DNA from: Planctomycetota bacterium
GTDB taxonomy: Bacteria; Planctomycetota; Planctomycetia; Pirellulales; Lacipirellulaceae
DNA length: 64,000 bases
Assembly: GCA_029259915.1 (NCBI GenBank)
Contig: JAJDED010000007.1
Location: 124,001-188,000 of the forward strand
Reading direction: 5' to 3'
Part shown: piece by piece, positions 1 through 64,000 of the stretch
Position numbering within the stretch: position 1 is the stretch's first letter
Layout of the letters: each line of letters begins with the position of its first letter
The notes under the pieces: model-generated
What the model was told of the DNA's origin: nothing
The model's database searches: none
The model's input: the letters and a program-made list of their open reading frames with translations, nothing else
Program-made: the position numbers and the translations under genes

Positions 1-1
1 A

Positions 2-673
2 GACTGTTGCGTGAGCCAAGAACCCGACCAAAATTGCTGGTCGATCACTTTGCCGGAAAGCTGGGAAGCGTTTTTGGCCGAGCAATCAAAATCGCACCGC
101 AAGCAACTTCGTCGCCTGGATAGCCGTGTGCTCGATTCGCCGCGGTCCGATTGGCATCTGGTCTCAACGCCTGAACAATTCGATCGCGCCTGGGAAGTGT
201 TGCGCGATTTGCACCAACGCCGCCGCCAAAGCCTGGGCGAGCCGGGGTGCTTTGCTTCGCCTCGTTGGGCGGCGTTTCATCGCGATGTGGCCGGGCAGTT
301 GCTAGCCAAAGGGCGGTTGCGGCTGTCTTGGCTCGAATTGGATGGCGAACCGGTCGCGGCTGAATATCATTTTACCGGCGGCAAAACCACTTACGCTTAC
401 CAAGGCGGGCTCGATCCCGATCGACTCGACGAGGAGCCCGGCAGGCTGTCGATGATTCTCACCCTGCAACACGCCATCGAACAAAGATGCGAATCGTTTG
501 ACCTGTTGCGCGGCGACGAAGCCTACAAAGCCCATTGGCGAGCAACACCGACTGAAACCTTTCACCTACAGATAGTTCCCAACCGCAGCAGTGCCCGCTG
601 GCGTTTCCAAGCGTGGAGTTCGCTTCGCAACACGGCACGTTGGGTACGTCAAATTGCCAACTTACTCAGCTAG
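2..673 (+). CDS. BioF2/FemAB-like GNAT acyltransferase, 5'-truncated by the window
   Basis: Only the C-terminal part is present: the frame is open to the left edge, so the GTG at 11 is not taken as the true start. The ~220 visible residues fit the Acetyltransf_6 (BioF2/CelD, FemAB-like) family, with a basic stretch KSHRKQLRRL at the left, a core carrying EPVAAEYHF and YAYQGGLDP, and the family-typical FDLLRGDEAYKAHW near residue 165. Family members move acyl or aminoacyl groups onto polysaccharide or cell-wall precursors. A polysaccharide deacetylase starts 36 bp downstream on the same strand, followed by a flippase and a glycosyltransferase, so a role in exopolysaccharide decoration is inferred. 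The acceptor cannot be told from sequence. Confidence 0.75.
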   Translation, partial: DCCVSQEPDQNCWSITLPESWEAFLAEQSKSHRKQLRRLDSRVLDSPRSDWHLVSTPEQFDRAWEVLRDLHQRRRQSLGEPGCFASPRWAAFHRDVAGQLLAKGRLRLSWLELDGEPVAAEYHFTGGKTTYAYQGGLDPDRLDEEPGRLSMILTLQHAIEQRCESFDLLRGDEAYKAHWRATPTETFHLQIVPNRSSARWRFQAWSSLRNTARWVRQIANLLS

Positions 674-709
674 TTTTACTTTTTGGAATACTTGACAGGA
701 ATACTTAAA

Positions 710-1564
710 ATGATACCCGATGTCTGCAAAGCACCGATGATCGATTTGTACTACCTGGCAACGCTCCCACAGCGGCGGCAGGCAGTAACTCGTTTGGAAA
801 ACAACCATCAAGTTCCCGTGATGGTATTGTTCTACCACCGCGTGGCCGACAGCCAGCCGAACGGTTGGACGATTTCGTCCGAGATGTTCCGCCGACAGAT
901 CGAGTGGGTTCAGGAGCGGTTCGACATTGTGACGTTGGAAGAAGCCCAACATCGCGTGGCCGCGGATGAGAACGATCGGCCCACGGTTTGTTTGACGTTT
1001 GACGACGGTTACGCCGACAACTGCGAGACGGCGATTCCCTGGTTGTTGGAACGGAAGATTCCATTCACCTATTTTGTAGCGAGCGATAATCTTTTATCCG
1101 GCAAACCGTTTACCCATGACGTTGCTGCCGGTTGTCCATTGCAACCCAACACGGTCGAACAAATTTGCGAGATGGCCGCCGCAGGCGTCGAAATCGGCGC
1201 CCATACGCGTTCGCACGCCGATTTGGGAAAAATCACCGACGAGCAAACCCTATACGACGAGATTGTTGGTTCCAAGCGCGATTTGGAAGCGATCGTCGAT
1301 CGGTCCGTGCGGTACTTTGCGTTTCCCTTTGGTTTGCCGGAGAACATGTCGACCCAAGCCTTTCGCATCGCCTTCGAGGCGGGATTGTGGGGCGTCTGCT
1401 CGGCTTATGGGGGCTACAACTTGCCGGGCGACGACAAATTCCATTTGCAGCGCATCCATGGCGACCCGCAGTGGGCGCGGTTCCGCAATTGGCTTACCGT
1501 CGATCCTCGCAAGCTGCGGCAACCGAAGCAATTCTGCCCGGGTGATTATCGCGATCGGTTTTAG
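710..1564 (+). CDS. Polysaccharide deacetylase (NodB-type, carbohydrate esterase 4)
   Basis: This 284-residue protein carries the CE4 signature TFDDGY at about 96-101, whose Asp residues act in catalysis and metal binding, and the metal-binding HTRSH at about 165-169. The family removes N- or O-acetyl groups from polysaccharides. The ATG at 710 is preferred to the TTG at 683 because an AGGA lies about nine bases upstream and the extra residues add nothing to the fold. No signal peptide is obvious, which suggests action on intermediates at the inner membrane or an uncertain start. It lies between an acyltransferase and a flippase/GT4 pair, consistent with exopolysaccharide modification. Its TAG stop coincides with the first bases of a dispersed repeat at 1562. 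Confidence 0.88.
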   Translation: MIPDVCKAPMIDLYYLATLPQRRQAVTRLENNHQVPVMVLFYHRVADSQPNGWTISSEMFRRQIEWVQERFDIVTLEEAQHRVAADENDRPTVCLTFDDGYADNCETAIPWLLERKIPFTYFVASDNLLSGKPFTHDVAAGCPLQPNTVEQICEMAAAGVEIGAHTRSHADLGKITDEQTLYDEIVGSKRDLEAIVDRSVRYFAFPFGLPENMSTQAFRIAFEAGLWGVCSAYGGYNLPGDDKFHLQRIHGDPQWARFRNWLTVDPRKLRQPKQFCPGDYRDRF

Positions 1565-1793
1565 TACTACTGCGCCAAGTTAATTGAACCACGACGACAC
1601 AACGGGCACTACGTGACAGCTGAATTCAGGTCAAAACAACAAGATGCATGTTTCCAACTTACCAATCAACTCCGAGAAACAACCACTCGGTCTTCGGACC
1701 GGTTTCGAATTGTCAAAGACCTTTTCACAGCACATCAATTACGTTGTGACCGTTGTGCCGTTGTGGTTAAACATAGCGCTGTAGTATTAGAAG
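1562..1793 (+). repeat. Dispersed ~232-bp element with terminal inverted repeats, copy 1
   Basis: The left end TAGTACTACTGCGC and the reverse complement of the right end, TAATACTACAGCGC, form imperfect terminal inverted repeats. They continue into inner arms GAACCACGACGACACAACG and its counterpart near 1750-1770. A second copy in the opposite orientation lies at 43277-43516 and matches along the whole length, including the central GATGCATGT/CCAATCAACTCC part. No credible gene lies inside. The first three bases form the stop codon of the deacetylase gene. Confidence 0.8.
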
Positions 1794-1843
1794 GCAGTTT
1801 ATTTGGATTTCGCGCTAAACCGCAAGCGGCGGCTTGAACGACC

Positions 1844-3391
1844 ATGGCTTCACACACCACTTTACCTAAGACTGCGCAATCGACTTCGCGGTTGAGGACC
1901 GATACGTTGGCCTCGAGTGTCGCGATTCTGCTGGTCGTTACAGTGGTCCAGCGCAGCGTGGGATTCGGTCGCGGGATCTTGTTTTGCCGTTGGCTTTCGC
2001 CAGAGATCCTCGGCGAATGGGAAATGGCCTACAGCTTCCTGCTGTTGGCTGCTCCGTTGGCCGTGCTGGGAGTTCCCGGTTCTTTCGGCCGATATTTGGA
2101 ACACTTCCGCCAGCGCGGACATCTGCATACGTTTCTGCGGCGGACAACGATTTGGACCGCCGCTTGGAGCACCCTAGCTGTAGCGGTTGTGGTCGGATTT
2201 GCACCGCAATTCTCGCGACTACTGTTTGGATGCGAAGATTGCGTGGGGCTGGTGCGGGGCGTTGCGCTCTGTTTGGCGGCGGTGATTGTGCATCATACGC
2301 TCACGTCGCTGCTGACAGCACTGCGGTTGTTTCGCGTAGTGTCGGCCATGAATTTCGCGCAAAGCCTGCTGTTTGCCAGCGTCGCGTTGGGATTGCTTGC
2401 CACAAATGCCCAGGTATCTAGCATTCTCATCGGATATGGCATCGCATGTTTAGTGGCATCGGCGGGTGCGATTGCGTGGGTGTGGCCGGAACTGCGGAAC
2501 TTGGACCGTCCCGTGGAGCATTTGCCGCAAAAAGAATTCTGGCCGCGACTGCTGCGATTTGCATTTTTTGTGTGGCTCACGAATGTGCTTGCCCATCTCT
2601 TTGCCATTGTCGATCGCTACATGCTTGTGCATTTCTCCGGAATGTCGCCGGCGGATGCGCTTGAGCAAGTCGGTTATTACCATAGCAGCCGGATTGTGCC
2701 GCTGTTGTTGATCTCCTTTACCGATCTGCTAAGTGGGTTGATCATGCCGCACTTGAGTCACGATTGGGAAGCCGGGCATCACAAACAAGTGGGCCGACAA
2801 ACCAATCTGGCGGTAAAACTCACCGGACTGGGGATGCTTGGATTCGGTGTGTGCGTGCTGTTGTTCAGCCCCTTTCTGTTCGATGTCATCTTACAGGGCA
2901 AATATTCCAGTGGTCTGGCGGTACTTCCTTGGACGCTCACCGGCTGCGTTTGGTACGGCATCTATTCGATATCACAGAACTACTTGTGGTGTGCGGAACG
3001 ATCGCGATTGGCGACCACGCCGCTGGCCCTCGGATTGGGCGTTAATGTCGTTTTGAATTTATTGCTGCTGCCGAAATGGGGGTTGCTGGGAGCGGTCGTG
3101 GCCACGGCAAGTTCTACGCTGCTCTGCCTGTTAACCATCTTATGGTTGAGCCAACGGCACGGAATGACGGTCGATTGGGGCACGATGATCGTGGCAATCG
3201 CCCCGGGATCACTTGTGGTCGATTCAACAATTGCAGTGGCAACGCTTGCGGTTTTGATAACCGCCTCGCTGGGGACCAACGTTATTCTCAACGCTGAAGA
3301 ACGCAAACAATTGTGGACGCTGCTGAAAAACACTCTCGATAAACTAAAACCTTTGATGCGGCGGGCAAAAACGTCTCCCGTTCAGGCATAA
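1844..3391 (+). CDS. Polysaccharide flippase, MOP/Wzx-like
   Basis: This 515-residue, very hydrophobic protein has about 12-14 predicted transmembrane segments and is of the length usual for Wzx/MATE-like lipid-linked oligosaccharide flippases. The N-terminal pattern (hydrophobic stretch, then RSVGFGRGILFCRWLSP) resembles the start of polysaccharide biosynthesis proteins of the MOP superfamily. It would move undecaprenyl-linked sugar units across the inner membrane. The ATG at 1844 is the first plausible start after the dispersed repeat. The GT4 gene follows after 19 bp, so the two are probably co-transcribed. The substrate is unknown. Confidence 0.82.
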   Translation: MASHTTLPKTAQSTSRLRTDTLASSVAILLVVTVVQRSVGFGRGILFCRWLSPEILGEWEMAYSFLLLAAPLAVLGVPGSFGRYLEHFRQRGHLHTFLRRTTIWTAAWSTLAVAVVVGFAPQFSRLLFGCEDCVGLVRGVALCLAAVIVHHTLTSLLTALRLFRVVSAMNFAQSLLFASVALGLLATNAQVSSILIGYGIACLVASAGAIAWVWPELRNLDRPVEHLPQKEFWPRLLRFAFFVWLTNVLAHLFAIVDRYMLVHFSGMSPADALEQVGYYHSSRIVPLLLISFTDLLSGLIMPHLSHDWEAGHHKQVGRQTNLAVKLTGLGMLGFGVCVLLFSPFLFDVILQGKYSSGLAVLPWTLTGCVWYGIYSISQNYLWCAERSRLATTPLALGLGVNVVLNLLLLPKWGLLGAVVATASSTLLCLLTILWLSQRHGMTVDWGTMIVAIAPGSLVVDSTIAVATLAVLITASLGTNVILNAEERKQLWTLLKNTLDKLKPLMRRAKTSPVQA

Positions 3392-3410
3392 CCACACGTG
3401 AGGACCACTC

Positions 3411-4613
3411 ATGAATTCTTGTTCCGACGAAGCTCCTGATCCTCGGCTGCGCGTGATGTTTCTCACCACAAGCATGCCCGTTGGAGGGGCCGAAACGCTG
3501 TTAGTCGATCTGGTTCGCGGTCTCAATTCCTCTGAGTTCGCTCCGGAGATCGTTTGCCTGAAAGAACCGGGAACGTTAGGCGAAATGCTTGCCAAGGAGA
3601 TGCCGGTACACAGCGGGTTGCTCCGTCACAAATACGATTTGCGCGTGCTGCCGAGATTATGGCATCTGATGGGAAATCGAGAAGTTGCTGCGGTGGTCAC
3701 GGTGGGGGCAGGTGACAAGATGTTTTGGGGTCGGCTTGCCGCGCGACTCGCCGGTGTGCCGGTGGTCATTTCCGCGTTGCACAGCACAGGCTGGCCCGAC
3801 TCGATCGGTCGGCTCAACCGTTTGCTCACGCCGATTACCGATGCCTTTGTCGGAGTGGCCAAAGCGCATGCCGAACATTTGGTAACCCGTGAAGGATTCC
3901 CTGAAAGCAAAGTGCACACCATCTACAACGGGGTCGACACCGTTCGCTTTGCACCGCGCGATGCGTCAAAAATTCGTCACGAATTATCCGTGCCGGCCGA
4001 CGCGCCCGTGGTGGGGATTCTTGCAGCGCTCAGGCCGGAGAAAAATCACGAACTGTTTCTCAAGGGCGCCGCCCAAATCGTGCGCACCCTTCCCACTGTA
4101 CAATTCCTCGTGATTGGCGACGGTCCACAACGTAAACCGCTCGAACAATTGGCCCGGAAACTGAAGATTGACGAAGCGGTTCACTTTCTCGGTTCTCGCT
4201 CTGACATTCCAGAACTGCTTAGCGCGGTCGACGTTTTGGCACTGACTTCGCACAACGAGGCAAGCCCCGTGTCGATTCTCGAAGCCCTGAGCAGTGAGGT
4301 GCCGGTCGTGGCGGCGGACGTAGGTTCGGTTTCCGAATCGGTCATTCCCGGCCAAACCGGCTTTCTGTTTCCAGCGGGCGATCTCGATCGCTATGTTTCC
4401 GCCATGCTCGAATTACTCCAAGACGAAGAGCTACGCACCCAGTTGGGATCCCAGGGCAGAAGTCATGTCGTCGAGTGGGGGTCGCTCGCAGCCATGGTCA
4501 ACGGCTACGAAACACTGATCAACTGGCTGATTACCAAAAAACTTTCTTGCCTGCTGTCCACTCAAGTCCGAGAGTCCTGGGAGGATAGCTATGCAGACTT
4601 TGGATCAACGTAG
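3411..4613 (+). CDS. Glycosyltransferase family 4 (GT-B fold)
   Basis: This 400-residue protein has the two-domain GT-B layout. The N-terminal half carries the PVGGAETL glycine turn (about 23-30) seen in GT4 enzymes. The C-terminal half carries YNGVD (172-176), GDGPQ (236-240) and the nucleotide-sugar-binding E-x7-E pair at E283 and E291 within HNEASPVSILEALS. It should transfer a sugar from a nucleotide sugar to a lipid-linked or growing glycan with retention of configuration. GTGAGG precedes the ATG. It directly follows the flippase in an apparent operon. The donor and acceptor sugars cannot be predicted. Confidence 0.9.
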   Translation: MNSCSDEAPDPRLRVMFLTTSMPVGGAETLLVDLVRGLNSSEFAPEIVCLKEPGTLGEMLAKEMPVHSGLLRHKYDLRVLPRLWHLMGNREVAAVVTVGAGDKMFWGRLAARLAGVPVVISALHSTGWPDSIGRLNRLLTPITDAFVGVAKAHAEHLVTREGFPESKVHTIYNGVDTVRFAPRDASKIRHELSVPADAPVVGILAALRPEKNHELFLKGAAQIVRTLPTVQFLVIGDGPQRKPLEQLARKLKIDEAVHFLGSRSDIPELLSAVDVLALTSHNEASPVSILEALSSEVPVVAADVGSVSESVIPGQTGFLFPAGDLDRYVSAMLELLQDEELRTQLGSQGRSHVVEWGSLAAMVNGYETLINWLITKKLSCLLSTQVRESWEDSYADFGST

Positions 4614-4813
4614 ACAGACAACTACCAGAATCGATGTTCGCATGTCGGAGCAACACTTCCGTCGGCAGTCGAGGCTGGATACCATAGAGCATACGAAATG
4701 GCATGTCGGGCGGCGTTTGGGTTCTTCCATCACTGTTGGTCGGCTTGTCTGCCCCCACCTGATCCCGCCTCTTTTCCGGTCGCAGTTTCCGGGCCACCCC
4801 AATCGAACTTGGC

Positions 4814-5416
4814 ATGATAACCGAGACCCTGTTAACCTGGACCTCACGATTTATCAGCGGGGTGAGTGTACGTTGGGTCGAATCGCAACCCGACACGTGC
4901 CAGCGGGTTTATTTTGCCAATCACACTAGTCACTTGGACGTGGTGCTCGTGTGGTCGGCGTTGCCGACGGAGGTGCGCCGTCTGACTCGACCGATTGCGG
5001 CAAAAGATTATTGGAATCGGGGAGCGATTCGCCGGCACTTGGCCGGGGTGTTTAATGCGATGCTGATCGATCGCACCGAAATCAAGGTTCACCAAAGTCC
5101 TGTCGACATGATGCTCCGCGAGATTGGCAATACCCATTCGCTAATAATTTTCCCCGAAGGGGGACGGACGCATGGCGAAGAGATTGGCGATTTCAAAAGC
5201 GGACTCTATTATCTCAGCAAGAAACGTCCTGAACTGGAATTGGTTCCCGTTTTCATCAACAATATGAACCGCATTCTTCCTCGTGGAGAATTTTTACCCG
5301 TTCCTTTGTTATCTTCCATTACCTTTGGCCCGCCCATTTGGCTTGAAGCGGGCGAACCGAAAATCGAATTTCTCACCCGCGCGCGCGAAGCCGTCCTCAG
5401 CCTCAAGGATAATTAG
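4814..5416 (+). CDS. PlsC-like lysophospholipid/1-acyl-glycerol-3-phosphate acyltransferase
   Basis: This 200-residue protein has the acyltransferase motif I H-x4-D (H37 to D42 in NHTSHLD), the later FPEGGRT block (113-119) and an LIDR block between them, as in the PlsC/COG0204 family. It would acylate a lysophospholipid or a related acceptor at the membrane. It is short compared with housekeeping PlsC and lacks a long N-terminal membrane anchor. The next gene, a CdsA-like protein, starts 2 bp after its stop, so the two are tightly coupled. A short PlsC plus a CdsA-like protein is a recurrent accessory pair in bacteria. The ~200 bp before it hold no other gene I can support. Confidence 0.83.
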   Translation: MITETLLTWTSRFISGVSVRWVESQPDTCQRVYFANHTSHLDVVLVWSALPTEVRRLTRPIAAKDYWNRGAIRRHLAGVFNAMLIDRTEIKVHQSPVDMMLREIGNTHSLIIFPEGGRTHGEEIGDFKSGLYYLSKKRPELELVPVFINNMNRILPRGEFLPVPLLSSITFGPPIWLEAGEPKIEFLTRAREAVLSLKDN

Positions 5417-5418
5417 CA

Positions 5419-6372
5419 ATGATCAAAGATTGGGCTTTGCTAGGCACCGTGTTGGCGCTGTTGACGGCGGCAACATTTGTGGGCCAGTGGTTGAAGCGGC
5501 AGACGTCGCTTGGGCTTGAAGCGCGCGCGGTCAATTCTTTTAACAGCCGCGTGCAAGCGTGGTGGTTCTTCAGCATTGTGTTGGGGGCGGCGTTTTTCTT
5601 TCCGCGGCTCACCGTCGTATTGTTCGGCCTGCTGGCCTTTTGGGCATTGCGAGAATTTATCACGCTCACCCCCACGCGTATGGGCGATCACCGCGCGCTG
5701 TTTTGGGTTTTCTTCTTTTTCACACCGATGCAATTTGTGCTGGTAGCGTACGAGAATTATCCGTTTTATAGCATTTTGATCCCCGTTTATGCATTTCTGT
5801 TTCTTGCCGCGCGGGTAGCCATCTCCGGGGACTACACGCGATTTCTTGAACGGGTGGCAAAAATCCAATTTGGGCTGTTGGTGTGCGTCTATTGTCTTAG
5901 CTTTGCCCCGGCGCTGTTGTTTCTCAAATGCAAGAACATGCTCGACGACGATGCGTCGGCCAACGCGCGGCTGCTGCTGTTTTTTGTGACCATCGTGCTA
6001 TTTTCGGAACTTCTACAGTTCATCTGCAGTCGACTCTTTGGCAAGCATTTGATCGCCGAGCCGATCGATACCCAGCGCACCTGGGAGGGATTTCTAGGTG
6101 GGGCGGGTGCCACGACGGTTGCAGGAATCGTGCTCTATTGGGCCACGCCGTTCCCCCATTGGTGGCAAGCGGGGGCGATGTCGTTGTTGATTGCGGTGAT
6201 GGCTTCGGCCGGCGCACTCACGATGGCAGCCATCAAACGCGATCGGGGCGAAGTCACTTCCGGAACTTTGATCGAAGGGCACGGCGGCGTGCTGAGCCGC
6301 ATCGACGCACTTTGCTTTGCAGCCCCGGTATTCTACCACGTCACCGGCTACTTCTTCGGACTATCGAGTTAA
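5419..6372 (+). CDS. CdsA-like (COG4589-type) membrane protein with altered catalytic residues
   Basis: This 317-residue polytopic protein keeps the frame of phosphatidate cytidylyltransferases: TWEGFLGG (221-228), KRDRG (273-277), GTLIEGHGG (282-290), RID (294-296) and the COG4589-like tail LCFAAPVFYH. Three positions that normally carry acid residues differ. The Lys-Asp after KRDLG is Val-Thr (279-280), the Asp of GHGG-x-x-DRID is Ser293, and the Asp of the earlier S/N-D motif is Glu197. The canonical enzyme uses two of these Asp residues to bind metals when making CDP-diacylglycerol. The protein may therefore be inactive, use another chemistry, or be regulatory. It is coupled to the PlsC-like gene. 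Confidence 0.78.
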   Translation: MIKDWALLGTVLALLTAATFVGQWLKRQTSLGLEARAVNSFNSRVQAWWFFSIVLGAAFFFPRLTVVLFGLLAFWALREFITLTPTRMGDHRALFWVFFFFTPMQFVLVAYENYPFYSILIPVYAFLFLAARVAISGDYTRFLERVAKIQFGLLVCVYCLSFAPALLFLKCKNMLDDDASANARLLLFFVTIVLFSELLQFICSRLFGKHLIAEPIDTQRTWEGFLGGAGATTVAGIVLYWATPFPHWWQAGAMSLLIAVMASAGALTMAAIKRDRGEVTSGTLIEGHGGVLSRIDALCFAAPVFYHVTGYFFGLSS

Positions 6373-6410
6373 ACCTAGTTAGTTCAGCTTATGGCCGCAA
6401 CTAAAATATT

Positions 6411-6643
6411 TTGAACAGGAGGAAACAGAGAATTGAATACTCTATAAGAGAACCGCCAAGAGCGCCAAGGGACTGTTTCTTTCGATTCCTTAAGACTCGC
6501 CTTTGAGTTGCTTATTGGATGTGGTTCTCTGTCTGGCAATGAATTTCTCCCACATTTCTTGGCGTACTTGGCGCTCTTGGCGGTTCATCTTTTCAGTTTA
6601 GATAAATAGATACTTCTCCGTTATCTCTGTTTTCTTCTGTTCA
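6411..6643. repeat. Nested intergenic palindrome
   Basis: The 313 bp between the CdsA-like gene and the next gene hold no gene but carry two nested inverted repeats. The outer arms are TTGAACAGGAGGAAACAGAG at 6411 and its complement ending at 6643. The inner arms are GAACCGCCAAGAGCGCCAAG at 6449 and its complement CTTGGCGCTCTTGGCGGTTC at 6568. The outer arm recurs at 53151. The arms are themselves made of repeated 8-9-bp words. Confidence 0.75.
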
Positions 6644-6685
6644 AGAATTTGTCAACTAATAACAGTTAGTTCCAAAAGGTATTTT

Positions 6686-7852
6686 ATGACACAAACTCCC
6701 AACGCAGGAACGAATAGCGGGCGTCTGATATCGCTTGACGCTTTTCGCGGGTTGACGATCATGCTCATGATTTTGGTCAACAATCCGGGGGATTGGGGAA
6801 ATATCTACACGCCGCTCAAGCATGCCGATTGGCATGGCTGCACGCCCACCGATTTGGTGTTCCCCTTTTTTCTGTTCATAGTGGGAGTCGCCATTTGCTT
6901 GGCTCTTTCTAAACGCAAACTCAGCGGCGATCGTCGGACGATCGTTCTGCATGTGCTTCGCAGATCGGCAATCTTATTCGGTCTGGGATTATTCTTATCG
7001 GGCTTTGGGCTCCTATTTCGATTGGGCCCCGACTATGGCTTTGGCGATCTGCTGACCAACTTGCGAATCCCTGGCGTGTTGCAGCGCATTGCCGTTTGTT
7101 ATTGCGTTGCTTCGCTGTTGTATCTGTTTGCTTTGCGAAAAATTCTCTACGGAGTGACGATCGCCGCACTTTTGGGATATTGGGCCCTGATGATGTGGGT
7201 GCCCGTCCCCGAGCATGGGCCGGGGAAAATCGATGACAAAGATACCCACCTGGCCGCTTATCTCGATCGCGCAGTCCTCGGCACCAACCATCTGTGGAGT
7301 GCCGCTCGCACGTGGGATCCCGAAGGCATTTTGAGTACGCTCCCAGCGCTTGCCACGACGCTGCTTGGCATTTTCACCGGCTGTTGGCTTCGACGAGAAC
7401 TGCCGTTGGCAAAGAAACTCGTCGGCTTGCTCACGGCTGGAGTTTTGCTCGTGTTGCTTGGTTGGATGTGGGGATCGGTGTTTCCGATCAACAAACCGAT
7501 CTGGACCAGCAGCTATGTTCTGTTCACGGCCGGTTGGGCTCTGCTGGTTTTGGGGCTCTGTGTTTTGCTTTTCGACATGCTCCGCTGGCAACCTCTTGCC
7601 CAGCCGCTAGTCATCTACGGGGTGAACGCCATTACCGTGTTTGTACTCAGTGGCGTCGTTGCACGTCTGCTGGCGGTAATCAAAATTGGCGGCGAAGAAA
7701 GCATTTCGCTCAAGACCTGGCTCTACGACAATCTGTTCCTTTCCTGGCTGACGGGAGAGAATGCCTCGCTGGCATACGCGGTCGTATGGTGTCTGGCCTG
7801 GTTGGTTGTGCTCACTTTTATGTACCGACGCAATTGGATCATCAAAGTGTGA
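6686..7852 (+). CDS. NagX/HGSNAT-like membrane acyltransferase (DUF5009, COG4299)
   Basis: This 388-residue polytopic protein starts with SLDAFRGLTIMLMILVN and has the family block CTPTDLVFPFFLFIVG near residue 50, both typical of the YeiB/heparan-alpha-glucosaminide N-acetyltransferase-like COG4299 family. About ten membrane segments are visible. The human relative moves acetyl groups across the lysosomal membrane onto glucosamine ends. Bacterial members are inferred to acetylate sugars during glycan use or envelope modification. A repeat-filled gap separates it from the lipid genes upstream, and it converges with the exporter gene downstream. The substrate is not known. Confidence 0.8.
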   Translation: MTQTPNAGTNSGRLISLDAFRGLTIMLMILVNNPGDWGNIYTPLKHADWHGCTPTDLVFPFFLFIVGVAICLALSKRKLSGDRRTIVLHVLRRSAILFGLGLFLSGFGLLFRLGPDYGFGDLLTNLRIPGVLQRIAVCYCVASLLYLFALRKILYGVTIAALLGYWALMMWVPVPEHGPGKIDDKDTHLAAYLDRAVLGTNHLWSAARTWDPEGILSTLPALATTLLGIFTGCWLRRELPLAKKLVGLLTAGVLLVLLGWMWGSVFPINKPIWTSSYVLFTAGWALLVLGLCVLLFDMLRWQPLAQPLVIYGVNAITVFVLSGVVARLLAVIKIGGEESISLKTWLYDNLFLSWLTGENASLAYAVVWCLAWLVVLTFMYRRNWIIKV

Positions 7853-7864
7853 ACCGGGGCCCGT

Positions 7865-9103
7865 TTAATCATTCGAATCGTTGCTTGGCAGAAGCAAGCA
7901 CACCAGCCCCGAGGCCACTAGCACGGCAGCGGTTAGGTGGAACGTGGTCGTCAATCCCCAGCGCGACATGCTGATTTCTGCCAACCGGGGCCCGATCATC
8001 GACGTTGCCCACGCACCGCCCATCATCAAGCTCGACGCCAGATTCGTGCGGTGCGGCAGAGCATGTTGCGCCAGGGCAATCGTCACGGGAATCATCGAAG
8101 CAAAACCGATTCCCGCCAGCGTTGCCAGCAGATAGCCCACGCTCAGCGGAACGTGGGGAAACGCAACCACGACCGGGGCAAATACCATCGGCACCAAAAC
8201 CATGGGCCATTTTTCTTTACCGGCTCGCACCAACAAACCTGCCAGCAGGCCACCGAGTGCCATGCCGAAAATTGTCGCTGCGTTCAGATCACCCACCATC
8301 GGAGCCGCCGTTTTGGCAATTTCTGCTCGCGTTGCAGTTGTATTGCTTGCCGCAATTTCTCCCTGGGCCCAACGAACATAGAGATAAATAAGAGCCAGGT
8401 TCACGCTAAAACGTAAACTGGCGGAAAGGTACAACAATCCAACTTCGCGCCAATTCGCAACGACAATGTTTTGTTCGGTCGTTCCGTTTACAGCATGGCC
8501 GTTCGGCGCAAGACGCGAAAAGCTGCGATGCAGGACGACAACCAAAACCACTACGGGAGAAATCACCAGTGGCAATATCCGGAATCCGTAAGGCTGCGAC
8601 AACAATCGAGGCCAGACGAGCGAGCCCATTGTGCCGCCCAACATGCCGGAAACAAAAAACATGCTGACCGCGAAGCTACGCTTATGTCGGTGCAGATAGC
8701 CGATGGTTGCCGCGCCCACCGGATGGTACATGCCGATGCCGATCATTCCCAAAGCGTAGATCAACGCCAACGAAACAATCCCATCGGCCAGACCCAACGA
8801 ACCAATTCCCAGCGCTCCCAAAGCGATTCCCACGACGCCCAGCATCCGTGATTCGCGACGATCACTTACCAAGGCACACGCCGGCTGAGCCAATCCCGAG
8901 CACAACGCGCCCAAACCCAATAGCCATGCCGATTGTTTGGCGCTGAGCCCCATCCGCGCTTCCAGCAATCCCAATGTCGAAGGGACCGTCGAGGCTAAGG
9001 CATCGACAATAAAGTGTGAAAACAACACGGCAACGAAAGCAATCCCAGCCACCCGCGCAGGATGAAGATCATTTTCCAGCTCTATCGAAACTTCCTGACT
9101 CAT
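7865..9103 (-). CDS. Major facilitator transporter, fosmidomycin-resistance (Fsr)-like
   Basis: This 412-residue protein has about 12 membrane segments and an MFS loop at SDRRESR. The GIGMYHPVGAATIGYL block resembles the YHPPG region of Fsr-type exporters, as does the early HFIVDALASTVPS stretch. It is likely a proton-coupled exporter of small molecules in the inner membrane. The ATG at 9103 starts the obvious membrane protein. It converges with the NagX-like gene with a 12-bp gap, and its own upstream region (9104-9487) holds only repeats. The exported compound is unknown. Confidence 0.8.
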   Translation of the reverse strand: MSQEVSIELENDLHPARVAGIAFVAVLFSHFIVDALASTVPSTLGLLEARMGLSAKQSAWLLGLGALCSGLAQPACALVSDRRESRMLGVVGIALGALGIGSLGLADGIVSLALIYALGMIGIGMYHPVGAATIGYLHRHKRSFAVSMFFVSGMLGGTMGSLVWPRLLSQPYGFRILPLVISPVVVLVVVLHRSFSRLAPNGHAVNGTTEQNIVVANWREVGLLYLSASLRFSVNLALIYLYVRWAQGEIAASNTTATRAEIAKTAAPMVGDLNAATIFGMALGGLLAGLLVRAGKEKWPMVLVPMVFAPVVVAFPHVPLSVGYLLATLAGIGFASMIPVTIALAQHALPHRTNLASSLMMGGAWATSMIGPRLAEISMSRWGLTTTFHLTAAVLVASGLVCLLLPSNDSND

Positions 9104-9269
9104 CGGGCCGCTTGCTCGCTACGGATCGCACATTGGGGGAACCCCAAGTTACACACCCAGATCGAGGTTTACCATGAGAGAGAATCTGCCTTCCCAGATT
9201 ATCTGGCAAGACAGACGTCAGGCGGGGTGAGTTCACTCTCTGGAGAAAGATTTTTTTTAAGGAGAGAGG

Positions 9270-9341
9270 GTGGCACCGACACTTGTCCGGCGAAGTTCTT
9301 TCGATTCACAAAGTTTCTTGCGGATAAGTGTCGCTGCTACC
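9270..9341. repeat. Intergenic inverted repeat
   Basis: The arms GTGGCACCGACACTTGTCCG at about 9270 and CGGATAAGTGTCGCTGCTAC ending at 9341 are imperfect complements, with further pairing between GAAGTTCTTT and CAAAGTTTCTT inside. With the next element it fills the gap 9104-9487, in which I see no gene. Confidence 0.6.
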
Positions 9342-9354
9342 CGTAATCTGCTCG

Positions 9355-9454
9355 GTCGGGTGGCATGCCCTCGTCTGCGTGGGCATGGACTGGTCATACT
9401 AAAACGCTGTAAACATGGCCACGTCGGAAGACCTCCGAGGCCATGCCACCCGAC
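9355..9454. repeat. Branched palindrome built on GGTGGCATG
   Basis: The outer arms GTCGGGTGGCATG (9355-9367) and CATGCCACCCGAC (9442-9454) pair perfectly over 13 bp. Inside, CATGCCC/GGGCATG and CATGGCC/GGCCATG can form two separate hairpins, so a three-way structure is possible. It lies 33 bp past the stop of the minus-strand peptidase gene. Confidence 0.7.
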
Positions 9455-9487
9455 TGTGCTACCCACCACGCAATTTGGAAAGTTGCT

Positions 9488-10570
9488 CTAACGCCAAACG
9501 GTTGGGCCGCGTCGGGAGGCATCGTAGATGCTTGCGGGGGCTGCTTTTTCTGCAGGCCAATCTTGGTTAGCCGTTGCCGTTTGTGCAGTGGGTGTGATCG
9601 GCTCATTGACTGATGCCACCGCTTCTACAGGGACTTCGACATTCGCCGGCGGTTGCTCGGCGACGGAAACCGTGCCGGCTGCCGACTCTGCAGCAGGCTG
9701 TGGAAATGGATTCTGACCGCGGACAATTCGTGCAGGTTGCGGTCGAGGAAGCGACGCTGTGCGCGCGGGCTGTGTGTGCGAGGCAACCAGTACGTCGCCG
9801 GCGGCAGGTTGCAGATCGGGTCGGCCTTGGCGTATCCAACCCATCCAGGAATTTTGCAGCGTGAGCAAATTGTCAAATCCATAATGCTCTTCGACGGCAC
9901 GGGGCCAATTTTCGTCTTTCAATCCGTTTTCAAGAAACGCCAGGAACTCCCGCTTGCCATGTTGGGCAATCAAAAATTTCGAAAGCGAATGTCCCTGGGC
10001 GTACAACGGCAATACGTCGCTGGGATATTCCTTCATCGCAAACATCGTGCTGAAGGGAATCCCGCGGCGTGTGCGCAGAAAATCGAGGAGCATCCTTTCT
10101 TGCTTGGCGATTTCGCTACGGTGTTCGACCGTAGTACAGGCCCCTTCGTCCGCCCAGCGTGGCAAGGGTTCGCGAAAGTGGCTGGCGAAGATCGTATGCG
10201 TCACCTCGTGCGGTAATACCGAATCAAGAATTCGTTCGCGCGAGCCCTGGATATTCATGGTCCATCCAAAAACCTCGCCGCGGTCGAATACAAAACTCGT
10301 TGCGCCGCCAGCGCCCAAGCGTGGTGCAACCTTTGCTTTGATCGGACAAGAGCGCGACCATTTCGGTAGCTCTTTGCCCAGCCACTCGTTGGCTAGCACT
10401 TTCCGCCAGTGCTCGGCGGTGTCGCCAATTTCCTTGGCCAACTGCGGCGTGGGCGCGTCGACCGTGAAATTGGCCGTACGATAACCGGCGGCCAAAACAG
10501 ATTGCGTGAGATGCGCCGCCAACAATGCAGCGCACAGGGGCAACGTGGCCCAGCGAATTCGAGCTTCCAT
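9488..10570 (-). CDS. Secreted HExxH metallopeptidase (peptidase MA-like)
   Basis: This 360-residue protein has a signal peptide (about 1-28, LCAALLAAHLTQSVLAA) and a zinc-peptidase core: H121-E-V-T-H125, then a downstream glutamate in WADEG (E142). This is the gluzincin spacing seen in peptidase MA-like proteins. Tyr/Trp-rich segments follow, and the last ~110 residues are Pro/Ala-rich and look disordered. It should act outside the inner membrane; the substrate is unknown. The gene stands alone, flanked on both sides by palindromic repeats. Confidence 0.8.
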   Translation of the reverse strand: MEARIRWATLPLCAALLAAHLTQSVLAAGYRTANFTVDAPTPQLAKEIGDTAEHWRKVLANEWLGKELPKWSRSCPIKAKVAPRLGAGGATSFVFDRGEVFGWTMNIQGSRERILDSVLPHEVTHTIFASHFREPLPRWADEGACTTVEHRSEIAKQERMLLDFLRTRRGIPFSTMFAMKEYPSDVLPLYAQGHSLSKFLIAQHGKREFLAFLENGLKDENWPRAVEEHYGFDNLLTLQNSWMGWIRQGRPDLQPAAGDVLVASHTQPARTASLPRPQPARIVRGQNPFPQPAAESAAGTVSVAEQPPANVEVPVEAVASVNEPITPTAQTATANQDWPAEKAAPASIYDASRRGPTVWR

Positions 10571-10623
10571 GCTCTTTCCTTCGAGGTAACGAGGTAAAAG
10601 GACACTCCGTGTCCTAAGTTAGT

Positions 10624-10675
10624 TAGCCGCGATCATAATGATCGCAGGCTCCGGCGATTTATCAAATCGCGGCTA
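10624..10675. repeat. Branched palindrome, TAGCCGCGAT family
   Basis: The outer arms TAGCCGCGAT and ATCGCGGCTA are complementary, with two inner hairpins GATCAT-a-ATGATC and GCGATTT-atc-AAATCGC. A related short hairpin (TAGCCGCGACTC/GAGTCGC) lies at 55479. The rest of 10571-10887 shows no gene. Confidence 0.65.
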
Positions 10676-10887
10676 TACTAATGCTGTTGTGTCGTGTGTT
10701 ATGAAAACCGAGTGCGTGCAAACTGTGGACCAAAACTAGGTTTGCAATGAATTGCTACGAACTCCTTGTCGTCGCAGTTCGATGGCTCGCTGCAAGTTTG
10801 CAAAATTTACCAGTTCCCAGACGAAATCACCTAGAGCGATTCGTAGCAAAAAGAGATTTCCCGCTAGCAGTGCCAGCGACTTGCAGG

Positions 10888-11718
10888 TCAAACGGCTTGG
10901 GCGTTTTTGATTCGCTCGAGCAGCCGCCCCGGGGATCCCATGGCATTGTAACCACCGTCGAGGTGCAGAATCTCGCCGGTAATGCCTGAGGACATATCGG
11001 AAAGCAGAAACGATCCGCTGTTGCCAGCTTCGTCGTGGGTGATGTTTCTGCCGAGCGGCGCCATGGCTTCGTAGAGTCCCAACATTTCGTCGACTCCCGC
11101 TCCGCGACCCGAGATGGTTTGCAGCGGTCCTGCGCTCAGCGCGTTGACGCGAATGCCTCGCGCTCCAAGGTCGAAAGCCAAATACTTTACGATGGAATCG
11201 AGCGCTGCTTTGCAGATGCCCATGATGTTGTAGCCGGGAACCGCTTTCTCGCCGCCAAAATAGGTAAGCGTCAGAACGCTTGCACCATCGCTCAACACGT
11301 CCTGCGCTGCATTGGCTAAAGCAATCAGGCTATAAGCGCTGATTTCCATTGCTAGCTTGAATCCATCGCGGCTGGTGGCGATCGTGTCGCCCTTCAAATC
11401 GTCTGGCAACGCAAATGCGATCGAGTGCAGTAGGAAATCAATTTGCCCAAGATCATCGCGGCATCGGTCCATCACCTGTGCGATGTGCTCGTCGTTGGTG
11501 ACGTCCATCGGCTGCAGAAACTTTACGTGGGAATTGCCTTCCGTGAGTTTTTGAATCCTGTTGAGATTCTTTTGCCGCGCATCATCCGCTTTGTCGGGCA
11601 TATAAGAGAAGCCACAATCGCCGCCCTCCGACATAATGCGTTCGGCAATCGCCCAGGCGATTGACTGCTTGTTGAAGACACCGGTAACGAGCCCCTTTTT
11701 TCCGTCAAACATTCCCAT
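10888..11718 (-). CDS. fabI: Enoyl-[acyl-carrier-protein] reductase (NADH), FabI
   Basis: This 276-residue short-chain dehydrogenase has the FabI-specific layout: N-terminal GLVTGVFNKQSIAWAIA nucleotide-binding segment, LLHSIAFA (97-104), and the catalytic Tyr153/Tyr163 with Lys170 in the Y-x6-K arrangement (YNIMGICK). The C-terminal part has GEILHLDGGYNAMG. It performs the last reduction of each fatty-acid elongation cycle in the cytoplasm. GGAG lies six bases before the ATG at 11718. The gene is single, as scattered essential genes are in planctomycetes. Because Tyr153 and Tyr163 are both present, it looks like a normal FabI and not FabL or FabV. Confidence 0.96.
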   Translation of the reverse strand: MGMFDGKKGLVTGVFNKQSIAWAIAERIMSEGGDCGFSYMPDKADDARQKNLNRIQKLTEGNSHVKFLQPMDVTNDEHIAQVMDRCRDDLGQIDFLLHSIAFALPDDLKGDTIATSRDGFKLAMEISAYSLIALANAAQDVLSDGASVLTLTYFGGEKAVPGYNIMGICKAALDSIVKYLAFDLGARGIRVNALSAGPLQTISGRGAGVDEMLGLYEAMAPLGRNITHDEAGNSGSFLLSDMSSGITGEILHLDGGYNAMGSPGRLLERIKNAQAV

Positions 11719-11830
11719 TGCAAACTCCAGAATCCTAAAAAACAGCCTTTACCCGAGCCACGCAACATAACACCCCCCCACCAACCCCCGAAAGGGCCCT
11801 CGTAAACCGCTCTACCTCTTGGACTTACAG

Positions 11831-11893
11831 TGTGTCAAATATGCGACACAAATAAAATCAAGTGTTGTCTTTCTTGCAACCATGTGGTACAAT
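11831..11893 (+). promoter_or_regulatory. Candidate operator and sigma-70-type promoter of the sigma-54 activator gene
   Basis: An inverted repeat TGTGTC-N8-GACACA spans 11831-11850. Just downstream TTGTCT (11865-11870) and TACAAT (11888-11893) are 17 bp apart, as in a sigma-70 promoter. A small hairpin CTTCG-TTCG-CGAAG follows at 11912-11925, in what would be the leader. The functional reading is inference. Confidence 0.45.
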
Positions 11894-11965
11894 ATGTGAA
11901 ATCAATATGATCTTCGTTCGCGAAGTTTCATATACTATTGATGTCACATAACCCCGGAATGTCCT

Positions 11966-13879
11966 ATGAACGATTTGACAGGTTGGTCACAGTTCCTGCA
12001 AATACTACTGACGCAGGCAGGACAGTGTGACGAGTTAACAAGCTTTTACGACCTCGTTTTGCCCGAGGGCCAGAAGGCTTTGGGCCTCGAGGCGATCGCT
12101 GTCGATCGTGCAACACCTCCCGACTGGCACGTTGTCAGTTGTTGTGGCTGCCAACCGAAAGCGGTTCCTAGCGATCTGGCTGCGGAGGCGCTCGACCAGG
12201 AAACTCTGCAAACATGCGGCGAGTGGTCGGCGATGCCGCTGGTAGAAAATTATGTTCTGCTTACCAAAGGAGCTTGCAAGCCGCAGCAGCTTGCTCAGTT
12301 CCAGGCCGCATTGTCGGAAGCTTGTTCAACGGTATTAGCCCAACAGCAGAGCCGTCGACGTATCCGCCGCTTGGAAAAAATCCTGGAGATCACACACGCC
12401 TGGGGTCAAACCAATTGTATGGAAGCCCTGCTGCAAGCCATGGCCGAGGCGGCCACAGAGCTACTTAAGGCGGACCGTGCGAGCATCTTCCTTTGGGACA
12501 AAGCCAATAAACTGTTGGTGGGACGTCCTGCACTCGGCATTGACGATGACGAACTCCGCATTCCCGACGACAAAGGAATCGTTGGACAAGTGGTCCAGTC
12601 GGGCGAGCCGCGACGGGTTGGTGGCGGGGTCGACGAAGACCAGATTGCCCGCGCTGTTGATCTCGAAACGGGCTATCACACCGAGACCGTATTGTGTGTG
12701 CCGCTGATTTCGCCATTGGGGAAGTGTCTGGGAGCTTTTGAAGTACTCAACAAACGCGAAGGACGTTTTACGGACGAAGACGAGCAGGGGCTCTTGGAAC
12801 TTGCGGCCCATGCAGCAGTAGCGTTGGAAAACACGCAGCAGCTTGAAGAGCTTCTTTCCAAACACCAGTTATTGATCGAAGAGGCTGCCGAGGGCATCCA
12901 ACTCATCGGCGACAGCCCGGCGATTGAAGCGGTGCGATCGACCACCCGGCGAATTGCCGACACGGACTTAGCGATACTGATCCTGGGTGAAAATGGCACA
13001 GGGAAAGAAGTGGTTGCCCGATCGATCCACTATCTCAGCAGGCGTCGCGAGCAGCCTTTTATCGCGATTAACTGTGCAGCGCTGAGCGAAACACTGTTGG
13101 AAAGCGAACTTTTCGGCCACGAAAAAGGCGCCTTTACCGATGCGCACCAAACACGCGCTGGGAAATTTGAATTGGCGTCGGGCGGCACGTTGTTTTTGGA
13201 TGAAATTGGCGACATGAGCCTCAGCGGACAGGCGAAGTTGTTACGCGTTTTGGAAGAAAAAACAGTGGTTCGCGTGGGAGGTTCGACACCAATCCATACC
13301 GAGGTGCGCATCCTTGCTGCGACGAACCAAGACCTTGCGAAAATGGTCCGCGAGAAGCGATTTCGCGAAGACCTTTTCTTCCGGCTCAACGTTGTCAGCC
13401 TGGAGTTGCCTCCGTTGCGCGAGCGGGGTGACGACATTGTTCTGCTGGCTGATTTCTTCTTACAGTCGTTTTGCCGAAACATGGGGCGATCAACTCCACA
13501 GTTTTCGGCTGCGGCAAAGAAGCAGTTGTTGGCCCACGCTTGGCCAGGCAATATCCGTGAGCTTCGCAATCTTATGGAACGTCTCGCTTATCTTTCGAGT
13601 GGCGACCGCATTGAAATCGAGGACCTGGCATTTATCGACACAGGAGCTGCCGGCGATCTCGGTTGTCTGGAGGGAGCCTGCAATTTAGCCGATGCGACAC
13701 GAGAGTTTCAGCAAAAGTACATTCGTCAAATGATCGAGCTTACCCGCGGGAACATGAGCCAAGCTGCCAAACGGCTGGGACTGCATCGCTCGAATCTCTA
13801 TCGCAAAATGCGCCAACTCGAAATGGGTGGCGGAGAATCGGAAGATGGTTCGGAGCCTCTGCACCAAGACGCGGGCTAA
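11966..13879 (+). CDS. GAF-domain sigma-54-dependent transcriptional activator
   Basis: This 637-residue protein has an N-terminal region, a GAF sensory domain (about 150-290), the AAA+ activator domain (about 315-545) with Walker A GENGTGKE (341-348) and Walker B LFLDEIGDM (409-417), and a Fis-type helix-turn-helix near the C terminus (QAAKRLGLHRSNLYRKM). It should remodel sigma-54 RNA polymerase at -24/-12 promoters. The sigma-54 contact loop reads GAFTDA (388-393), not GAFTGA, a variant also found in some other activators. No receiver domain is present, so it is controlled by a ligand on the GAF domain or by partner proteins. No target genes are evident nearby. Confidence 0.92.
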   Translation: MNDLTGWSQFLQILLTQAGQCDELTSFYDLVLPEGQKALGLEAIAVDRATPPDWHVVSCCGCQPKAVPSDLAAEALDQETLQTCGEWSAMPLVENYVLLTKGACKPQQLAQFQAALSEACSTVLAQQQSRRRIRRLEKILEITHAWGQTNCMEALLQAMAEAATELLKADRASIFLWDKANKLLVGRPALGIDDDELRIPDDKGIVGQVVQSGEPRRVGGGVDEDQIARAVDLETGYHTETVLCVPLISPLGKCLGAFEVLNKREGRFTDEDEQGLLELAAHAAVALENTQQLEELLSKHQLLIEEAAEGIQLIGDSPAIEAVRSTTRRIADTDLAILILGENGTGKEVVARSIHYLSRRREQPFIAINCAALSETLLESELFGHEKGAFTDAHQTRAGKFELASGGTLFLDEIGDMSLSGQAKLLRVLEEKTVVRVGGSTPIHTEVRILAATNQDLAKMVREKRFREDLFFRLNVVSLELPPLRERGDDIVLLADFFLQSFCRNMGRSTPQFSAAAKKQLLAHAWPGNIRELRNLMERLAYLSSGDRIEIEDLAFIDTGAAGDLGCLEGACNLADATREFQQKYIRQMIELTRGNMSQAAKRLGLHRSNLYRKMRQLEMGGGESEDGSEPLHQDAG

Positions 13880-13897
13880 TTTTGCTGCGTTAAGATA

Positions 13898-14080
13898 TTG
13901 AACCACTAAGGCACAAAGACTAAAAGAAAGACAAAGGAGTTGTTACGGATTTTTTGAACACTAATCAGCACTGATCTTCGCTAATAATCAGATTAGTGCG
14001 GATAAGCGCAGATTAGCGTTCCTCTTCCGAATTCTTAAAGGAGTTTGGTTTCTTCGTGTCTTCGTGCCTTTGTGGTTCAA
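13898..14080. repeat. Composite palindrome: GAACCAC arms around an ACTAATCAG palindrome
   Basis: The outer arms TTGAACCACTAAGGCACAAA (13898) and the complement-like GTGCCTTTGTGGTTCAA ending at 14080 enclose a second palindrome, 13956-14022, running from GAACACTAATCAGCACTG to CAGATTAGCGTTCC. The element sits between the 3' ends of two convergent genes. The same composite order recurs at 27414-27528. No gene is present in the gap. Confidence 0.75.
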
Positions 14081-14105
14081 TCTTGTAAGTGCATAAATTC
14101 TAATT

Positions 14106-14717
14106 TTACTGCAATTCAGCCAGTGAGATGTTGCGGAAGTCGATCGACATTTTGTGTCCCACATGAACCTGCAGGCCGATGGGGCCCTTTTCGGCGGCTG
14201 ACTCCGAATCGTAAGTCATCACGAAAACGCCGTTAAGGCAGACCGTGTAATTCTTCCCCTTGGCGACAATCCTCATGGCGTTCCAACCGTCGTGTCTAAG
14301 GTTTTCCGCCACGCAATGGGCTTCGACCGGATACGCTTTGCCTTCGATATAAGGCGAAGCGGTCATGTCTCGCTTGAGGGATGACGAAATGCCGATTTGA
14401 ATTTGCTCGCGAATATCTCGCAGGAAAACTCCGGAGTCGACCGTTCCTTTGCCGAATTTGAATTCCAGTTCCAACACAAAGTCGGCGAATTCCCGCTCGG
14501 TCCAAAGAATCGATCCGCGGCGATCAGGATCGTTTGCTCCGCGGATCACTCCCGATTCGACACTCCACCAAAGGTTGTCTTCGGGCACTTTCCACCCGGC
14601 GAAGTCTTCGCTGTTGAAAATAGAGGACAGCTCCTCTGCTTTCGCAAAATTGATTTGCCAAAGCAATAAGACGATCATGGCGAGAATTGTTTTAGAGATT
14701 AAGTTCACAGGTAACAA
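14106..14717 (-). CDS. Secreted DUF1080 protein (3-keto-disaccharide hydrolase family)
   Basis: This 203-residue protein has a signal peptide (about 1-27) followed by a single DUF1080/PF06439 concanavalin-like domain: IFNSEDFAGWK, SGVIRG, RGSILWTEREFADFVLELEF, SGVFLR, and a C-terminal GPIGLQVHVGHKMSIDFRNI. The family includes hydrolases of 3-keto-disaccharides and many planctomycete carbohydrate-binding paralogues. It should act in the periplasm. It lies 12 bp after the symporter gene in the same transcript, which suggests that the released sugar or keto-sugar is taken up by that symporter. The exact substrate is unknown. Confidence 0.85.
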   Translation of the reverse strand: MLPVNLISKTILAMIVLLLWQINFAKAEELSSIFNSEDFAGWKVPEDNLWWSVESGVIRGANDPDRRGSILWTEREFADFVLELEFKFGKGTVDSGVFLRDIREQIQIGISSSLKRDMTASPYIEGKAYPVEAHCVAENLRHDGWNAMRIVAKGKNYTVCLNGVFVMTYDSESAAEKGPIGLQVHVGHKMSIDFRNISLAELQ

Positions 14718-14729
14718 GACACGCGAAAT

Positions 14730-16514
14730 TTAGCCACTGAAATAGACATAAGCAACAACAATGGCTACGAGGACAGTTAAGGTTGCTAACACGTCGATCG
14801 ACCCCCAACTGCTTCGCGTTTTCTGTATCTGTTCTTCAGAGACAACGCCAAAGGTCAAGCCGCCAATATTTTGTTCGTTGGGTGCGGAAGTCATGTAACT
14901 CACGGCAAACATTACCACTGCCGAAATGAGAAAGATCGCCAGGCTGAAATACTGGAAATACATGTTGTTGAGAATGTAATTGATGCTCCCCTCCGCGTAA
15001 CCGTTCTCGTAGCCTTGCCAGCCTAAGCTCACAGGTGTGTCGACGGCCAATCGCCAAAGTCCACAACCGAAACCAACAATCAGTGCCGCCAAGCAACCTG
15101 CCGCATTGAGCCGTTTGAAAAACACGCCGCCAAAGAAGACGACAAATATTGGTGGTCCCAAATAAGCTTGGACACTCTGCAAATACCCATAAAGTCCGGA
15201 AGAATTAGAAATCACGGGTACCCAAGCGAGCCCCAGCAAGACCATCACAGCGGTAGCCACTCGGCCGGTCCAAACAAGCTGGCTCTGCGACGCATTTGGC
15301 CGCATCTTGCTGTAGAGGTCGATTGTGAACAGGGTCGAACAGGCATTGAAAACCCCCGCCAGCGAACTCATCAGTGCGGAAAGCAGGCCAGCGACAACGA
15401 TGCCTCGGACTCCGTCTGGCAATACCGTCTTCACCATCAGAGGAAATGCTGCTTGCGCCTGATCGCGCACGACTTCTCCGTTGGAGTTGACCAATGCTTC
15501 CAAGCCGGGTGTCGCTCCTTGCTTTGCCAGAGCGAAACAGATCATGCCCGGGATGATGAAAATAAACACCGGCAACAGCTTTAAGAACGCGGCGAAAATG
15601 GTGCCCCGACGGGCCTCGGTTTCGTTTGCTGCACCGAGTACACGCTGCACGATATACTGATCGGTACACCAATACCACAGCCCGATGATCGGTGCACAGA
15701 ACAGCATGCCAACCCAGGGGTATACGCCATTGTCGAAATACCAAGCGGCGCGGGTCGCTTCTTTGACGGGCGCCCAGGTTGCTTCGACACCTTTCGGCAT
15801 CATCGGCTGCCAAAGGTTGAACATTTCCGAGCCACAGAATTCTCGCAGCTGCTGCCAGCCGCCGAGTGCCTGGAGTCCATAGAATGTGACCAGGATCGAA
15901 CCGAAAATCAGCACAAATGTTTGTACGGCCTCGGTGTAGGCAACTGCGCGAAATCCCCCCAGCACGGTATAAATGCCGGTGAGCAAGATGACCAAGATCG
16001 AGCCGATCCAGAAGCTGTCGATGTGTGTTTCGCCGAGCATGAATCCGACGTCCGGCAGCAGCGTACGAAAGACAATCCCGCCGGCGAAGATGCCAACGGC
16101 GATTTTTGTCAGTACGTAAGCCACAAGAGAAATCACCGACAACATCCAACGCGAAGCGGCGGAGAATCGTTTTTCGAGAAACTCCGGCATGGTGGTGACC
16201 ATCGACCGCATGTAGAACGGCACAAGTACCCACCCCAACACGAGCAGGCACCAGGCATGGAGTTCGTAATGCGCGAAAATCACCCCGTCGGTGGCCCCAG
16301 AGCCCGCCAGTCCTACCAGATGCTCCGAACCGATGTTCGAGGAGAAAATCGACGCCCCAACAATCCACCAACCCAAATGTCGACCCGCGAGAAAATAGTC
16401 GTCAGCCGTGTTCTTACTTTGACGAATGACCCACCAGGCAAGTCCTGCGAGAATGGCGAAATAGCCACCGATGACAATCCAGTCGAGAGTTACCATCTGC
16501 GATGACTCCATCAA
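14730..16514 (-). CDS. Sodium:solute symporter (SSS family, SglT-like)
   Basis: This 594-residue polytopic protein has the SSS pattern: an N-terminal helix, DDYFLAGRHLGWWIVGAS with the Na+-site helix, SNIGSEHLVGLAGSGA, MPEFLEKRF, and a mid-protein block PDGVRGIVVAGLLSALMSSLAG. About 14 membrane segments are expected. It resembles sugar symporters of the vSGLT type more than proline or pantothenate carriers. The start could also be the ATG at 16496. It is followed by the DUF1080 gene, so the pair probably forms a sugar-uptake unit at the inner membrane. The carried sugar is not determined. Confidence 0.87.
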   Translation of the reverse strand: MMESSQMVTLDWIVIGGYFAILAGLAWWVIRQSKNTADDYFLAGRHLGWWIVGASIFSSNIGSEHLVGLAGSGATDGVIFAHYELHAWCLLVLGWVLVPFYMRSMVTTMPEFLEKRFSAASRWMLSVISLVAYVLTKIAVGIFAGGIVFRTLLPDVGFMLGETHIDSFWIGSILVILLTGIYTVLGGFRAVAYTEAVQTFVLIFGSILVTFYGLQALGGWQQLREFCGSEMFNLWQPMMPKGVEATWAPVKEATRAAWYFDNGVYPWVGMLFCAPIIGLWYWCTDQYIVQRVLGAANETEARRGTIFAAFLKLLPVFIFIIPGMICFALAKQGATPGLEALVNSNGEVVRDQAQAAFPLMVKTVLPDGVRGIVVAGLLSALMSSLAGVFNACSTLFTIDLYSKMRPNASQSQLVWTGRVATAVMVLLGLAWVPVISNSSGLYGYLQSVQAYLGPPIFVVFFGGVFFKRLNAAGCLAALIVGFGCGLWRLAVDTPVSLGWQGYENGYAEGSINYILNNMYFQYFSLAIFLISAVVMFAVSYMTSAPNEQNIGGLTFGVVSEEQIQKTRSSWGSIDVLATLTVLVAIVVAYVYFSG

Positions 16515-16592
16515 TCTGGCGGAATGGTTAGAGCATTACTTCAAAAAAAGTAACCACCAAAATTGTAGGAGTCGTCTCCGACGGCGATAGTC

Positions 16593-17594
16593 CTAATCCA
16601 AAGCTGAAACAACGGCATTGGTAAATTCGAGTGTCGAGCTATTCCCTCCCAAATCGCCTGTAAGCGTTTTCCCCGCAGCCAAAACGGTGTGTAACGCGCG
16701 TTCCACACGATCGGCCGATTCCTTCTCGCCCAGGAATCGTAACATCAATACCCCGCTGAGGATCAAAGCCGTCGGATTGGCAATCCCTCGACCGGCGATG
16801 TCGGGTGCCGTGCCATGTACCGCTTCGAACACCGCCAAATTTTCGCCGACGTTTGCGCTGGGGGTCACTCCCAAGCCACCCACGAGTCCGCTAGTCAGGT
16901 CCGAAAGAATATCGCCGAATAGATTTTCCATCACCATCACGTCGAACACTTGGGGATCGCTTACCAGCTTCATCGCCGCGGCGTCGACAATACAATCGTC
17001 GAACGCGATATCGGAAAACTCTTCCGCCACTTCGCGACAACATTCCAAAAACAAACCATCGCTAAGTTTCAGGATATTGGCTTTGTGCACACAAGTAACT
17101 CGTTGCCGGTTCTGACGTCGTGCTGTTTCAAAAGCAAATCGAGCGATGCGTTCCGACGCTTTGCGGGTGATGACCCGTAGGCTTTCGACGACCCCTGGAA
17201 CCACCGTATGTTCCAGGCCGCTGTAAAGGCCCTCGGTATTTTCGCGAACGACGATCAGGTCGACATCGTCAAACCGCGTTTTGATGCCAGGCAAAGAACG
17301 TGCGGGACGGTAGTTTGCGTAGAGATTCAACTGCTGGCGCAACGCCACATTGACGCTGTGGAAGCCGACGCCCTTGGGAGTCGCGGTGGGGCCTTTCAGC
17401 GCGGCGTCGGCACTTTGCACCGCTGCCAAGGTTTCTGCCGGCAGCGGATCGCCATGCTGTTCCAATGCCGACTGGCCGGCGGGAACTTCGTTCCATGTGA
17501 TTTCCAATCCAGCAGCGTCGAGAACACGCTGTGCGGCCTCGGCAACTTCGGGGCCGATCCCGTCGCCGGGAATCACTGCGATTGAATAGGGCAT
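16593..17594 (-). CDS. NAD-type isocitrate dehydrogenase (isocitrate/isopropylmalate dehydrogenase family)
   Basis: This 333-residue beta-decarboxylating dehydrogenase starts IAVIPGDGIGPEV and has SVNVALRQQLNLYANYRP, the family block VRENTEGLYSGLEH, the catalytic Lys region VHKANILK, and the C-terminal FEAVHGTAPDIAGRG and NPTALILS. The N-[IV]-x-LR-x-x-L-x-LYAN-x-RP and YSGLEH forms are those of small NAD-dependent isocitrate dehydrogenases rather than LeuB. It would convert isocitrate to 2-oxoglutarate and CO2 in the cytoplasm. Homoisocitrate or tartrate dehydrogenase activity is a less likely alternative. The hypothetical gene at 17625-18083 ends 30 bp upstream of it. Confidence 0.87.
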   Translation of the reverse strand: MPYSIAVIPGDGIGPEVAEAAQRVLDAAGLEITWNEVPAGQSALEQHGDPLPAETLAAVQSADAALKGPTATPKGVGFHSVNVALRQQLNLYANYRPARSLPGIKTRFDDVDLIVVRENTEGLYSGLEHTVVPGVVESLRVITRKASERIARFAFETARRQNRQRVTCVHKANILKLSDGLFLECCREVAEEFSDIAFDDCIVDAAAMKLVSDPQVFDVMVMENLFGDILSDLTSGLVGGLGVTPSANVGENLAVFEAVHGTAPDIAGRGIANPTALILSGVLMLRFLGEKESADRVERALHTVLAAGKTLTGDLGGNSSTLEFTNAVVSALD

Positions 17595-17624
17595 TAAAAA
17601 AATCTCTTTCGTCTGAGGGATGAT

Positions 17625-18083
17625 TTACTCGGAATCGCGTGCAGAGAAGGGCACGCTCAATGCCGATGCGCCGCCGCTGGTGACCGAGATCGCTAGAAAA
17701 CCATCTTTTGGAAGCGACTCGTTGAATGATTCATCGAAAATGGGTGCCAAGTACGGAAATAGCTTCGGCACTTCGTCGGCACATTGAGTCAGAGAAAAAG
17801 CGTGAGCGAAAACGGTGGTTGTTTCATCGTCATCGCTCTGAAGCTGTTGCCCTTGATGGTCGCGGATGGCTTCGTCAACGGTCTCCTCGCCCAGCCAACC
17901 GCGTGCGATTTGGCCACCGATTGTGTCCTCGCAATCGAGGAGAAACACCACCGGCTCGACAGTCCCTTCGCTTTTGGCCATATCGTAAGCAGAGAATGCC
18001 AGATCCAAACTGCTCTCGAGCAGGGCCTGCTGGTCCTGCGATGCAGCGTCCTCGTCGGAAAATTCTTGGTCCTGAGTATTCAT
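17625..18083 (-). CDS. Hypothetical acidic protein
   Basis: This 152-residue acidic protein shows no domain I recognise. It has an N-terminal Gln/Asp/Glu-rich stretch, then a compact part with VVFLLDCEDTIGG and WLGEETVDEAI, and ends SVPFSARDSE. The ATG at 18083 is chosen over the TTG at 18119. No signal peptide or membrane helix is seen, so it is probably cytoplasmic. It lies upstream of the isocitrate dehydrogenase gene on the same strand and may be co-transcribed with it. A terminator-like hairpin sits in its leader at 18126-18173, which raises the possibility of attenuation. Confidence 0.65.
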   Translation of the reverse strand: MNTQDQEFSDEDAASQDQQALLESSLDLAFSAYDMAKSEGTVEPVVFLLDCEDTIGGQIARGWLGEETVDEAIRDHQGQQLQSDDDETTTVFAHAFSLTQCADEVPKLFPYLAPIFDESFNESLPKDGFLAISVTSGGASALSVPFSARDSE

Positions 18084-18125
18084 TCGGGTGAGCCTATCTT
18101 GAAGGGGGAGAAGCGACAAGGTAGC

Positions 18126-18173
18126 CGAAAGAAAAAAGAACAGCCCGGCATCCGCAGGGGATACCGGGCTGTT
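18126..18173 (-). terminator. Strong terminator-like hairpin on the minus strand
   Basis: AACAGCCCGG (18139-18148) pairs perfectly with CCGGGCTGTT (18164-18173), and ATCC/GGAT extends the stem. On the minus strand a U-rich run CTTTTTTCTTTC follows at once. It lies about 45 bp before the start of the hypothetical gene, so it would end transcripts arriving from 18.2-18.4 kb or act as an attenuator. Confidence 0.8.
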
Positions 18174-18437
18174 GTAAGAATTGCTTTGAGAACAGGCGTT
18201 GCCTCATGAAGAAGCATTGCGGGCACTCAGAAGCAGGTGGTGGGTGGCTGTCTCACGTTGGACAACCCGCCGGTTGTCAACGGTTTGCACCACCCAACTG
18301 GCTAAAATTAATATCAATCAAAGAACCACCTCCTTCCTCACTTGGTCAAGGCGGCAAGAGCATCTCTGCCAGAGGGATACTTTCGCAGCCAAAAGTGTCC
18401 GTCGTGCTGCGGTCGCACGACCCGTAGCTGCATTATA
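18137..18437 (-). ncRNA. Candidate structured small RNA or attenuated leader
   Basis: On the minus strand a TATAAT lies at 18437-18432 and the terminator-like hairpin at the other end, about 300 nt apart. Between them a hairpin GTTG-ACAACC/GGTTGT-CCAAC spans 18257-18281, enclosed by complementary GGGTGGTG and CACCCACC runs (18289-18299 with 18234-18246). A strong ribosome-binding-like AAGGAGGTGG (18335-18326) precedes a 14-codon frame from a TTG at 18321 to 18277. It is not a family I recognise, and a good -35 box was not found. The call is inference. Confidence 0.35.
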
Positions 18438-18670
18438 ATCACCGATTCAGATTTTCTGGCCAGGTTGCTCGCAACTCAGTCCGAAACAGCGTCAAGGCGG
18501 CCCCTCAAAGGATCGCCAGGAAAGCACTTAGGTTCGCCGAAAAATTATGTGTTTTTTTAGAAATTGGCTCCCATGCGCTTTCGTTAAACAGAAGAGATGA
18601 ACCGCCAAACTCGTCTAAAAGAAGTACGAGAAAACTCGCAGGCCAGATGTGGCACCTGACAACAGAAATA

Positions 18671-18836
18671 TTGCCCGCGAATAACGCGAATAGACGCGAA
18701 TTTTGTACATGGAACACACTTGCAGGGGCAACGGTTTACTGTTTTTCGAAGTTTTCCTGAGGAGAAGATACGACCATAGCATATTGAAAGTCGCTCAGTA
18801 GGCAGCATTCGCGATTATTCGCGTGATTCGCGGGCG
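18671..18836. repeat. CGCGAAT-type inverted-repeat unit
   Basis: Inverted ~31-bp arms begin GCCCGCGAATAACGCGAAT (18673) and end with its counterpart ATTCGCGTGATTCGCGGGC (near 18835), with ~100 bp between. The right arm overlaps the C-terminal codons of the GxxExxY gene. The arms consist of three near-repeats of CGCGAAT. The remaining part of 18438-18670 holds no gene I can support. Confidence 0.7.
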
Positions 18837-19213
18837 CTCTTCTCCGACAAGGCAAATCGCTTAGTTTCCAACTTTGGGCAACCGCCAAAGTTGACCAGAA
18901 TTCCTAGCTGAAGACCACTTGCATGGAGATAGTTGATTACTTGTGCTTCATGCTTGTCAATCAATTGGTCTACTGCCTTTATTTCGATAAGAATTTTCTC
19001 GTAGCAAATAAAGTCCGGCTGATAGACCTGCTCTAAAATATGGTCACGATAGCGAAGTTTTAGTCTTGGCTGTGCAATAAACGGGATTTGCAGTTGAGTG
19101 AATTCTATCTCTAAGCACTCTTGGTAGACGGCCTCCAGAAAACCACTCCCTTGGTGATTATGGACCTCAAAGCAAGCTCCCATAATCTGGTAGCTTTCAT
19201 CGGGGTAGAGCAT
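18815..19213 (-). CDS. GxxExxY protein (PD-(D/E)XK nuclease-like family)
   Basis: This 132-residue protein carries the defining motif G24-F-L-E27-A-V-Y30, the preceding IMGACFEVHN helix, and PD67 ... E77-I-K79, a PD-(D/E)xK-like pattern. The family (TIGR04256-type) is of unknown biological role. The ATG at 19213 is chosen because MLYPDESYQIMGACFEV is the usual family start and GGGAG lies eight bases upstream. An in-frame ATG at 19294 would add residues translated from the flanking repeat. The last residues SARESRE and the stop are encoded by a repeat copy. The gene is enclosed by CGCGAAT repeats. Confidence 0.85.
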   Translation of the reverse strand: MLYPDESYQIMGACFEVHNHQGSGFLEAVYQECLEIEFTQLQIPFIAQPRLKLRYRDHILEQVYQPDFICYEKILIEIKAVDQLIDKHEAQVINYLHASGLQLGILVNFGGCPKLETKRFALSEKSARESRE

Positions 19214-19256
19214 CCACAAGACTCCCAGGCAGAAAATAAAGCTATCGAATAGACAA

Positions 19257-19291
19257 ATTATTCGCGTCCATTCGCGTGATTCGCGGGTACT
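19257..19291 (-). repeat. CGCGAAT repeat at the 5' side of the GxxExxY gene
   Basis: Read on the minus strand it is GTACCCGCGAATCACGCGAA followed by TGGACGCGAATAATT. It has the same orientation as the copy at the gene's 3' end (18806-18836), so the gene is also flanked by direct repeats. Confidence 0.75.
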
Positions 19292-19345
19292 CATCTGCGA
19301 GGAGGCTTCCGGTTCCCTGACCTCTCACCTCTGAATCCTGACCTC

Positions 19346-19372
19346 CCTCAAAGCTACTTCGTAGCTTTGAGG
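19346..19372. promoter_or_regulatory. Perfect 12-bp hairpin across the rpsT stop codon
   Basis: CCTCAAAGCTAC and GTAGCTTTGAGG are exact complements with a TTC loop. The rpsT stop codon lies inside. On the plus strand TTTTT follows, but on the minus (gene) strand no U run does, so it is not a standard terminator for rpsT. It may protect the 3' end. Confidence 0.55.
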
Positions 19373-19626
19373 TTTTTGATCGCTTTGGAGAGACGCGATT
19401 TGGTGCGGGCTGCGGTGTTGGCGTGGATGACATTTTTGGCAGCGGCTTTGTCTAGCTTTTTGACGGCTGACTGAAAAGCGGCGCTACTTGCTTCGACGTC
19501 GCCTGCATCGATTGCTGCGCGCACTGTGCGGATAGTCGTACGAACACTCGATTTGATCGAACGATTGATCAACCGATGGGCGTGATTCTGACGGAGACGT
19601 TTTTTAGCGCTGACGGAATTTGGCAT
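19354..19626 (-). CDS. rpsT: 30S ribosomal protein bS20
   Basis: This 90-residue basic protein has the bS20 pattern: PNSVSAKKRLRQNHAHRLINR at the start, then SSVRTTIRTVRAAI, KKLDKAAAKNVIHANTAARTKSRLSKAI and a lysine-rich end. It binds the 5' part of 16S rRNA in the small subunit. The ATG at 19626 gives the usual N terminus; the open frame upstream adds non-homologous residues. It stands between the repeat-rich GxxExxY locus and a TPR gene, all on the minus strand. Confidence 0.95.
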   Translation of the reverse strand: MPNSVSAKKRLRQNHAHRLINRSIKSSVRTTIRTVRAAIDAGDVEASSAAFQSAVKKLDKAAAKNVIHANTAARTKSRLSKAIKNLKATK

Positions 19627-19700
19627 CGTGATGATTCGGAAGTCGGGGTGACGGAATGGGGAGGCCATGCCTCCAGGCGAATCTGGCCGGTAGGCGTGAA

Positions 19701-21107
19701 TCACCCACTATTGCGTAATTGATTGATTTTGTCCAGCCGGTCGGCCACGTCGCGATAGCCGAAATCGAGGCTCGCCAGGTCGGTAAGGTGCCTTTCAGCC
19801 CGATCCAGTTCCCGCAAGCCGGTCGATAAGACCCCTGCCCGATAGAGGGCCAGCCGGCGGACCTCGGAATCGGGCTCCTCGCAGGCTTCGATCGACAGCT
19901 CGTAATTGCTCAAAGCGAGCTTGTATTGCTCGATTTTCTGGAAACATTCGCCCAATTCCAGTAACACCAGGGCTTTTCTTTTTGGGTCGTCACGGGCAGT
20001 TTGCAGCGTGGTGATGGCATCGCGGATTTTGCCTGCCTGCTTTTGCCGGAGCCCCAATTCGAATTTCAAACGCGTATTGCCCGGGTCGCGGTCCGACTTG
20101 GCGGCATAAACTTCCAGCTCGACCTGATTCGCTTGTTTACGCAGATTCTGTAAAAGCTGGCGATTTTCGTCGGTGGGTTGATGCTGAACCTGCTGTTCGG
20201 CAATCGCGACTTGCTGATGCATCCTGCAGAGTTGCAGGTCTTCGCTCCGCTCGCGGATGCGTAAGTCACCGCCCCCCGCGGCGTTGTGGCCCTGTTCGAG
20301 CAACTGTTCCACTTCGTCGAAGCGAGATTCATAAATCAAAATGTCTGCCAGATGTAAATAATTCTCGATATTTGCCGGGTCATCGGCCAGCGCATTTCTT
20401 GCTCGCTCTTCGGGCGAAGAGACGCTCTCTTCTTGATCGTCGGCCGATCCTGCTTGATCGGTTTTGTGCAACGAGCTTTCGTAGCCCCCGTCGTGAATCG
20501 TCTTTTCTACTGACAGCCGGGAAATGGCTTGCAGCGCTTCTTCATCATGTGGTTTGGCCTGCTCCACGCGCTGCCAGCAAGCAATTGCCTGATCAAACTG
20601 ACCGATGCGTTGCAATGCGATGGCGGCATGCCGATTGACCTCGGCACTTTTGGGATCGACGTTCAACGCCCAACGGAGGCAAGCAAGTTGGGTTTCGTCG
20701 CAACCGATTTCCGCATACGCGCTGGCCAACTCCAATAGGGTCGTTGTGTCCCAAGGATTGCAGGCGAGAGCTGCACAGGCCGCCTTCCACGCCGTGGGCC
20801 AATCGCCTTTGCCTTTCGCCTTTGTTAAAGTAGACCGATGGCTTTTGATTTTCAGTCCGGCAAGCTTCGCGCCTTTTTTATTGTCGCCATATTTGTTCTG
20901 CAAATTAGCAAGAAAGGTTTGCAAGTAAATGAGATTGCCTGGGTCTTCCACCACGCACTGCGAGAAAAGTTCGTTGGCATAGTCGTGATCCTGTTTTTCC
21001 GCACACCGCTGGCCATGCTCGAACAGCTTTTGCAGCCGCTGGCGCACGGCCATCGTCACCGGCACTGGCCCGTGCTTTTGCCCAGTGGTTGGTGGCTGAG
21101 AATCCAT
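19701..21107 (-). CDS. TPR-repeat protein
   Basis: This 468-residue protein has tetratricopeptide-type helix pairs throughout: an N-terminal pair around ELFSQCVVEDPGNLIYL, a set around residues 110-190 (LELASAYAEIG, ALNVDPKSAEVNRHAAIALQRIG) and a C-terminal set (LLELGECFQKIEQYKLALSNYE). An acidic low-complexity linker separates the two halves near 210-235. No signal peptide is seen, so a cytoplasmic scaffold is likely. The ATG at 21107 is preferred to the TTG at 21119. Partners are unknown. The gene diverges from the CobA-HemD fusion and lies upstream of rpsT on the same strand. Confidence 0.8.
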   Translation of the reverse strand: MDSQPPTTGQKHGPVPVTMAVRQRLQKLFEHGQRCAEKQDHDYANELFSQCVVEDPGNLIYLQTFLANLQNKYGDNKKGAKLAGLKIKSHRSTLTKAKGKGDWPTAWKAACAALACNPWDTTTLLELASAYAEIGCDETQLACLRWALNVDPKSAEVNRHAAIALQRIGQFDQAIACWQRVEQAKPHDEEALQAISRLSVEKTIHDGGYESSLHKTDQAGSADDQEESVSSPEERARNALADDPANIENYLHLADILIYESRFDEVEQLLEQGHNAAGGGDLRIRERSEDLQLCRMHQQVAIAEQQVQHQPTDENRQLLQNLRKQANQVELEVYAAKSDRDPGNTRLKFELGLRQKQAGKIRDAITTLQTARDDPKRKALVLLELGECFQKIEQYKLALSNYELSIEACEEPDSEVRRLALYRAGVLSTGLRELDRAERHLTDLASLDFGYRDVADRLDKINQLRNSG

Positions 21108-21276
21108 ACCCTGCTTCAAAAAGTCTGGTGATTACGAAGGGGGAGCGTCCGTTGTCACATTTTCCCATAAACCGGTGAGCTACAAAGAACGTCGCTCCCA
21201 AGGTATTCTAACAGGTGCCCCTGGGCGCACAACGATATCGGCCATTTGGCTGAGGCGAGAGAAAGACTTCCCCGCG

Positions 21277-22833
21277 ATGCAAAACAAATCTGGAAAAAAC
21301 AAATCTGTAAAAGTGACGATCGTAGGAGCGGGTCCGGGAGACCCGACCTTGATCACAATGCGTGGCTTGAAGGTGCTCCAGCAGGCCGACGTGGTTCTTT
21401 ACGATTATTTAGTCAATCCTACCGTGCTCGATCATGCCGAGCTGAGTGGCGACGGTCCGCGAGAGGTCGAGTTGGTTTGCCTCGGTCGACACGGAACGGG
21501 GCGAATGCTTTCGCAGGAAGAAATCAATGGTCGCATGATCGAAGCGGCCCAGGCGGGAAAACGGGTTGTGCGGCTCAAGGGGGGCGATCCGGCAATTTTT
21601 GGTCGAACGTCTGAAGAAATCGCGGCTCTTGAGGCCGCTGGTATTTGCTACGAAATTGTTCCCGGGGTGACTGCCGCAGCCGCAGCCAGTTGTGTTGCCG
21701 GCATCCCGATCACCCATCGCGAATGTGCTTCTGCCGTGGCATTTGTCACGGGAAAACAATGCCGCAGCGCGGATGGCGATTCGCTCGACATGGCCAGCCT
21801 GGCACGCTTCCCCGGTACGTTGGTTTTCTACATGGGGGTGACAACCGCCCCGGCCTGGTCGGCGGAATTAATCGAGCATGGCAAACCTGCAGAGACGCCC
21901 GTTGCGATCGTCAAACGCTGCACGTTAGCGGGGCAGAAAATCATTAAAACGACACTCGGCGAGTTGCCCGAGGTGCTCGCCCCGGGCGAGCTGCGTCCGC
22001 CGGCAGTCGTAATTGTTGGCGAAGTCGTTCGCGCACAAGCCGACGCAAAATTTTTGACCAGCCAGCATCTCTTTGGGCGGACGGTGCTGGTAACACGTCC
22101 TCGGCATCAATCGGCAGAAATGGCGCTGACACTTGCCGAATGGGGAGCAGCCACCCGATTGCAGCCGGCGATCGACATCACACCGCCCAAAGATACCAGT
22201 GCGGTCGACGCGGCAATTGCGAAGCTAGCCAAGTTCGATTGGCTCGTGTTTTCCAGCGCGAATGGCGTCTATTTTTTTCTGGAGCGTTTGCTACATACGG
22301 GCCACGATTTGCGGCACTTGGGCACCTGCCGACTCGCGGCAATCGGTCCTGCCACGGCTGCGAAGTTGCAGGAATATCATTTGCATGCCGATTGTTTGCC
22401 CGCCGAGTACCGGGCCGAAGCGCTGGCGGAGAAACTTGGCACGGACACGGCTGGAAAGCGGTTTTTGCTTTTGCGCGCCAGCCGAGGACGCGAAGTATTG
22501 GCCGAAACGCTCACGGCATCGGGGGCAATTGTTGAACAAGTGGTGGTCTACGAGAGCAGCGACGTTTCTGCGTCCGATCCGGAAATTGCGGAAGCCCTGG
22601 CAGACGGACAGATCGACTGGATCACGGTGACCAGTTCCGCAATCGCCCGTTCGTTGGTGCAGATGTTTGGAGCGAGCTTGCAGCATGCCAAATTAGCGGC
22701 AATCAGCCCGCTGACCGCCGAAGTGTTGACCGACGCCGGCTACACACCCGCCGCCGTGGCCAAAGAGTACACCACTGCGGGATTGATCGAAGCAATTTTC
22801 AACGAGGAACGAGGGGTGAGGAGTGAGGAGTGA
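21277..22833 (+). CDS. cobA-hemD: Uroporphyrinogen-III C-methyltransferase / uroporphyrinogen-III synthase fusion
   Basis: This 518-residue two-domain enzyme starts with a SAM-dependent methyltransferase (about 8-255: VTIVGAGPGDPTLITMRGLK, DVVLYDYLV, RLKGGDPAIFGR, PGVTAAAAA, TLVFYMG) of the CobA/SUMT type. The second domain (about 265-515) is HemD-like: GRTVLVTRPRHQ, DWLVFSSANGVYFF, RLAAIGPATA and an ITVTSSAIARSLV block. It closes hydroxymethylbilane to uroporphyrinogen III and methylates it to precorrin-2, feeding siroheme or cobalamin. The ATG at 21277 gives the usual CobA start; an in-frame GTG at 21175 would add unrelated residues. It is unlinked to other heme genes in the window. Confidence 0.94.
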   Translation: MQNKSGKNKSVKVTIVGAGPGDPTLITMRGLKVLQQADVVLYDYLVNPTVLDHAELSGDGPREVELVCLGRHGTGRMLSQEEINGRMIEAAQAGKRVVRLKGGDPAIFGRTSEEIAALEAAGICYEIVPGVTAAAAASCVAGIPITHRECASAVAFVTGKQCRSADGDSLDMASLARFPGTLVFYMGVTTAPAWSAELIEHGKPAETPVAIVKRCTLAGQKIIKTTLGELPEVLAPGELRPPAVVIVGEVVRAQADAKFLTSQHLFGRTVLVTRPRHQSAEMALTLAEWGAATRLQPAIDITPPKDTSAVDAAIAKLAKFDWLVFSSANGVYFFLERLLHTGHDLRHLGTCRLAAIGPATAAKLQEYHLHADCLPAEYRAEALAEKLGTDTAGKRFLLLRASRGREVLAETLTASGAIVEQVVVYESSDVSASDPEIAEALADGQIDWITVTSSAIARSLVQMFGASLQHAKLAAISPLTAEVLTDAGYTPAAVAKEYTTAGLIEAIFNEERGVRSEE

Positions 22834-22971
22834 GGAGCTTTCAATTCCACTTTCCACTTTCCCATTTCCACTTTTCCGAATATGCCGGTGCTTCGCGTTA
22901 GCGAAACTCTTCGGCAAAACGTCAGACGTTTGAAGTATGGTGCGCCAACGTCCGATCTCTCTTTTTGGAAA

Positions 22972-22986
22972 CACTGCACTGCAGTG
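22972..22986 (+). promoter_or_regulatory. Candidate operator upstream of the ribbon-helix-helix gene
   Basis: CACTG is followed by the perfect 10-bp palindrome CACTGCAGTG, 40 bp before the ATG of the ribbon-helix-helix gene. Such regulators often bind short tandem palindromes at their own promoters. The gap 22834-23026 also has an AACGTCAGACGTT hairpin at 22917 and a purine-rich GAGGAGTGAGG run. Confidence 0.35.
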
Positions 22987-23026
22987 AACGTAGTTTTCAT
23001 ACGTCATTGATCCCAAGGAAATTATC

Positions 23027-23266
23027 ATGCCGCAGAAAGAGAGCCCCAAAGTTCGTGCGACCATTTATCTGCCCCTCGACGTATTGGACGAGGCACGCGA
23101 TGCGGCCGTGCATCTTGCCGGCTATCCAGCCCGCTTGACACTGACCAAGCTTGCCGAGAACGCATTGCGGGCCGAATTGCGGCGGCTTAAAGCGTTGTAC
23201 AACCAAGGACAGGACTTTCCGCGGCGGGAGGAAGAGCTACGCGGCGGACGCCCCATTGCAGCCTAG
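23027..23266 (+). CDS. Ribbon-helix-helix-type small DNA-binding protein
   Basis: This 79-residue protein has a short beta segment KVRATIYLPLDVLDEARDA and two following helices, the MetJ/Arc/ParB-C-terminal-like pattern, and then a conserved-looking tail FPRREEELRGGRPI. Similar small proteins often occur on plasmids and next to partition or toxin-antitoxin functions. It probably binds its own promoter. AAGGAA precedes the ATG. It is followed after 15 bp by a small hypothetical gene and then by a secreted protease, apparently in one transcript. No toxin is recognised beside it. Confidence 0.68.
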   Translation: MPQKESPKVRATIYLPLDVLDEARDAAVHLAGYPARLTLTKLAENALRAELRRLKALYNQGQDFPRREEELRGGRPIAA

Positions 23267-23281
23267 AGGAACAAACACATC

Positions 23282-23485
23282 ATGCCAACCGACCAGCAAG
23301 GTTCGCCAAACGCGAACCCCGCACAAATTGAATCATCCAAATCGGCAAGGCTGCCAAATATTATAAAAACAGAATCGACGGAGCAAGAACCGACCCGCGA
23401 ACTGCGATCGCGGTTACTTGAAATGATCGTCGACCACGAGCGGAGTCGAAAGGCTCGTGGTTACTCACCTTCGTCACTCCGCTGA
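23282..23485 (+). CDS. Small hypothetical protein downstream of the RHH gene
   Basis: This 67-residue, hydrophilic, basic protein starts 15 bp after the RHH stop with AGGAA before its ATG. The C-terminal part (TRELRSRLLEMIVDHERSRKARG) looks helical, while the N-terminal 35 residues are low in structure. No family is recognised. Its close spacing suggests translation together with the RHH gene. It ends just before the protease start at 23493. Confidence 0.5.
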   Translation: MPTDQQGSPNANPAQIESSKSARLPNIIKTESTEQEPTRELRSRLLEMIVDHERSRKARGYSPSSLR

Positions 23486-23492
23486 TATTTCC

Positions 23493-24680
23493 ATGTTTAC
23501 CAAGATAGTTTTGATAACTCGCCGTCCAATTATTTGTGCCATCAGTGTTTACGGTTTGCTAGGAATCGTTTTTCCTGGCGAAAGTGTGGCTGCATCGAAA
23601 AGCGATGCCCACGCCCAGCTTACGCGGGTTTGGCAAGAGCAGTTTGCCGCGCCTCCGCTGTTATCACCATCCCCGAGTTCCGCGGCACCCTATGCACAAC
23701 CGCCTGATGCGCTTTCGGATCATTTACGTAGCGATCAGCCGCATCCGGCAGTTGTGCGAATTATCGTGCCCGAAGCGGGGGCTACTTCTTATGGCAGTGG
23801 GACGTTCGTCGACGCACGTGACCAATTTGGTTTGGTGATTACCAATTGGCATGTGGTCCGCGACGCCCAGGGGGCGGTGGAGGTGTTGTTTCCCAATGGG
23901 TTTCGGTCGAAAGCTCGGGCGTTGAAGGTCGATGCCGACTGGGACCTGGCTGCGTTGGTGATTTGGCGTCCTTCCATCGAGCCAGTGAAACTCGCTTCCT
24001 CGGCACCAAAGCCGGGGGATCAACTTACCATTTGTGGCTACGGACAGGGGATGTATCGCGCAGCGACCGGCCGCTGCACCCAATACTACGCACCACGGTT
24101 GGATTTTCCGCAGCACATGGTTGAGTTGGACGTTGAAGCACGACAAGGGGATTCGGGAGGTCCCATTTTCAACGAGCGAGGCGAGCTGGCCGGTGTGTTG
24201 TTCGGTGCGGGGCAGGGGACCACGTTGGGAAGTTTTGGGGGACGGGTGCAATCGTTTCTTGCCTCGCTAGCGCCCGATATTGGCAAGGCGACCGATGCGG
24301 CGCTGGTTTGCTGTAATTCACCACCTTGCAAAAATCAAAGGGTTTGCCAAGAGGGCGTTTGTCGTGCAGCGCCCGAAGGCAGTTCCGCTAAACTTCGACC
24401 CCATCAAGCAGCCGAGAGCGCTGCGAACGGTAAACTCGGCAAAGAAGGCCAATCGTGGTCCGAACCCGAACCGCAAGTTGCAGGACTGTGGGCAGCTACC
24501 CGCGGTAAGGATTCCATTGGTTCTCCAAACCAATCCCAGGCTGATCGCTCCGAGTTTGCAGACAACTTGAATGCGTCGCGAGTCGCATTTCGGGAAGATT
24601 GGTTCGAACAGACAAAAACTGTTCTTGCCGCGATTGGCCTGCTATCGCTCGGAGTCATGATGCTCAAAGCAGCCGGTTAA
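23493..24680 (+). CDS. Secreted trypsin-like serine protease
   Basis: This 395-residue protein has an N-terminal signal segment (about 1-35), then a chymotrypsin-fold protease with His120 (TNWHVV), Asp151 (DWDLAALVI) and Ser221 (GDSGGPI). A Cys-rich block CCNSPPCKNQRVCQEGVC follows, then a linker and a hydrophobic C-terminal helix near the end (VLAAIGLLSLGVMMLKAAG), so it may be membrane-anchored with the protease outside. The ATG at 23493 is preferred to the GTG at 23457. It has no PDZ domain, unlike DegP. It converges with coaD, the 3' ends overlapping by 4 bp. Expression with the RHH gene is inferred from spacing. Confidence 0.85.
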   Translation: MFTKIVLITRRPIICAISVYGLLGIVFPGESVAASKSDAHAQLTRVWQEQFAAPPLLSPSPSSAAPYAQPPDALSDHLRSDQPHPAVVRIIVPEAGATSYGSGTFVDARDQFGLVITNWHVVRDAQGAVEVLFPNGFRSKARALKVDADWDLAALVIWRPSIEPVKLASSAPKPGDQLTICGYGQGMYRAATGRCTQYYAPRLDFPQHMVELDVEARQGDSGGPIFNERGELAGVLFGAGQGTTLGSFGGRVQSFLASLAPDIGKATDAALVCCNSPPCKNQRVCQEGVCRAAPEGSSAKLRPHQAAESAANGKLGKEGQSWSEPEPQVAGLWAATRGKDSIGSPNQSQADRSEFADNLNASRVAFREDWFEQTKTVLAAIGLLSLGVMMLKAAG

Positions 24681-25165
24681 TGCGGTAACTTTACGCGCAG
24701 GTCGGGGATTATCAACTTCGGCACAAATCGGGCCAGTTCCTTATCGTCTGCCAGCGGCGTAATCTGTTTGATCAACGAGCTAGAAACGTGCGCAAATTCT
24801 TCGTCGGCCATTAGAAAAACTGTTTCGACTCCCGGATCCAATTTACGATTGGCCAGGGTCATCGTGAATTCGCTTTCCATGTCGGTCAAAGATCGCACGC
24901 CGCGTACAATCACACGGGCGTTGCAATCGCGGACGAATTTTACGGCCAACCCGGCGAACATCATCACTTTCACATTTTCGAGATGGCTAGTCGTTCGCTG
25001 AACCAGCGCGACGCGTTCTTCTGCGGTAAACAGCGATTGCTTGTCGATGTTGCACCCGACGCCAACCACCAACTCGTTTACGAGCTTGCTACTGCGCTCG
25101 ATCACGTTGACGTGTCCCAACGTAATAGGGTCGAACGAACCTGTGTAAACAGCGCGCGTGGACAT
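24677..25165 (-). CDS. coaD: Phosphopantetheine adenylyltransferase
   Basis: This 162-residue nucleotidyltransferase has the CoaD start AVYTGSFDPITLGHVNVI with the TLGH nucleotide motif (15-18), VRGVRSLTDMESEF in the middle and the adenine-loop equivalent HVSSSLIKQI. It converts 4'-phosphopantetheine and ATP to dephospho-CoA in the cytoplasm. Length and motifs are normal. The 3' end overlaps that of the protease gene on the other strand by 4 bp. Upstream (25166-26072) is a 900-bp repeat-rich stretch without genes. Confidence 0.95.
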   Translation of the reverse strand: MSTRAVYTGSFDPITLGHVNVIERSSKLVNELVVGVGCNIDKQSLFTAEERVALVQRTTSHLENVKVMMFAGLAVKFVRDCNARVIVRGVRSLTDMESEFTMTLANRKLDPGVETVFLMADEEFAHVSSSLIKQITPLADDKELARFVPKLIIPDLRVKLPH

Positions 25166-25198
25166 GAATCTGTTTCTGGATTGCGATTAAAAAAGTAA

Positions 25199-25268
25199 GG
25201 AACACGAATCGTCGCTAATTTACACTGATCGGACTTTATTAGCGAAGATCAGCGCAGATTAGTGTTCC
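25199..25268. repeat. Palindromic element, ACTAATCAG family
   Basis: The arms GGAACACGAATCGTCGCTAA (25199) and CAGCGCAGATTAGTGTTCC (ending 25268) are imperfect complements around GGACTTT. It belongs to the same word family as the centres of the elements at 13956 and 27444. It lies 33 bp upstream of coaD. Confidence 0.7.
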
Positions 25269-25381
25269 AAATCAACGAACTAGCTGTGATCTTACCGATT
25301 GTGGCACTGTTTTACCACCACTAGAGCAGATCCTACAAATGTGTAGGCACAGTTCGACTTTTGCATTTTTAGCATGCTGAT

Positions 25382-25519
25382 AGAACGCGGATGCACACGG
25401 ATTAAGCAGATTTTCACAGATTTTTTCAGAGTGTGGATAACTGCGTCCATGAGAGCAAACCGCACTAACTTTTTCGTAATCGGCCCCAATCCGTTTTATC
25501 AGCGTTTATCTGCGTTCTA
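25382..25519. repeat. Long imperfect palindrome, GAACGCGGAT family
   Basis: The left arm AGAACGCGGATGCACACGGA (25383) pairs imperfectly with the right arm GCGTTTATCTGCGTTCT (ending 25519), with further pairing of ATTAAGCAGATTTT and AATCCGTTTTATC. The ~60 bp centre shows no gene. Confidence 0.65.
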
Positions 25520-25951
25520 TTCTTGTTTTGTGGAAATTGTGTGGTTCAGAATCCCCAAAAGTGCAAGAGTCGAACATAGAGGTGGCCAAAAAAAGTTGTT
25601 GCGCGGTGCCCACGCGATCTCTACAATAACGGGCGACTGAGGGCGGACGGGCTGCACGGCGGCGGACCAAGAGCCTTGTTGGATTGACGTTGGCCAACGT
25701 GTCGTTCGCTATGCATCAGCGAGCGGTTTTCTCTCTGGAGGTCGATCTGGCTTGGGGACGGGTGATCGCGTGTATGCCAGTAGCTTAGTCCTGCGGGATC
25801 GAAACCGACCAGCAATTGTTTTATTGTATTTGCAATTAATGCGATTGGCTGCGGGAACTTCGAACTTGGCAGGCACGGAAACCCTCACGCTGGCGATGGG
25901 ATCCCATCCTTTTTCTAGAGGTTAGAAGTGAGGAAGAATGAAAGAAAGAGG

Positions 25952-26033
25952 GGAACACTAATCGACGCTAATCGGCACTGATCTGATTTTAGGGCTTAGG
26001 ACGTAGGATGCGTGCAGCGGAGCGTAACGCACC
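25952..26033. repeat. Single ACTAATCAG arm followed by a GTGCAGCGGAGCGTAACGC repeat
   Basis: GGGAACACTAATCGACGCTA at 25951 is one arm of the palindrome family without its partner. Thirty bases on, GTAGGATGCGTGCAGCGGAG and CGTAACGCACC (26003-26033) match a short intergenic repeat that I know to be widespread in unrelated bacteria. Between 25520 and 25950 I see no gene. Confidence 0.5.
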
Positions 26034-26072
26034 TTTTGCATACATCAGTGGCACTATGGTGAGAAATTTAGG

Positions 26073-27188
26073 CTAGATGTTTTTTAGCAGTAGAAAACTG
26101 CCGTAGCCGAGTGCTCCGCCCAATGGCAGCGTGGTGATCCAGGCGGCCAAGATTGTGGAAATGGTTTTCCAGCGCGCCGCGCCGGTGACGGTGCCAATGC
26201 CGAACAATGCGCCGCAGCTAACATGCGTAGTGGAAACCGGCATGCCGAACTTGCTGGCAAAGATGATTATCACTCCCGACAACACGTTTGCCGTAAAACC
26301 TTGGCCATGGTTCAGCGGCGTGATGCGTTGGCTCATCGTCTCGGCGACCCGTTTTGCGCTCAGGAGTCCCCCCACGGCGATCATGATACCGACAGCAACG
26401 CACGCAGCCGTTTTGCCGAAGGCAGGAGCCACCAAGAGCATGGCCGCGATTTTTGGAGTGTCGTTCAGTCCCCGCGCAAAACTTACCACACCCGCCGAGA
26501 GAAAGTGCAGATTGTCGAGCAGGCTTGCCGCGTCGATACCCAGCACGTGTCCTGAATATCGACTTTTACAAATCGCCTCCGTGCCGGCTGTTACACTCCA
26601 ATGATCCAGCTTCTGAAACAACACTGGTTGGGCACATCCTGCGGGGACCGTTTCCATCACTTGGCTGCCAACGCAAATGCAGGTCTCCTCGGCAATTCCC
26701 AATCGTTTGCGAGTTGTTCTTAAAAGGGGATAGATAATCGCAGATGCACCAAGAGCGACAAAGGGGCTAATCAGCAATGGCTTTAGCAGTTTGTCGCCCA
26801 GCATAGAAAAATTCAACGAAGATTGGGCTGCCACGGCCGATCCTACGAGCGCTCCGATCATCGCATGCGTGGTACTGATTGGCATGCCGATGCGTGTTGC
26901 CATCAACACGGTAAGTCCCGCCCCCAGGGCAACAGCCGCGACATAAGCAGGATCGGCCACTAATGTTGCATCGACCAATCCTTTGCCGGAAAAGGCTTTG
27001 ATCAATTTTCCTGCTAACATCACAGCAGTCAACGAACCAAGCAACGTGGTTACTGTGGCCCAGGCCAACGCACCGCGGTAATTGGTGGTCCCACTGCCAA
27101 ACAGAGTGGCGACGCCCTTAAAATTATCGTTCGCGCCATTGGCATACGCCAAAGCCACGACAGCCAGGACAATGATCATCAAAGTCAT
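26073..27188 (-). CDS. PiT-family inorganic phosphate transporter
   Basis: This 371-residue polytopic protein has the duplicated PiT signature: ANGANDNFKGVATLFGS near the N terminus and FARGLNDTPKIAA in the second half, with the paired STTHAMIGALVGS and PVSTTHVSCGALFGIG blocks. It imports phosphate by cation symport at the inner membrane. The ATG at 27188 has GGAG eight bases upstream. A longer open frame to 27449 reads into a repeat and has no family likeness. No PhoU-like accessory gene is adjacent. In some bacteria PiT proteins carry sulfate, which sequence alone does not exclude. Confidence 0.9.
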   Translation of the reverse strand: MTLMIIVLAVVALAYANGANDNFKGVATLFGSGTTNYRGALAWATVTTLLGSLTAVMLAGKLIKAFSGKGLVDATLVADPAYVAAVALGAGLTVLMATRIGMPISTTHAMIGALVGSAVAAQSSLNFSMLGDKLLKPLLISPFVALGASAIIYPLLRTTRKRLGIAEETCICVGSQVMETVPAGCAQPVLFQKLDHWSVTAGTEAICKSRYSGHVLGIDAASLLDNLHFLSAGVVSFARGLNDTPKIAAMLLVAPAFGKTAACVAVGIMIAVGGLLSAKRVAETMSQRITPLNHGQGFTANVLSGVIIIFASKFGMPVSTTHVSCGALFGIGTVTGAARWKTISTILAAWITTLPLGGALGYGSFLLLKNI

Positions 27189-27413
27189 CCGTGAATCTCC
27201 GCAACGATTATAGAAGGGCCGACTAGCGTGGGTCGATCGAAGGTAGGGCAGACGTAAGGCCAATTGTAGGCGAAGTCGATCGAATCGTTTGTGCCCTGTT
27301 TCACAAACTTCGAAAAATTTTCGCCAATGCCAGCACCGCGCGAGCCTGATAGAGCAGGCGGCTCTCATAGTAGGGAAGAATGGCTCAAGAATTAATTGTC
27401 CGTTTTTGGATTT

Positions 27414-27528
27414 ACCACAGAGGCACAGAGAACAGAGAGAGAAGAACACTCATCAACACTAATCTTCGCTAATCTGAAGTATTTGCGAAGATAAGCGTTC
27501 AATAAATTTCTTCTATGTGCCTTCATGC
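27414..27528. repeat. Composite palindrome: ACCACAGAGGCACAGAG arm around an ACTAATC palindrome
   Basis: The left arm ACCACAGAGGCACAGAGAAC (27414) is followed by a palindrome AGAACACTCATCAACACTAA ... GATAAGCGTTC (27443-27500) and a right arm TTCTATGTGCCTTCATG. The order matches 13898-14080. The right arm contains the stop codon of the minus-strand gene at 27523. The rest of 27189-27413 shows no gene. Confidence 0.65.
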
Positions 27529-28020
27529 GCTGCTTGCGGATGAGGTGTCGAGGAGTGCGATGGGCAGCAAGCTTTCCTGAAAATATTGGAGCGCCTGCGC
27601 TGGTTCCAAATTGAATACGACACGGCCTTCGGTCGTCCATTTGCGCTGGCGATAAACAAACACGGCAGTTGCGAAGCGAAGATTCCCTACCGCTTCGACA
27701 TCTTCCATATCACCTCCCTCAATCGCTTCAAAACTGATTGTGACGCCAACCAGCGCGAAGAATTCGCCGTTCACGCGATCCTTGGCAAAGTGGGGATCGT
27801 CGCCGAGGACGCACTTTTTCCAGGACAGACCGCGCGGCTTGCCGGTCGCTGCGGCGGCAGTCAGAAACATGGTTTCCAGTTTCCCACGATCGTCGGCAAA
27901 CTCTAGCATGGCCAGTTGTTGTTGTGCGCTTTGTTGAACTCGGCGCCAGCGACGCCACAACCAACCTGCCACTAGCGCCAAGATAGTTCCCACAGCGACG
28001 ACTTTTGTCAGACCAAACAT
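27523..28020 (-). CDS. Hypothetical membrane-anchored protein
   Basis: This 165-residue protein has one N-terminal membrane helix (VVAVGTILALVAGWLW), a basic stretch RRWRRVQ and a soluble domain of about 130 residues containing GLSWKKCVLGDDPHFAKD and VYRQRKWTTEGRVVFNLEP. The ATG at 28020 is chosen because AGGCGG lies seven bases upstream; an ATG at 28035 is possible. No family is recognised; Cys and His positions suggest no known active site. Its stop codon lies inside a repeat arm. Confidence 0.62.
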   Translation of the reverse strand: MFGLTKVVAVGTILALVAGWLWRRWRRVQQSAQQQLAMLEFADDRGKLETMFLTAAAATGKPRGLSWKKCVLGDDPHFAKDRVNGEFFALVGVTISFEAIEGGDMEDVEAVGNLRFATAVFVYRQRKWTTEGRVVFNLEPAQALQYFQESLLPIALLDTSSASSA

Positions 28021-28080
28021 CGGCAACCGCCTCATACCAGTTCAGGGTTAAGAGATGCCGAGCGAACAGGGCTTTCGTCC

Positions 28081-28392
28081 TTAAGGTGCCAAATGTGGCG
28101 TTGGCACGGTTTCCCACAAGTTGCTAGGAGTTGTGGGCCAGCAGTTGGCAACGCCGCAATTAGAGCAGTGCGTTGAACGCCTGCAAGGGGCAACGACCAC
28201 GCGAGGAGCATGCGGTGGCCGATTGCAAGGCATGCGGACCATGGGTGCATGATGCCCCGGCCCGTAGCCGTAACCAAAAACTTGGGCCGGTGTGCCGGGC
28301 ACGCGCCATCTTCCGTAGGAATGTCCCAAGGCGCTATCTGTAAACATGCAGGCAATGACAAGAGCCGAGAGCTTGATCCATTGAGAATTCAT
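28081..28392 (-). CDS. Small secreted Pro/Cys-rich protein
   Basis: This 103-residue protein has a signal peptide (LSALVIACMFTDSALG) and a short mature part rich in Pro, His, Gly and Cys (GYGYGPGHH, CRRSTHCSNCGVANC). AGGA lies about nine bases before the ATG, supporting translation. No family is recognised; such small secreted proteins are common in planctomycetes. An overlapping frame at 28032-28361 is judged a shadow. The gap to the next gene (28393-28630) shows no gene. Confidence 0.5.
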   Translation of the reverse strand: MNSQWIKLSALVIACMFTDSALGHSYGRWRVPGTPAQVFGYGYGPGHHAPMVRMPCNRPPHAPRVVVAPCRRSTHCSNCGVANCWPTTPSNLWETVPTPHLAP

Positions 28393-28630
28393 ACACCTGT
28401 TTCCTGCTGCAGATCCAACGATTTGGGTAGAGAGACTATTGCATCACACTTAAGCTGACCGTATTGAAATAGCATCGAACCGAAGTACGTCTTCGCATTA
28501 CTTGACTGATTGCTTCAACGCAAATCGGTGATGGTTGCGCCCATTACCAGTTCATACAACACGGGCAACCGGCGCGGTCGACTTCAAACCGAAAAGCTTA
28601 CCTAGACTTGCTACACCGCAATTTGGTTTG

Positions 28631-29311
28631 TCAATCGAGTGGCGTGAGATGCTTATTTTCGAGCCGAACTTGACGCTGCATTTTTTTAGCGAATGATTCG
28701 CTGTGGGTCACGGTCAGAAGTATTGTTTGTTGCTCCTGTTGTAACTCGATCAATAATTCTGCAATCGTATCGGCGGTTTTCTGATCAAGGTTTCCCGTAG
28801 GCTCGTCGGCCAACACTAACGTCGGTTGCCTTACTAGTGCGCGGGCGATTGCTGCCCGTTGACGCTCGCCACCTGAGAGTTGCGCCGGACGATGGAGAAT
28901 ACGTTTTCTTAGCCCAACTCGGTCTAAGAGTTGACTTGCCAAAGCCACTTGGTCTTCGCCCGCGGAGCCGTCCGCCAGGAATGGGACCAACACGTTTTCT
29001 AAAACCGTGCATTGCGGTAGCAAATGATGGTCTTGGAAAACAAAACCGATGTGACGGCCTCGAAAGCGCGCCAATTCCGATTCGGCTAGAAGAAAAGGAT
29101 CGGTATCCGCAAGCACAACTTTGCCAGACGTGGGTGGTTCCAGCGCACCGAGAATCGAAAGCAACGTACTCTTGCCCGAACCGCTCGGCCCAAGGATGGC
29201 CAAACTTTCGCCCCGCGACATGGTGAACGAAACATGGTCCAAAACGTCGACCGACTGTCCTGCAGAATTCGTGAAAGTCTTAGAGATATCTTCAGCAATC
29301 AAAGAAGCCAT
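28631..29311 (-). CDS. ABC transporter ATP-binding protein, LolD/MacB-like
   Basis: This 226-residue ATPase has Walker A GPSGSGKSTLL, the Q-loop FQDHHLLPQ, the signature LSGGERQR, Walker B LVLADEPTGNLD and an H-loop in VTHSES. The PTGNLD form and length point to the LolD/FtsE/MacB group. Partners of this group are FtsX-like permeases that release lipoproteins or export peptides. No permease gene is adjacent, but a lipoprotein gene ends 66 bp upstream on the same strand. It could power a permease encoded elsewhere. Confidence 0.85.
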   Translation of the reverse strand: MASLIAEDISKTFTNSAGQSVDVLDHVSFTMSRGESLAILGPSGSGKSTLLSILGALEPPTSGKVVLADTDPFLLAESELARFRGRHIGFVFQDHHLLPQCTVLENVLVPFLADGSAGEDQVALASQLLDRVGLRKRILHRPAQLSGGERQRAAIARALVRQPTLVLADEPTGNLDQKTADTIAELLIELQQEQQTILLTVTHSESFAKKMQRQVRLENKHLTPLD

Positions 29312-29377
29312 GCCCCATTGTTGCTTCTCGACGGATAAAAACCAAGCCGTTTGGTTAATGCTGTGCGTCTGTCGAAT

Positions 29378-30826
29378 CTATTCGACTATTTCAAATGGCA
29401 CGCCAGCTTGGCCTATCTTGTGGCTCAACTGGTCGGTGATGATCAGCCGCAGTTCGTATTTGCCCGGATAGATTCGCGTCGGCAAGGTCACGCCATACTG
29501 CATGTGAAAATCTTGGCGTTGCGATTGGCAAATGTCTTCGACATCTGGAAACTGGCGACCGTCGACGCGTTGTCCATTTTGATCGACAACTTCGTAGCTC
29601 GTCGCAAGTGCCGTGCGATAGCCTGTTTTTGTCGAATCGCTACGGAAGTTTTCCACTTCTGCATAAAGAGTGACCGGGTCGCCGGGGCGAAACTCTTGGC
29701 TCTCGCGTCGTTCGTAAATACCAAAGCCTTCCACCTGGTCGACAAATGAAATGTTGCGAACTTGTAGGGTTGCCAACTCGGCAAGTTTGCTTCGCGCCTG
29801 ATCGAGATGAATCAAGCTGCCGGCCGCGCGCTGCTTGTCGTCTGGTTGCCGCTGGTTGTCTAAGAACGACGACAATGCGAATAACTGTTTCGACCAATAA
29901 TCTTGCTGTGTCGGCGAAGCCCCAGGAATGGGCGCCAGGGCTTCTTCTTGGTTGTCGGCCAACAGATGAAGCATTCGCAGACGCATGTGCTGATGCACTT
30001 CGTTGGTACTTCTGGGAGTTGGGCTGAGGTTTTTTTCGAGTTGGCTGATGGTCGTCTGAAGATCGGTTTGCCAACCGTGCTGCGAAGTATCCGGCACGAC
30101 GTAGGAGGCCGTTTGAACCGCTGCGGAGTGAAGACTCCTACCTGCTGTTTCAGTTGATGAATCGAGGCCACTCAATTCAGTCGTCGGTGGTTGCGGCAAT
30201 ATCTTGGCTAGCTCCTGTTTCGGCAAGAGCGTCTGCGGTTCTGGATTGTCGCTGACGATTACCGCAGTCGACAGGGACGATGCTTCAGGATTCGCGCGAC
30301 CCGAAGTGGCTGAAGTCTGTAAATGCTCGGCCGAAATGATTGTGGGAACTGGCGTTAATGTCTTTGTTTCGCCCGATTGGGAGTTTTGTGATTCACTTGG
30401 TTGTTGTCCGTCGCTCTGCGATTGCTTACTGGCCACTTGCTTGCGATAGGCAACGGCCGACTTGAATTGGGTAACGATCAACGGCCAGAGTTCGCGGTCG
30501 GCAGCTCGCAAATCCTCGGCAAGTCTCACTCGGACCGCTGCGTCTATTTCGCCAATCGATTGCAGGTCCGCAAACACTTCCGCCAACGCTGCTTCTTCGC
30601 TGACGGTTTCAATTTTTTCGGGTTGGGCTGTTGCTTCGGTCGATGCAAGTTCGATCGAGGAGTCTGCTTCCTGCGAAGTCACGGCAAGCGAAGCACTCGT
30701 TGCCGTGTTTGCAGTTACCCCACCAGGCCATGGAATGCTGCATCCGCCAAGCAATAACATTGTCAGCGCAGCAATCGCGCTGAATGCTCCAGACAATCGA
30801 CGTTCCCCCGCGAACCAGGTTTGCAT
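29378..30826 (-). CDS. Large lipoprotein of unknown function
   Basis: This 482-residue protein has a lipoprotein signal (LTMLLLGGC, with the lipobox cysteine at about 29), a Ser/Thr/Gln-rich low-complexity region to about residue 240, and a folded C-terminal domain (about 340-480) with beta-like segments such as FRPGDPVTLYAEVENF and YELRLIITDQLS. No family is recognised; this domain layout is seen in planctomycete envelope proteins. It is followed by the LolD-like ATPase gene, which may be related to lipoprotein handling. Confidence 0.75.
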   Translation of the reverse strand: MQTWFAGERRLSGAFSAIAALTMLLLGGCSIPWPGGVTANTATSASLAVTSQEADSSIELASTEATAQPEKIETVSEEAALAEVFADLQSIGEIDAAVRVRLAEDLRAADRELWPLIVTQFKSAVAYRKQVASKQSQSDGQQPSESQNSQSGETKTLTPVPTIISAEHLQTSATSGRANPEASSLSTAVIVSDNPEPQTLLPKQELAKILPQPPTTELSGLDSSTETAGRSLHSAAVQTASYVVPDTSQHGWQTDLQTTISQLEKNLSPTPRSTNEVHQHMRLRMLHLLADNQEEALAPIPGASPTQQDYWSKQLFALSSFLDNQRQPDDKQRAAGSLIHLDQARSKLAELATLQVRNISFVDQVEGFGIYERRESQEFRPGDPVTLYAEVENFRSDSTKTGYRTALATSYEVVDQNGQRVDGRQFPDVEDICQSQRQDFHMQYGVTLPTRIYPGKYELRLIITDQLSHKIGQAGVPFEIVE

Positions 30827-30979
30827 AAGTACGAATAAGTTGAAGCACTAAAGAGATTAGTAGCGACGCCTTGCTATCTTCTGTCGAACAGTCGCCAAAA
30901 AGAATTAGAGCGAGGATCGTAGGAAACGCACCCAACCTGTGCAAGCTCAGTGCGGTTAGCCACCTACTGTAAGGTGCTA

Positions 30980-32077
30980 TCAGCGCGCGGCAGCCGGTGG
31001 AGCGGTGAGTTTAGAGAGCCGGACGATTAGCGTTTCCAGTTCTCGACGGGCTCGGTCCTTGGTCGAATTGTGACCTTTCAAAGCCAGGTCGGCCGCTAGC
31101 AACCAGCGATAGAGTTGTTTGGCCCGGGGTCGGCCGAGCTGTCGCAATTGCTGCTCGGCTGTCGAGAGTTTGAAGGGAGGCATGCCGGCTTGCTCCAGCG
31201 CAGCGCGCAACGAAAGCGGTTGCCGACGGTGCTCCGCTATTTCGAAACAACGTGCCGCAGCAGCGAAGCGGCGCAATGTCGAAGCCATTTGCGGCAGCAG
31301 CGCATGTGGTTCTTCTCCCGCTGCCAACAGACGATCGAGCTGTGCGAGTGCATCGGCAGAACGACCTTCGACAGCCGCATCGATCATGTCCCAGGTTTTG
31401 CGCGTGCGCCAACCGCCCACATACTTGCGAACCAATTCAGAATCGATCGGCTTCGAGCCGGTAGAGAGTAGCGACAACTTGGCAATCTCTTGATAGAGAA
31501 TACCTGGCTCGGTTGGCAGCAAGTCGAGCAACAAGTCCACAGCGGATTTCTGCAAGGTTACTTCAAATTCGTTACTCGCGACATACACTAGCCAATCCTT
31601 TAATTGCCGCGCAAATTCGCTCCGCTCGCGCCCCTTTTCTGGAACCTGGCAGCGAATGGTCAGCCCGTGCTTGACGATTGCCTTGGCCAACCGCGTGTTG
31701 CCGGGCATTGTGGTACATTCCAAAACAAGCAGCGCATCGCGGGTTGGCTTTTCGACATACTGCTCGACTTTTTCGCGATAGTTTTTCACCAGCGCGTCGG
31801 CATCTTCGACAACCACCACGCGCGCTTCGCTGCCAAACAACGAGCGCTCGCACAACGTGTCGAGAATATCGCGCCATTCGGCAGATCGACCGTCACGACT
31901 TTCGACCGCAAAGCCCTGTTCGTCGCCGGGTTCGAAACGCTTGGCCAGCTTCAGCCGTACCTCGTGCCGGAGGAAAGCGTCGTCGCCCACCACCGCACAC
32001 GCAGCGCCAAACGAATGTTTCTCGGGAGCCAGCAAGAATTGCAGTGCGTTGATCGTTGTCGATGAAGCTTTGGCCAT
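30980..32077 (-). CDS. holA: DNA polymerase III subunit delta
   Basis: This 365-residue protein fits HolA: an N-terminal AAA-like domain without a Walker A motif (AVVGDDAFLRHEV, RVVVVEDADALVKNY, LLVLECTTMPGNTRLAKAI), a middle lid around LLPTEPGILYQEIAKLSLL, and a C-terminal collar domain (ALAQLDRLLAAGEEPHALLPQM). It opens the sliding clamp as part of the clamp loader at the replication fork. The length is normal. It is monocistronic, as delta genes often are. Confidence 0.92.
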   Translation of the reverse strand: MAKASSTTINALQFLLAPEKHSFGAACAVVGDDAFLRHEVRLKLAKRFEPGDEQGFAVESRDGRSAEWRDILDTLCERSLFGSEARVVVVEDADALVKNYREKVEQYVEKPTRDALLVLECTTMPGNTRLAKAIVKHGLTIRCQVPEKGRERSEFARQLKDWLVYVASNEFEVTLQKSAVDLLLDLLPTEPGILYQEIAKLSLLSTGSKPIDSELVRKYVGGWRTRKTWDMIDAAVEGRSADALAQLDRLLAAGEEPHALLPQMASTLRRFAAAARCFEIAEHRRQPLSLRAALEQAGMPPFKLSTAEQQLRQLGRPRAKQLYRWLLAADLALKGHNSTKDRARRELETLIVRLSKLTAPPAAAR

Positions 32078-32226
32078 GCGAGTGCTTACGCTAATTGTGA
32101 AAATTGGTAGACTGCATCAAGCCATCACAATACCAAAGCGGAGTGCCCAGACAACCCCGCCATAAAGCCATTTGCATAAAAACCGTTTTTGTAGTGGTCG
32201 ACAATACTCAAGAGGAGAGACCATAG

Positions 32227-33417
32227 ATGAAAAATAATAGTTGGCACAAAAACCTGTGGGCACCCGTTTGCGCGATCGCTTGGTTGCTTTCTACCACGGT
32301 GTGCATGGCTGAAGATGCGGCGAAAGAAATTTCTGTCCCCCAGGTGCTTTCTCGAGTTCAATTGCATGAGTTTCACCCGTTGGTGAATAAAGACGCATTT
32401 ACTGTTGATAGAACCTTAAAGCAGACGGGTGTCGCAGACCTTGCGGATAGCGATTGGCGAGTGCGCCTGCTGGCAGTTAGCGATCTGGTGCGGCTGGGGA
32501 GTGAACACGTTGGCGAGATCGCCACTGGGCTCACGCACGACGATGCTCATGTACGGCAAGTCTGTGCCATGGCACTGGGGATTCTCAAAGCACAATCTGC
32601 TGTTGAGAATTTGGAGACCGTTGTTCGCGATGACGTGAATGCCATGGTGCGGTCCCAAGCGGTTGTTGCGCTCGGGCAGATGGTGTCGGAAACGTCGCTA
32701 GAACTCTTGCACGAACGGTTTAAGGAAGACCCTGCGCCAGACGTGCGTCATCAATGCGAGTTGGCGATCGATCAAATTCAAAAAAATAAGGGAACGACAA
32801 GGGAACAATTGTTGGCGTTTCAGAATCTGGATGCTTCAAGTTTCGAGACGGTAGAAGTCGGCAAAGCTGCACCAGATTTTGAGTTGCAGGACACCGAAAG
32901 AAAAGTGTGGCGCCTAAGCGATTTCCGTGAGAAGAAGTGGGTGGTGCTGATCTGGATTTTCGCGGATTGGTGTCCTGTGTGTCATGGCGAGTTTCACGAC
33001 TTGATGGAGATGCAATCCGAGTTCGAGAAAGAGGACGTACAGCTCTTCACAATCGAGTGCCACGATCGCTATCGAGGACGAGTGATGGTCGGCAAAGAAC
33101 TGAACCCGCCTCACTGGTTCGTCAGGCAGCCATTCCGCGAGGCTTATACTGAAAAGATTTGGTGGCCCCATCTGTTGGATCACGCGGGCGCAGTCGGCGC
33201 GATGTACGGTGTGGACCCCATGACGATGGCTGTTCACTCGGAGTATATCAATCGACCTTCCACCATAATCGTCGACCCCGCGGGCGTAGTGCGGCTAGCC
33301 TATTACGGAACCTTCTGGGGAGACCGCCCAACGATCGAACAAACCATGGACATGATCCGCAACGAGCAGTTTAATTTCGAACATCCGGAGCGGCGGAAAT
33401 TGCCTGCGGCGGAGTGA
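32227..33417 (+). CDS. Secreted HEAT-repeat and thioredoxin-like fusion protein
   Basis: This 396-residue protein has a signal peptide (about 1-28), then HEAT-like helical repeats (about 70-185: DSDWRVRLLAVSDLVRLG, HDDAHVRQVCAMALGIL, NAMVRSQAVVALGQM, DVRHQCELAI), then a redoxin/thioredoxin-like domain (about 210-380) with WCPVC (C249 and C252) inside IFADWCPVCHGEF. The domain resembles AhpC/TSA redoxins with an inserted segment. It likely reduces or senses disulfides on envelope partners bound by the HEAT part. GAGGAGAG precedes the ATG. The domain combination is unusual. Confidence 0.82.
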   Translation: MKNNSWHKNLWAPVCAIAWLLSTTVCMAEDAAKEISVPQVLSRVQLHEFHPLVNKDAFTVDRTLKQTGVADLADSDWRVRLLAVSDLVRLGSEHVGEIATGLTHDDAHVRQVCAMALGILKAQSAVENLETVVRDDVNAMVRSQAVVALGQMVSETSLELLHERFKEDPAPDVRHQCELAIDQIQKNKGTTREQLLAFQNLDASSFETVEVGKAAPDFELQDTERKVWRLSDFREKKWVVLIWIFADWCPVCHGEFHDLMEMQSEFEKEDVQLFTIECHDRYRGRVMVGKELNPPHWFVRQPFREAYTEKIWWPHLLDHAGAVGAMYGVDPMTMAVHSEYINRPSTIIVDPAGVVRLAYYGTFWGDRPTIEQTMDMIRNEQFNFEHPERRKLPAAE

Positions 33418-33444
33418 GCGGGGTGCTAACTTCGCTAATGCGGC

Positions 33445-33729
33445 TTAGAGATCGCGAATGTTACGGTCCCCGGGGATCACACGAAGGATTTCCACGCGTT
33501 CAGATTTTTCACGATGAAAGATGACGTAACGTCCGACAGAACTGGTCCGAACACCTTTGCCAAACTGATCCTGCAATTCGCCGATCTGCGGCGTGGTTGC
33601 AATTAACAGACACTTCGCCTCGATCTTTTCCACCCATGCCAATGCTGCATCAGGTTTATCCTGAGCGATGAATTCAAGAATATCAGCCAGATCTTGCTGG
33701 GCAGCGGGTGTATAAAACGGCTTTGTCAT
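33445..33729 (-). CDS. ParE/RelE-family toxin
   Basis: This 94-residue protein has the ParE plasmid-stabilisation fold pattern: a helix AQQDLADILEFIAQDKPDAALAWV followed by beta strands ending VGRYVIFHREKSERVEILRVIPGDRNI. ParE toxins poison gyrase; RelE relatives cut mRNA. It starts inside the last codons of the ParD-like gene (ATGA overlap), the usual type II toxin-antitoxin order. Confidence 0.88.
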   Translation of the reverse strand: MTKPFYTPAAQQDLADILEFIAQDKPDAALAWVEKIEAKCLLIATTPQIGELQDQFGKGVRTSSVGRYVIFHREKSERVEILRVIPGDRNIRDL

Positions 33730-33971
33730 TTTCCGTTAGGAGTTTGTGTTGCCAAAGCCATTGCTCGTAATTGGCCAAACAAGGTGTCATGGTCAACCAA
33801 TTCGCCACGATCGGCCTGCTCTATGCCTTCCAGTACTTGTTGCTTCAATTTTTCACTCGAAGCCAGCAAGCGGAGGCCCTCCGCTAACGCTTCTCCAGCG
33901 GACGAAAATCGGCCCGATGACACAAGATTTGCGATGATCGCTTGTTGCTCTTCCGGTAGATCAACATTCAT
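33726..33971 (-). CDS. ParD-like antitoxin
   Basis: This 81-residue protein has the ParD pattern: MNVDLPEEQQAIIANLVSSG, then FSSAGEALAEGLRLL (ribbon-helix-helix) and a C-terminal toxin-binding tail. The ATG at 33971 has GAGGG seven bases upstream; the ATG at 33977 has it too close. It should neutralise the ParE-like toxin and repress the shared promoter. The gap 33978-34236 has no gene; part is the promoter region of the two divergent units. Confidence 0.86.
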   Translation of the reverse strand: MNVDLPEEQQAIIANLVSSGRFSSAGEALAEGLRLLASSEKLKQQVLEGIEQADRGELVDHDTLFGQLRAMALATQTPNGK

Positions 33972-34236
33972 ATTCATGCCCTCATAGGATCCATATCAAC
34001 GACTTCAACGGACGATCGATATGGTATTGCCGAAAGCCTGTTTCGAGAACGCCGTCGACTAGTTTGATTGTAGCTGCCCACATCGAGTATAATCAACACG
34101 TTCCAACTGCGAATCGCACCATTTGCTTGATAATTCTCCTGCCTTCCATTAGCCTAGAATGGGGCGGTGGTGTATCTGAAAAACGTGTGTGGATACGTAT
34201 TGCAATCGAACAGAGAACTTCAAAGAGGCCGCATCG

Positions 34237-35703
34237 ATGAATCGAGTTTCTGCGCTGGCATGGATTCCATTGTTTCTTCTAGGTTTCGCCCAGCAGTCGA
34301 TGGGCCAACTTTGCGATGCGGTCGAGCCTTGCCATGCGTTGATGGATGCGCTCGACGATAGCGAAACCGATCGTTTGGAGCCGTTTCGCACCGTGGGCAA
34401 CGGCTGGACGAACACCTCATCCGGCCCTTCCGGTTTGGGTAACCCGGCGGTGCTTACTTGGAGTGTGGTTCCCAATGGAACCGCGATGCCGGGTGGGTTG
34501 GGAGAACCGGCAACGCCTAGTAATCTGATTTCATTCTTGGATACAATTCATCACGGCGGCGCAAGCCTGGGGGGAGCGGACCTGACACAGCGATCTTGGT
34601 TTCCGCTTGTCGAATCATCGTTCGAGCGCTGGGATCAAGTTTCGGGTGTCACGTTCAATCATGAACCGAACGACGACGGCGCACGGGTAACCAACTTCAA
34701 CCGAGGAATCTTGGGGCGGCGCGGCGACCATCGCATTAGCGGCCATTCGATCGATGGCCAAACGAGCCCCACATTTTTGGCGTACAATTTCTTTCCAGAC
34801 AATGCCGACATGGTGATCGACACTGATGAAGTAAACCGTTGGGGAAATCCTGATGGGAATTTCATTCGCTTCCGCAACATGATGATGCACGAAATCGGTC
34901 ACGGCTTGGGGCTGAATCATTTGATTTCGTCGAACGCCAATTTTTTGATGGAGCCGTTTTTGGCAACGGCGTTTGACGGTCCGCAATTGGACGATATCCT
35001 AGGCATCCATCGCCTTTACGGTGACGCCAACGAAGAAGGTTCTGGCAACGATCAATACCACACCGCTACGTCGCTCGGTCGATTTTGGCCGGGGCAATCG
35101 AAAAGCATTGGCACCGATGCAGCCGATGCGGTGGTAGATTTTTCGGACACCGATTTTGTCAGCATCGACGATAACTCCGATGTCGATTTCTTCCGCTTCT
35201 CGATTTTGACTCCCAGCATTGTCGATCTTGGATTAACGCCTTTGGGTCCCAGTTATTTGGAAGGCCCGCAGGGTGGCAGCCAATCGGTGTTGAATACTGC
35301 TGCGTTGAGCGATCTTTCGCTGACGCTTTGGGACCGCGACGGCAGCTCTATTCTTGCTACTTCCGATGCCAATGGACTGGGTGTTGAAGAAGAGATCAAC
35401 AGTTTGTTTCTTTCGCGGCCCGGTGACTATTACATCAGCGTTTCCGGGGCACAGAATGCGGCGCAGTTTTATGAGCTCGATTTGGACGTGAACTTGCCGA
35501 TTCCCACTGGCCCGTCCGATTTCTTTGGGATTGTCAACGACTTTGCACGCCGAGCAGGTTTCCCCCGGTTCTTTGGCAACGGAGTACCGACTCCGAATAT
35601 CGTTTCCGTTCCTGAACCGTCTACGATTTCGCTGACTGCTTTGGGACTGAGTTGCCTACACTTGCGTCGTCGCCGCAAGTCGACGAGTTATTGGCGCAGT
35701 TGA
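34237..35703 (+). CDS. Secreted matrixin-like metalloprotease with PEP-CTERM tail
   Basis: This 488-residue protein has a signal peptide (about 1-24), a zinc protease core with HEIGHGLGLNH at 218-228 (HExxHxxGxxH), and a metzincin-like region with FLMEPF and LGIHRLYGD as in matrixins. It then has a beta-rich region (about 285-440) resembling a pre-peptidase C-terminal domain (VDFFRFSIL, LSLTLWDRDG, YYISVSG). The end VPEPS (458-462), a hydrophobic helix and an RRRRK tail form a PEP-CTERM sorting signal for an exosortase. AGAGG lies before the ATG at 34237. It should act at the cell surface. The 3' end overlaps the convergent gene by 16 bp. Confidence 0.87.
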   Translation: MNRVSALAWIPLFLLGFAQQSMGQLCDAVEPCHALMDALDDSETDRLEPFRTVGNGWTNTSSGPSGLGNPAVLTWSVVPNGTAMPGGLGEPATPSNLISFLDTIHHGGASLGGADLTQRSWFPLVESSFERWDQVSGVTFNHEPNDDGARVTNFNRGILGRRGDHRISGHSIDGQTSPTFLAYNFFPDNADMVIDTDEVNRWGNPDGNFIRFRNMMMHEIGHGLGLNHLISSNANFLMEPFLATAFDGPQLDDILGIHRLYGDANEEGSGNDQYHTATSLGRFWPGQSKSIGTDAADAVVDFSDTDFVSIDDNSDVDFFRFSILTPSIVDLGLTPLGPSYLEGPQGGSQSVLNTAALSDLSLTLWDRDGSSILATSDANGLGVEEEINSLFLSRPGDYYISVSGAQNAAQFYELDLDVNLPIPTGPSDFFGIVNDFARRAGFPRFFGNGVPTPNIVSVPEPSTISLTALGLSCLHLRRRRKSTSYWRS

Positions 35704-37442
35704 CTGGCGGGGCTTTCGGCAATTCCCGGAGGCGTGAAAAGCGTGTCTCCGTCCACGGGGCGCACTCCACGCAATGTCCCGGTGGGTTGGGGTCGGTTGA
35801 GTGTTACAGGCGACTGAGTCTGCTGACTTGCTGTATTGCCGGCAACGTCGCGCGCTTCCAACCGTAGATAGAATCTGTCGGGCATGTGCCGTTCCAAACG
35901 CCAGGTGTAGCTTCCCGTGTTTTCTAAACCGGCGGCGATGGTTGACCACGGACCTTGAGGATACGTACTGTAAAGCAAACTGATCGGACGAGGTTCCAGG
36001 TTAGTATCGGTTGCCGACCAACGCACGAGCAAGTGCCCGGCTAGGTTGTCGGTTCCAAGCTCGGCAGACAAAAGCTGCGCGGTTGGCGGCGTGAGATCCA
36101 CGGCAACGATCAATTCGGGGGAATCGCCACTTTGTGGAGGAACTGCTCCGGCGCCATTTGCGCCGTCGACCAAGATGCGAAATCCGTAGACACCCGCTTC
36201 GGGAACCGTCACACGAATCGGGCTACGGATGTCGGCATCCACGCCGAAGCTCTGCCAGGTGCGGCCACCGTTCGTGGTGCCCCACAATTCCACTTTTGAG
36301 ATACCCCAAGGACCGATCGATTGGAGATCGTACTCGATGTCGAAAGTACGCGCGTTTACCATGCGACCACCGTGGTGGGTCCCCGACATTGCAGGCGCAG
36401 ACCAGCCGTCTGGTACCGGAGCTTCACTCATTCGCTGATTGATTTTTGCATTGGGCAGCGGAGCTAATGCACTCTTGTTTGCACCGTCAGCAATGAATTG
36501 CGCCGGCGTGCGTTTTGCAGGTCCGGGGCCGTCGGACGTTGCATATGGGTTTGCTGCTGGCGGTGGAGCTTGCCAAGTGTTCTTGCTCGCCGAACTCTCC
36601 ACTGTAGACAAACGATTGTTATTGGGCCAATTCTGGGCAGCGTTTTGTGTAGTCGACTGGAATGGGTCGACTGTTGAATTTTGACGCGACTGTGCAGTCG
36701 TTCCCGCGGATAAACTGGGCATCCTCAGCGCTGGCCCGGTAAGCACGACCTCCGTAGTGGCTTGCCCGCGATGCCCAGCCGCGTCGGCAATGCTTCCTCG
36801 AACCTCCATCAGCTTCGCGCCAAAGGGTACGCTCGCATTTGCGCGCCCCACCAATCGATCGGCATGTGCCACGTCTGGTGGACCCGGCAGGATGGTTGTC
36901 CAAGACCCTTGGTCTTGCCGCACTTCGAGCACAAGAGTTTCCGCTCGCAAGTTGGCATCGCGCGCTTCGTAACGCACGACAATCTTCCCGCTGGCGTCCA
37001 ATTCGCCGGTCAGCGACAATTCGGGGATTGCCGAGTCGACCACGATCCACAGTTGCGATTGTACCGCATCGTTGGGCCAAGGTTTTCCATGCGCATCGAT
37101 ATGCCGCAGGGCAAACCAATACTGCCCATCCTCGGGCGCATGGTAGCTAAAGCCCTGCACGTTGGGTTTCGCTTCCTGCAGCAACTTCCAACCAGAGACA
37201 CCATCGCGCGAGACCAACAGTTGCACCTTGTCGATGGCCCGTAGCGGTGTGTCGTGACGGTTTAGTTGATAAGGGACAAAAAACAATCGTTGTTGCCAGT
37301 AGGTTGGCCGTTGGTTGGCCGACTGGCCTTGGGCGCAATTCAGACTTCCCATCGCAAGACCTACGCCAATCGCCACGCACAGAATTGCCTGCGGCAAGCA
37401 CAGCGGTTTGGTGGGTCGAGATAGAAAATGGGATGTTGCCAT
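35688..37442 (-). CDS. Large secreted protein with beta-sandwich repeats, unknown function
   Basis: This 584-residue protein has a signal peptide (ILCVAIGVGLAMGSLNC) and several fibronectin/Ig-like strands: LVSRDGVSGWKLLQ, QYWFALRHID, IPELSLTGELDASGKIVVRYEARD near the N-terminal side, and a similar set in the C-terminal third (VYGFRILVDGANGAG, LVRWSATDTNL, RFYLRLEARDVAGNTA). A Ser/Asn/Pro-rich linker lies between. It is probably an exported structural or adhesion-like protein. The ATG at 37442 starts the signal peptide; the frame upstream is not homologous-looking. It converges with the matrixin gene. Confidence 0.72.
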   Translation of the reverse strand: MATSHFLSRPTKPLCLPQAILCVAIGVGLAMGSLNCAQGQSANQRPTYWQQRLFFVPYQLNRHDTPLRAIDKVQLLVSRDGVSGWKLLQEAKPNVQGFSYHAPEDGQYWFALRHIDAHGKPWPNDAVQSQLWIVVDSAIPELSLTGELDASGKIVVRYEARDANLRAETLVLEVRQDQGSWTTILPGPPDVAHADRLVGRANASVPFGAKLMEVRGSIADAAGHRGQATTEVVLTGPALRMPSLSAGTTAQSRQNSTVDPFQSTTQNAAQNWPNNNRLSTVESSASKNTWQAPPPAANPYATSDGPGPAKRTPAQFIADGANKSALAPLPNAKINQRMSEAPVPDGWSAPAMSGTHHGGRMVNARTFDIEYDLQSIGPWGISKVELWGTTNGGRTWQSFGVDADIRSPIRVTVPEAGVYGFRILVDGANGAGAVPPQSGDSPELIVAVDLTPPTAQLLSAELGTDNLAGHLLVRWSATDTNLEPRPISLLYSTYPQGPWSTIAAGLENTGSYTWRLERHMPDRFYLRLEARDVAGNTASQQTQSPVTLNRPQPTGTLRGVRPVDGDTLFTPPGIAESPASQLRQ

Positions 37443-37678
37443 GGATGCGTGTCTTGGATAAATCGTTGACGTGTAGCGGGGGGGAATAAAGGGGATCAAA
37501 AGGGAATCAATAGTGGCACGCGCAGCGGTTCGCATAATCAGTATCGGAAATGCAGTCGGCATGGCTTGAAGCAGGTATGCGAGGCGTTCTGTTTGGCCAA
37601 AAGAGATAAACTTTGCGTCCTGCGGATTTTCTACCGTATATTCCTGGCAAGCCTCAATTGGGGAGAGTCCCGGGAGAG

Positions 37679-37816
37679 ATGAACAAGAATGCCTTGGTTT
37701 TCCTGCGGAGACGACATTTCTTGCCGTATGGCGGATTTAGCGCCATAATAGAGGAGGAACAGAGGGGCTTGTCGCAAGGAGAGGCGACCGCTTTGCGCGG
37801 CGGAATGGAGTTATGA
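37679..37816 (+). CDS. Possible 45-residue leader or small protein
   Basis: The frame starts MNKNALVFLRRRHFLPYGG with GGGAGAG just upstream and ends with a stop overlapping the next start (ATGA), which suggests translational coupling to the membrane protein gene. No family is recognised, so it may be a coupling leader or a chance frame. Confidence 0.35.
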   Translation: MNKNALVFLRRRHFLPYGGFSAIIEEEQRGLSQGEATALRGGMEL

Positions 37817-38073
37817 CCAGCGAGTTAATTTCCTTATCCCATGCTGCTTTATGGTTTGCAGTCATTGCCGTCATGACCGCGATAGGTTTCGCCGTTGCGC
37901 GAAGGTATCGGGATAGTGACGTTAAAGACATATCACACACCAGCGACATGATGTCAAAGTTCAGAGATTTGCATTCCGAGGGTGGGCTTAGCGATGAAGA
38001 ATTCCGAACTATAAAAACTAAGCTAGCAGGTGAGCTGAAAGCGGAGTTAAAGGATAACGGCAACAGCGGTTAG
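37813..38073 (+). CDS. Small membrane protein with SHOCT-like C-terminal helix
   Basis: This 86-residue protein has one membrane helix (ALWFAVIAVMTAIGFAVARRY) and a charged tail with GGLSDEEFRTIKTKLAGEL, the pattern of SHOCT domains. SHOCT-containing proteins are often attached to oligomerising membrane complexes of unknown role. The gene is probably coupled to the 45-residue frame before it. The next gene, clpX, is about 370 bp downstream. Confidence 0.6.
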   Translation: MTSELISLSHAALWFAVIAVMTAIGFAVARRYRDSDVKDISHTSDMMSKFRDLHSEGGLSDEEFRTIKTKLAGELKAELKDNGNSG

Positions 38074-38443
38074 GGACGGTCAGCACTGTTCACGCTAGGT
38101 ACTATCGGACAGTCCGACTGTTGCGGTTGTTCGCCCCGGAGAAGTGGTTGTGGATAGCACTACCGGGGGTGGTCGATGAACGACTCTCGTTGAAGCTACG
38201 TATAACAAACAACGGGTCGATTCAAGTTTTCGAGGAGAGAGTGAGAATCGTCGCCAAGATTGTACTGCTCGGACTGAGCGGACAAGGACGCCCCGCCAGG
38301 CATGAAGGTAAGGTTTGCTAATTTCAATTGAATAGATTGAAAATTAGCGAAGCGACTCCCTCGAGCGACACCAGTGATTGACTTGCAGTGGCCGCCCGGT
38401 CGGTGATGACCGTGCGCCGCGCACACTCGCAAAGGAGACTTGC
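38074..38443. other. Gap before clpX: no gene seen
   Basis: This stretch holds no coding frame I can support. It has moderate composition and no clear palindromic element, apart from a short ATTGAATAGATTGAAAATTAG tract near 38323-38346. The clpX promoter should lie here; AAGGAGA precedes its ATG. Confidence 0.4.
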
Positions 38444-39724
38444 ATGCCCTCCGGTAGGGACCTAGGCGGACGACGAGGTGGCACTTCCAAAAAGAATGCC
38501 TTCTGCTCGTTTTGTCGAAAGAGTTATCGAGACGTCGGGCCCCTGGTCGAAGGGCCAGGCGACGTTTACATATGCGGCGAATGTATTGAACTCTGCCAGT
38601 CGATTCTGGATCAAGAGCGCAAGCGTCGTGGATCGAGCAAGCAGCTATTCACCAAAATCCCCAGCCCGCGTGAGATTGTCACCGAGTTAGACGAATACGT
38701 CATCGGTCAAGAATCTGCCAAACGCGTGTTGGCTGTCGCGGTGCATAGCCATTACAAGCGGTTGATGGCTGCCGAGGAACAATCGGATATCGAAATCGAC
38801 AAGTCGAATATCCTGTTGGTCGGCCCCACCGGTTGCGGCAAAACGCTGCTTGCTCGCACTTTGGCACGGTCGCTGAATGTGCCGTTTGCCATCGGCGATG
38901 CCACTACGCTCACCGAAGCAGGCTACGTTGGCGAAGATGTCGAGAACTTGCTCTTGAAGTTGCTGCATGCTGCGGACTTCGATATCGAATCCGCGCAGCG
39001 CGGCGTGCTTTACATCGACGAGATCGACAAGATTGGCAAGACCAGTCAAAACGTTTCGATCACCCGCGATGTTTCCGGCGAAGGGGTCCAACAGGCCCTG
39101 CTAAAAATGCTGGAAGGCACCACCGCCAACGTGCCGCCGCAGGGTGGCCGTAAACATCCCGAGCAGCAATACATTCAGCTCGACACGACTAACATCCTGT
39201 TTATCGTCGGCGGTACGTTCGATGGAATTCAAGATGTGATCAGCAAACGGCTCGGCCACCGTTCTATCGGCTTTGGTCAGTCGATGGAAGAATCCGCCGA
39301 GATGAGTCTGGGCGAAACGCTTTCGCACGTCACTTCGGACGATCTGATCGAATATGGATTGATTCCCGAGTTGGTGGGACGTCTACCAGTGCTGACTTCA
39401 TTGGGCCCGCTCAAAGAAGAATCGTTGGTTCGCGTGTTGCAAGAGCCGAAAAACGCGCTCACCAAACAATATCAGCACATGTTCGCGATGGAAGATGCCG
39501 ATCTAAAGTTTACAGAGAAGGCCTTGCAAGCGATCGCACGACGTGCTGCCGAACGCGAAATCGGCGCCCGCGGATTGCGATCCATCATCGAAAACGTGAT
39601 GCTCGATATCATGTTCGAGCTGCCCGACCAACCGCGAGGAAATCATTACGTGATAACCGACGAAATTGTCGAAGGTCGCGCCAAGATGTTTAACGACGAA
39701 CCGCCACAAACCAAAAGCGCGTAA
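38444..39724 (+). CDS. clpX: ATP-dependent Clp protease ATP-binding subunit ClpX
   Basis: This 426-residue AAA+ unfoldase has the N-terminal zinc-binding domain with two C-x2-C pairs (CSFCRK and CGECIELC), Walker [24 protein letters not shown], Walker B-like [11 protein letters not shown], sensor region and [13 protein letters not shown], and the C-terminal [10 protein letters not shown] and [13 protein letters not shown] blocks. It feeds tagged proteins to ClpP. GGAGAC precedes the ATG at 38444, which gives the normal N terminus. clpP and tig, the usual upstream partners, are not in this window. Confidence 0.96.
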
Positions 39725-39729
39725 CGTTC

Positions 39730-39757
39730 AAGCCCACAGTTCGGCAGACCACTGTGG
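39730..39757 (+). terminator. Hairpin downstream of clpX
   Basis: CCCACAG and CTGTGGG pair over 7 bp around a 12-nt loop, just after the clpX stop. No U run follows. A second, stronger hairpin lies at 39784. Confidence 0.4.
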
Positions 39758-39783
39758 GGGTTAAGTTACGCACGCTTATTGAA

Positions 39784-39823
39784 ACGAGCCCGGGAACATT
39801 GAATCCCCCGGGCTCGTTTTTTA
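39784..39823 (+). terminator. Strong intrinsic terminator between clpX and the aminotransferase gene
   Basis: ACGAGCCCGGG (39784-39794) pairs perfectly with CCCGGGCTCGT (39807-39817), then TTTTTATTTATT follows. This is a classic intrinsic terminator for clpX. It abuts the minus-strand aminotransferase stop at 39821, and the convergent gene probably shares the stem. Confidence 0.9.
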
Positions 39824-40930
39824 TTTATTAAGTTTCCCCAACACTTCCAGCCCGCGCTCGATGGTTTCGATGCTTGCCGCATAGGAGGTCCGGAAGTGGG
39901 TGTCGCGCGCACTAAAGATGTTACCGGGGATGATCAGCAGTTGGTTTTCGATCGCGCGGGTGACAAACTCCGTGCCGGTGCCGAATGGGACTTTGGGAAA
40001 CACATAAAAAGCGCCGCCGGCGGGGGCGACTTCGTAGCCGGCGTCGTGCAGGCCGGAGACAATCAGGTCGCGTCGCTCGCGGTACTGGTCGACTTGGCTG
40101 TCGATGCTTGTTTCCAGCGCGGTGCATGCTGCCCACTGTAATGGGTGCGGGGCGCACACGAATGTGTATTGCTGCAACATCGTGAGTTTGTCGATGATCG
40201 CCGCCGGGCCGTGGACCCAACCTAGTCGCCAACCGGTGACGGCGTGCGATTTGCTCAGACCGTCGACCACAATTGTTTGATCGTTCCACGCGGTGGGGCT
40301 TACTAGCGGGGCGTCGTAGCAGAATTCGCGGTAGATTTCGTCGCTTAACAGCGCGATGTTGTGTTTGGCCGCTAAGCCGGCAAGCGATTGGATTTCGTCT
40401 TCTCCTGCGACGACGCCTGTCGGGTTGGCGGGGCTGTTTAGTAGGATCAATTTTGTGCGGGGGGTGATTGCGGCGGCAACTTTTTCTGGGTCGATACGAA
40501 AATTGGGATACGTGTCGACCAGTACACACTTGCCGCCCGCCATGGCCACCAGTGCCGGGTACATTACGAAGTAGGGATCAAAGCAAATCACTTCGTCGCC
40601 CGGTTCCACCATTGCCAACATCGCCAGCACTAACGCTCCGCTTGTGCCAGAAGTGACCAGCACCCGGCGGTCGTCGTGGCCATACTCGCGGTCGATGCGC
40701 GCTTGCAGCGCCTCGCGGAACTCAGGGATTCCTTGCGTGACGCTGTAGCCATTTTTGTCAGTACGAATCGCCTCGATGGCGGCATTTTTTACCGCATCTG
40801 GCACAGGAAAATCTGGCTGTCCGATCGAAAGATTGATCGGGTCGGTCATCTTCGCAGCAAGATCAAACACTTTGCGGATGCCGGAGCTGTCGAACTGGGC
40901 CGTTCGTTTTGCAAGCCAAGGGTGGGGCAT
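39821..40930 (-). CDS. Class I/II aminotransferase (PLP-dependent, AspC-like)
   Basis: This 369-residue enzyme has the fold type I pattern: NLSIGQPDFPVPDAVK, TSGTSGALVLAMLAM, LLNSPANPTGVV, the PLP lysine in VVDGLSKSHAVTGWRLG, and a C-terminal GAFYVFPKV. Members include aspartate, aromatic and other amino-acid transaminases; the exact donor cannot be assigned. It acts in the cytoplasm. The ATG at 40930 gives the usual N terminus; the long upstream frame is not homologous. It ends in the clpX terminator. Confidence 0.9.
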   Translation of the reverse strand: MPHPWLAKRTAQFDSSGIRKVFDLAAKMTDPINLSIGQPDFPVPDAVKNAAIEAIRTDKNGYSVTQGIPEFREALQARIDREYGHDDRRVLVTSGTSGALVLAMLAMVEPGDEVICFDPYFVMYPALVAMAGGKCVLVDTYPNFRIDPEKVAAAITPRTKLILLNSPANPTGVVAGEDEIQSLAGLAAKHNIALLSDEIYREFCYDAPLVSPTAWNDQTIVVDGLSKSHAVTGWRLGWVHGPAAIIDKLTMLQQYTFVCAPHPLQWAACTALETSIDSQVDQYRERRDLIVSGLHDAGYEVAPAGGAFYVFPKVPFGTGTEFVTRAIENQLLIIPGNIFSARDTHFRTSYAASIETIERGLEVLGKLNK

Positions 40931-40971
40931 GGAGGAGCGAGGAATGAGGGGTGAGGGGCGGAAATGTTTCT

Positions 40972-41886
40972 TTAGTCGAGCAGTGGTTTGGGCAACTTGT
41001 CGATGTTTTTTGCTGCGTTCCATTGTACGAGGGCGACCATGCTTAGCACACCCGCGATGGCCGAGAGTTGCAGGGGCGTAAGTTTTTCGCCGTCGTACTG
41101 GCCCCAAGCTAGCGCGATTAGCGGGATCACGTAGGTAACCATTCCCGCGAATAAGGGGCCTTGATATTTCACCAAATGGATAAACATCAGGATCGCCATT
41201 CCTGTGCTGAAAATACCTAGCAAAACAATCGCCCCCAGTGCGATCGGCCAATCGTGAGGCACGGCAGGGCCCCCCAGTCCGAACTTATCGAGCGCCCCGG
41301 GCCACAGTTCCAGTGGCAACAACATCAGTCCGCCCACGGCGAGAAATAGCACGGTCAGCGGCAGCGGCGGCAAGTGGTCGAGTTTCCATTTGATGTAGGT
41401 GTTGCCCACCGCATACGTGATCGGCACCGTCAGCGCGAGCGCCAACAGCCCGGGAGAAATGCCACGTTGGGTGCCATCGTGTACAACCCCTGCCATGCAA
41501 ATGAGTCCACCCAACACACCTAAAATTTGACGCGGCGTGGGCCAAATTCCAAGCATCGGTATCGACGACAGAATCGTGACCAGTGGCACCAATGTGACCA
41601 TCACGCCAAAGTAGCCATGCTCGCTTGCCTGGTTCATCACATAGGGCAGCACGACAAACGGCCAAGCGTTGGCGATGGCGGCAACGATAAAAATATGTTT
41701 CCACGTGTTGCGCGTGAGATGCACTTTTTGCCGGGTGAACCCCCAATAGATTCCCAACACCATTGCCCCGCCCAGCAGTCGGTAAGCTCCGATACCGACG
41801 GGCCCAAAGGCGTAAGCCGCGCGATGCATGAGGATAAAACTCGATCCCCAAACGCAGCAGATGAACAAAAAAAGGAGGTAGGGCAT
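40972..41886 (-). CDS. EamA/DMT-family membrane transporter
   Basis: This 304-residue protein has ten membrane helices in two halves, the EamA pattern (start LLFLFICCVWGSSFILM, mid FGVMVTLVPLVTILSSI, second half MVTYVIPLIALAWGQYDGE). It is probably an inner-membrane exporter of amino acids or metabolites; the substrate is unknown. It lies 41 bp upstream of the aminotransferase on the same strand, which might suggest linked metabolism but is not strong. The short gap upstream has a low-complexity GGAGCTAGG/CCTAGCCCC stretch. Confidence 0.87.
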   Translation of the reverse strand: MPYLLFLFICCVWGSSFILMHRAAYAFGPVGIGAYRLLGGAMVLGIYWGFTRQKVHLTRNTWKHIFIVAAIANAWPFVVLPYVMNQASEHGYFGVMVTLVPLVTILSSIPMLGIWPTPRQILGVLGGLICMAGVVHDGTQRGISPGLLALALTVPITYAVGNTYIKWKLDHLPPLPLTVLFLAVGGLMLLPLELWPGALDKFGLGGPAVPHDWPIALGAIVLLGIFSTGMAILMFIHLVKYQGPLFAGMVTYVIPLIALAWGQYDGEKLTPLQLSAIAGVLSMVALVQWNAAKNIDKLPKPLLD

Positions 41887-41982
41887 GAGGGAGGAGCTAG
41901 GCGCTAGGAGTTAGGAGCTAGTTTTCGAAACAATGAGTGTAGTAGTTTCTGGCCCTAGTCCCTAGCCCCTAACATCCAGCCC

Positions 41983-43251
41983 CTATCTCACTTTGCACTT
42001 GAATTGCAGGATGCCGCCTTGGTGGGCGGGGAGGGGGGCTTTGATTTCCCAACGCAGGACGACCGACCCTCGGCCATTCGGCTTGGTGCTGAAGTCGGCT
42101 TCCACGCTCGAGGTGGCACTCTCCGGCACGTATTCGAGCCGAGTCGTTAGGTTGTCGACAATGGTGACGTTACCCATCTCGCGATTGCCGATGTTGTCGA
42201 ACCGCAGCGTGAATTCGACAAATTCACCAGGGTTGGCCGAGCGTGTGGAAGCAAGCTTGACTAGGCGAAGCTTTGGTTGGTTCGGCTTATCTTGATGATA
42301 AACCACACCCGGCTGCGATTCGCTCAATTCGGCCTGTGCGCGCCGACGGTCGATGGTGACTTGCACGGCTTGGTCGCTACTCCAAGTGATCGCCGCCAGC
42401 GAAGCCTCGGAGACGAGCGCCTTTTCGTTGTTGCTTACGGTGCCGGCGCGGATAATTTGCAGATTGGCATACGGAGCTAGCGAACCGTCGAATTCCGCAA
42501 GACGCTGTTCGCGGGCCAGTTCGCCCAATTGCTGCCGGTCGCGTAGCAAACTGGCGGAATCTCCTACGCGATGAATCGAAGGTTCGAGTTGATTAAGCGT
42601 AGTGGACGCTTCTTCGTTTTCATCGATCTTCGCAAGAGAAAGAGTTTGACCAAACCCTCCCGGCATGTCGTAACGGGCGTATTCGTGCAGATCGACCACA
42701 CGGCGCACCACATTAAACCGCGGTGCATAAATGCAAACGCGATTGCTGGGCGTCACTACAGTGCGGCCGTCGACGGTGTCGTAATGGGCAACCGTGTCTT
42801 CCTGTTCGAGTCCGTCGACTTGCCAATCTTTTCGCACTCCAGCCGGCAAACCAAAATCGCCGCCATCGCAAAGATACTCGTCCGCAGGCCCCACGGCAGG
42901 ACCGCCAACAGCACCTTGGCATGCGAAGCAATCTTCGCTGGGACCGTAGTTTGCTTGATGGACACGAACTGGCGGTGCATTCACTTCGGCTTCGTAAATG
43001 GCTTGTACCACGTCCGTGGATTCATCCTCAGGTTTTGAGGTGTTTTCGAGACTTGCCGAAGTGAGTACCACATCGGTCTGAATTGACGTAGCCACTGGTT
43101 TGGTTGCCGCAAAGGGATCTGTAAGAGTCGACTTCCTTGCTCCGCGGCAGGAACAAAGCATCAACGTCGCCACGGCCACCACACCATAGCGAAACCACGC
43201 AGGCGGGCGGGCAGATGTTGCTGGCGACAAATTGAATGTGTTTTGTTCCAT
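41983..43251 (-). CDS. DUF11-type envelope lipoprotein
   Basis: This 422-residue protein has a lipoprotein-like signal (VVAVATLMLCSC, Cys at about 35) and a long central region of unknown fold that includes FACQGAVGGPAVGPADEYLC and a YDMPGGFG segment. A C-terminal DUF11-like beta domain (about 320-420: SANPGEFVEFTLRFDNIGN, VTIVDNLTTRLEYVPES) follows. DUF11 repeats are common in surface proteins. The ATG at 43251 is chosen; a longer frame begins in a dispersed repeat. It is followed by two genes of a separate paralogue pair upstream on the same strand, and may share a function with them. Confidence 0.7.
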   Translation of the reverse strand: MEQNTFNLSPATSARPPAWFRYGVVAVATLMLCSCRGARKSTLTDPFAATKPVATSIQTDVVLTSASLENTSKPEDESTDVVQAIYEAEVNAPPVRVHQANYGPSEDCFACQGAVGGPAVGPADEYLCDGGDFGLPAGVRKDWQVDGLEQEDTVAHYDTVDGRTVVTPSNRVCIYAPRFNVVRRVVDLHEYARYDMPGGFGQTLSLAKIDENEEASTTLNQLEPSIHRVGDSASLLRDRQQLGELAREQRLAEFDGSLAPYANLQIIRAGTVSNNEKALVSEASLAAITWSSDQAVQVTIDRRRAQAELSESQPGVVYHQDKPNQPKLRLVKLASTRSANPGEFVEFTLRFDNIGNREMGNVTIVDNLTTRLEYVPESATSSVEADFSTKPNGRGSVVLRWEIKAPLPAHQGGILQFKCKVR

Positions 43252-43276
43252 CACTTTAAACTTTGATTTGACAAGA

Positions 43277-43516
43277 CTTCTAAGTACTGCAGCGCTATGT
43301 TTAACCACAACGGCACAACGGCCACAACGGAATAGAAACACTTTGAAAAAGGGTTATCGATGATTCGAAGGCGGTCTGAAGAGCGAGTGGCTGCTTTATG
43401 GAGTTGATTGGTTTAGTTGGAGACATGCATGTCGTTGTTTTTTTGTTCTTCTATTCATCTATCACGTAGTGCTCGTTGTGTCGTTGTGGTTCAATTAAAT
43501 AAGCACAGTAGTATTA
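43277..43516 (-). repeat. Dispersed ~235-bp element with terminal inverted repeats, copy 2
   Basis: Read on the minus strand, it matches the element at 1562-1793 from TAATACTACTGTGC to the inner-arm pattern and the right end GCAGTACTTAGAAG. The central part with GACATGCATGTCTCCAACT and CCAATCAACTCC also corresponds. Its first bases form the TAA stop codon of the gene at 43514, just as copy 1 forms the TAG of the deacetylase gene. Confidence 0.8.
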
Positions 43517-44251
43517 GGGTTTCATATTTTTGATCTGTGGTTGATCAAAAATTTGTACAGGCGGCGCGCCATAGGCAAACGCTGTGCTCGACTCATTGGT
43601 TTCTGGCACTCGGCTTCCGATTCGCAAAATGGCCATCGGGCGACCCAAATGGTCGGCTACCACCAGCGGGTCTTCCCCAGGGCGCGCTTCAACCCAGCGC
43701 TGCTGGTTGTCGTCAACAGGCAGTGCCAACGCGGGATCTTCGAGGTAGATCACACGGGTAATAAATCGCCCCTCTGCAGCGGAAAGCAATTCCTCTTGCG
43801 TAAGTTCAATTGGAATCGGAAATCGCAAACTTTGCCCCGGTGGAGGATGCAATCGGTCGACCACTTCGAGGGTCGGGAAAAGTTCCATGCCGGGATTGCC
43901 GGGGATGTCGGTTATGCGAAACCGGTAGACCGGCCCAATTGCCAAGCCGACCAAGAGTTGGTCGGCGCGACCTTCCAAGAATTCGGAACCTGCCGCCGGA
44001 GCGATTCGCGTTCCCTTCGGAGCGCGAATCTCCACCGGCTGACAGAATCCCAACAACGGTCCGCCCCTAGCTAATCGCTGGCGGCCAATCGCTCCCGGTG
44101 GCATGGCGCCGGCGTGGCGCCAGTGGACTGGCCTGTCTTGGGCCTGCACCGAAGTGCATGCCAAGAGCAAAGCCAGCACTGCCAATCGCAGTTTGCCAAC
44201 GATCAGTGTCCGAATGTTTTCGGAGCCTGAGTAAGTGCGAGCCGTTGTCAT
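43514..44251 (-). CDS. Secreted protein, paralogue of the next gene, unknown function
   Basis: This 245-residue protein has a signal peptide (RLAVLALLLACTSVQAQ). It shares with the neighbour at 44351 the pattern YRF/KRIT-DIP-GMELFPTLEV, FPIPIELTQEELL, FITRVIYLEDP and a GRPMAILRIGSR ending; this is homology seen by eye. The remainder is Pro-rich. No family is recognised. The ATG at 44251 is taken; upstream residues read into unrelated sequence. Its TAA stop lies in the repeat end. Confidence 0.68.
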   Translation of the reverse strand: MTTARTYSGSENIRTLIVGKLRLAVLALLLACTSVQAQDRPVHWRHAGAMPPGAIGRQRLARGGPLLGFCQPVEIRAPKGTRIAPAAGSEFLEGRADQLLVGLAIGPVYRFRITDIPGNPGMELFPTLEVVDRLHPPPGQSLRFPIPIELTQEELLSAAEGRFITRVIYLEDPALALPVDDNQQRWVEARPGEDPLVVADHLGRPMAILRIGSRVPETNESSTAFAYGAPPVQIFDQPQIKNMKP

Positions 44252-44350
44252 AATTTTCCATTGCAAAATCCGGTTCCAATGCACTACGGTTCGAGCCTGT
44301 TGATTGCATCGCCCTCCCCAAGCGAGCCTTTCAACCGGCAGCAAACAAGT

Positions 44351-45607
44351 TCATTGGCACGTACCATCCTTACATTTCTTGCCAGGCGTGAGCCGCGATA
44401 CCAGGCTCCGCATAGCCGTAGGAACTGCCGGAGCCATCGTGCCGCCAAACAGTCGAAATCCTGCCCGATTGGTTTCTGAAATATTTACATGGTTCACCGG
44501 ACGCGGATAATCCATGCCGGGACGTTGTTTGACGGTGACTTTCATGTTGTGTACCGGTGGTGGCATTCTCATACGCGTGCGATTGCGCATCTCGTGCTTG
44601 GTCAGTCCCGCTTGATGTCCCAGAGGAACGTGCGGCGGGCCGGGAAGTCCGATTGGCGTGCCGGTGATCGGCATCCCCCATTGCGGAGTACTCATTCCCG
44701 AGACCATGTGCGGCGGCACGGCTTGTGGTGCGAAGCCTGTCGTGCTCATTCCTTGAGGCGGGCCGGGCATCCCATAGCCCGCGCCGTAATTCTCTCCATA
44801 ACCTGTGGTCGAAAAGTTGGCTTCACCCTGCGGTCCGTCGAGATACTCTGCATGGGTTACCTCGCCCTGCATTGCCAAACCCTGACCGGGTAACTGCAAA
44901 TCGAGATTACCAACCCGCAAGATTGCCATGATCGAACCGCGACGGTCCGCCTCGGCAATCGGATCGACGCCCGGATCGAGACGCGTGCTCACCAATGTTT
45001 CCACACCGGCCAGCGCCAATTCCTGAAACTCGGGATCGGGAAGATAGATCACTTTGGTCACAAAATTGCCACTGAGGATCTGATCGAGATCTTCATCCGT
45101 AAATTGCACAGGGATCGGCGCGTGTGCCAAATAGGAGTCCGTGCGTGGTGTGACCGGAGCCACTTCCAACGTCGGATAAAGTTCTATACCCGGACGATCG
45201 GGCAGATTGGTGAGTTTGAGACGATAGATCGCGGCCTGGGGAAAGTTTTGTCGACCGGGCATTACGAGCGGTGTGGAATCGAATATTCCTTGCCCGCTGA
45301 TGTCCCAGGCGACCTCGCCCCCTTCGACGCCAAGAAAAGCGATCTGCGAAGTTGCGCCAGCACCCATTGGAATCGCACAGCCGGGGCCGGCCATTCCCAT
45401 AGTTGGCGAAATTCCGCCATGGGTCATCGCTGCCGCCATCGGATGCAGAACCCCTGGTCCTGGGCCTCCCACTCCGGGGCCCGGCTCCATCAGACGCTGG
45501 GCTGGTGGCAGGTTGTGAGCAATTCTGGAGCCCATTTGGCCGAAGCAACTGGTCGAAACCAGCATCGCTGCGGTGCAAATGGTAAATGTGGTCCATCGAA
45601 TTTTCAT
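44351..45607 (-). CDS. Secreted Met/Pro/Gly-rich protein, paralogue of the previous gene
   Basis: This 418-residue protein has a signal peptide (FTICTAAMLVSTSCFG), a Pro/Gly/Met-rich N-terminal region (LMEPGPGVGGPGPGVLHPM), a conserved middle domain (YRLKLTNLPDRPGIELYPTL, IPVQFTDEDLDQILSGN, VTKVIYLPDPEF, GSIMAILRVG) shared with the previous gene, and a Gly/Met/Pro-rich C-terminal tail with a Lys/Arg end. It is probably an envelope protein. No function is known. It follows the smaller paralogue in a likely tandem duplication. The ATG at 45607 is chosen. Confidence 0.7.
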   Translation of the reverse strand: MKIRWTTFTICTAAMLVSTSCFGQMGSRIAHNLPPAQRLMEPGPGVGGPGPGVLHPMAAAMTHGGISPTMGMAGPGCAIPMGAGATSQIAFLGVEGGEVAWDISGQGIFDSTPLVMPGRQNFPQAAIYRLKLTNLPDRPGIELYPTLEVAPVTPRTDSYLAHAPIPVQFTDEDLDQILSGNFVTKVIYLPDPEFQELALAGVETLVSTRLDPGVDPIAEADRRGSIMAILRVGNLDLQLPGQGLAMQGEVTHAEYLDGPQGEANFSTTGYGENYGAGYGMPGPPQGMSTTGFAPQAVPPHMVSGMSTPQWGMPITGTPIGLPGPPHVPLGHQAGLTKHEMRNRTRMRMPPPVHNMKVTVKQRPGMDYPRPVNHVNISETNRAGFRLFGGTMAPAVPTAMRSLVSRLTPGKKCKDGTCQ

Positions 45608-45821
45608 GGGTTTCCCCCTCCGCGCGTTCGTGAGCGAAAGCGACTGGTGTTCGAGGTTGCGAAGTTCGAGCTCCATGGCCCGACGATCTCCGAGGGCTTT
45701 GCTAATTGGCAGTCTTCCTTTGGCTTCGCGCGGTCGTCGGGCAGCTAGCATGCGTCAAATGCCGTGGACCAAGCAGACAACATCCCTATAGAATCTGCCT
45801 GCTACCGAACGAAGCACCATC

Positions 45822-46949
45822 ATGTCGGTCGGGACCGCGCTCGATATCTCGAGACGTGCTCCTGGAAGTAATTGGTCGGTTCTGTTTAACCCGAATCTTT
45901 GGCAAAACCGTCAAAACCGTCAAAGGAAAAGTATTTTGCCCCGCTTAACAACCTTCTGTTCAGCAGCCTGGAAGGCGTGGCAAGTCGTTGTCGTCTGTTC
46001 CTGCACTCAAGCGGTTGCACAACCTTTTGCGGACGAGACAGGCCAAGCTGGGGCAGTTAATCAGCAATCGATAGCCGCCGGCGATGCTTTCGTGGCAGAA
46101 GTGCTGGCAACTCTCCAGCGTCGCACGAACGTCTCCGCCCGACTTCGCTATCAGTCGCGACTCAAAGAAACCACGCTGATGGGCTCCGGCAAATACTGGC
46201 AGTCGGGCGCCGGAAACCAACGCAAGACCTGCTGGGAAATGCAAACCCAAATCGCAGGAAAGTCTGCCAGCTACGTTCAAGTATTCGACGGCAATCACCT
46301 GTGGACCGATCGCACGCTGCCCAGTGGCCGTAAAGTACATCGACTCGACACAGTTCGGTTGCAATCACAACTTGCCAAGACAACTAAGAGCCAAGGCAAC
46401 CAGGGACTGCGACAAAATCAACGGCAACCTTTGCTGTTGGCCTCCCAAGGGCAGGGGGGGATTTCCGAGATGTTGTCCGATTTGTTGCGCCGCTACAGCT
46501 TTTCGCCGCCAAGACCTTCGCAACTCAACGGCTTGCAGGTTTACGCACTCGTTGGACAGTGGCGTCCGACAGAGCTAGAAAAACTTTGGCCTGGTGCGAA
46601 GCAAGGCGGCGATTTTTCCGACTGGCCCGAGCAACTCCCGCACCATGTTCTGCTATTGGTTGGCAAAAACAACTGGTTTCCCTACATCATCGAGCATCGC
46701 CGAGCCGGCCATGCTCAACTCGCCACCAGCGCGATCGGAGATCGACCTTCGCAAGACCCTTTGCTGCGATACGAAATTTTCGAAGTGCTATTTGCAGCAG
46801 CCATGGAAGAATCCAAGTTCCAATTCAAGCCGGGCGACTTCGACTGGACCGACGAAACCAAGTTGGTTGTCGAAAGGTTGCGGAGCGAAGAAACTTCGGA
46901 CTCAGCCGGAAATTCAGCCAGATTGCCTGGAATAAACTCCCGTCGCTAG
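45822..46949 (+). CDS. LolA-like exported protein
   Basis: This 375-residue protein has a hydrophobic segment near residue 45-65 after a long N-terminal part, and a beta-rich domain with patterns as in LolA/LppX-type proteins: RLRYQSRLKETTLMGSGKYW, KTCWEMQTQIAG, SYVQVFDGNHLWTDRTL, NGLQVYALVGQW and a FEVLFAAAMEES end. LolA-like proteins bind lipids or lipoproteins in the periplasm. The start is uncertain, since a later start would suit a signal peptide better. It converges with pdxA, overlapping by 36 bp. Confidence 0.58.
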   Translation: MSVGTALDISRRAPGSNWSVLFNPNLWQNRQNRQRKSILPRLTTFCSAAWKAWQVVVVCSCTQAVAQPFADETGQAGAVNQQSIAAGDAFVAEVLATLQRRTNVSARLRYQSRLKETTLMGSGKYWQSGAGNQRKTCWEMQTQIAGKSASYVQVFDGNHLWTDRTLPSGRKVHRLDTVRLQSQLAKTTKSQGNQGLRQNQRQPLLLASQGQGGISEMLSDLLRRYSFSPPRPSQLNGLQVYALVGQWRPTELEKLWPGAKQGGDFSDWPEQLPHHVLLLVGKNNWFPYIIEHRRAGHAQLATSAIGDRPSQDPLLRYEIFEVLFAAAMEESKFQFKPGDFDWTDETKLVVERLRSEETSDSAGNSARLPGINSRR

Positions 46950-47957
46950 CTTGGCGGCAGTGAGCATCGCGGCGACCATGCCGCTTGCTTCGGCGTTGCC
47001 TTGCCAGGCGCGATCGAAAGCCGTACCGTGTGCAACGCTGGTGCGTACGATTGGCAGTCCCAAGGTGATATTCACCGCGCGGTGCATCCCCAGCAGCTTG
47101 AGTGCGATATGTCCTTGGTCGTGATACATGGCAACAATCGCGTCAAATTCTCCGTCGCGCGCCCGACACATTAGCGTATCAGTCGGAAACGGCCCCGATG
47201 CTTCGACGCCCTCTGCCCGTGCCTGTTCGACCGCGGGGCCGATGAGCTGCTGTTCTTCGTCACCAAACAAGCCCGTTTCGCCACCGTGGGGATTAAAAGC
47301 ACACACGCCAACCCGCGGTGCCGACAGACCAAAACCGTCGCGCATCACACGCGAAGCCAAGTGACACTTCGCGACGATTCGTTCCGGAGTCAGATTCGCA
47401 AACACGTCGCGCAGCGCCATGTGTAGCGTAACGTGTGCAACTCCCAAACCGGCGGGACAGGCGGGCACTTCCTCCGGCGGCAAAAACAACATCATCGCAA
47501 AGTCATCGACCTCGCACAGTTCGGCGAGCAATTCGGTATGCCCCGGATAGTTGTGACCGGCCGCGTGAAGGGCCGCTTTGCTGAGCGGTGCGGTCACCAA
47601 TCCCTGAAATTCGCCCGCCAGCGTCCCCTGTGCAGCACGAACCACGGCTTCGTAAGCCGCGTGGCCCGTGCGACGATCGACCGTGCCGGGCACAACGTCC
47701 AACAATCCATCGTCGCCCACCGGCAGGCAGGGGATTGTCTCCGGCGGCGACTGCAATTTGGCACAATCCGCGACAACCTCGACTCGCAAATCGCTACGCA
47801 CCAAGCGAACCGCCGTCCGAATCGCCTCCGGATGCCCCAACACCACTAGCCGAGCCACATCATGAACACGTGGATCGCCCCAGGCCTTGACGATCACCTC
47901 CGGCCCAACGCCAGCTGCGTCGCCCATCGTCACGGCAAGTAGCGGTTTTTTAGTCAT
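46914..47957 (-). CDS. pdxA: 4-hydroxythreonine-4-phosphate dehydrogenase
   Basis: This 347-residue protein has the PdxA pattern: VTMGDAAGVGPEVIVKAW, GHTELLAELC, the metal/substrate residues in VTAPLSKAAL and HGG, and the C-terminal AMYHDQGHIALKLLGMHRAVNITLGLP. It oxidises 4-phosphohydroxy-threonine in pyridoxal phosphate synthesis. The ATG at 47957 gives the usual start. Length is normal. It is unlinked to other pdx genes here. Confidence 0.94.
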   Translation of the reverse strand: MTKKPLLAVTMGDAAGVGPEVIVKAWGDPRVHDVARLVVLGHPEAIRTAVRLVRSDLRVEVVADCAKLQSPPETIPCLPVGDDGLLDVVPGTVDRRTGHAAYEAVVRAAQGTLAGEFQGLVTAPLSKAALHAAGHNYPGHTELLAELCEVDDFAMMLFLPPEEVPACPAGLGVAHVTLHMALRDVFANLTPERIVAKCHLASRVMRDGFGLSAPRVGVCAFNPHGGETGLFGDEEQQLIGPAVEQARAEGVEASGPFPTDTLMCRARDGEFDAIVAMYHDQGHIALKLLGMHRAVNITLGLPIVRTSVAHGTAFDRAWQGNAEASGMVAAMLTAAKLATGVYSRQSG

Positions 47958-48117
47958 TGTGAGGATCGTGGGGCGAGATGTGAGGATAAAGGAATTTGGA
48001 GCTAAACCACATTCTAGTACAGCCACAAGACTGGGCAACGCCCCTGCCGCTCGGCAAGGTTTGCAAGTAGAATCAGCCTCTATCCCTTCGCATATCCAAC
48101 TCGCCTATTTATCGAAC

Positions 48118-48699
48118 ATGACACGTATCTTTACCACACTTGCATTATTGTCTCTCGGGCTGTTTTTGGCCGCGATTGTCGTGGGATTGTCGATCGGCGA
48201 TCTCTACCATCAGCCCACGGAAGCAACGCTGCGTTGGCGGGGCGTTCACATGCTTACCGGCACCGCTGCTGCTTTGGCCGTTGTGTTTGTCCACAGCATC
48301 GTGGTCACTTATTTCGTCGGCACCAGCCGATGGTGTAAAGAAGTGACCGAAACCTACCGCCTTGATCCGAGCCCCTTGATGCGTAGCAGCCAACTCAAGC
48401 GAAAGACTTTCCCTTGGTCTGTGCTGGGGATGCTTGCCGTCGTCGGCGTGGGAGCGCTGGGAGCTGCATCCGATCCTGGTACGGGTCGGCCCGATACGGC
48501 TTCGATGGCCGACGTCCATTTGCTGGCGGCCCTAACAGGATTGGCCTTCGTGGCGTGGACTTACTTTCGTGCATGGCTCAACATTCTCGCCAATCAGTCT
48601 GTGATCCAGGAAATCGTTGCTGCGGTCCGCGTAATCCGCGATGAGCGAGGGCTCGACAAAGAAGAAGCTCCACAGACCAATATGGCCGCGACCCCATAA
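48118..48699 (+). CDS. Hypothetical membrane protein with four helices
   Basis: This 193-residue protein has about four membrane helices (LLSLGLFLAAIVVGLSIG, LTGTAAALAVVFVHSIVVTYFV, SVLGMLAVVGVGALGAA, HLLAALTGLAFVAWTYFRAWL) and conserved-looking His residues (GVHML, VHSIV, DVHLL). Two-helix pairs with internal His suggest a heme-binding or transport-related role, but I cannot identify the family. The ATG at 48118 is chosen; the frame upstream overlaps pdxA antisense. It is transcribed away from pdxA. Confidence 0.62.
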   Translation: MTRIFTTLALLSLGLFLAAIVVGLSIGDLYHQPTEATLRWRGVHMLTGTAAALAVVFVHSIVVTYFVGTSRWCKEVTETYRLDPSPLMRSSQLKRKTFPWSVLGMLAVVGVGALGAASDPGTGRPDTASMADVHLLAALTGLAFVAWTYFRAWLNILANQSVIQEIVAAVRVIRDERGLDKEEAPQTNMAATP

Positions 48700-48860
48700 A
48701 CCTTACGTCTAAGGAAGAAAACCGCAGAATTTTCTGTGTTTGCCGCAACACGCCATGACAGAATCAATTCGCGAATTATACTAGAACCGGTTCTCGGGGG
48801 TATTCCTCAGGAACTAATCGTTTTTTTACCATGTTGATTTCACGTGCTTGGGGTGCGCAA

Positions 48861-49043
48861 ATGGCCAAAGCTTTGACGATCTTCGGAATGGTCGTCGCGG
48901 GCTTATTGGCGCTGGTGTTTGCGCTCGACCTGATCACCGGCATTCCGTTCTACGGTGCCAATTCTATCATGGACATCGGGGCGCTCATCGCCGCGGCAAT
49001 TCTCGGCTACATCAGCTTCTCGACATTCCGCGAACAACGCTAA
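48861..49043 (+). CDS. Small planctomycete-type membrane protein
   Basis: This 60-residue protein starts AKALTIFGMVVAGLLALVFALDL and ends YISFSTFREQR, with two membrane helices around a GIPFYGAN loop. I recall this layout from planctomycete genomes. An alternative start is 48831. No function is known. It converges with the following gene with a 4-bp overlap. Confidence 0.62.
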   Translation: MAKALTIFGMVVAGLLALVFALDLITGIPFYGANSIMDIGALIAAAILGYISFSTFREQR

Positions 49044-49801
49044 GCCGCCACGCGCAAAATCGAGCGTTGCGGTTTCACTTCGTGATGTGTGGCAAGTTCT
49101 GCGACGATTTCAGAGATCGTCGAAACAACCAATTGCCTACGGCTGGCATACCAAGAAACTTCTCGTAGCAACTTCTCGAAGCTCTGCAAACCACGCGCAC
49201 TGATGCGCTGCAGTTCTTCCGATTCCACCAGCACAATCGCACCACTTGCCGCATAGGGGGGTGTCACCAATTGTTTCACCGAAATGCGGCGCATCGGCAG
49301 CCAACGAAAAGAAAGCCGACGCTGAGGAATTCGCACATTGGCAGCCAATTGCCAAAGTCCGCAAGGTAGCGGTCGCGGCTTCGCACTGCTCCCCCTAGCG
49401 GGTAGTTCAGTCACAATCGCCTGAATGCCTTGTTTGGCCAGGAGGTTCGCACGGCTTCGCAACAATGCGGAATCGCCTGTCACCAGCGAAGGACTCACCC
49501 CCCGACAGCCGGCAAGACTTTGCAGGCGGCGGCATAGTTCGTCGCGGAAACGCTTCGCTGAAATTTGCAGCGCGCTCCAACTGGGATCGACAATCAGCGC
49601 CATTTCTTGAGTGACCGAAGAAGATTGGTCCTGCAATAGCTGCGCACAGTGCGCACCAGACGCCGACCACGTAGCTGGCAGCCGGTGGCCGCGAAAAAGA
49701 TGGACCAAATGCCTCAGGCGTGCCACATTTGCCCCTTCCGCTTCGCACGAGCCGAGGTTGATCAGGAACGACACTTTGGGCACAATAACAGTTTGATCCA
49801 T
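49040..49801 (-). CDS. Hypothetical protein, possibly NodB-like fold without catalytic motif
   Basis: This 253-residue protein begins VPKVSFLINLGSCEAEGANVARL and has HRLPATWSASG, MALIVDPSWSA and GIQAIVTELP segments that recall a polysaccharide-deacetylase-like barrel. No TFDDGY or HxxxH is present. It may be a degenerate relative. The ATG at 49801 follows a longer open frame that reads into basic unrelated sequence. Function is unknown. Confidence 0.5.
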   Translation of the reverse strand: MDQTVIVPKVSFLINLGSCEAEGANVARLRHLVHLFRGHRLPATWSASGAHCAQLLQDQSSSVTQEMALIVDPSWSALQISAKRFRDELCRRLQSLAGCRGVSPSLVTGDSALLRSRANLLAKQGIQAIVTELPARGSSAKPRPLPCGLWQLAANVRIPQRRLSFRWLPMRRISVKQLVTPPYAASGAIVLVESEELQRISARGLQSFEKLLREVSWYASRRQLVVSTISEIVAELATHHEVKPQRSILRVAA

Positions 49802-49986
49802 CACGCTGATTTTCCTTAGAGTACCAGTTGAAAGCAAACCAGCCGGCAGAAATGTTCGGCTAAGAGTTAGTTTCGGGTCTGCTCGCCTCGCTGCTCGACG
49901 AAATGACCGCTGGCAGGGATTAGCGGATGCTGGCAAAGTTTAACCATTCTCGCGATTACGAAAGAGATTCACGGATTGATCGCTCT

Positions 49987-50006
49987 AAAAACCTTTCTAG
50001 GTTTTT
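49987..50006. terminator. Short palindromic hairpin
   Basis: AAAAACCT and AGGTTTTT pair over 8 bp around TTCT. With T runs on both strands it resembles a short bidirectional terminator, in the gap 49802-50078 between divergent genes. No gene is seen in the gap. Confidence 0.4.
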
Positions 50007-50078
50007 GGTAAGTTGGTAGAATCCGGCGGTAACACATCTTCGCACTGCGCGTACTCCCCCTTTCCCCCCCCCGAAGCT

Positions 50079-51149
50079 ATGCCAGGAATACGTGAAAATT
50101 GGAAGTTCCACCCGCACCCGCTGATGGCCAATGGCCATCTGCAAACCTTCCTGGGGATTAAGTGGCCGAGGCGTTATGCGCCTTATCAGGCCAAGCAACA
50201 TTTCGTTCCGCTCGACGGCTGCGATCTCGACGCGTCCGGTCAAGCTGACGGCGACCAACTCGTGTTGCACGAAGATAGCCCAGCTACTGAAAACTTGTCG
50301 CTGCCCATCGTGTTGATGATTCATGGCCTGGCTGGTTGTCATTCGAGCACTTACATGTGCCGAATGGCAGAAAAACTCACCGAGCGCGGCTACCGAGTAT
50401 TTCGGATGGACATGCGTGGCTGCGGGGCAGGGAACCAGTTCGCCCGCAAGCCGACCCACTGCGGCAGGTGGCAGGATGTGGCCGCGGCCCTCTACCACAT
50501 TGCCGAGCTCTATCCCAACCGGGCAACGCAACTCGTTGGTTTTTCGATGGGCGGTACGCTGACGCTCAATATGTTGGCCGAAGCGGGAAACATGCCGGTG
50601 GGCACTTTGGAGCGCACGCTAGTGATTTCGCCGCCGCTGGATCTGGCGCATGTCGAAAATCATTTCCACACCGGGCTGGGACTCAAGTACGACAAGTTTT
50701 TTGTGAAACTACTTTGGAACCAGAATCTTGCCCGCTGGAAATACTTTCCAGAAATGGTCCCCAACGGGGACTGCACGCCTCCCAAACGATTGCATGATTT
50801 AGACAATCTGGTGATCGCTCCCACGGGCGGTTTTTCCTCGGCCGAAGATTATTACGAGCAGGCTTCCCCCGGGCCGAGGCTTACGTCGATTCGCCAACCT
50901 GTGACGTTTTTTTCCAGCGAGGACGACCCGATCGTTCCCATCGAGCCGCTATGGGAATTTCGAAGCAGCGCTTCGATCGAAATTTTCACCAGTCGCCGCG
51001 GAGGGCATCTCGGATTTATGTCCCGACGCAACAGCGACCCCGACTTTCGCTGGCTCGACTGGCGCATTCTCGACTGGCTTCAACTTGGCGCGGCAGAGGC
51101 TAAACCTGCGGTGCAGAAACAGGCAACCATGCAGCCTCAATCGGTCTGA
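50079..51149 (+). CDS. YheT-type alpha/beta hydrolase
   Basis: This 356-residue protein has the COG0429 layout: PLMANGHLQTFLG at the N terminus, LMIHGLAGCHSSTYMCRMA, RVFRMDMRGCGAG, the nucleophile elbow GFSMGG (154-159, S156), an Asp in FFSSEDDPIVP and a His near RRGGHLGF. The family is a set of predicted cytoplasmic esterases, some acting on lipids. The substrate is unknown. The ATG at 50079 is chosen. Confidence 0.85.
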   Translation: MPGIRENWKFHPHPLMANGHLQTFLGIKWPRRYAPYQAKQHFVPLDGCDLDASGQADGDQLVLHEDSPATENLSLPIVLMIHGLAGCHSSTYMCRMAEKLTERGYRVFRMDMRGCGAGNQFARKPTHCGRWQDVAAALYHIAELYPNRATQLVGFSMGGTLTLNMLAEAGNMPVGTLERTLVISPPLDLAHVENHFHTGLGLKYDKFFVKLLWNQNLARWKYFPEMVPNGDCTPPKRLHDLDNLVIAPTGGFSSAEDYYEQASPGPRLTSIRQPVTFFSSEDDPIVPIEPLWEFRSSASIEIFTSRRGGHLGFMSRRNSDPDFRWLDWRILDWLQLGAAEAKPAVQKQATMQPQSV

Positions 51150-51191
51150 ACGGCTCCCTTCTCGCTAAGTTCGACTTTTGTACTTCTTTTC

Positions 51192-51342
51192 TGCCCGCGA
51201 ATTACGCGAATGACCGCGAATAGGAAGTAATTACAAGCATTTCTTTTTTTGAGATTTTCTCGACGATCCGCGGTGATACAGCATATCGAGAAATCATCCT
51301 GTATTCGTCTTATTCGCGAATATTCGCGCTATTCGCGGGCAA
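51192..51342. repeat. CGCGAAT inverted-repeat element without a gene
   Basis: TGCCCGCGAATTACGCGAAT (51192) and the inverted ATTCGCGCTATTCGCGGGCA (ending near 51341) enclose about 80 bp with no coding frame. The centre has a TTTTTGAGATTTTC/ATACAGCATAT pattern loosely like the centre at 18704-18805. It is a smaller version of the element at 18671. Confidence 0.7.
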
Positions 51343-51369
51343 TAAAACTGAAAAACTCGAACCCAGGAT

Positions 51370-52266
51370 TTATTTCATTACTTTTTGGATAGGTTCTGAA
51401 CTTGTTGCTTCCACGGGGCTTGGCGCATGCGCGTGCGAATTCGATTCCAGCAGGCAAATGCCCCAAGCCAAAGCCAATCCCAAAATTAGCGCGAGCGAAA
51501 GTTTGACGCGATCGTGGTCGTGAAACTGTAATTCGGGCAGCAAGTCGCTAAGCGAAATACACAAAAACGTCCCCGCCGCGAACGCCAGCGCGTAGGCCAA
51601 CGTCGAACCTCCTCCTCCTTCGCGCATCAGTCCCACATGAAAGATCACCGCCCCTAGCGGAATGGCCAACGAAAAAAGACCGTTGACCACATGCCGCCAC
51701 ATCAGCGACCAACCTCCCCGCGACATCAAGGTTGCAATCGTCATCGAGTCGAATGGTTTATGAAGCAAGATAACCAAAAAAGTTCCCAAGCCGGGAAGCG
51801 CCATGCTACCGTGGCCATGTTCCACGCCCGCCGCCAAAGCCACCCCGGCAATGATGCTGTGCAACGTCAATCCCAATGCGGCACCGCTCCAAGTAATATC
51901 GTGGCCGTGGCCATGGGTTCCGTCGTGGTCCGACTCGTGGTGGCAGGTGACTTCTCCCTCTTCAACTTCGTGATGATGAAAGCAAAAGAAACGCTCGATA
52001 AAAAACATCGTCAGCAATCCCAGCAGCAACCACAGCATGACTGCCGAAATGGCCGTCGGCGATTCCGGCGAAGCGGCAACCGCTTGCGCAAGCGCATGCG
52101 GCAACATGTGGAGCACTCCCACCCCAAGCATCACACCCGCGACAAAACTTACCACGCATTCCATCACCCGATGGGTCAGGCGAAACCAAACAGGAATCAT
52201 CCCCCCGGCAATCGAAGCACCGAAGATCAACAAGCAATAGTAAGTAAGCGGAACGATCGAACTCAT
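51370..52266 (-). CDS. ZIP-family metal transporter
   Basis: This 298-residue polytopic protein has the ZIP pattern: eight helices, a metal-binding helix with ALGLTLHSIIAGVALAAG and a second with ILLHKPFDSMTIA, and a His-rich cytoplasmic loop (CFHHHEVEEGEVTCHHESDHD then HGHGHD). It imports zinc or related divalent metals. The ATG at 52266 is chosen; upstream residues are not part of the family. It lies just after a CGCGAAT element. Confidence 0.88.
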   Translation of the reverse strand: MSSIVPLTYYCLLIFGASIAGGMIPVWFRLTHRVMECVVSFVAGVMLGVGVLHMLPHALAQAVAASPESPTAISAVMLWLLLGLLTMFFIERFFCFHHHEVEEGEVTCHHESDHDGTHGHGHDITWSGAALGLTLHSIIAGVALAAGVEHGHGSMALPGLGTFLVILLHKPFDSMTIATLMSRGGWSLMWRHVVNGLFSLAIPLGAVIFHVGLMREGGGGSTLAYALAFAAGTFLCISLSDLLPELQFHDHDRVKLSLALILGLALAWGICLLESNSHAHAPSPVEATSSEPIQKVMK

Positions 52267-52315
52267 GCCCCAAGTATCGCAGCCCAGAGAACCCACGGCA
52301 ACGGGGCAGAGATAT

Positions 52316-53011
52316 TCAGAACTTCACGCCGATTGCTTTGCAGAGAAACGTCATATAGGCCTTGCTCGATCGAAACTTGGCGATGGAATTCTTCACGATG
52401 GCCGGATCAAACAATTCATCGTGATCGAGTCGGCAGAGGCAGATATGATCTTTTCGTTTGAGATCGTCAACCAGCGGATGCTCGGCGTCGAACCCCTTGG
52501 GGGGACGTTTAAGGCTGTCGCCGGCCGGTTCGAACTGCTCGCGAAATGCCTTGCCTCGGTTGGCTTTCTTCCAACCGTCCGGGTCTTTATTGATCGCCTT
52601 GCGGATCTTGCCAAGCGATTGGGAATCGGGGTGCCAAACTCCCGCGCCAAGAAAAACTTCGTCGGGATCGATGTGGAAATAAAACCCAGGAGCATGCACG
52701 TCTTTGCCCGCTTCGTGACGAAATTGGATGCCCACATTAGTTTTGTAGGGACGCTTGTCCTTAGAAAATCGCACGTCTCGATAAATACGCATCAGCGATC
52801 CGCCCACCTTCTTGGGAACCGCACGGAAATGAGGGGAGATCTTACCGAGAGGCGCAGCCATCGCTTCAATAAACTCCAGCGACGGTTCCAACAACTGCTG
52901 TTCGTAGCGCGATTTATTCGCCGTGAACCAGGAACGATTGTTATGCTTCGACAGATCGTTCAGAAAGTGAAGCAACCCCAACGGGAATCCTGGAAATGTG
53001 GTCTTTGCCAT
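52316..53011 (-). CDS. DUF2461 domain protein
   Basis: This 231-residue protein matches TIGR02453/DUF2461: FPLGLLHFLNDLSKHNNRSWF, RIYRDVRFSKDKRPYKTNVG, GFYFHIDPDEVFLGAGVWHPD and a FRSSKAYMTFL end. The family is of unknown enzymology. It is probably cytoplasmic. The ATG at 53011 gives the usual start. The gap between it and the next divergent gene has a short palindrome at 53151. Confidence 0.88.
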   Translation of the reverse strand: MAKTTFPGFPLGLLHFLNDLSKHNNRSWFTANKSRYEQQLLEPSLEFIEAMAAPLGKISPHFRAVPKKVGGSLMRIYRDVRFSKDKRPYKTNVGIQFRHEAGKDVHAPGFYFHIDPDEVFLGAGVWHPDSQSLGKIRKAINKDPDGWKKANRGKAFREQFEPAGDSLKRPPKGFDAEHPLVDDLKRKDHICLCRLDHDELFDPAIVKNSIAKFRSSKAYMTFLCKAIGVKF

Positions 53012-53150
53012 GATTGAATCTCTCAAGCGTTCGGAAAAACATTATTTGATCCGTCACCTATATCACACCTTGTAGCGGCATTCAATTGCCTGCAGTACCT
53101 CGTCATGGACAAGCGAACTGCTAACTTTGTACTTGGGGCTGCATAAATAA

Positions 53151-53223
53151 TTGAACAGGAGGAAACAGTGGAAGCAGACAACAATGGATCTATATCTCTG
53201 TTCTCTCTGTTTCCTCCTGTTCC
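53151..53223. repeat. GAACAGGAGGAAACAG inverted repeat
   Basis: TTGAACAGGAGGAAACAGTG (53151) and CTCTGTTTCCTCCTGTTCCA (ending 53224) are near complements with ~30 bp between. The left arm matches the outer arm at 6411. It lies between two divergent genes, and the rest of 53012-53394 shows no other gene. Confidence 0.7.
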
Positions 53224-53394
53224 ATATTCCCTCGAACCGCGAAAAGCGAAGTGCAGAACTGCCAACACGGATGCCGATAACGCGGTTGATGCCAAGCTTT
53301 TCGATCGCATGCAAGTGCCCGAAAAGTTTGCCCCACCGCCAAACCCCGCCGTTCCAAGTCGCAAAATTGCGAAACTTTCACAAGGCTGCCAAGG

Positions 53395-54291
53395 ATGGAT
53401 GCCTGCCGCTATCGCTGGATATTGCTGTTATTGTTCAGCGCAACGTCGCTGGGCTGCGGCTTGAATACGGCTGTTCTGCAAAAAGGTGCCAACGGGCGGA
53501 TGGGCGTGTTGCTGAACTACTCTTGTGGGGCCCATCCTTGCGATCCGATCGATCCCGCCAAACCGACGATCGTTTTCACCCATGGCTGGAACCCCTTGCC
53601 GAAGCACATCCGCGCAACTTTTGGCGTAGCTAGTGCACGCGCCCTGAAGTGTCGTTGCGGCGATAGCTACAATCTTCTCAGTTGGGATTGGAATGGCGTG
53701 AAGGTTTCACCGTTCAAAAACGAACCGGTCCTCATCGGCAGATGCCAAGGGAAAATGATGGCGGCAGCGCTTCGTTGCCGAGGCATCGATCCCTGTCGCA
53801 CGCAAATCGTTGCGCACAGCCTGGGAACGGTTGCTGCTGCGCAGGCGGCCTGTTGCTTGAGCGATCTTGGCCCGATGCGTCAGCTTACTTTGCTCGATCC
53901 CCCAGAAAAAATGCACGACGAAATTTTCTGCCACCTGGGGGCCACTCGGCATGCCTGCGTCGTGGAAAATTATTGGGCACCGGGGATCAGCGGGCACGGC
54001 GGGCATGTCGATCGCCGGGGAGTGCGCAACTACACCGTCCAAGGCACGGCACCGGTACGCGGAATACTTGATCTGAGCGTCTCGAACCACGTGCATGTGA
54101 TGCGCTGGTACTACGAAACGATCCGCTGCCCCTCGATTCCCTGCGGATTCCAAAACTCTTGCCTGCGGTGCGCTTGCGGCCAAGACGGACCCTGCTGCCC
54201 CTGCAACGAGTGCCAAGAAACCGCATCGGGAGGAAATCACTCCGACTCGCTTGAATCGACGTTATTCGGGGAACTCACGCAAAGGCGCTAA
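53395..54291 (+). CDS. Cysteine-rich lipoprotein with alpha/beta-hydrolase fold
   Basis: This 298-residue protein has a lipoprotein signal (LLFSATSLGC, Cys21) and an alpha/beta-hydrolase core: VFTHGWNPLP (61-70), a Cys-containing strand region, and the nucleophile in AHSLG (140-144, S142). Later His residues lie in HGGHVDRRG and HVHVM. It has 22 cysteines, many paired (ACC, KCRC, CCPCNEC), which is unusual for a hydrolase. It may be an envelope lipase or esterase. Its C-terminal ELTQRR and stop lie inside a repeat. Confidence 0.72.
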   Translation: MDACRYRWILLLLFSATSLGCGLNTAVLQKGANGRMGVLLNYSCGAHPCDPIDPAKPTIVFTHGWNPLPKHIRATFGVASARALKCRCGDSYNLLSWDWNGVKVSPFKNEPVLIGRCQGKMMAAALRCRGIDPCRTQIVAHSLGTVAAAQAACCLSDLGPMRQLTLLDPPEKMHDEIFCHLGATRHACVVENYWAPGISGHGGHVDRRGVRNYTVQGTAPVRGILDLSVSNHVHVMRWYYETIRCPSIPCGFQNSCLRCACGQDGPCCPCNECQETASGGNHSDSLESTLFGELTQRR

Positions 54292-54348
54292 GGTGCAAAG
54301 CATTTCAGGCAAAGTTCTGTTCTTTGTGCCTTAGCGCCTTTGCGAGAG
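54272..54348. repeat. CGCAAAGGCGCTAAGG inverted repeat
   Basis: The arms CTCACGCAAAGGCGCTAAGG (54272) and CCTTAGCGCCTTTGCGAGAG (ending 54348) are near-perfect complements, with a CTTTG/CAAAG extension inside. The stop codon TAA of the preceding lipoprotein gene is part of the left arm. It resembles the word-type repeats elsewhere. Confidence 0.8.
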
Positions 54349-54513
54349 ACTCTTCTCTTAGAATCAACGAGAGAACCTTCCAAGGGAAGCTCTCCGATCT
54401 TACTGACTTGTCCATCGGCACGCACAAAATTATGATGTATTGAGAAATCAAGCGATCTTGGAGGTTTCTTTTTCAGTGTGATGTCATTTCTTGAGAGGCA
54501 GCGGAAGCAACCG

Positions 54514-55440
54514 ATGATCGAACTGAAAAACTTCGGAAAGCATTACGGCGATTTTATCGCGGTTGCGAATTTGAATCTCAAGATCGCCGCGGGCGAAATG
54601 TTTGGCTTCATCGGGCCCAACGGTGCAGGCAAAAGCACGACCATTCGTTTTCTGGCGACGTTGCTCAAAGCCACGCATGGCGAAGGCGTGGTAAACGGCC
54701 ACAGTGTCACCCGCGACCCCATCGGCGTTCGCCGTAGCGTCGGCTACATGCCCGACACTTTTGGCGTTTACGACGGCATGAAAGTCTGGGAGTTCCTCGA
54801 CTTTTTCGCCGTCGCTTACCAAGTGCCCCGTGTGCGGCGCAAGGAAGTGCTTTCCGACGTGCTGGAACTGCTCGATTTAACTCACAAGCGAGACGACTTC
54901 GTCAACGGGCTTTCCCGCGGAATGAAACAACGGCTCTGCCTGGCAAAAACCTTAGTGCACGATCCGCCCGTGCTTATTCTCGACGAGCCGGCCAGTGGTC
55001 TCGATCCGCGCGCACGGTTGGAAGTAAAAGCCTTGCTCAAAGAACTTCGCAACATGGGCAAAACGATTCTTATCTCCAGCCACATCCTTACGGAGCTCGC
55101 CGATTGCTGCACGAGTATCGGCATTATCGAGCGCGGGCAACTATTGCTGCACGGACCGATCGAAAAAGTCTATCGCAAGATCACACGCAACCGTCACGTG
55201 GAAGTCCGCTTCAGCAGCAATCCGGAAAAGGGTTTCAGCCTGATTCGCAGCGATCCGAACATCACGAATCTGGAAACCAATTCGCGCGGCTGCACCGTCG
55301 AAATGAAAGGCTCCGATGCCGACGTGCAGCGCCTCATGCGGCAACTGGTTGCCGCCGACTGCGGGCTAATTTCCTTCGCTGAAAAAGAGCCAACGCTGGA
55401 GGACGTCTTTATGATGGTCACCAAGGGGCTGGTGACTTGA
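54514..55440 (+). CDS. ABC transporter ATP-binding protein (ABC-2 exporter type), without adjacent permease
   Basis: This 308-residue ATPase has Walker A GPNGAGKS, a Q-loop near YMPDTFGVYDG, the signature LSRGMKQRL (Gly to Arg at the third place), Walker B LILDEPASGLDP, an H-loop SSHIL and a ~90-residue C-terminal extension, the pattern of CcmA/NatA-type ABC-2 ATPases. It would energise an ABC-2 permease. No permease follows; instead the gene is followed by a hairpin and the left copy of a 35-bp repeat. The ATG at 54514 is chosen over 54478/54481. Confidence 0.85.
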   Translation: MIELKNFGKHYGDFIAVANLNLKIAAGEMFGFIGPNGAGKSTTIRFLATLLKATHGEGVVNGHSVTRDPIGVRRSVGYMPDTFGVYDGMKVWEFLDFFAVAYQVPRVRRKEVLSDVLELLDLTHKRDDFVNGLSRGMKQRLCLAKTLVHDPPVLILDEPASGLDPRARLEVKALLKELRNMGKTILISSHILTELADCCTSIGIIERGQLLLHGPIEKVYRKITRNRHVEVRFSSNPEKGFSLIRSDPNITNLETNSRGCTVEMKGSDADVQRLMRQLVAADCGLISFAEKEPTLEDVFMMVTKGLVT

Positions 55441-55478
55441 AACAACCGCACGGGTGATTTGTGCAAGTAAAACTCTAA

Positions 55479-55500
55479 TAGCCGCGACTCTACGAGTCGC
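55479..55500. repeat. Hairpin, TAGCCGCGA family
   Basis: TAGCCGCGACTC-TAC-GAGTCGC forms a 7-bp perfect stem, 3' of the ABC ATPase gene. It recalls the element at 10624. A transcript-end function is possible but no U run follows. Confidence 0.5.
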
Positions 55501-55537
55501 AGAATATGTGGGTCGAACAGATGCGGTTACTGTCGAA

Positions 55538-55572
55538 CATTACCCCAACAGCAGCGGCGTGTCGGCGTCGCC
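55538..55572. repeat. 35-bp direct repeat, left copy (orphan of a gene 3' end)
   Basis: The 35 bp CATTACCCCAACAGCAGCGG plus CGTGTCGGCGTCGCC are identical to 60511-60545. In the right copy these bases encode the end (GDADTPLLLG and stop) of the gene at 60513. In the left copy the rest of that gene is absent. Confidence 0.93.
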
Positions 55573-55908
55573 GGGCCTGCGGATCGTACCCCGCTGCTAC
55601 AGAGTACCACCTACAATCGTGTAACTATGCACACTCAGAATGTCCTAAAAGCTAGAAGCTGGCCACGTTTTGAACTTTAAAATTACCCTCAAATGTTTCA
55701 CCAATGATTCCGGCGCGGATTCTAATTGTGTTTTTTGTGCGAAATGAATGTCACTGATGGGTCGAAATGGACAATCTCCAAATTGCACCCTGTCGATTCG
55801 ACATGTGCGCGCAAAGACTTCAAATTTTAGCACAAGTAGGCGTTGACTGAGCGATTGAGACTGCTGCTTGATTGAACTAGCCGGTAGATTGAACCGACGA
55901 GCAATAGG
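55573..55908. other. Left end of the island: no gene seen
   Basis: This stretch holds no frame I can support. It is A/T-richer than the surrounding genes by eye. It separates the left repeat from the minus-strand porin gene. Confidence 0.4.
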
Positions 55909-57141
55909 CTACAGCGCCATCACGGCCCGAACGCCTAGCGCCAGCGCCGTATCGACGTTCTCGCGCCCAGGTACGATAACTTGCAGGTCGGGTGTGATAT
56001 TCAGCCAGGGGGTCGCCTGCCAATTGTAAAAAAGCTCCACACCCTGCCCGTCGTCGATCGGTCCAAAGACGATCTCGAGCACTGGTCCGATTTCGTCGCT
56101 TGAGCCAGCGATAAACCAGCCTGCGCCGAACGTATCGGCGTTCCGACCGGGCATCGGATTGTGACCGCCAACACCGAAGCTCAGGAACCACGATAGTGGA
56201 TTAGTGACGTCGTCCCCGATTCCGGCTCGCCCGAACATCCCCCAGCCTCGTGATGAGTCGCACTGGTCGACATAGAGGTATTGATCGAAGTTCCAGTAGA
56301 GAGACCAAGAACCGTCCACCTGATTGATGGGCAAGTTTGGCAACACGAGCCTCGGGTCCTGACCCAACTCGGCAAAGTCGCGACTGTTCCAAGTGCCGGC
56401 AAACAGCTGGTGTCCGGGAAGACCGCCAAACTTGGTTGGCATTCTCAACTCGGCCGCCATCGCGACACCTTCTGCGAACAGTTCGCTAAAACCGTCGGTC
56501 TCTACAGTGTCGGTCGCGTTTAGCAGCGTGTAGGAGAAGACGGGCTCTCCGCCCTCACCGAGGATGGCGAAACCGCAACCTAGCGTAGCGTAAGGGATAG
56601 TCCGCAGCGCGATCGGGTTTGAAGTGAAGCCAATATTTGAGAACTGAGTCTTGCCGCGGCCGTGGGCGAACGCGTTCAGATCGCCGTCAAGCGTGTCGAG
56701 CTTGCCGAAGAAGACCGCGAAGCGTTCGGACAAAGCTTGGGTAAACAATACGTTGGTAAGGAAGAGTTCTTCGCTGTCGGCGATGGGTAGATCGGCAAGG
56801 ACCGCTGCCGGCAAGAAGGCACCGGTGTCAGCGTTGATGTTTTCACCGAAGCGGTGCTCTGCACGTACCTTTAGAAATAACCCTTCATTGAAGCCGAGTT
56901 TGCCAAGCTGAAAGTTGGTTACATAATCACCGTGACCGCCGTATGCGAATCGCCGATCAACACCCCCGGAAGCCACTCCCTGGTAGAAATTGGCGACATC
57001 CAGATCGAACGTGATGCCCCGTTCGGCGAGCCAACTCCGATTGCCGCGCCAGTCACCTGTGAGCGCGTTATTCCCCTGAGTAGCGGCGCAAACACCGACC
57101 GTGGCGATCAGGCTCAGAAGCGAGCGGTAGAGCCAATCCAT
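55909..57141 (-). CDS. OprB-type carbohydrate-selective porin
   Basis: This 410-residue protein has a signal peptide (WLYRSLLSLIATVGVCAA), then GDWRGNRSWLAERGITFDLDV, a typical OprB start, and alternating beta strands with FFGKLDTLDGDLNAFAHGRG, YSYTLLN-like and FRAGIGDDVTNPLSWFLSFGVGG segments ending in an aromatic/aliphatic strand. It should form an outer-membrane sugar channel. An alternative start is 57168. It diverges from the sulfatase gene. The 57142-57475 gap has no gene. Confidence 0.85.
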   Translation of the reverse strand: MDWLYRSLLSLIATVGVCAATQGNNALTGDWRGNRSWLAERGITFDLDVANFYQGVASGGVDRRFAYGGHGDYVTNFQLGKLGFNEGLFLKVRAEHRFGENINADTGAFLPAAVLADLPIADSEELFLTNVLFTQALSERFAVFFGKLDTLDGDLNAFAHGRGKTQFSNIGFTSNPIALRTIPYATLGCGFAILGEGGEPVFSYTLLNATDTVETDGFSELFAEGVAMAAELRMPTKFGGLPGHQLFAGTWNSRDFAELGQDPRLVLPNLPINQVDGSWSLYWNFDQYLYVDQCDSSRGWGMFGRAGIGDDVTNPLSWFLSFGVGGHNPMPGRNADTFGAGWFIAGSSDEIGPVLEIVFGPIDDGQGVELFYNWQATPWLNITPDLQVIVPGRENVDTALALGVRAVMAL

Positions 57142-57475
57142 TGAACGATGCTCAGGGCTGGGGTCCATGGGTTGCAAAACCCGTTACACTTTCTTGTTCG
57201 GGCAAACGGACACTCCTGCTTCAGGACGAGTAAATTAAATGGTACAACAGGCTGCCAGAGGTTCCTGCCAATCTATTTGGGGGATTTGTAGGGCTTGGGG
57301 GAAAATGTTATCCTATTGATGGTTGCGCGGCGAATGAATCCCGTCGCTAGCATTTCACTCGCTAAATTCGGGCTTCCGTTGGGCGCCCTGGGTTCATTAG
57401 TAGCGCAAGAGTCAATAATATCTCCCAGTAGCCGTTCTTTTCACCTCACTTACTGAATGTGGAGCAAGAAATCAC
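57142..57475. other. Divergent promoter region between porin and sulfatase genes
   Basis: This 334-bp gap separates two genes read in opposite directions, so two promoters should lie here. I see no clear promoter hexamers or palindromic element. No small gene is evident. Confidence 0.35.
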
Positions 57476-59044
57476 ATGCGTTGCGGAACACTCTTAACCC
57501 TATTGGGCCTCGCGGCAATCACAGGCGGACCTGCGGCAGCTGCCGACTCGCCTAACATCCTCGTTATCTGGGGCGATGACATCGGAACGTGGAACATCAG
57601 CCACAACAATCGCGGCATGATGGGCTACCAGACACCCAACATCGACCGTATCGCACGTGAGGGCCTTTCCTTCACAGACTACTACGGGCAACAAAGTTGT
57701 ACTGCAGGGCGGGCGGCTTTCCTCGGCGGTAATGTCCCGGTGCGGACTGGTATGACTAAGGTCGGTCTTCCCAGCGCCAAGGAAGGGTGGCAACTAACGG
57801 ATTGCACGATCGCTACGGTCATGAAGAGCCGTGGCTATGTTACGGGGCAATTCGGCAAGAATCACCAAGGTGATCGCGATGAGCACTTGCCCACGATGAA
57901 CGGCTTTGATGAGTTCCTGGGCAATCTCTATCACCTTAATGCCGAGGAGGAACCGGAGAACGAAGATTATCCCAGAGACATGGTGCTGGCCAATGGCAAG
58001 AAGTTCATTGACGTCTACGGCCCGCGCGGCGTGCTCAAATGCAAAGCGGACGGCAAAGGAGGACAGACGATCGAAGACACTGGCCCGCTGACGAAGAAAC
58101 GCATGGAGACTATCGACGAAGAAACAGTCGCTGCTGCTAAGGATTTCATCACCCGACAGAACGCGGCCGGCAAGCCGTTTTTCTGTTGGTGGAATGGCAC
58201 GCGAATGCACTTTCGCACTCACGTGAAAAAGGAGCACCGTGGCATCAGCGGTCCGAGCGGCGACGAATACCATGACGGCATGGTCGAGCACGATATGCAC
58301 GTGGGCGAGCTACTTCAGTTGCTCGACGAACTTGGCATCGCTGAGAATACGATCGTCGTTTATTCCACCGACAATGGTCCCCATTACAATTCTTGGCCTG
58401 ATGCCGGTACGACTCCGTTCCGCAGTGAGAAGAATTCTAACTGGGAAGGCGCTTATCGAGTTCCCGCCTTTGCGCGTTGGCCGGGACATTTCCCGGCCGG
58501 AAAAACGTTGAACGGAATCGTTGCCCACGAAGACTGGTTGCCAACTTTTTCCGCCGTGGCGGGGAATGACTCGATTAAGGATAAACTAGGTGAGGGAGTG
58601 GATCTTAATGGTCGCAGATATCGTAACTTTATCGACGGCTATAACCAACTCGACTACCTCGAGGGCAAAGCAAAAGAATCTCCTCGCAAGGAGTTTATTT
58701 ACGTGAACGATGACGGTCAGATCGTGGCGATGCGTTACGGCTCGTGGAAGGCCGTGTTTCTGGAAAATCGAGGTCAGGCTTTCGAAGTTTGGCGAGAACC
58801 GTTTACCGAATTACGCGTTCCGTTGTTGTTCAATTTGCGTCGCGATCCTTTCGAGCGCGCCCAGCACAACTCGAACACTTACAACGACTGGTTCATCGAT
58901 CGGGTATTCGTCCTGGCGCCGATGCAGCAGCTGGCGACGAAATTCTTGACGACCATGCAGGCGTACCCACCAAGCCAGACGCCGGGCTCCTTCAATCTGG
59001 AAAAAGTCCAGAAAATGCTCGAGTCTAGCATGGGTAGTAAGTAA
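57476..59044 (+). CDS. Secreted arylsulfatase (formylglycine type)
   Basis: This 522-residue protein has a signal peptide (LLGLAAITGGPAAAA) and the sulfatase pattern: metal-binding WGDDIG (D34, D35), PNIDRIA and the CTAGR motif with C75 to be changed to formylglycine, then GKNHQGD and YSTDNGPHYNSWPDAG. It hydrolyses sulfate esters; the substrate, likely a polysaccharide or arylsulfate, is unknown. It needs a maturation enzyme encoded elsewhere. It is followed after 37 bp by a HAD gene. The family is very abundant in planctomycetes. Confidence 0.93.
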   Translation: MRCGTLLTLLGLAAITGGPAAAADSPNILVIWGDDIGTWNISHNNRGMMGYQTPNIDRIAREGLSFTDYYGQQSCTAGRAAFLGGNVPVRTGMTKVGLPSAKEGWQLTDCTIATVMKSRGYVTGQFGKNHQGDRDEHLPTMNGFDEFLGNLYHLNAEEEPENEDYPRDMVLANGKKFIDVYGPRGVLKCKADGKGGQTIEDTGPLTKKRMETIDEETVAAAKDFITRQNAAGKPFFCWWNGTRMHFRTHVKKEHRGISGPSGDEYHDGMVEHDMHVGELLQLLDELGIAENTIVVYSTDNGPHYNSWPDAGTTPFRSEKNSNWEGAYRVPAFARWPGHFPAGKTLNGIVAHEDWLPTFSAVAGNDSIKDKLGEGVDLNGRRYRNFIDGYNQLDYLEGKAKESPRKEFIYVNDDGQIVAMRYGSWKAVFLENRGQAFEVWREPFTELRVPLLFNLRRDPFERAQHNSNTYNDWFIDRVFVLAPMQQLATKFLTTMQAYPPSQTPGSFNLEKVQKMLESSMGSK

Positions 59045-59081
59045 GCACATCTTTCTAGAGCATTTCAGGCGGGGCCTTACG

Positions 59082-60089
59082 ATGAATGTGAGTTTGCGAG
59101 GCGCCTATTGGATTTTTTTTGCTCTAGTCGTCGTTTACTTGAATGATGGGAAAGTGGTTCGGGCTGCCGACCCGCTGCCTTCGTGGAACAACACTTCGCC
59201 CAAGCAGTCTATCGTTGATTTCGTCGATAACGTGACCAAGGAAGGCTCTCCGGATTTTGTTCCGCCAGCTGAACGAATCGCGACTTTCGACAATGATGGT
59301 TGTCTATGGGCCGAGCAACCGATGTATTTCCAGGCGATCTTCGCCCTTGACCGCGTGAAGGTGTTGGCGCCAAAGCATCCCGAATGGAAAACACAAGAGC
59401 CGTTTGCTTCGGTACTCAAAGGTGACGTGAAATCGGCTCTGTCGGGTGGCGAGAAGGCGTTGCTCAAAATGATAACGGCAACCCACGCAAGGATGACGAC
59501 AGAGGAATTCCACGAGATTGTTACCGATTGGCTTGCCACCGCGAGGCATCCGAAGACAGGTCGACGCTACACCGAGATGGTCTACCAGCCTATGCTTGAA
59601 TTGCTCGCCTACCTGCGAGCCAATGGCTTTAAGACCTTTATCGTCTCTGGCGGCGGCATCGAGTTTATGCGTCCCTGGACTGAGCAAGTCTATGGAATTC
59701 CGCCCGAGCAAGTAGTTGGCAGCAGCATTAAGACTCACTTCGAAATTCGCGATGGCAAGCCGGTGCTCGTTCGACTGACGGAGCTGAATTTCATTGACGA
59801 CAAAGCTGGCAAGCCGGTAGGTATTAACCAGCATATCGGACGCCGACCGATCGCAGCGTTTGGCAACTCCGATGGCGATTTACAAATGCTCCAGTGGACC
59901 GCAGCTGGCGAAGGCCCACGATTCTGTCTGCTTGTCCATCATACCGATGCTCAACGCGAATGGGCCTACGACCGTAATTCGCACGTGGGGCATCTGGACA
60001 AAGCGCTTGTGGAAGCCCAAAGGCAAAGCTGGACCGTCGTGGACATGAAGAACGATTGGAAGCAAGTCTATCCATCGCGCAATGATTGA
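59082..60089 (+). CDS. Exported HAD-superfamily phosphatase
   Basis: This 335-residue protein has a signal peptide (IFFALVVVYLNDGKVVRA) and HAD motifs: motif I ATFDNDGCLW (D70, D72), motif II VSGGG, a lysine near RDGKPVL and motif IV FGNSDGD (261-266). It resembles phosphoserine-phosphatase-like HADs. Its secretion is unusual for the superfamily. It is probably co-transcribed with the sulfatase gene. The target phosphate ester is unknown. Confidence 0.85.
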   Translation: MNVSLRGAYWIFFALVVVYLNDGKVVRAADPLPSWNNTSPKQSIVDFVDNVTKEGSPDFVPPAERIATFDNDGCLWAEQPMYFQAIFALDRVKVLAPKHPEWKTQEPFASVLKGDVKSALSGGEKALLKMITATHARMTTEEFHEIVTDWLATARHPKTGRRYTEMVYQPMLELLAYLRANGFKTFIVSGGGIEFMRPWTEQVYGIPPEQVVGSSIKTHFEIRDGKPVLVRLTELNFIDDKAGKPVGINQHIGRRPIAAFGNSDGDLQMLQWTAAGEGPRFCLLVHHTDAQREWAYDRNSHVGHLDKALVEAQRQSWTVVDMKNDWKQVYPSRND

Positions 60090-60510
60090 CCTTATCTCAG
60101 AACGTAACGTCTGTTTCGTGCTCGTCCAAAAAAGCACCGTTTTTGGAGCGTCTGGGCCCGACATTTCTTGCATCGGCTGGCCCGCTTCGGTTTACCCCAC
60201 CGAACGCAGAATCAATCTGATCCGAAACGGCCAGTGAATTCGCACAAAACTCGGTGGTCAAAGTGATCCATCTCTGCAGCTTGAGCTGCATTGGCTATCT
60301 AGACTGACGCTCCATATAGCTTAGCTAAAATCGCTCATGAGGGCGTGTCCTTGTGACATTTGGGACCAAGTCCTGCGCGCTAGGGTCACATCGTCCTTGT
60401 CGAATCAGCATTTATCTAAAAGGTGCATAGGAGTGAAATTTCGAATTGGCTTAACGCACATTTTTTTCAAGAATCTAGGCGGTACTCTTCACCGTCGATT
60501 TAAGATACCG
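60090..60510. other. Right end of the island: no gene seen
   Basis: No credible gene lies between the HAD gene and the right repeat. A hairpin GCTC-N2-CCAAAAAA/TTTTTGGAGC occurs at 60120-60149 and may end the HAD transcript. The remainder is unremarkable. Confidence 0.45.
60120..60149 (+). terminator. Candidate terminator after the HAD gene
   Basis: GCTC and GAGC enclose CCAAAAAA-GCACCG-TTTTTGG, a moderate stem 31 bp past the stop codon. No long U run follows after the stem. Confidence 0.4.
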
Positions 60511-60545
60511 CATTACCCCAACAGCAGCGGCGTGTCGGCGTCGCC
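60511..60545. repeat. 35-bp direct repeat, right copy (intact gene 3' end)
   Basis: It is identical to 55538-55572. It contains the TAA stop (60513-60515) and last ten codons of the minus-strand gene. The flanks of the two copies differ at once on both sides. Confidence 0.93.
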
Positions 60546-61046
60546 TTCTCGGGCTTCCCATTGTTTGCGGAGTTCGCCCAGGCCGTAGACGCACAACTCG
60601 AACTGATTACTGAGTCGTTGGAGTACCGCGTCGGGGGCCGATTGTTGGTCGGCGGGTAATTGGCTGGCCAAGAGATAATTGCGCTTGCCTTGATCTTGGT
60701 AATCGATGAGGCTGTCTTTGCGCCCCTTGCGTTGCCTTTCGGCAATCTCCGGATACAAGCCGGTCCAGAAAAGTGTGAAATCGCCAATGTGCCGATGGAC
60801 CCTGCGGCGTGCGGCCCCCTGGCGTGCTTCCGCTTCGGCTAGCATGTCGGCCACTTGCGAAAGCCGCTCGCCTGTCGGTGTGCGTAAACCATAGATCGAA
60901 TCCGTATGCACAAAGTGCGCGAGCATCTCGGAGAGATAGTCGATCAGCGGCGGGTCGGCAACGCCTAACCGCGAGGTGAAGGTGTACTCCGTCAGTCCGG
61001 AGAAGAACCTAAGCAAAAGTTTTCCGCGAGAAGAATCTGCTGTCAT
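60513..61046 (-). CDS. Hypothetical planctomycete-type protein (host gene of the repeat)
   Basis: This 177-residue, mainly helical protein starts MTADSSRGKLLLRFFSGLTE and has DPPLIDYLSEMLAHFVHTDSIY, QVADMLAEAE and IGDFTLFWTGLYPE segments. I recall the layout from planctomycete genomes but no function. GGAGG lies six bases before the ATG at 61046. Its 3' end forms the right direct repeat. An apparent orphan copy of that end is at 55538. Confidence 0.72.
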   Translation of the reverse strand: MTADSSRGKLLLRFFSGLTEYTFTSRLGVADPPLIDYLSEMLAHFVHTDSIYGLRTPTGERLSQVADMLAEAEARQGAARRRVHRHIGDFTLFWTGLYPEIAERQRKGRKDSLIDYQDQGKRNYLLASQLPADQQSAPDAVLQRLSNQFELCVYGLGELRKQWEAREGDADTPLLLG

Positions 61047-61237
61047 GGGCGACCTCCACAATAGTCCGGTGGTCGGCTGCGCTGCAAAATTACTGACAAC
61101 GCAACCCAATCAATTTTACCCTGCAATTTTCAAGAAGGTCAAATCAAGTGTGCCGAGAATGCCACATTTACGGTTATCGGCCAGGAATTACCCCAGGACC
61201 AGGAAAAAAATGGCCAAGAAAATAGAAAATGCATTGG

Positions 61238-62038
61238 TCATTTGAGAGCAGCGACCAGCGAGGCCACATATTTTCCCACTTCGTCGAGAGTTTTCTCGCG
61301 ACCTGAATCAACCGCTTTTGCCACGCGGCGAACAATTGCCGAACCAACAATCAATCCGTCGGCCACTGGGAACAACAATCGCACATGCTCCGGTTGGCTG
61401 ATGCCAAAACCAATGCAAACCGGCAGCGGCGTCTGCTCGCGCAGCCAGGCGACACGTTCCACAAGATCCGCAGGCAGTTCGGTGCGCTCGCCCGTGATTC
61501 CCGCCACCGAAACGTAATAAAGAAACCCGCTCGAAGTTTCTGTGATCCGCAGCGCCCGATCTGGCGGCGTGGTGGGAGTTACCAACTGAACCAGACTCAA
61601 GTCCCGAGCACGGCACTCTTCCGACAATCGTGACGATTCTTCGACCGGCAGGTCAGGAACAATCATCCCTGACACACCGCGCTGCACAAGTTCGTCGGCA
61701 TATTTTTCCAGACCGTGCCGATAGATGATCGCGTAGCTGACCATAGTCACTAGCGGAGCAGAAACCTGGGGAGCCACGGTGCCGAGCATGTTCAGTATCT
61801 CGGCAAGCTTCACGTTGTTTTCCAGCGCTCGAGTGTACGAAGCTTGAATGACCGGGCCATCAGCAATCGGATCGCTATAAGGAATGCCAACCTCAACCAG
61901 CGACGCCCCACTGCCCACCATTTTTTGAATTACCGCAGACGTAAAATCAAGATCGGGATCTCCCGCAGTCACAAACGGCATCAAGGCCTTGCGGTTTTTC
62001 GAGCGAAGTTCAGTGAACAATTGGTCGATCGCGGACAT
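61238..62038 (-). CDS. trpA: Tryptophan synthase alpha subunit
   Basis: This 266-residue TIM-barrel protein has the catalytic Glu49 and Asp60 (VEVGIPYSDPIADGP), the phosphate-binding GFGI region and the FLYYVSVAGITGER block. It cleaves indole-3-glycerol phosphate and passes indole to TrpB. The ATG at 62038 restores the standard numbering. It follows trpB after 60 bp, so the two form the usual pair. Confidence 0.95.
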   Translation of the reverse strand: MSAIDQLFTELRSKNRKALMPFVTAGDPDLDFTSAVIQKMVGSGASLVEVGIPYSDPIADGPVIQASYTRALENNVKLAEILNMLGTVAPQVSAPLVTMVSYAIIYRHGLEKYADELVQRGVSGMIVPDLPVEESSRLSEECRARDLSLVQLVTPTTPPDRALRITETSSGFLYYVSVAGITGERTELPADLVERVAWLREQTPLPVCIGFGISQPEHVRLLFPVADGLIVGSAIVRRVAKAVDSGREKTLDEVGKYVASLVAALK

Positions 62039-62098
62039 AGAAAATTGAGTTAGGAGTTCAGAGGTGAGATCAGACAACTAGAAAATAATAAAAAAATC

Positions 62099-63319
62099 CT
62101 AACCAAACGATTCGCCCTTGAGGCGCGCGATTTCTGAAGCATCTTTATCACCCCGACCGGAGAGGCAAACGACAATGCGCTCGTCGGTCGAGCGTTTACC
62201 GGCAAGCTGCATCGCCTGGGCCAACGCATGCGACGATTCGAGTGCTGGGAGAATTCCTTCAAGCCGAGCGAGTGTGTCGAACGCGTGCATTGCTTCGTCG
62301 TCGGTGCAACTGGTGTAACTGACGCGGCCTGTGGATTTCCAATAGCTGTGTTCTGGGCCAACGCCCGGATAGTCGAGCCCCGCCGACATCGAATGCACAT
62401 CGCAGGTCTGCCCATCTTCGTCCTGCATGACGTAGCTGAAACTACCGTGCAACACGCCGGGCCTTCCGTACGTCAGCGGTGAGGCGTGTTGCCCCGGCTC
62501 GTTGCCACGTCCCCCCGCTTCGACACCCACCAGCGCCACATCTTGGTGTTCGATAAACGGGTAAAACATGCCCGCTGCGTTGCTACCGCCGCCGACACAG
62601 GCGACCACCAATTCGGGGAGACCTTTGAATTGCGTGCGGCACTGTTCGACGGTCTCACGTCCGATGACCGATTGGAAATCGCGTACGATTTGCGGAAAAG
62701 GATGCGGACCAACCACGGAGCCAAGGATGTAATGGGTCGATTCGACGCTTCCCATCCAGTCGCGCATTGCTTCGTTGATCGCGTCGCGCAAGGTGCGCGA
62801 CCCACTGGTGACCGGACGCACCTCGGCTCCCAGTAATTTCATCGAAAACACATTGGGCGCCTGCCGGCGAATATCTTCTTCGCCCATGTACACAATACAT
62901 TCGAGTCCAAAGTGGGCACACGCCGTGGCGGTTGCTACGCCATGTTGGCCGGCTCCCGTTTCGGCAATCACCCGTTTTTTGCCCATCCGCATCGTGAGCA
63001 GCGCCTGGCCGAGCGTGTTGTTGATTTTGTGGGCGCCCGTGTGATTCAAGTCTTCCCGCTTGAGCCAAATTTCTGCCCCGCTGCAATGTTCCGTCAAGCG
63101 CCGGGCAAAAGTGAGCGGTGAAGGTCGGCCCACATAGTTTTTTAGCAACTCGTCCAGCTCGGCTTGGAAATTGGCGTCGCCTCGGGCCGTTTCATATTCC
63201 TGGGCCAGTAAGTCGAGAGCATGGACCAGTGTTTCTGGCACGTACCGCCCACCAAAATCGCCAAACCGCCCCGCGGCATCGGGAACCTGGGCAGACGATT
63301 GATCGGAAGGCGTCGACAT
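62099..63319 (-). CDS. trpB: Tryptophan synthase beta subunit
   Basis: This 406-residue PLP enzyme has the Lys98 of HTGAHKINN, the start [15 protein letters not shown] and the GGGSNAAG phosphate-binding block, and ends with a CLSGRGDKD region. It condenses indole with serine. AGGAG lies seven bases before the ATG at 63319. It is the longer TrpB1 type. It is divergent from mutM across a 130-bp gap. Confidence 0.96.
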
Positions 63320-63450
63320 GAAATACTCCTGGGGGAACCGTTGATTTTCAATGCCCACGCTCTCGCGGTCAAGGGCAACGATTTACGTTCTATGCGGATC
63401 GATACTTTCTTCTCACTTCTTCCTTCTCACATCTCACTTCTGACTTTCCT

Positions 63451-64000
63451 ATGCCTGAGCTTCCGGAAGTTGAAACCATGCGTCGCGGTATTCTCGACGC
63501 GGTTGGCAGTCGTGTTGCGGATGTCTCTAAACTCCGCTGCACGCGTAAGCCGATCGAGGTGGTTCCCGCGGCTTCCCAATTTCGTCGTCGGGTGCAAAAT
63601 CAACGGATCGCCCGCGTCGGTCGTGCGGGGAAACGAGTCGTCATCCATCTGGAGAACGACGAAGCAATTGTCATCGAACCGCGTATGACCGGTCTGGTTT
63701 TGGTCGTCGACCCGCCAACGAGGGAACATCTCCGCTGGCGGCTTGATCTGACAGACGGACCGATTTCGCAAATCTTCTATTGGGACCGTCGCGGGCTGGG
63801 AAATGTTCGCCTGTTTTCTGAAACCGAGTTCCGCCAACAATTTGGCCCGGAGAAACTAGGGCCCGATGCGCTGGGTGTCACCCCAGAAATTCTCCAAGAA
63901 AAACTTGGCCACTCGCGGCGGGAAATCAAGCCTGCACTGCTCGACCAGCGCGCGGTCGCCGGCATCGGCAATCTTTACGCTTCAGAAATTCTTCACGTCG
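63451..64000 (+). CDS. mutM: Formamidopyrimidine-DNA glycosylase, 3'-truncated by the window
   Basis: The visible 183 residues start MPELPEVETMRRGI, the invariant Fpg N terminus whose Pro2 attacks the damaged base site. They include the Lys in GRAGKRVVIHL and the AGIGNLYASEIL block. The C-terminal zinc finger lies beyond the window edge. The enzyme removes 8-oxoguanine and ring-opened purines. The frame is open to the end at 64000. Confidence 0.94.
   Translation, partial: MPELPEVETMRRGILDAVGSRVADVSKLRCTRKPIEVVPAASQFRRRVQNQRIARVGRAGKRVVIHLENDEAIVIEPRMTGLVLVVDPPTREHLRWRLDLTDGPISQIFYWDRRGLGNVRLFSETEFRQQFGPEKLGPDALGVTPEILQEKLGHSRREIKPALLDQRAVAGIGNLYASEILHV

Follow-up and report, generated by a model that had tools for sequence, protein, structure and literature searches.

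Genes encoding GxxExxY proteins lie between inverted DNA arms that are built of short, spaced heptamers. This association is established computationally and leaves very little room for doubt. The original prediction expected an excess of matched arms near such genes, and the excess was large in both gene sets. Enclosure was scored as the best ungapped inverted match between the 250-nt flanks, with a threshold of 13 or more. Among relatives of the home genome, 75 of 85 GxxExxY genes (88%) were enclosed, compared with 1 of 320 control positions in the same loci (0.3%; Fisher p about 1e-69). A set from other phyla contained 51/79 enclosed genes (65%) versus 4/568 enclosed controls (0.7%; Fisher p about 1e-50). 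By record title, this set covers roughly ten or more phyla, including Acidobacteriota, Bacteroidota, Pseudomonadota, Desulfobacterota, Chloroflexota, Calditrichota, Verrucomicrobiota and Nitrospinota.

The arms are not equally common around all genes: none of the 20 PIN-domain genes used as negative family control was enclosed. RAYT genes are an accepted partnership of a nuclease with repeats, and RAYT-type Y1_Tnp genes served as positive control. The same pipeline found 17/20 of them (85%) enclosed. The inverted arms at these 17/20 planctomycete loci with RAYT-like genes (L414-L433), such as GCCCCAACGGGGC...ATAGCCCAGGG, are REP-like (GCCCC/CCCAGGG), and a CRCNNAN pair within 250 nt was present at 0/20. 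The pipeline therefore detects the established partnership about as often as the GxxExxY one, with unrelated arms, and it is GxxExxY to which the CRCNNAN arms belong.

The GxxExxY gene and its arms in the window

The window, the whole analysed stretch of 64,000 nucleotides, encodes a GxxExxY protein of 132 amino acids on the minus strand (18815-19213), identified by profile matches (TIGR04256 and PF13366, PDDEXK_3) and an AlphaFold2 model. The open frame of the gene reaches 159 amino acids (18815-19294, minus strand) because the 5' arm reads through. This arm (19260-19288, minus strand) is of the CCCGCGAATCACGCGAATGGACGCGAAT type and has three CGCGAAT heptamers with gaps of 2 and 3 (triplet 19260-19285). 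A further arm at the 3' end of the gene (18807-18835, minus strand; triplet 18807-18832) is oriented as the 5' arm. As proposed, it codes for the final residues of the open reading frame (ARESRE) and the stop. The outer arm (18673-18701, plus strand; triplet 18676-18701) is inverted to both other arms. The gene had been described as surrounded by inverted CGCGAAT arms. This is correct for the arms starting at 18671 and 19257, but the arms that hug the gene, at 18807 and 19257, have one orientation and so form direct repeats. The outer arm closes a gene-carrying unit (18673-19288) and also a gene-less inverted unit (18673-18835). Since the gene-flanking arms are direct and inversion is confined to the arm at 18671, 18673-18835 is a complete inverted unit of the gene-less type, with the gene and one arm beside it. 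In relatives, the simple layout is arm, gene and inverted arm.

A gene-less unit with the same arms had been noted at 51192-51342 and is present there (51193-51340, no strand assigned). Its inverted arms occupy 51193-51221 (plus strand) and 51312-51340 (minus strand), with triplets at 51196-51221 (plus) and 51312-51337 (minus). The CGCGAAT triplets are not a product of chance, because, when up to 3 mismatches were allowed, the 4.2 Mb home genome contained 11 matches to the triplet and none to a reversed control pattern. Two gene-less units have another arm type, CACTAAT/CGCTAAT; one is 60 bp long with gaps of 2-3 (13959-14018) and the other is located at 25203-25264. Lone arms are of the CGCCAAG type (6558-6582, minus strand), the CGCAAAG type (54322-54344, minus), the CACGAAG type (14052-14074, minus) and the CACTAAT type (25956-25982 and 27447-27473, both plus).

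Empty sites were compared via rpsT orthologs. The window element is absent from 11 congeners, but a clean junction was not obtained because gene order is rearranged there. Between the 5' arm of the GxxExxY gene and rpsT, a tandem stretch with a period-7-like pattern (CCTGACCTCTCACCTCTGAATCCTGACCTC, 19300-19345) resembles a lone arm of the four-helix-bundle type. One congener (G003, L239) has an inverted gene-less period-7 unit with GATGTGA repeats 3' of rpsT, the neighbourhood of the GxxExxY element in the home genome.

The proposed PD-(D/E)xK-like pattern was confirmed. The window protein scores 136 bits with TIGR04256 (curated cut-off 35) and 136 with PF13366 (cut-off 22), and its active-site residues are intact: E27, D67, E77-x-K79 and Q91 are invariant or nearly so across 65 sequences. 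The AlphaFold2 model (pLDDT 93, pTM 0.86) has its nearest fold in the Cas4 protein SSO0001 (Foldseek E 1.8e-4, probability 1.0; Z 10.4), followed by lambda exonuclease. The PDB contains no sequence relative of the protein. By its active site and its modelled alpha/beta/alpha core, the protein is a predicted member of the PD-(D/E)xK superfamily. Fold and motif suggest a nuclease activity. The likeness to the branch of Cas4 and lambda exonuclease concerns the fold and the E..D..ExK..Q order of the active site. Unlike this branch, the GxxExxY protein has about 130 amino acids, carries no further domain and sits between repeats. A CRISPR context was not seen in the loci examined. GxxExxY genes are under purifying constraint (pN 0.10-0.22 versus pS 0.70-0.92).

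Arm types, paralogs and co-occurrence in genomes

The home genome (G000) has seven GxxExxY genes, each paralog in a single copy. Besides the window gene, five paralogs have their own matched arms, each with another heptamer. Four of them show clean inverted pairs (CACGGAG, CGCCAAG, CACGACG and CGCAGAG) and one has a degenerate pair of the CACAGAT type. Direct search revealed no clear arms for the seventh gene (L006). By the common grammar, each arm repeats C-R-C-N-N-A-N about three times at a spacing of 1-3 nt. ACC-CRCNNAG triplets occur 196 times in the home genome, in three main types. No matching GxxExxY gene was found in the 93%-complete MAG for the abundant CACRAAG class of arms (gaps 1,1). 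Its gene may be missing from the MAG, may have been lost, or a gene of a near type may act in trans. CRCNNAN arms were assignable to 135/167 genes at a 1% null threshold. About one fifth of the GxxExxY genes have no clean CRCNNAN pair; some are one-armed or have other heptamers, for example ACAGGAT.

Genes and arms occur together. Among 59 genomes, 46 had gene and arms, three the gene only, one arms only and nine neither (p 1.7e-7). The arm totals were 3013 in genomes with a GxxExxY gene and 3 in genomes without. Two of the three gene-only genomes (G049 and G056) have at least one gene with differently worded arms or tandem repeats such as ACAGGAT. Arm counts per genome range from few to 348, and dozens to hundreds of gene-less copies are typical. 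With genome size and the counts of Y1_Tnp, TIGR02436 and DUF559 held constant, the partial rho with arms over the 59 genomes was 0.58 for GxxExxY and -0.03 for Y1_Tnp.

The type of heptamer goes with the protein lineage and not with the host, as shown by a tree of 135 proteins. Base 7 of the heptamer changes 10 times on this tree, compared with 49.3 times for shuffled labels, and is G in all 71 proteins on one side. The window protein groups with a G030 protein that also bears CGCGAAT arms; other paralogs of the home genome group with same-arm proteins from other genomes. Arms and gene are inherited together, and the tree match alone would therefore also follow from linkage. Linkage could not yield the genome-wide matching of gene-less units, however. 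In 26 gene-less units from 13 genomes, the heptamers fitted the gene types present in the same genome more closely than gene types from elsewhere (p 0.0005). Of the 16 genomes with a homolog at 50% identity or higher, 10 had two or more exact CGCGAAT triplets, versus 4/43 others (p 8e-5). G034 has 74 CGCGAAT arms, and its 52% homolog has CGCGAAT arms; G002 has 15 such arms but no homolog of 50% or more. Tree-independent protein-arm pairs for a residue-by-residue recognition code number only three.

Structure and dispersal of gene-less units

The length of units is bimodal, mostly 60-180 bp without a gene and 400-550 bp with a gene. The gene-less unit of the window folds into a stem with internal loops on the spacers (RNA z -6.4, DNA z -5.4). 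Stem pairing as the purpose of the arms was considered and rejected: in gene-less units, same-rung and different-rung matching were 836 and 833 ± 6. Gene-carrying units had a slight same-rung excess (991 versus 972 ± 6). Spacers are more diverged than heptamers in gene-less units. Since heptamers are not kept as pairing partners and spacers diverge more, the arms read as arrays of putative sequence-specific binding sites with a spacing of about one helical turn.

The unit at 51193-51340 is homologous over its full length to two other units of the home genome (C47:33495 and C30:14663), and a deletion form exists (C32:74844). These homologous gene-less CGCGAAT units occupy unrelated sites. Syntenic stretches of the congeners G018 and G030 (about 80% identity) have different units at the same intergenic sites, while GxxExxY gene units are at orthologous sites in both. 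Gene units look old and sessile, and gene-less units look like the dispersing part. The suggested parallel to autonomous and non-autonomous elements applies insofar as gene-less units share genomes and gene types. It fails for the gene-carrying units, whose sessile appearance makes RAYT/REPIN a better parallel than an autonomous transposon with MITEs.

The idea that gene-less units arose from gene units by internal deletion was discarded, as 35 gene-less and 95 gene-carrying units had no interior similarity. A k-mer excess indicative of a target-site duplication was absent at the arm boundaries of 188 units, although the units may end elsewhere: in some CGCGAAT units, sequence similarity continues beyond the arms. 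In Sphingomonas parapaucimobilis an element splits fabD-fabG, and S. paeninsulae has none at this site. An element in Bacteroides finegoldii splits radA and its neighbour, with none in Parabacteroides. Both junctions are not base-exact because the compared genomes belong to different species. Carriage was seen in none of 50,697 phage records, in one IMG/VR contig and in 8/72,556 plasmid records. Repeats of about 90 bp common to G018 and G030 were considered as GxxExxY units and proved to be other repeat families. Both genomes contain a dispersed palindrome of about 90 bp, GTGGGAGGGGTCTCC...GGAGACCCCTCCCAC, which is unrelated to CRCNNAN (L181:14303-14392, L171:5215-5304, L171:10715-10803 and L201:6237-6329).

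Candidate mechanism, alternatives and related families

The GxxExxY protein and the triplet-heptamer arms probably form a REPIN/RAYT-like partnership of nuclease and repeats with an unrelated enzyme, in which the protein would recognise the arms and spread gene-less units. Arm recognition and spreading are preferred because of the RAYT/REPIN analogy and the poorer fit of the passenger and pairing models. Protomers would recognise the heptamers sequence-specifically, three per arm and 8-10 bp apart, which is roughly one helical turn. The bound protein would bring both inverted arms together, and the nuclease may nick or cut at or near the arms. Acting in trans, the nuclease would thereby copy short gene-less units, or move them, to other intergenic positions and leave no detectable target-site duplication. 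The gene would remain a mostly vertical single-copy source with occasional relocation or transfer.

Both systems have single, distinct nuclease genes adjoining inverted repeats and many gene-less inverted doublets per genome, about 60-150 bp long. In both, the repeat type is tied to the gene, and the nearest relatives of each gene are in other genomes (PMC3116915). By analogy, the dispersal pattern is that of RAYT/REPIN, with a sessile source gene and dispersing doublets. The enzyme is a predicted PD-(D/E)xK protein (Cas4-like) in one case and an HUH/Y1 enzyme in the other; the repeats are CRCNNAN triplets in contrast to GTAG- or CGTC-tagged REP palindromes. GxxExxY genes are enclosed by inverted repeats that are shared with dispersed doublets, but an enclosed Y1_Tnp gene and a GTAG/CGTC tag were not found. 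Because HUH transposase and GTAG/CGTC repeats are absent, the system is REPIN/RAYT-like in behaviour and not a member. Terminal inverted repeats, characteristic of MITEs and classical transposons, are present in GxxExxY units. TIRYT/TIRtron elements also have a gene within inverted repeats, some of them belonging to dispersed repeat families as well. Theirs is a tyrosine transposase gene, and the part of the source used here describes no heptamer grammar (PMC3733652).

It is unlikely that the protein has a domesticated host function, binding or cutting the arms in chromosome or RNA biology (nucleoid, repair, transcript processing), with the gene arms as operators and the dispersed units as sites kept by selection. 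The strong purifying constraint, the orthologous gene positions, the single copy of every paralog and the hairpins of units in intergenic space agree with such a role. The distribution argues against it: it is patchy, and whole genomes, even within the same genus (G013), lack gene and arms. Several types coexist per genome, arm numbers vary from few to 348, and congeners have different units at the same intergenic sites. There is only a small chance that GxxExxY genes are passengers between arms that are mobilised by a different transposase, either RAYT/Y1_Tnp or a DDE enzyme. Y1_Tnp genes are present in 54/59 genomes, and their uncorrected number shows a weak correlation with that of arms (rho 0.40), but the partial correlation is -0.03. 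G044 is without Y1_Tnp yet has 3 GxxExxY genes and 21 arms. Moreover, Y1_Tnp genes have their own unrelated arms, with 0/20 CRCNNAN pairs within 250 nt, and the arm type tracks the GxxExxY protein tree.

An RNA-level element, whose transcribed stem is processed out and whose protein either has RNA as its target or shields the element, is similarly improbable. The model would be the intervening sequences (IVS) of 23S rRNA. The Coxiella IVS of 428 nt has a TIGR02436-like ORF, reportedly preceded by three tandem heptamers, and is excised by RNase III (PMC4990558). It is similar in size (about 0.43 kb) and layout, with one small ORF, tandem heptamers beside it and inverted ends, and it is called selfish (PMC4990558). 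The strong RNA fold of the gene-less unit (z -6.4) would fit as well. However, the IVS protein is unrelated (TIGR02436, S23/four-helix-bundle), the repeats have a period of 7 and the IVS is known from rRNA (PMC4990558), whereas the GxxExxY element is intergenic and has spaced triplets and a nuclease fold. The window ORF is a PF13366 gene and not an S23/four-helix-bundle ORF inside 23S rRNA. The window element lies outside rRNA; Rfam had no match within 16000-53000. The model of the protein has the fold of DNA nucleases. In gene-less units, heptamers that face each other as pairing partners agree no more closely than other heptamers do. Together with spacers in which mismatches are free to drift, this points to sequence recognition.

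Other small gene families have arms of their own. TIGR02436 four-helix-bundle genes in relatives (L203-L232) were enclosed in 24/28 cases (86%, score 13 or more). Their arms are period-7 tandem motifs (TCAGCNN, AGTGGNN, GAGTTGC and others), and CRCNNAN triplets on both sides were found at 0/28. The tandem heptamers in front of the TIGR02436-like ORF of the Coxiella IVS (PMC4990558) fit these arms. DUF559 (PF04480) is the third family of small genes to show a repeat grammar of its own: in relatives (L376-L394), 17/19 loci were enclosed by arms of the CCCTCNCCC/GGGAGAGGG type, and a further arm-enclosed locus is L172 10538-11054 (reverse complement). Tentatively, unrelated small families (GxxExxY, DUF559, four-helix-bundle S23 and RAYT) may have independently captured inverted arm pairs, each with its own grammar, and seeded genomes with copies that lack the gene; they would make up a general bacterial class of genes that host repeats. 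For GxxExxY, this would mean that a Cas4-like PD-(D/E)xK nuclease spreads DNA without HUH, DDE or recombinase chemistry, and its heptamer recognition code would diversify between paralogs.

A very large number of genomes have annotated GxxExxY proteins, for which, to our knowledge, no role is known. A literature search for GxxExxY, PDDEXK_3, PF13366 or the repeat strings, which covered neither subscription journals nor preprints, returned no report on a link to repeats and GxxExxY named only in other contexts. If the link holds, the GxxExxY family gains a function. A large group of intergenic repeats that has had no name so far, present in Planctomycetota, Acidobacteriota, Bacteroidota and others, would also be explained. 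The matched arms and proteins provide over a hundred natural protein-site pairs for deriving a recognition code. The REPIN/RAYT way of life would then have evolved with an unrelated nuclease.
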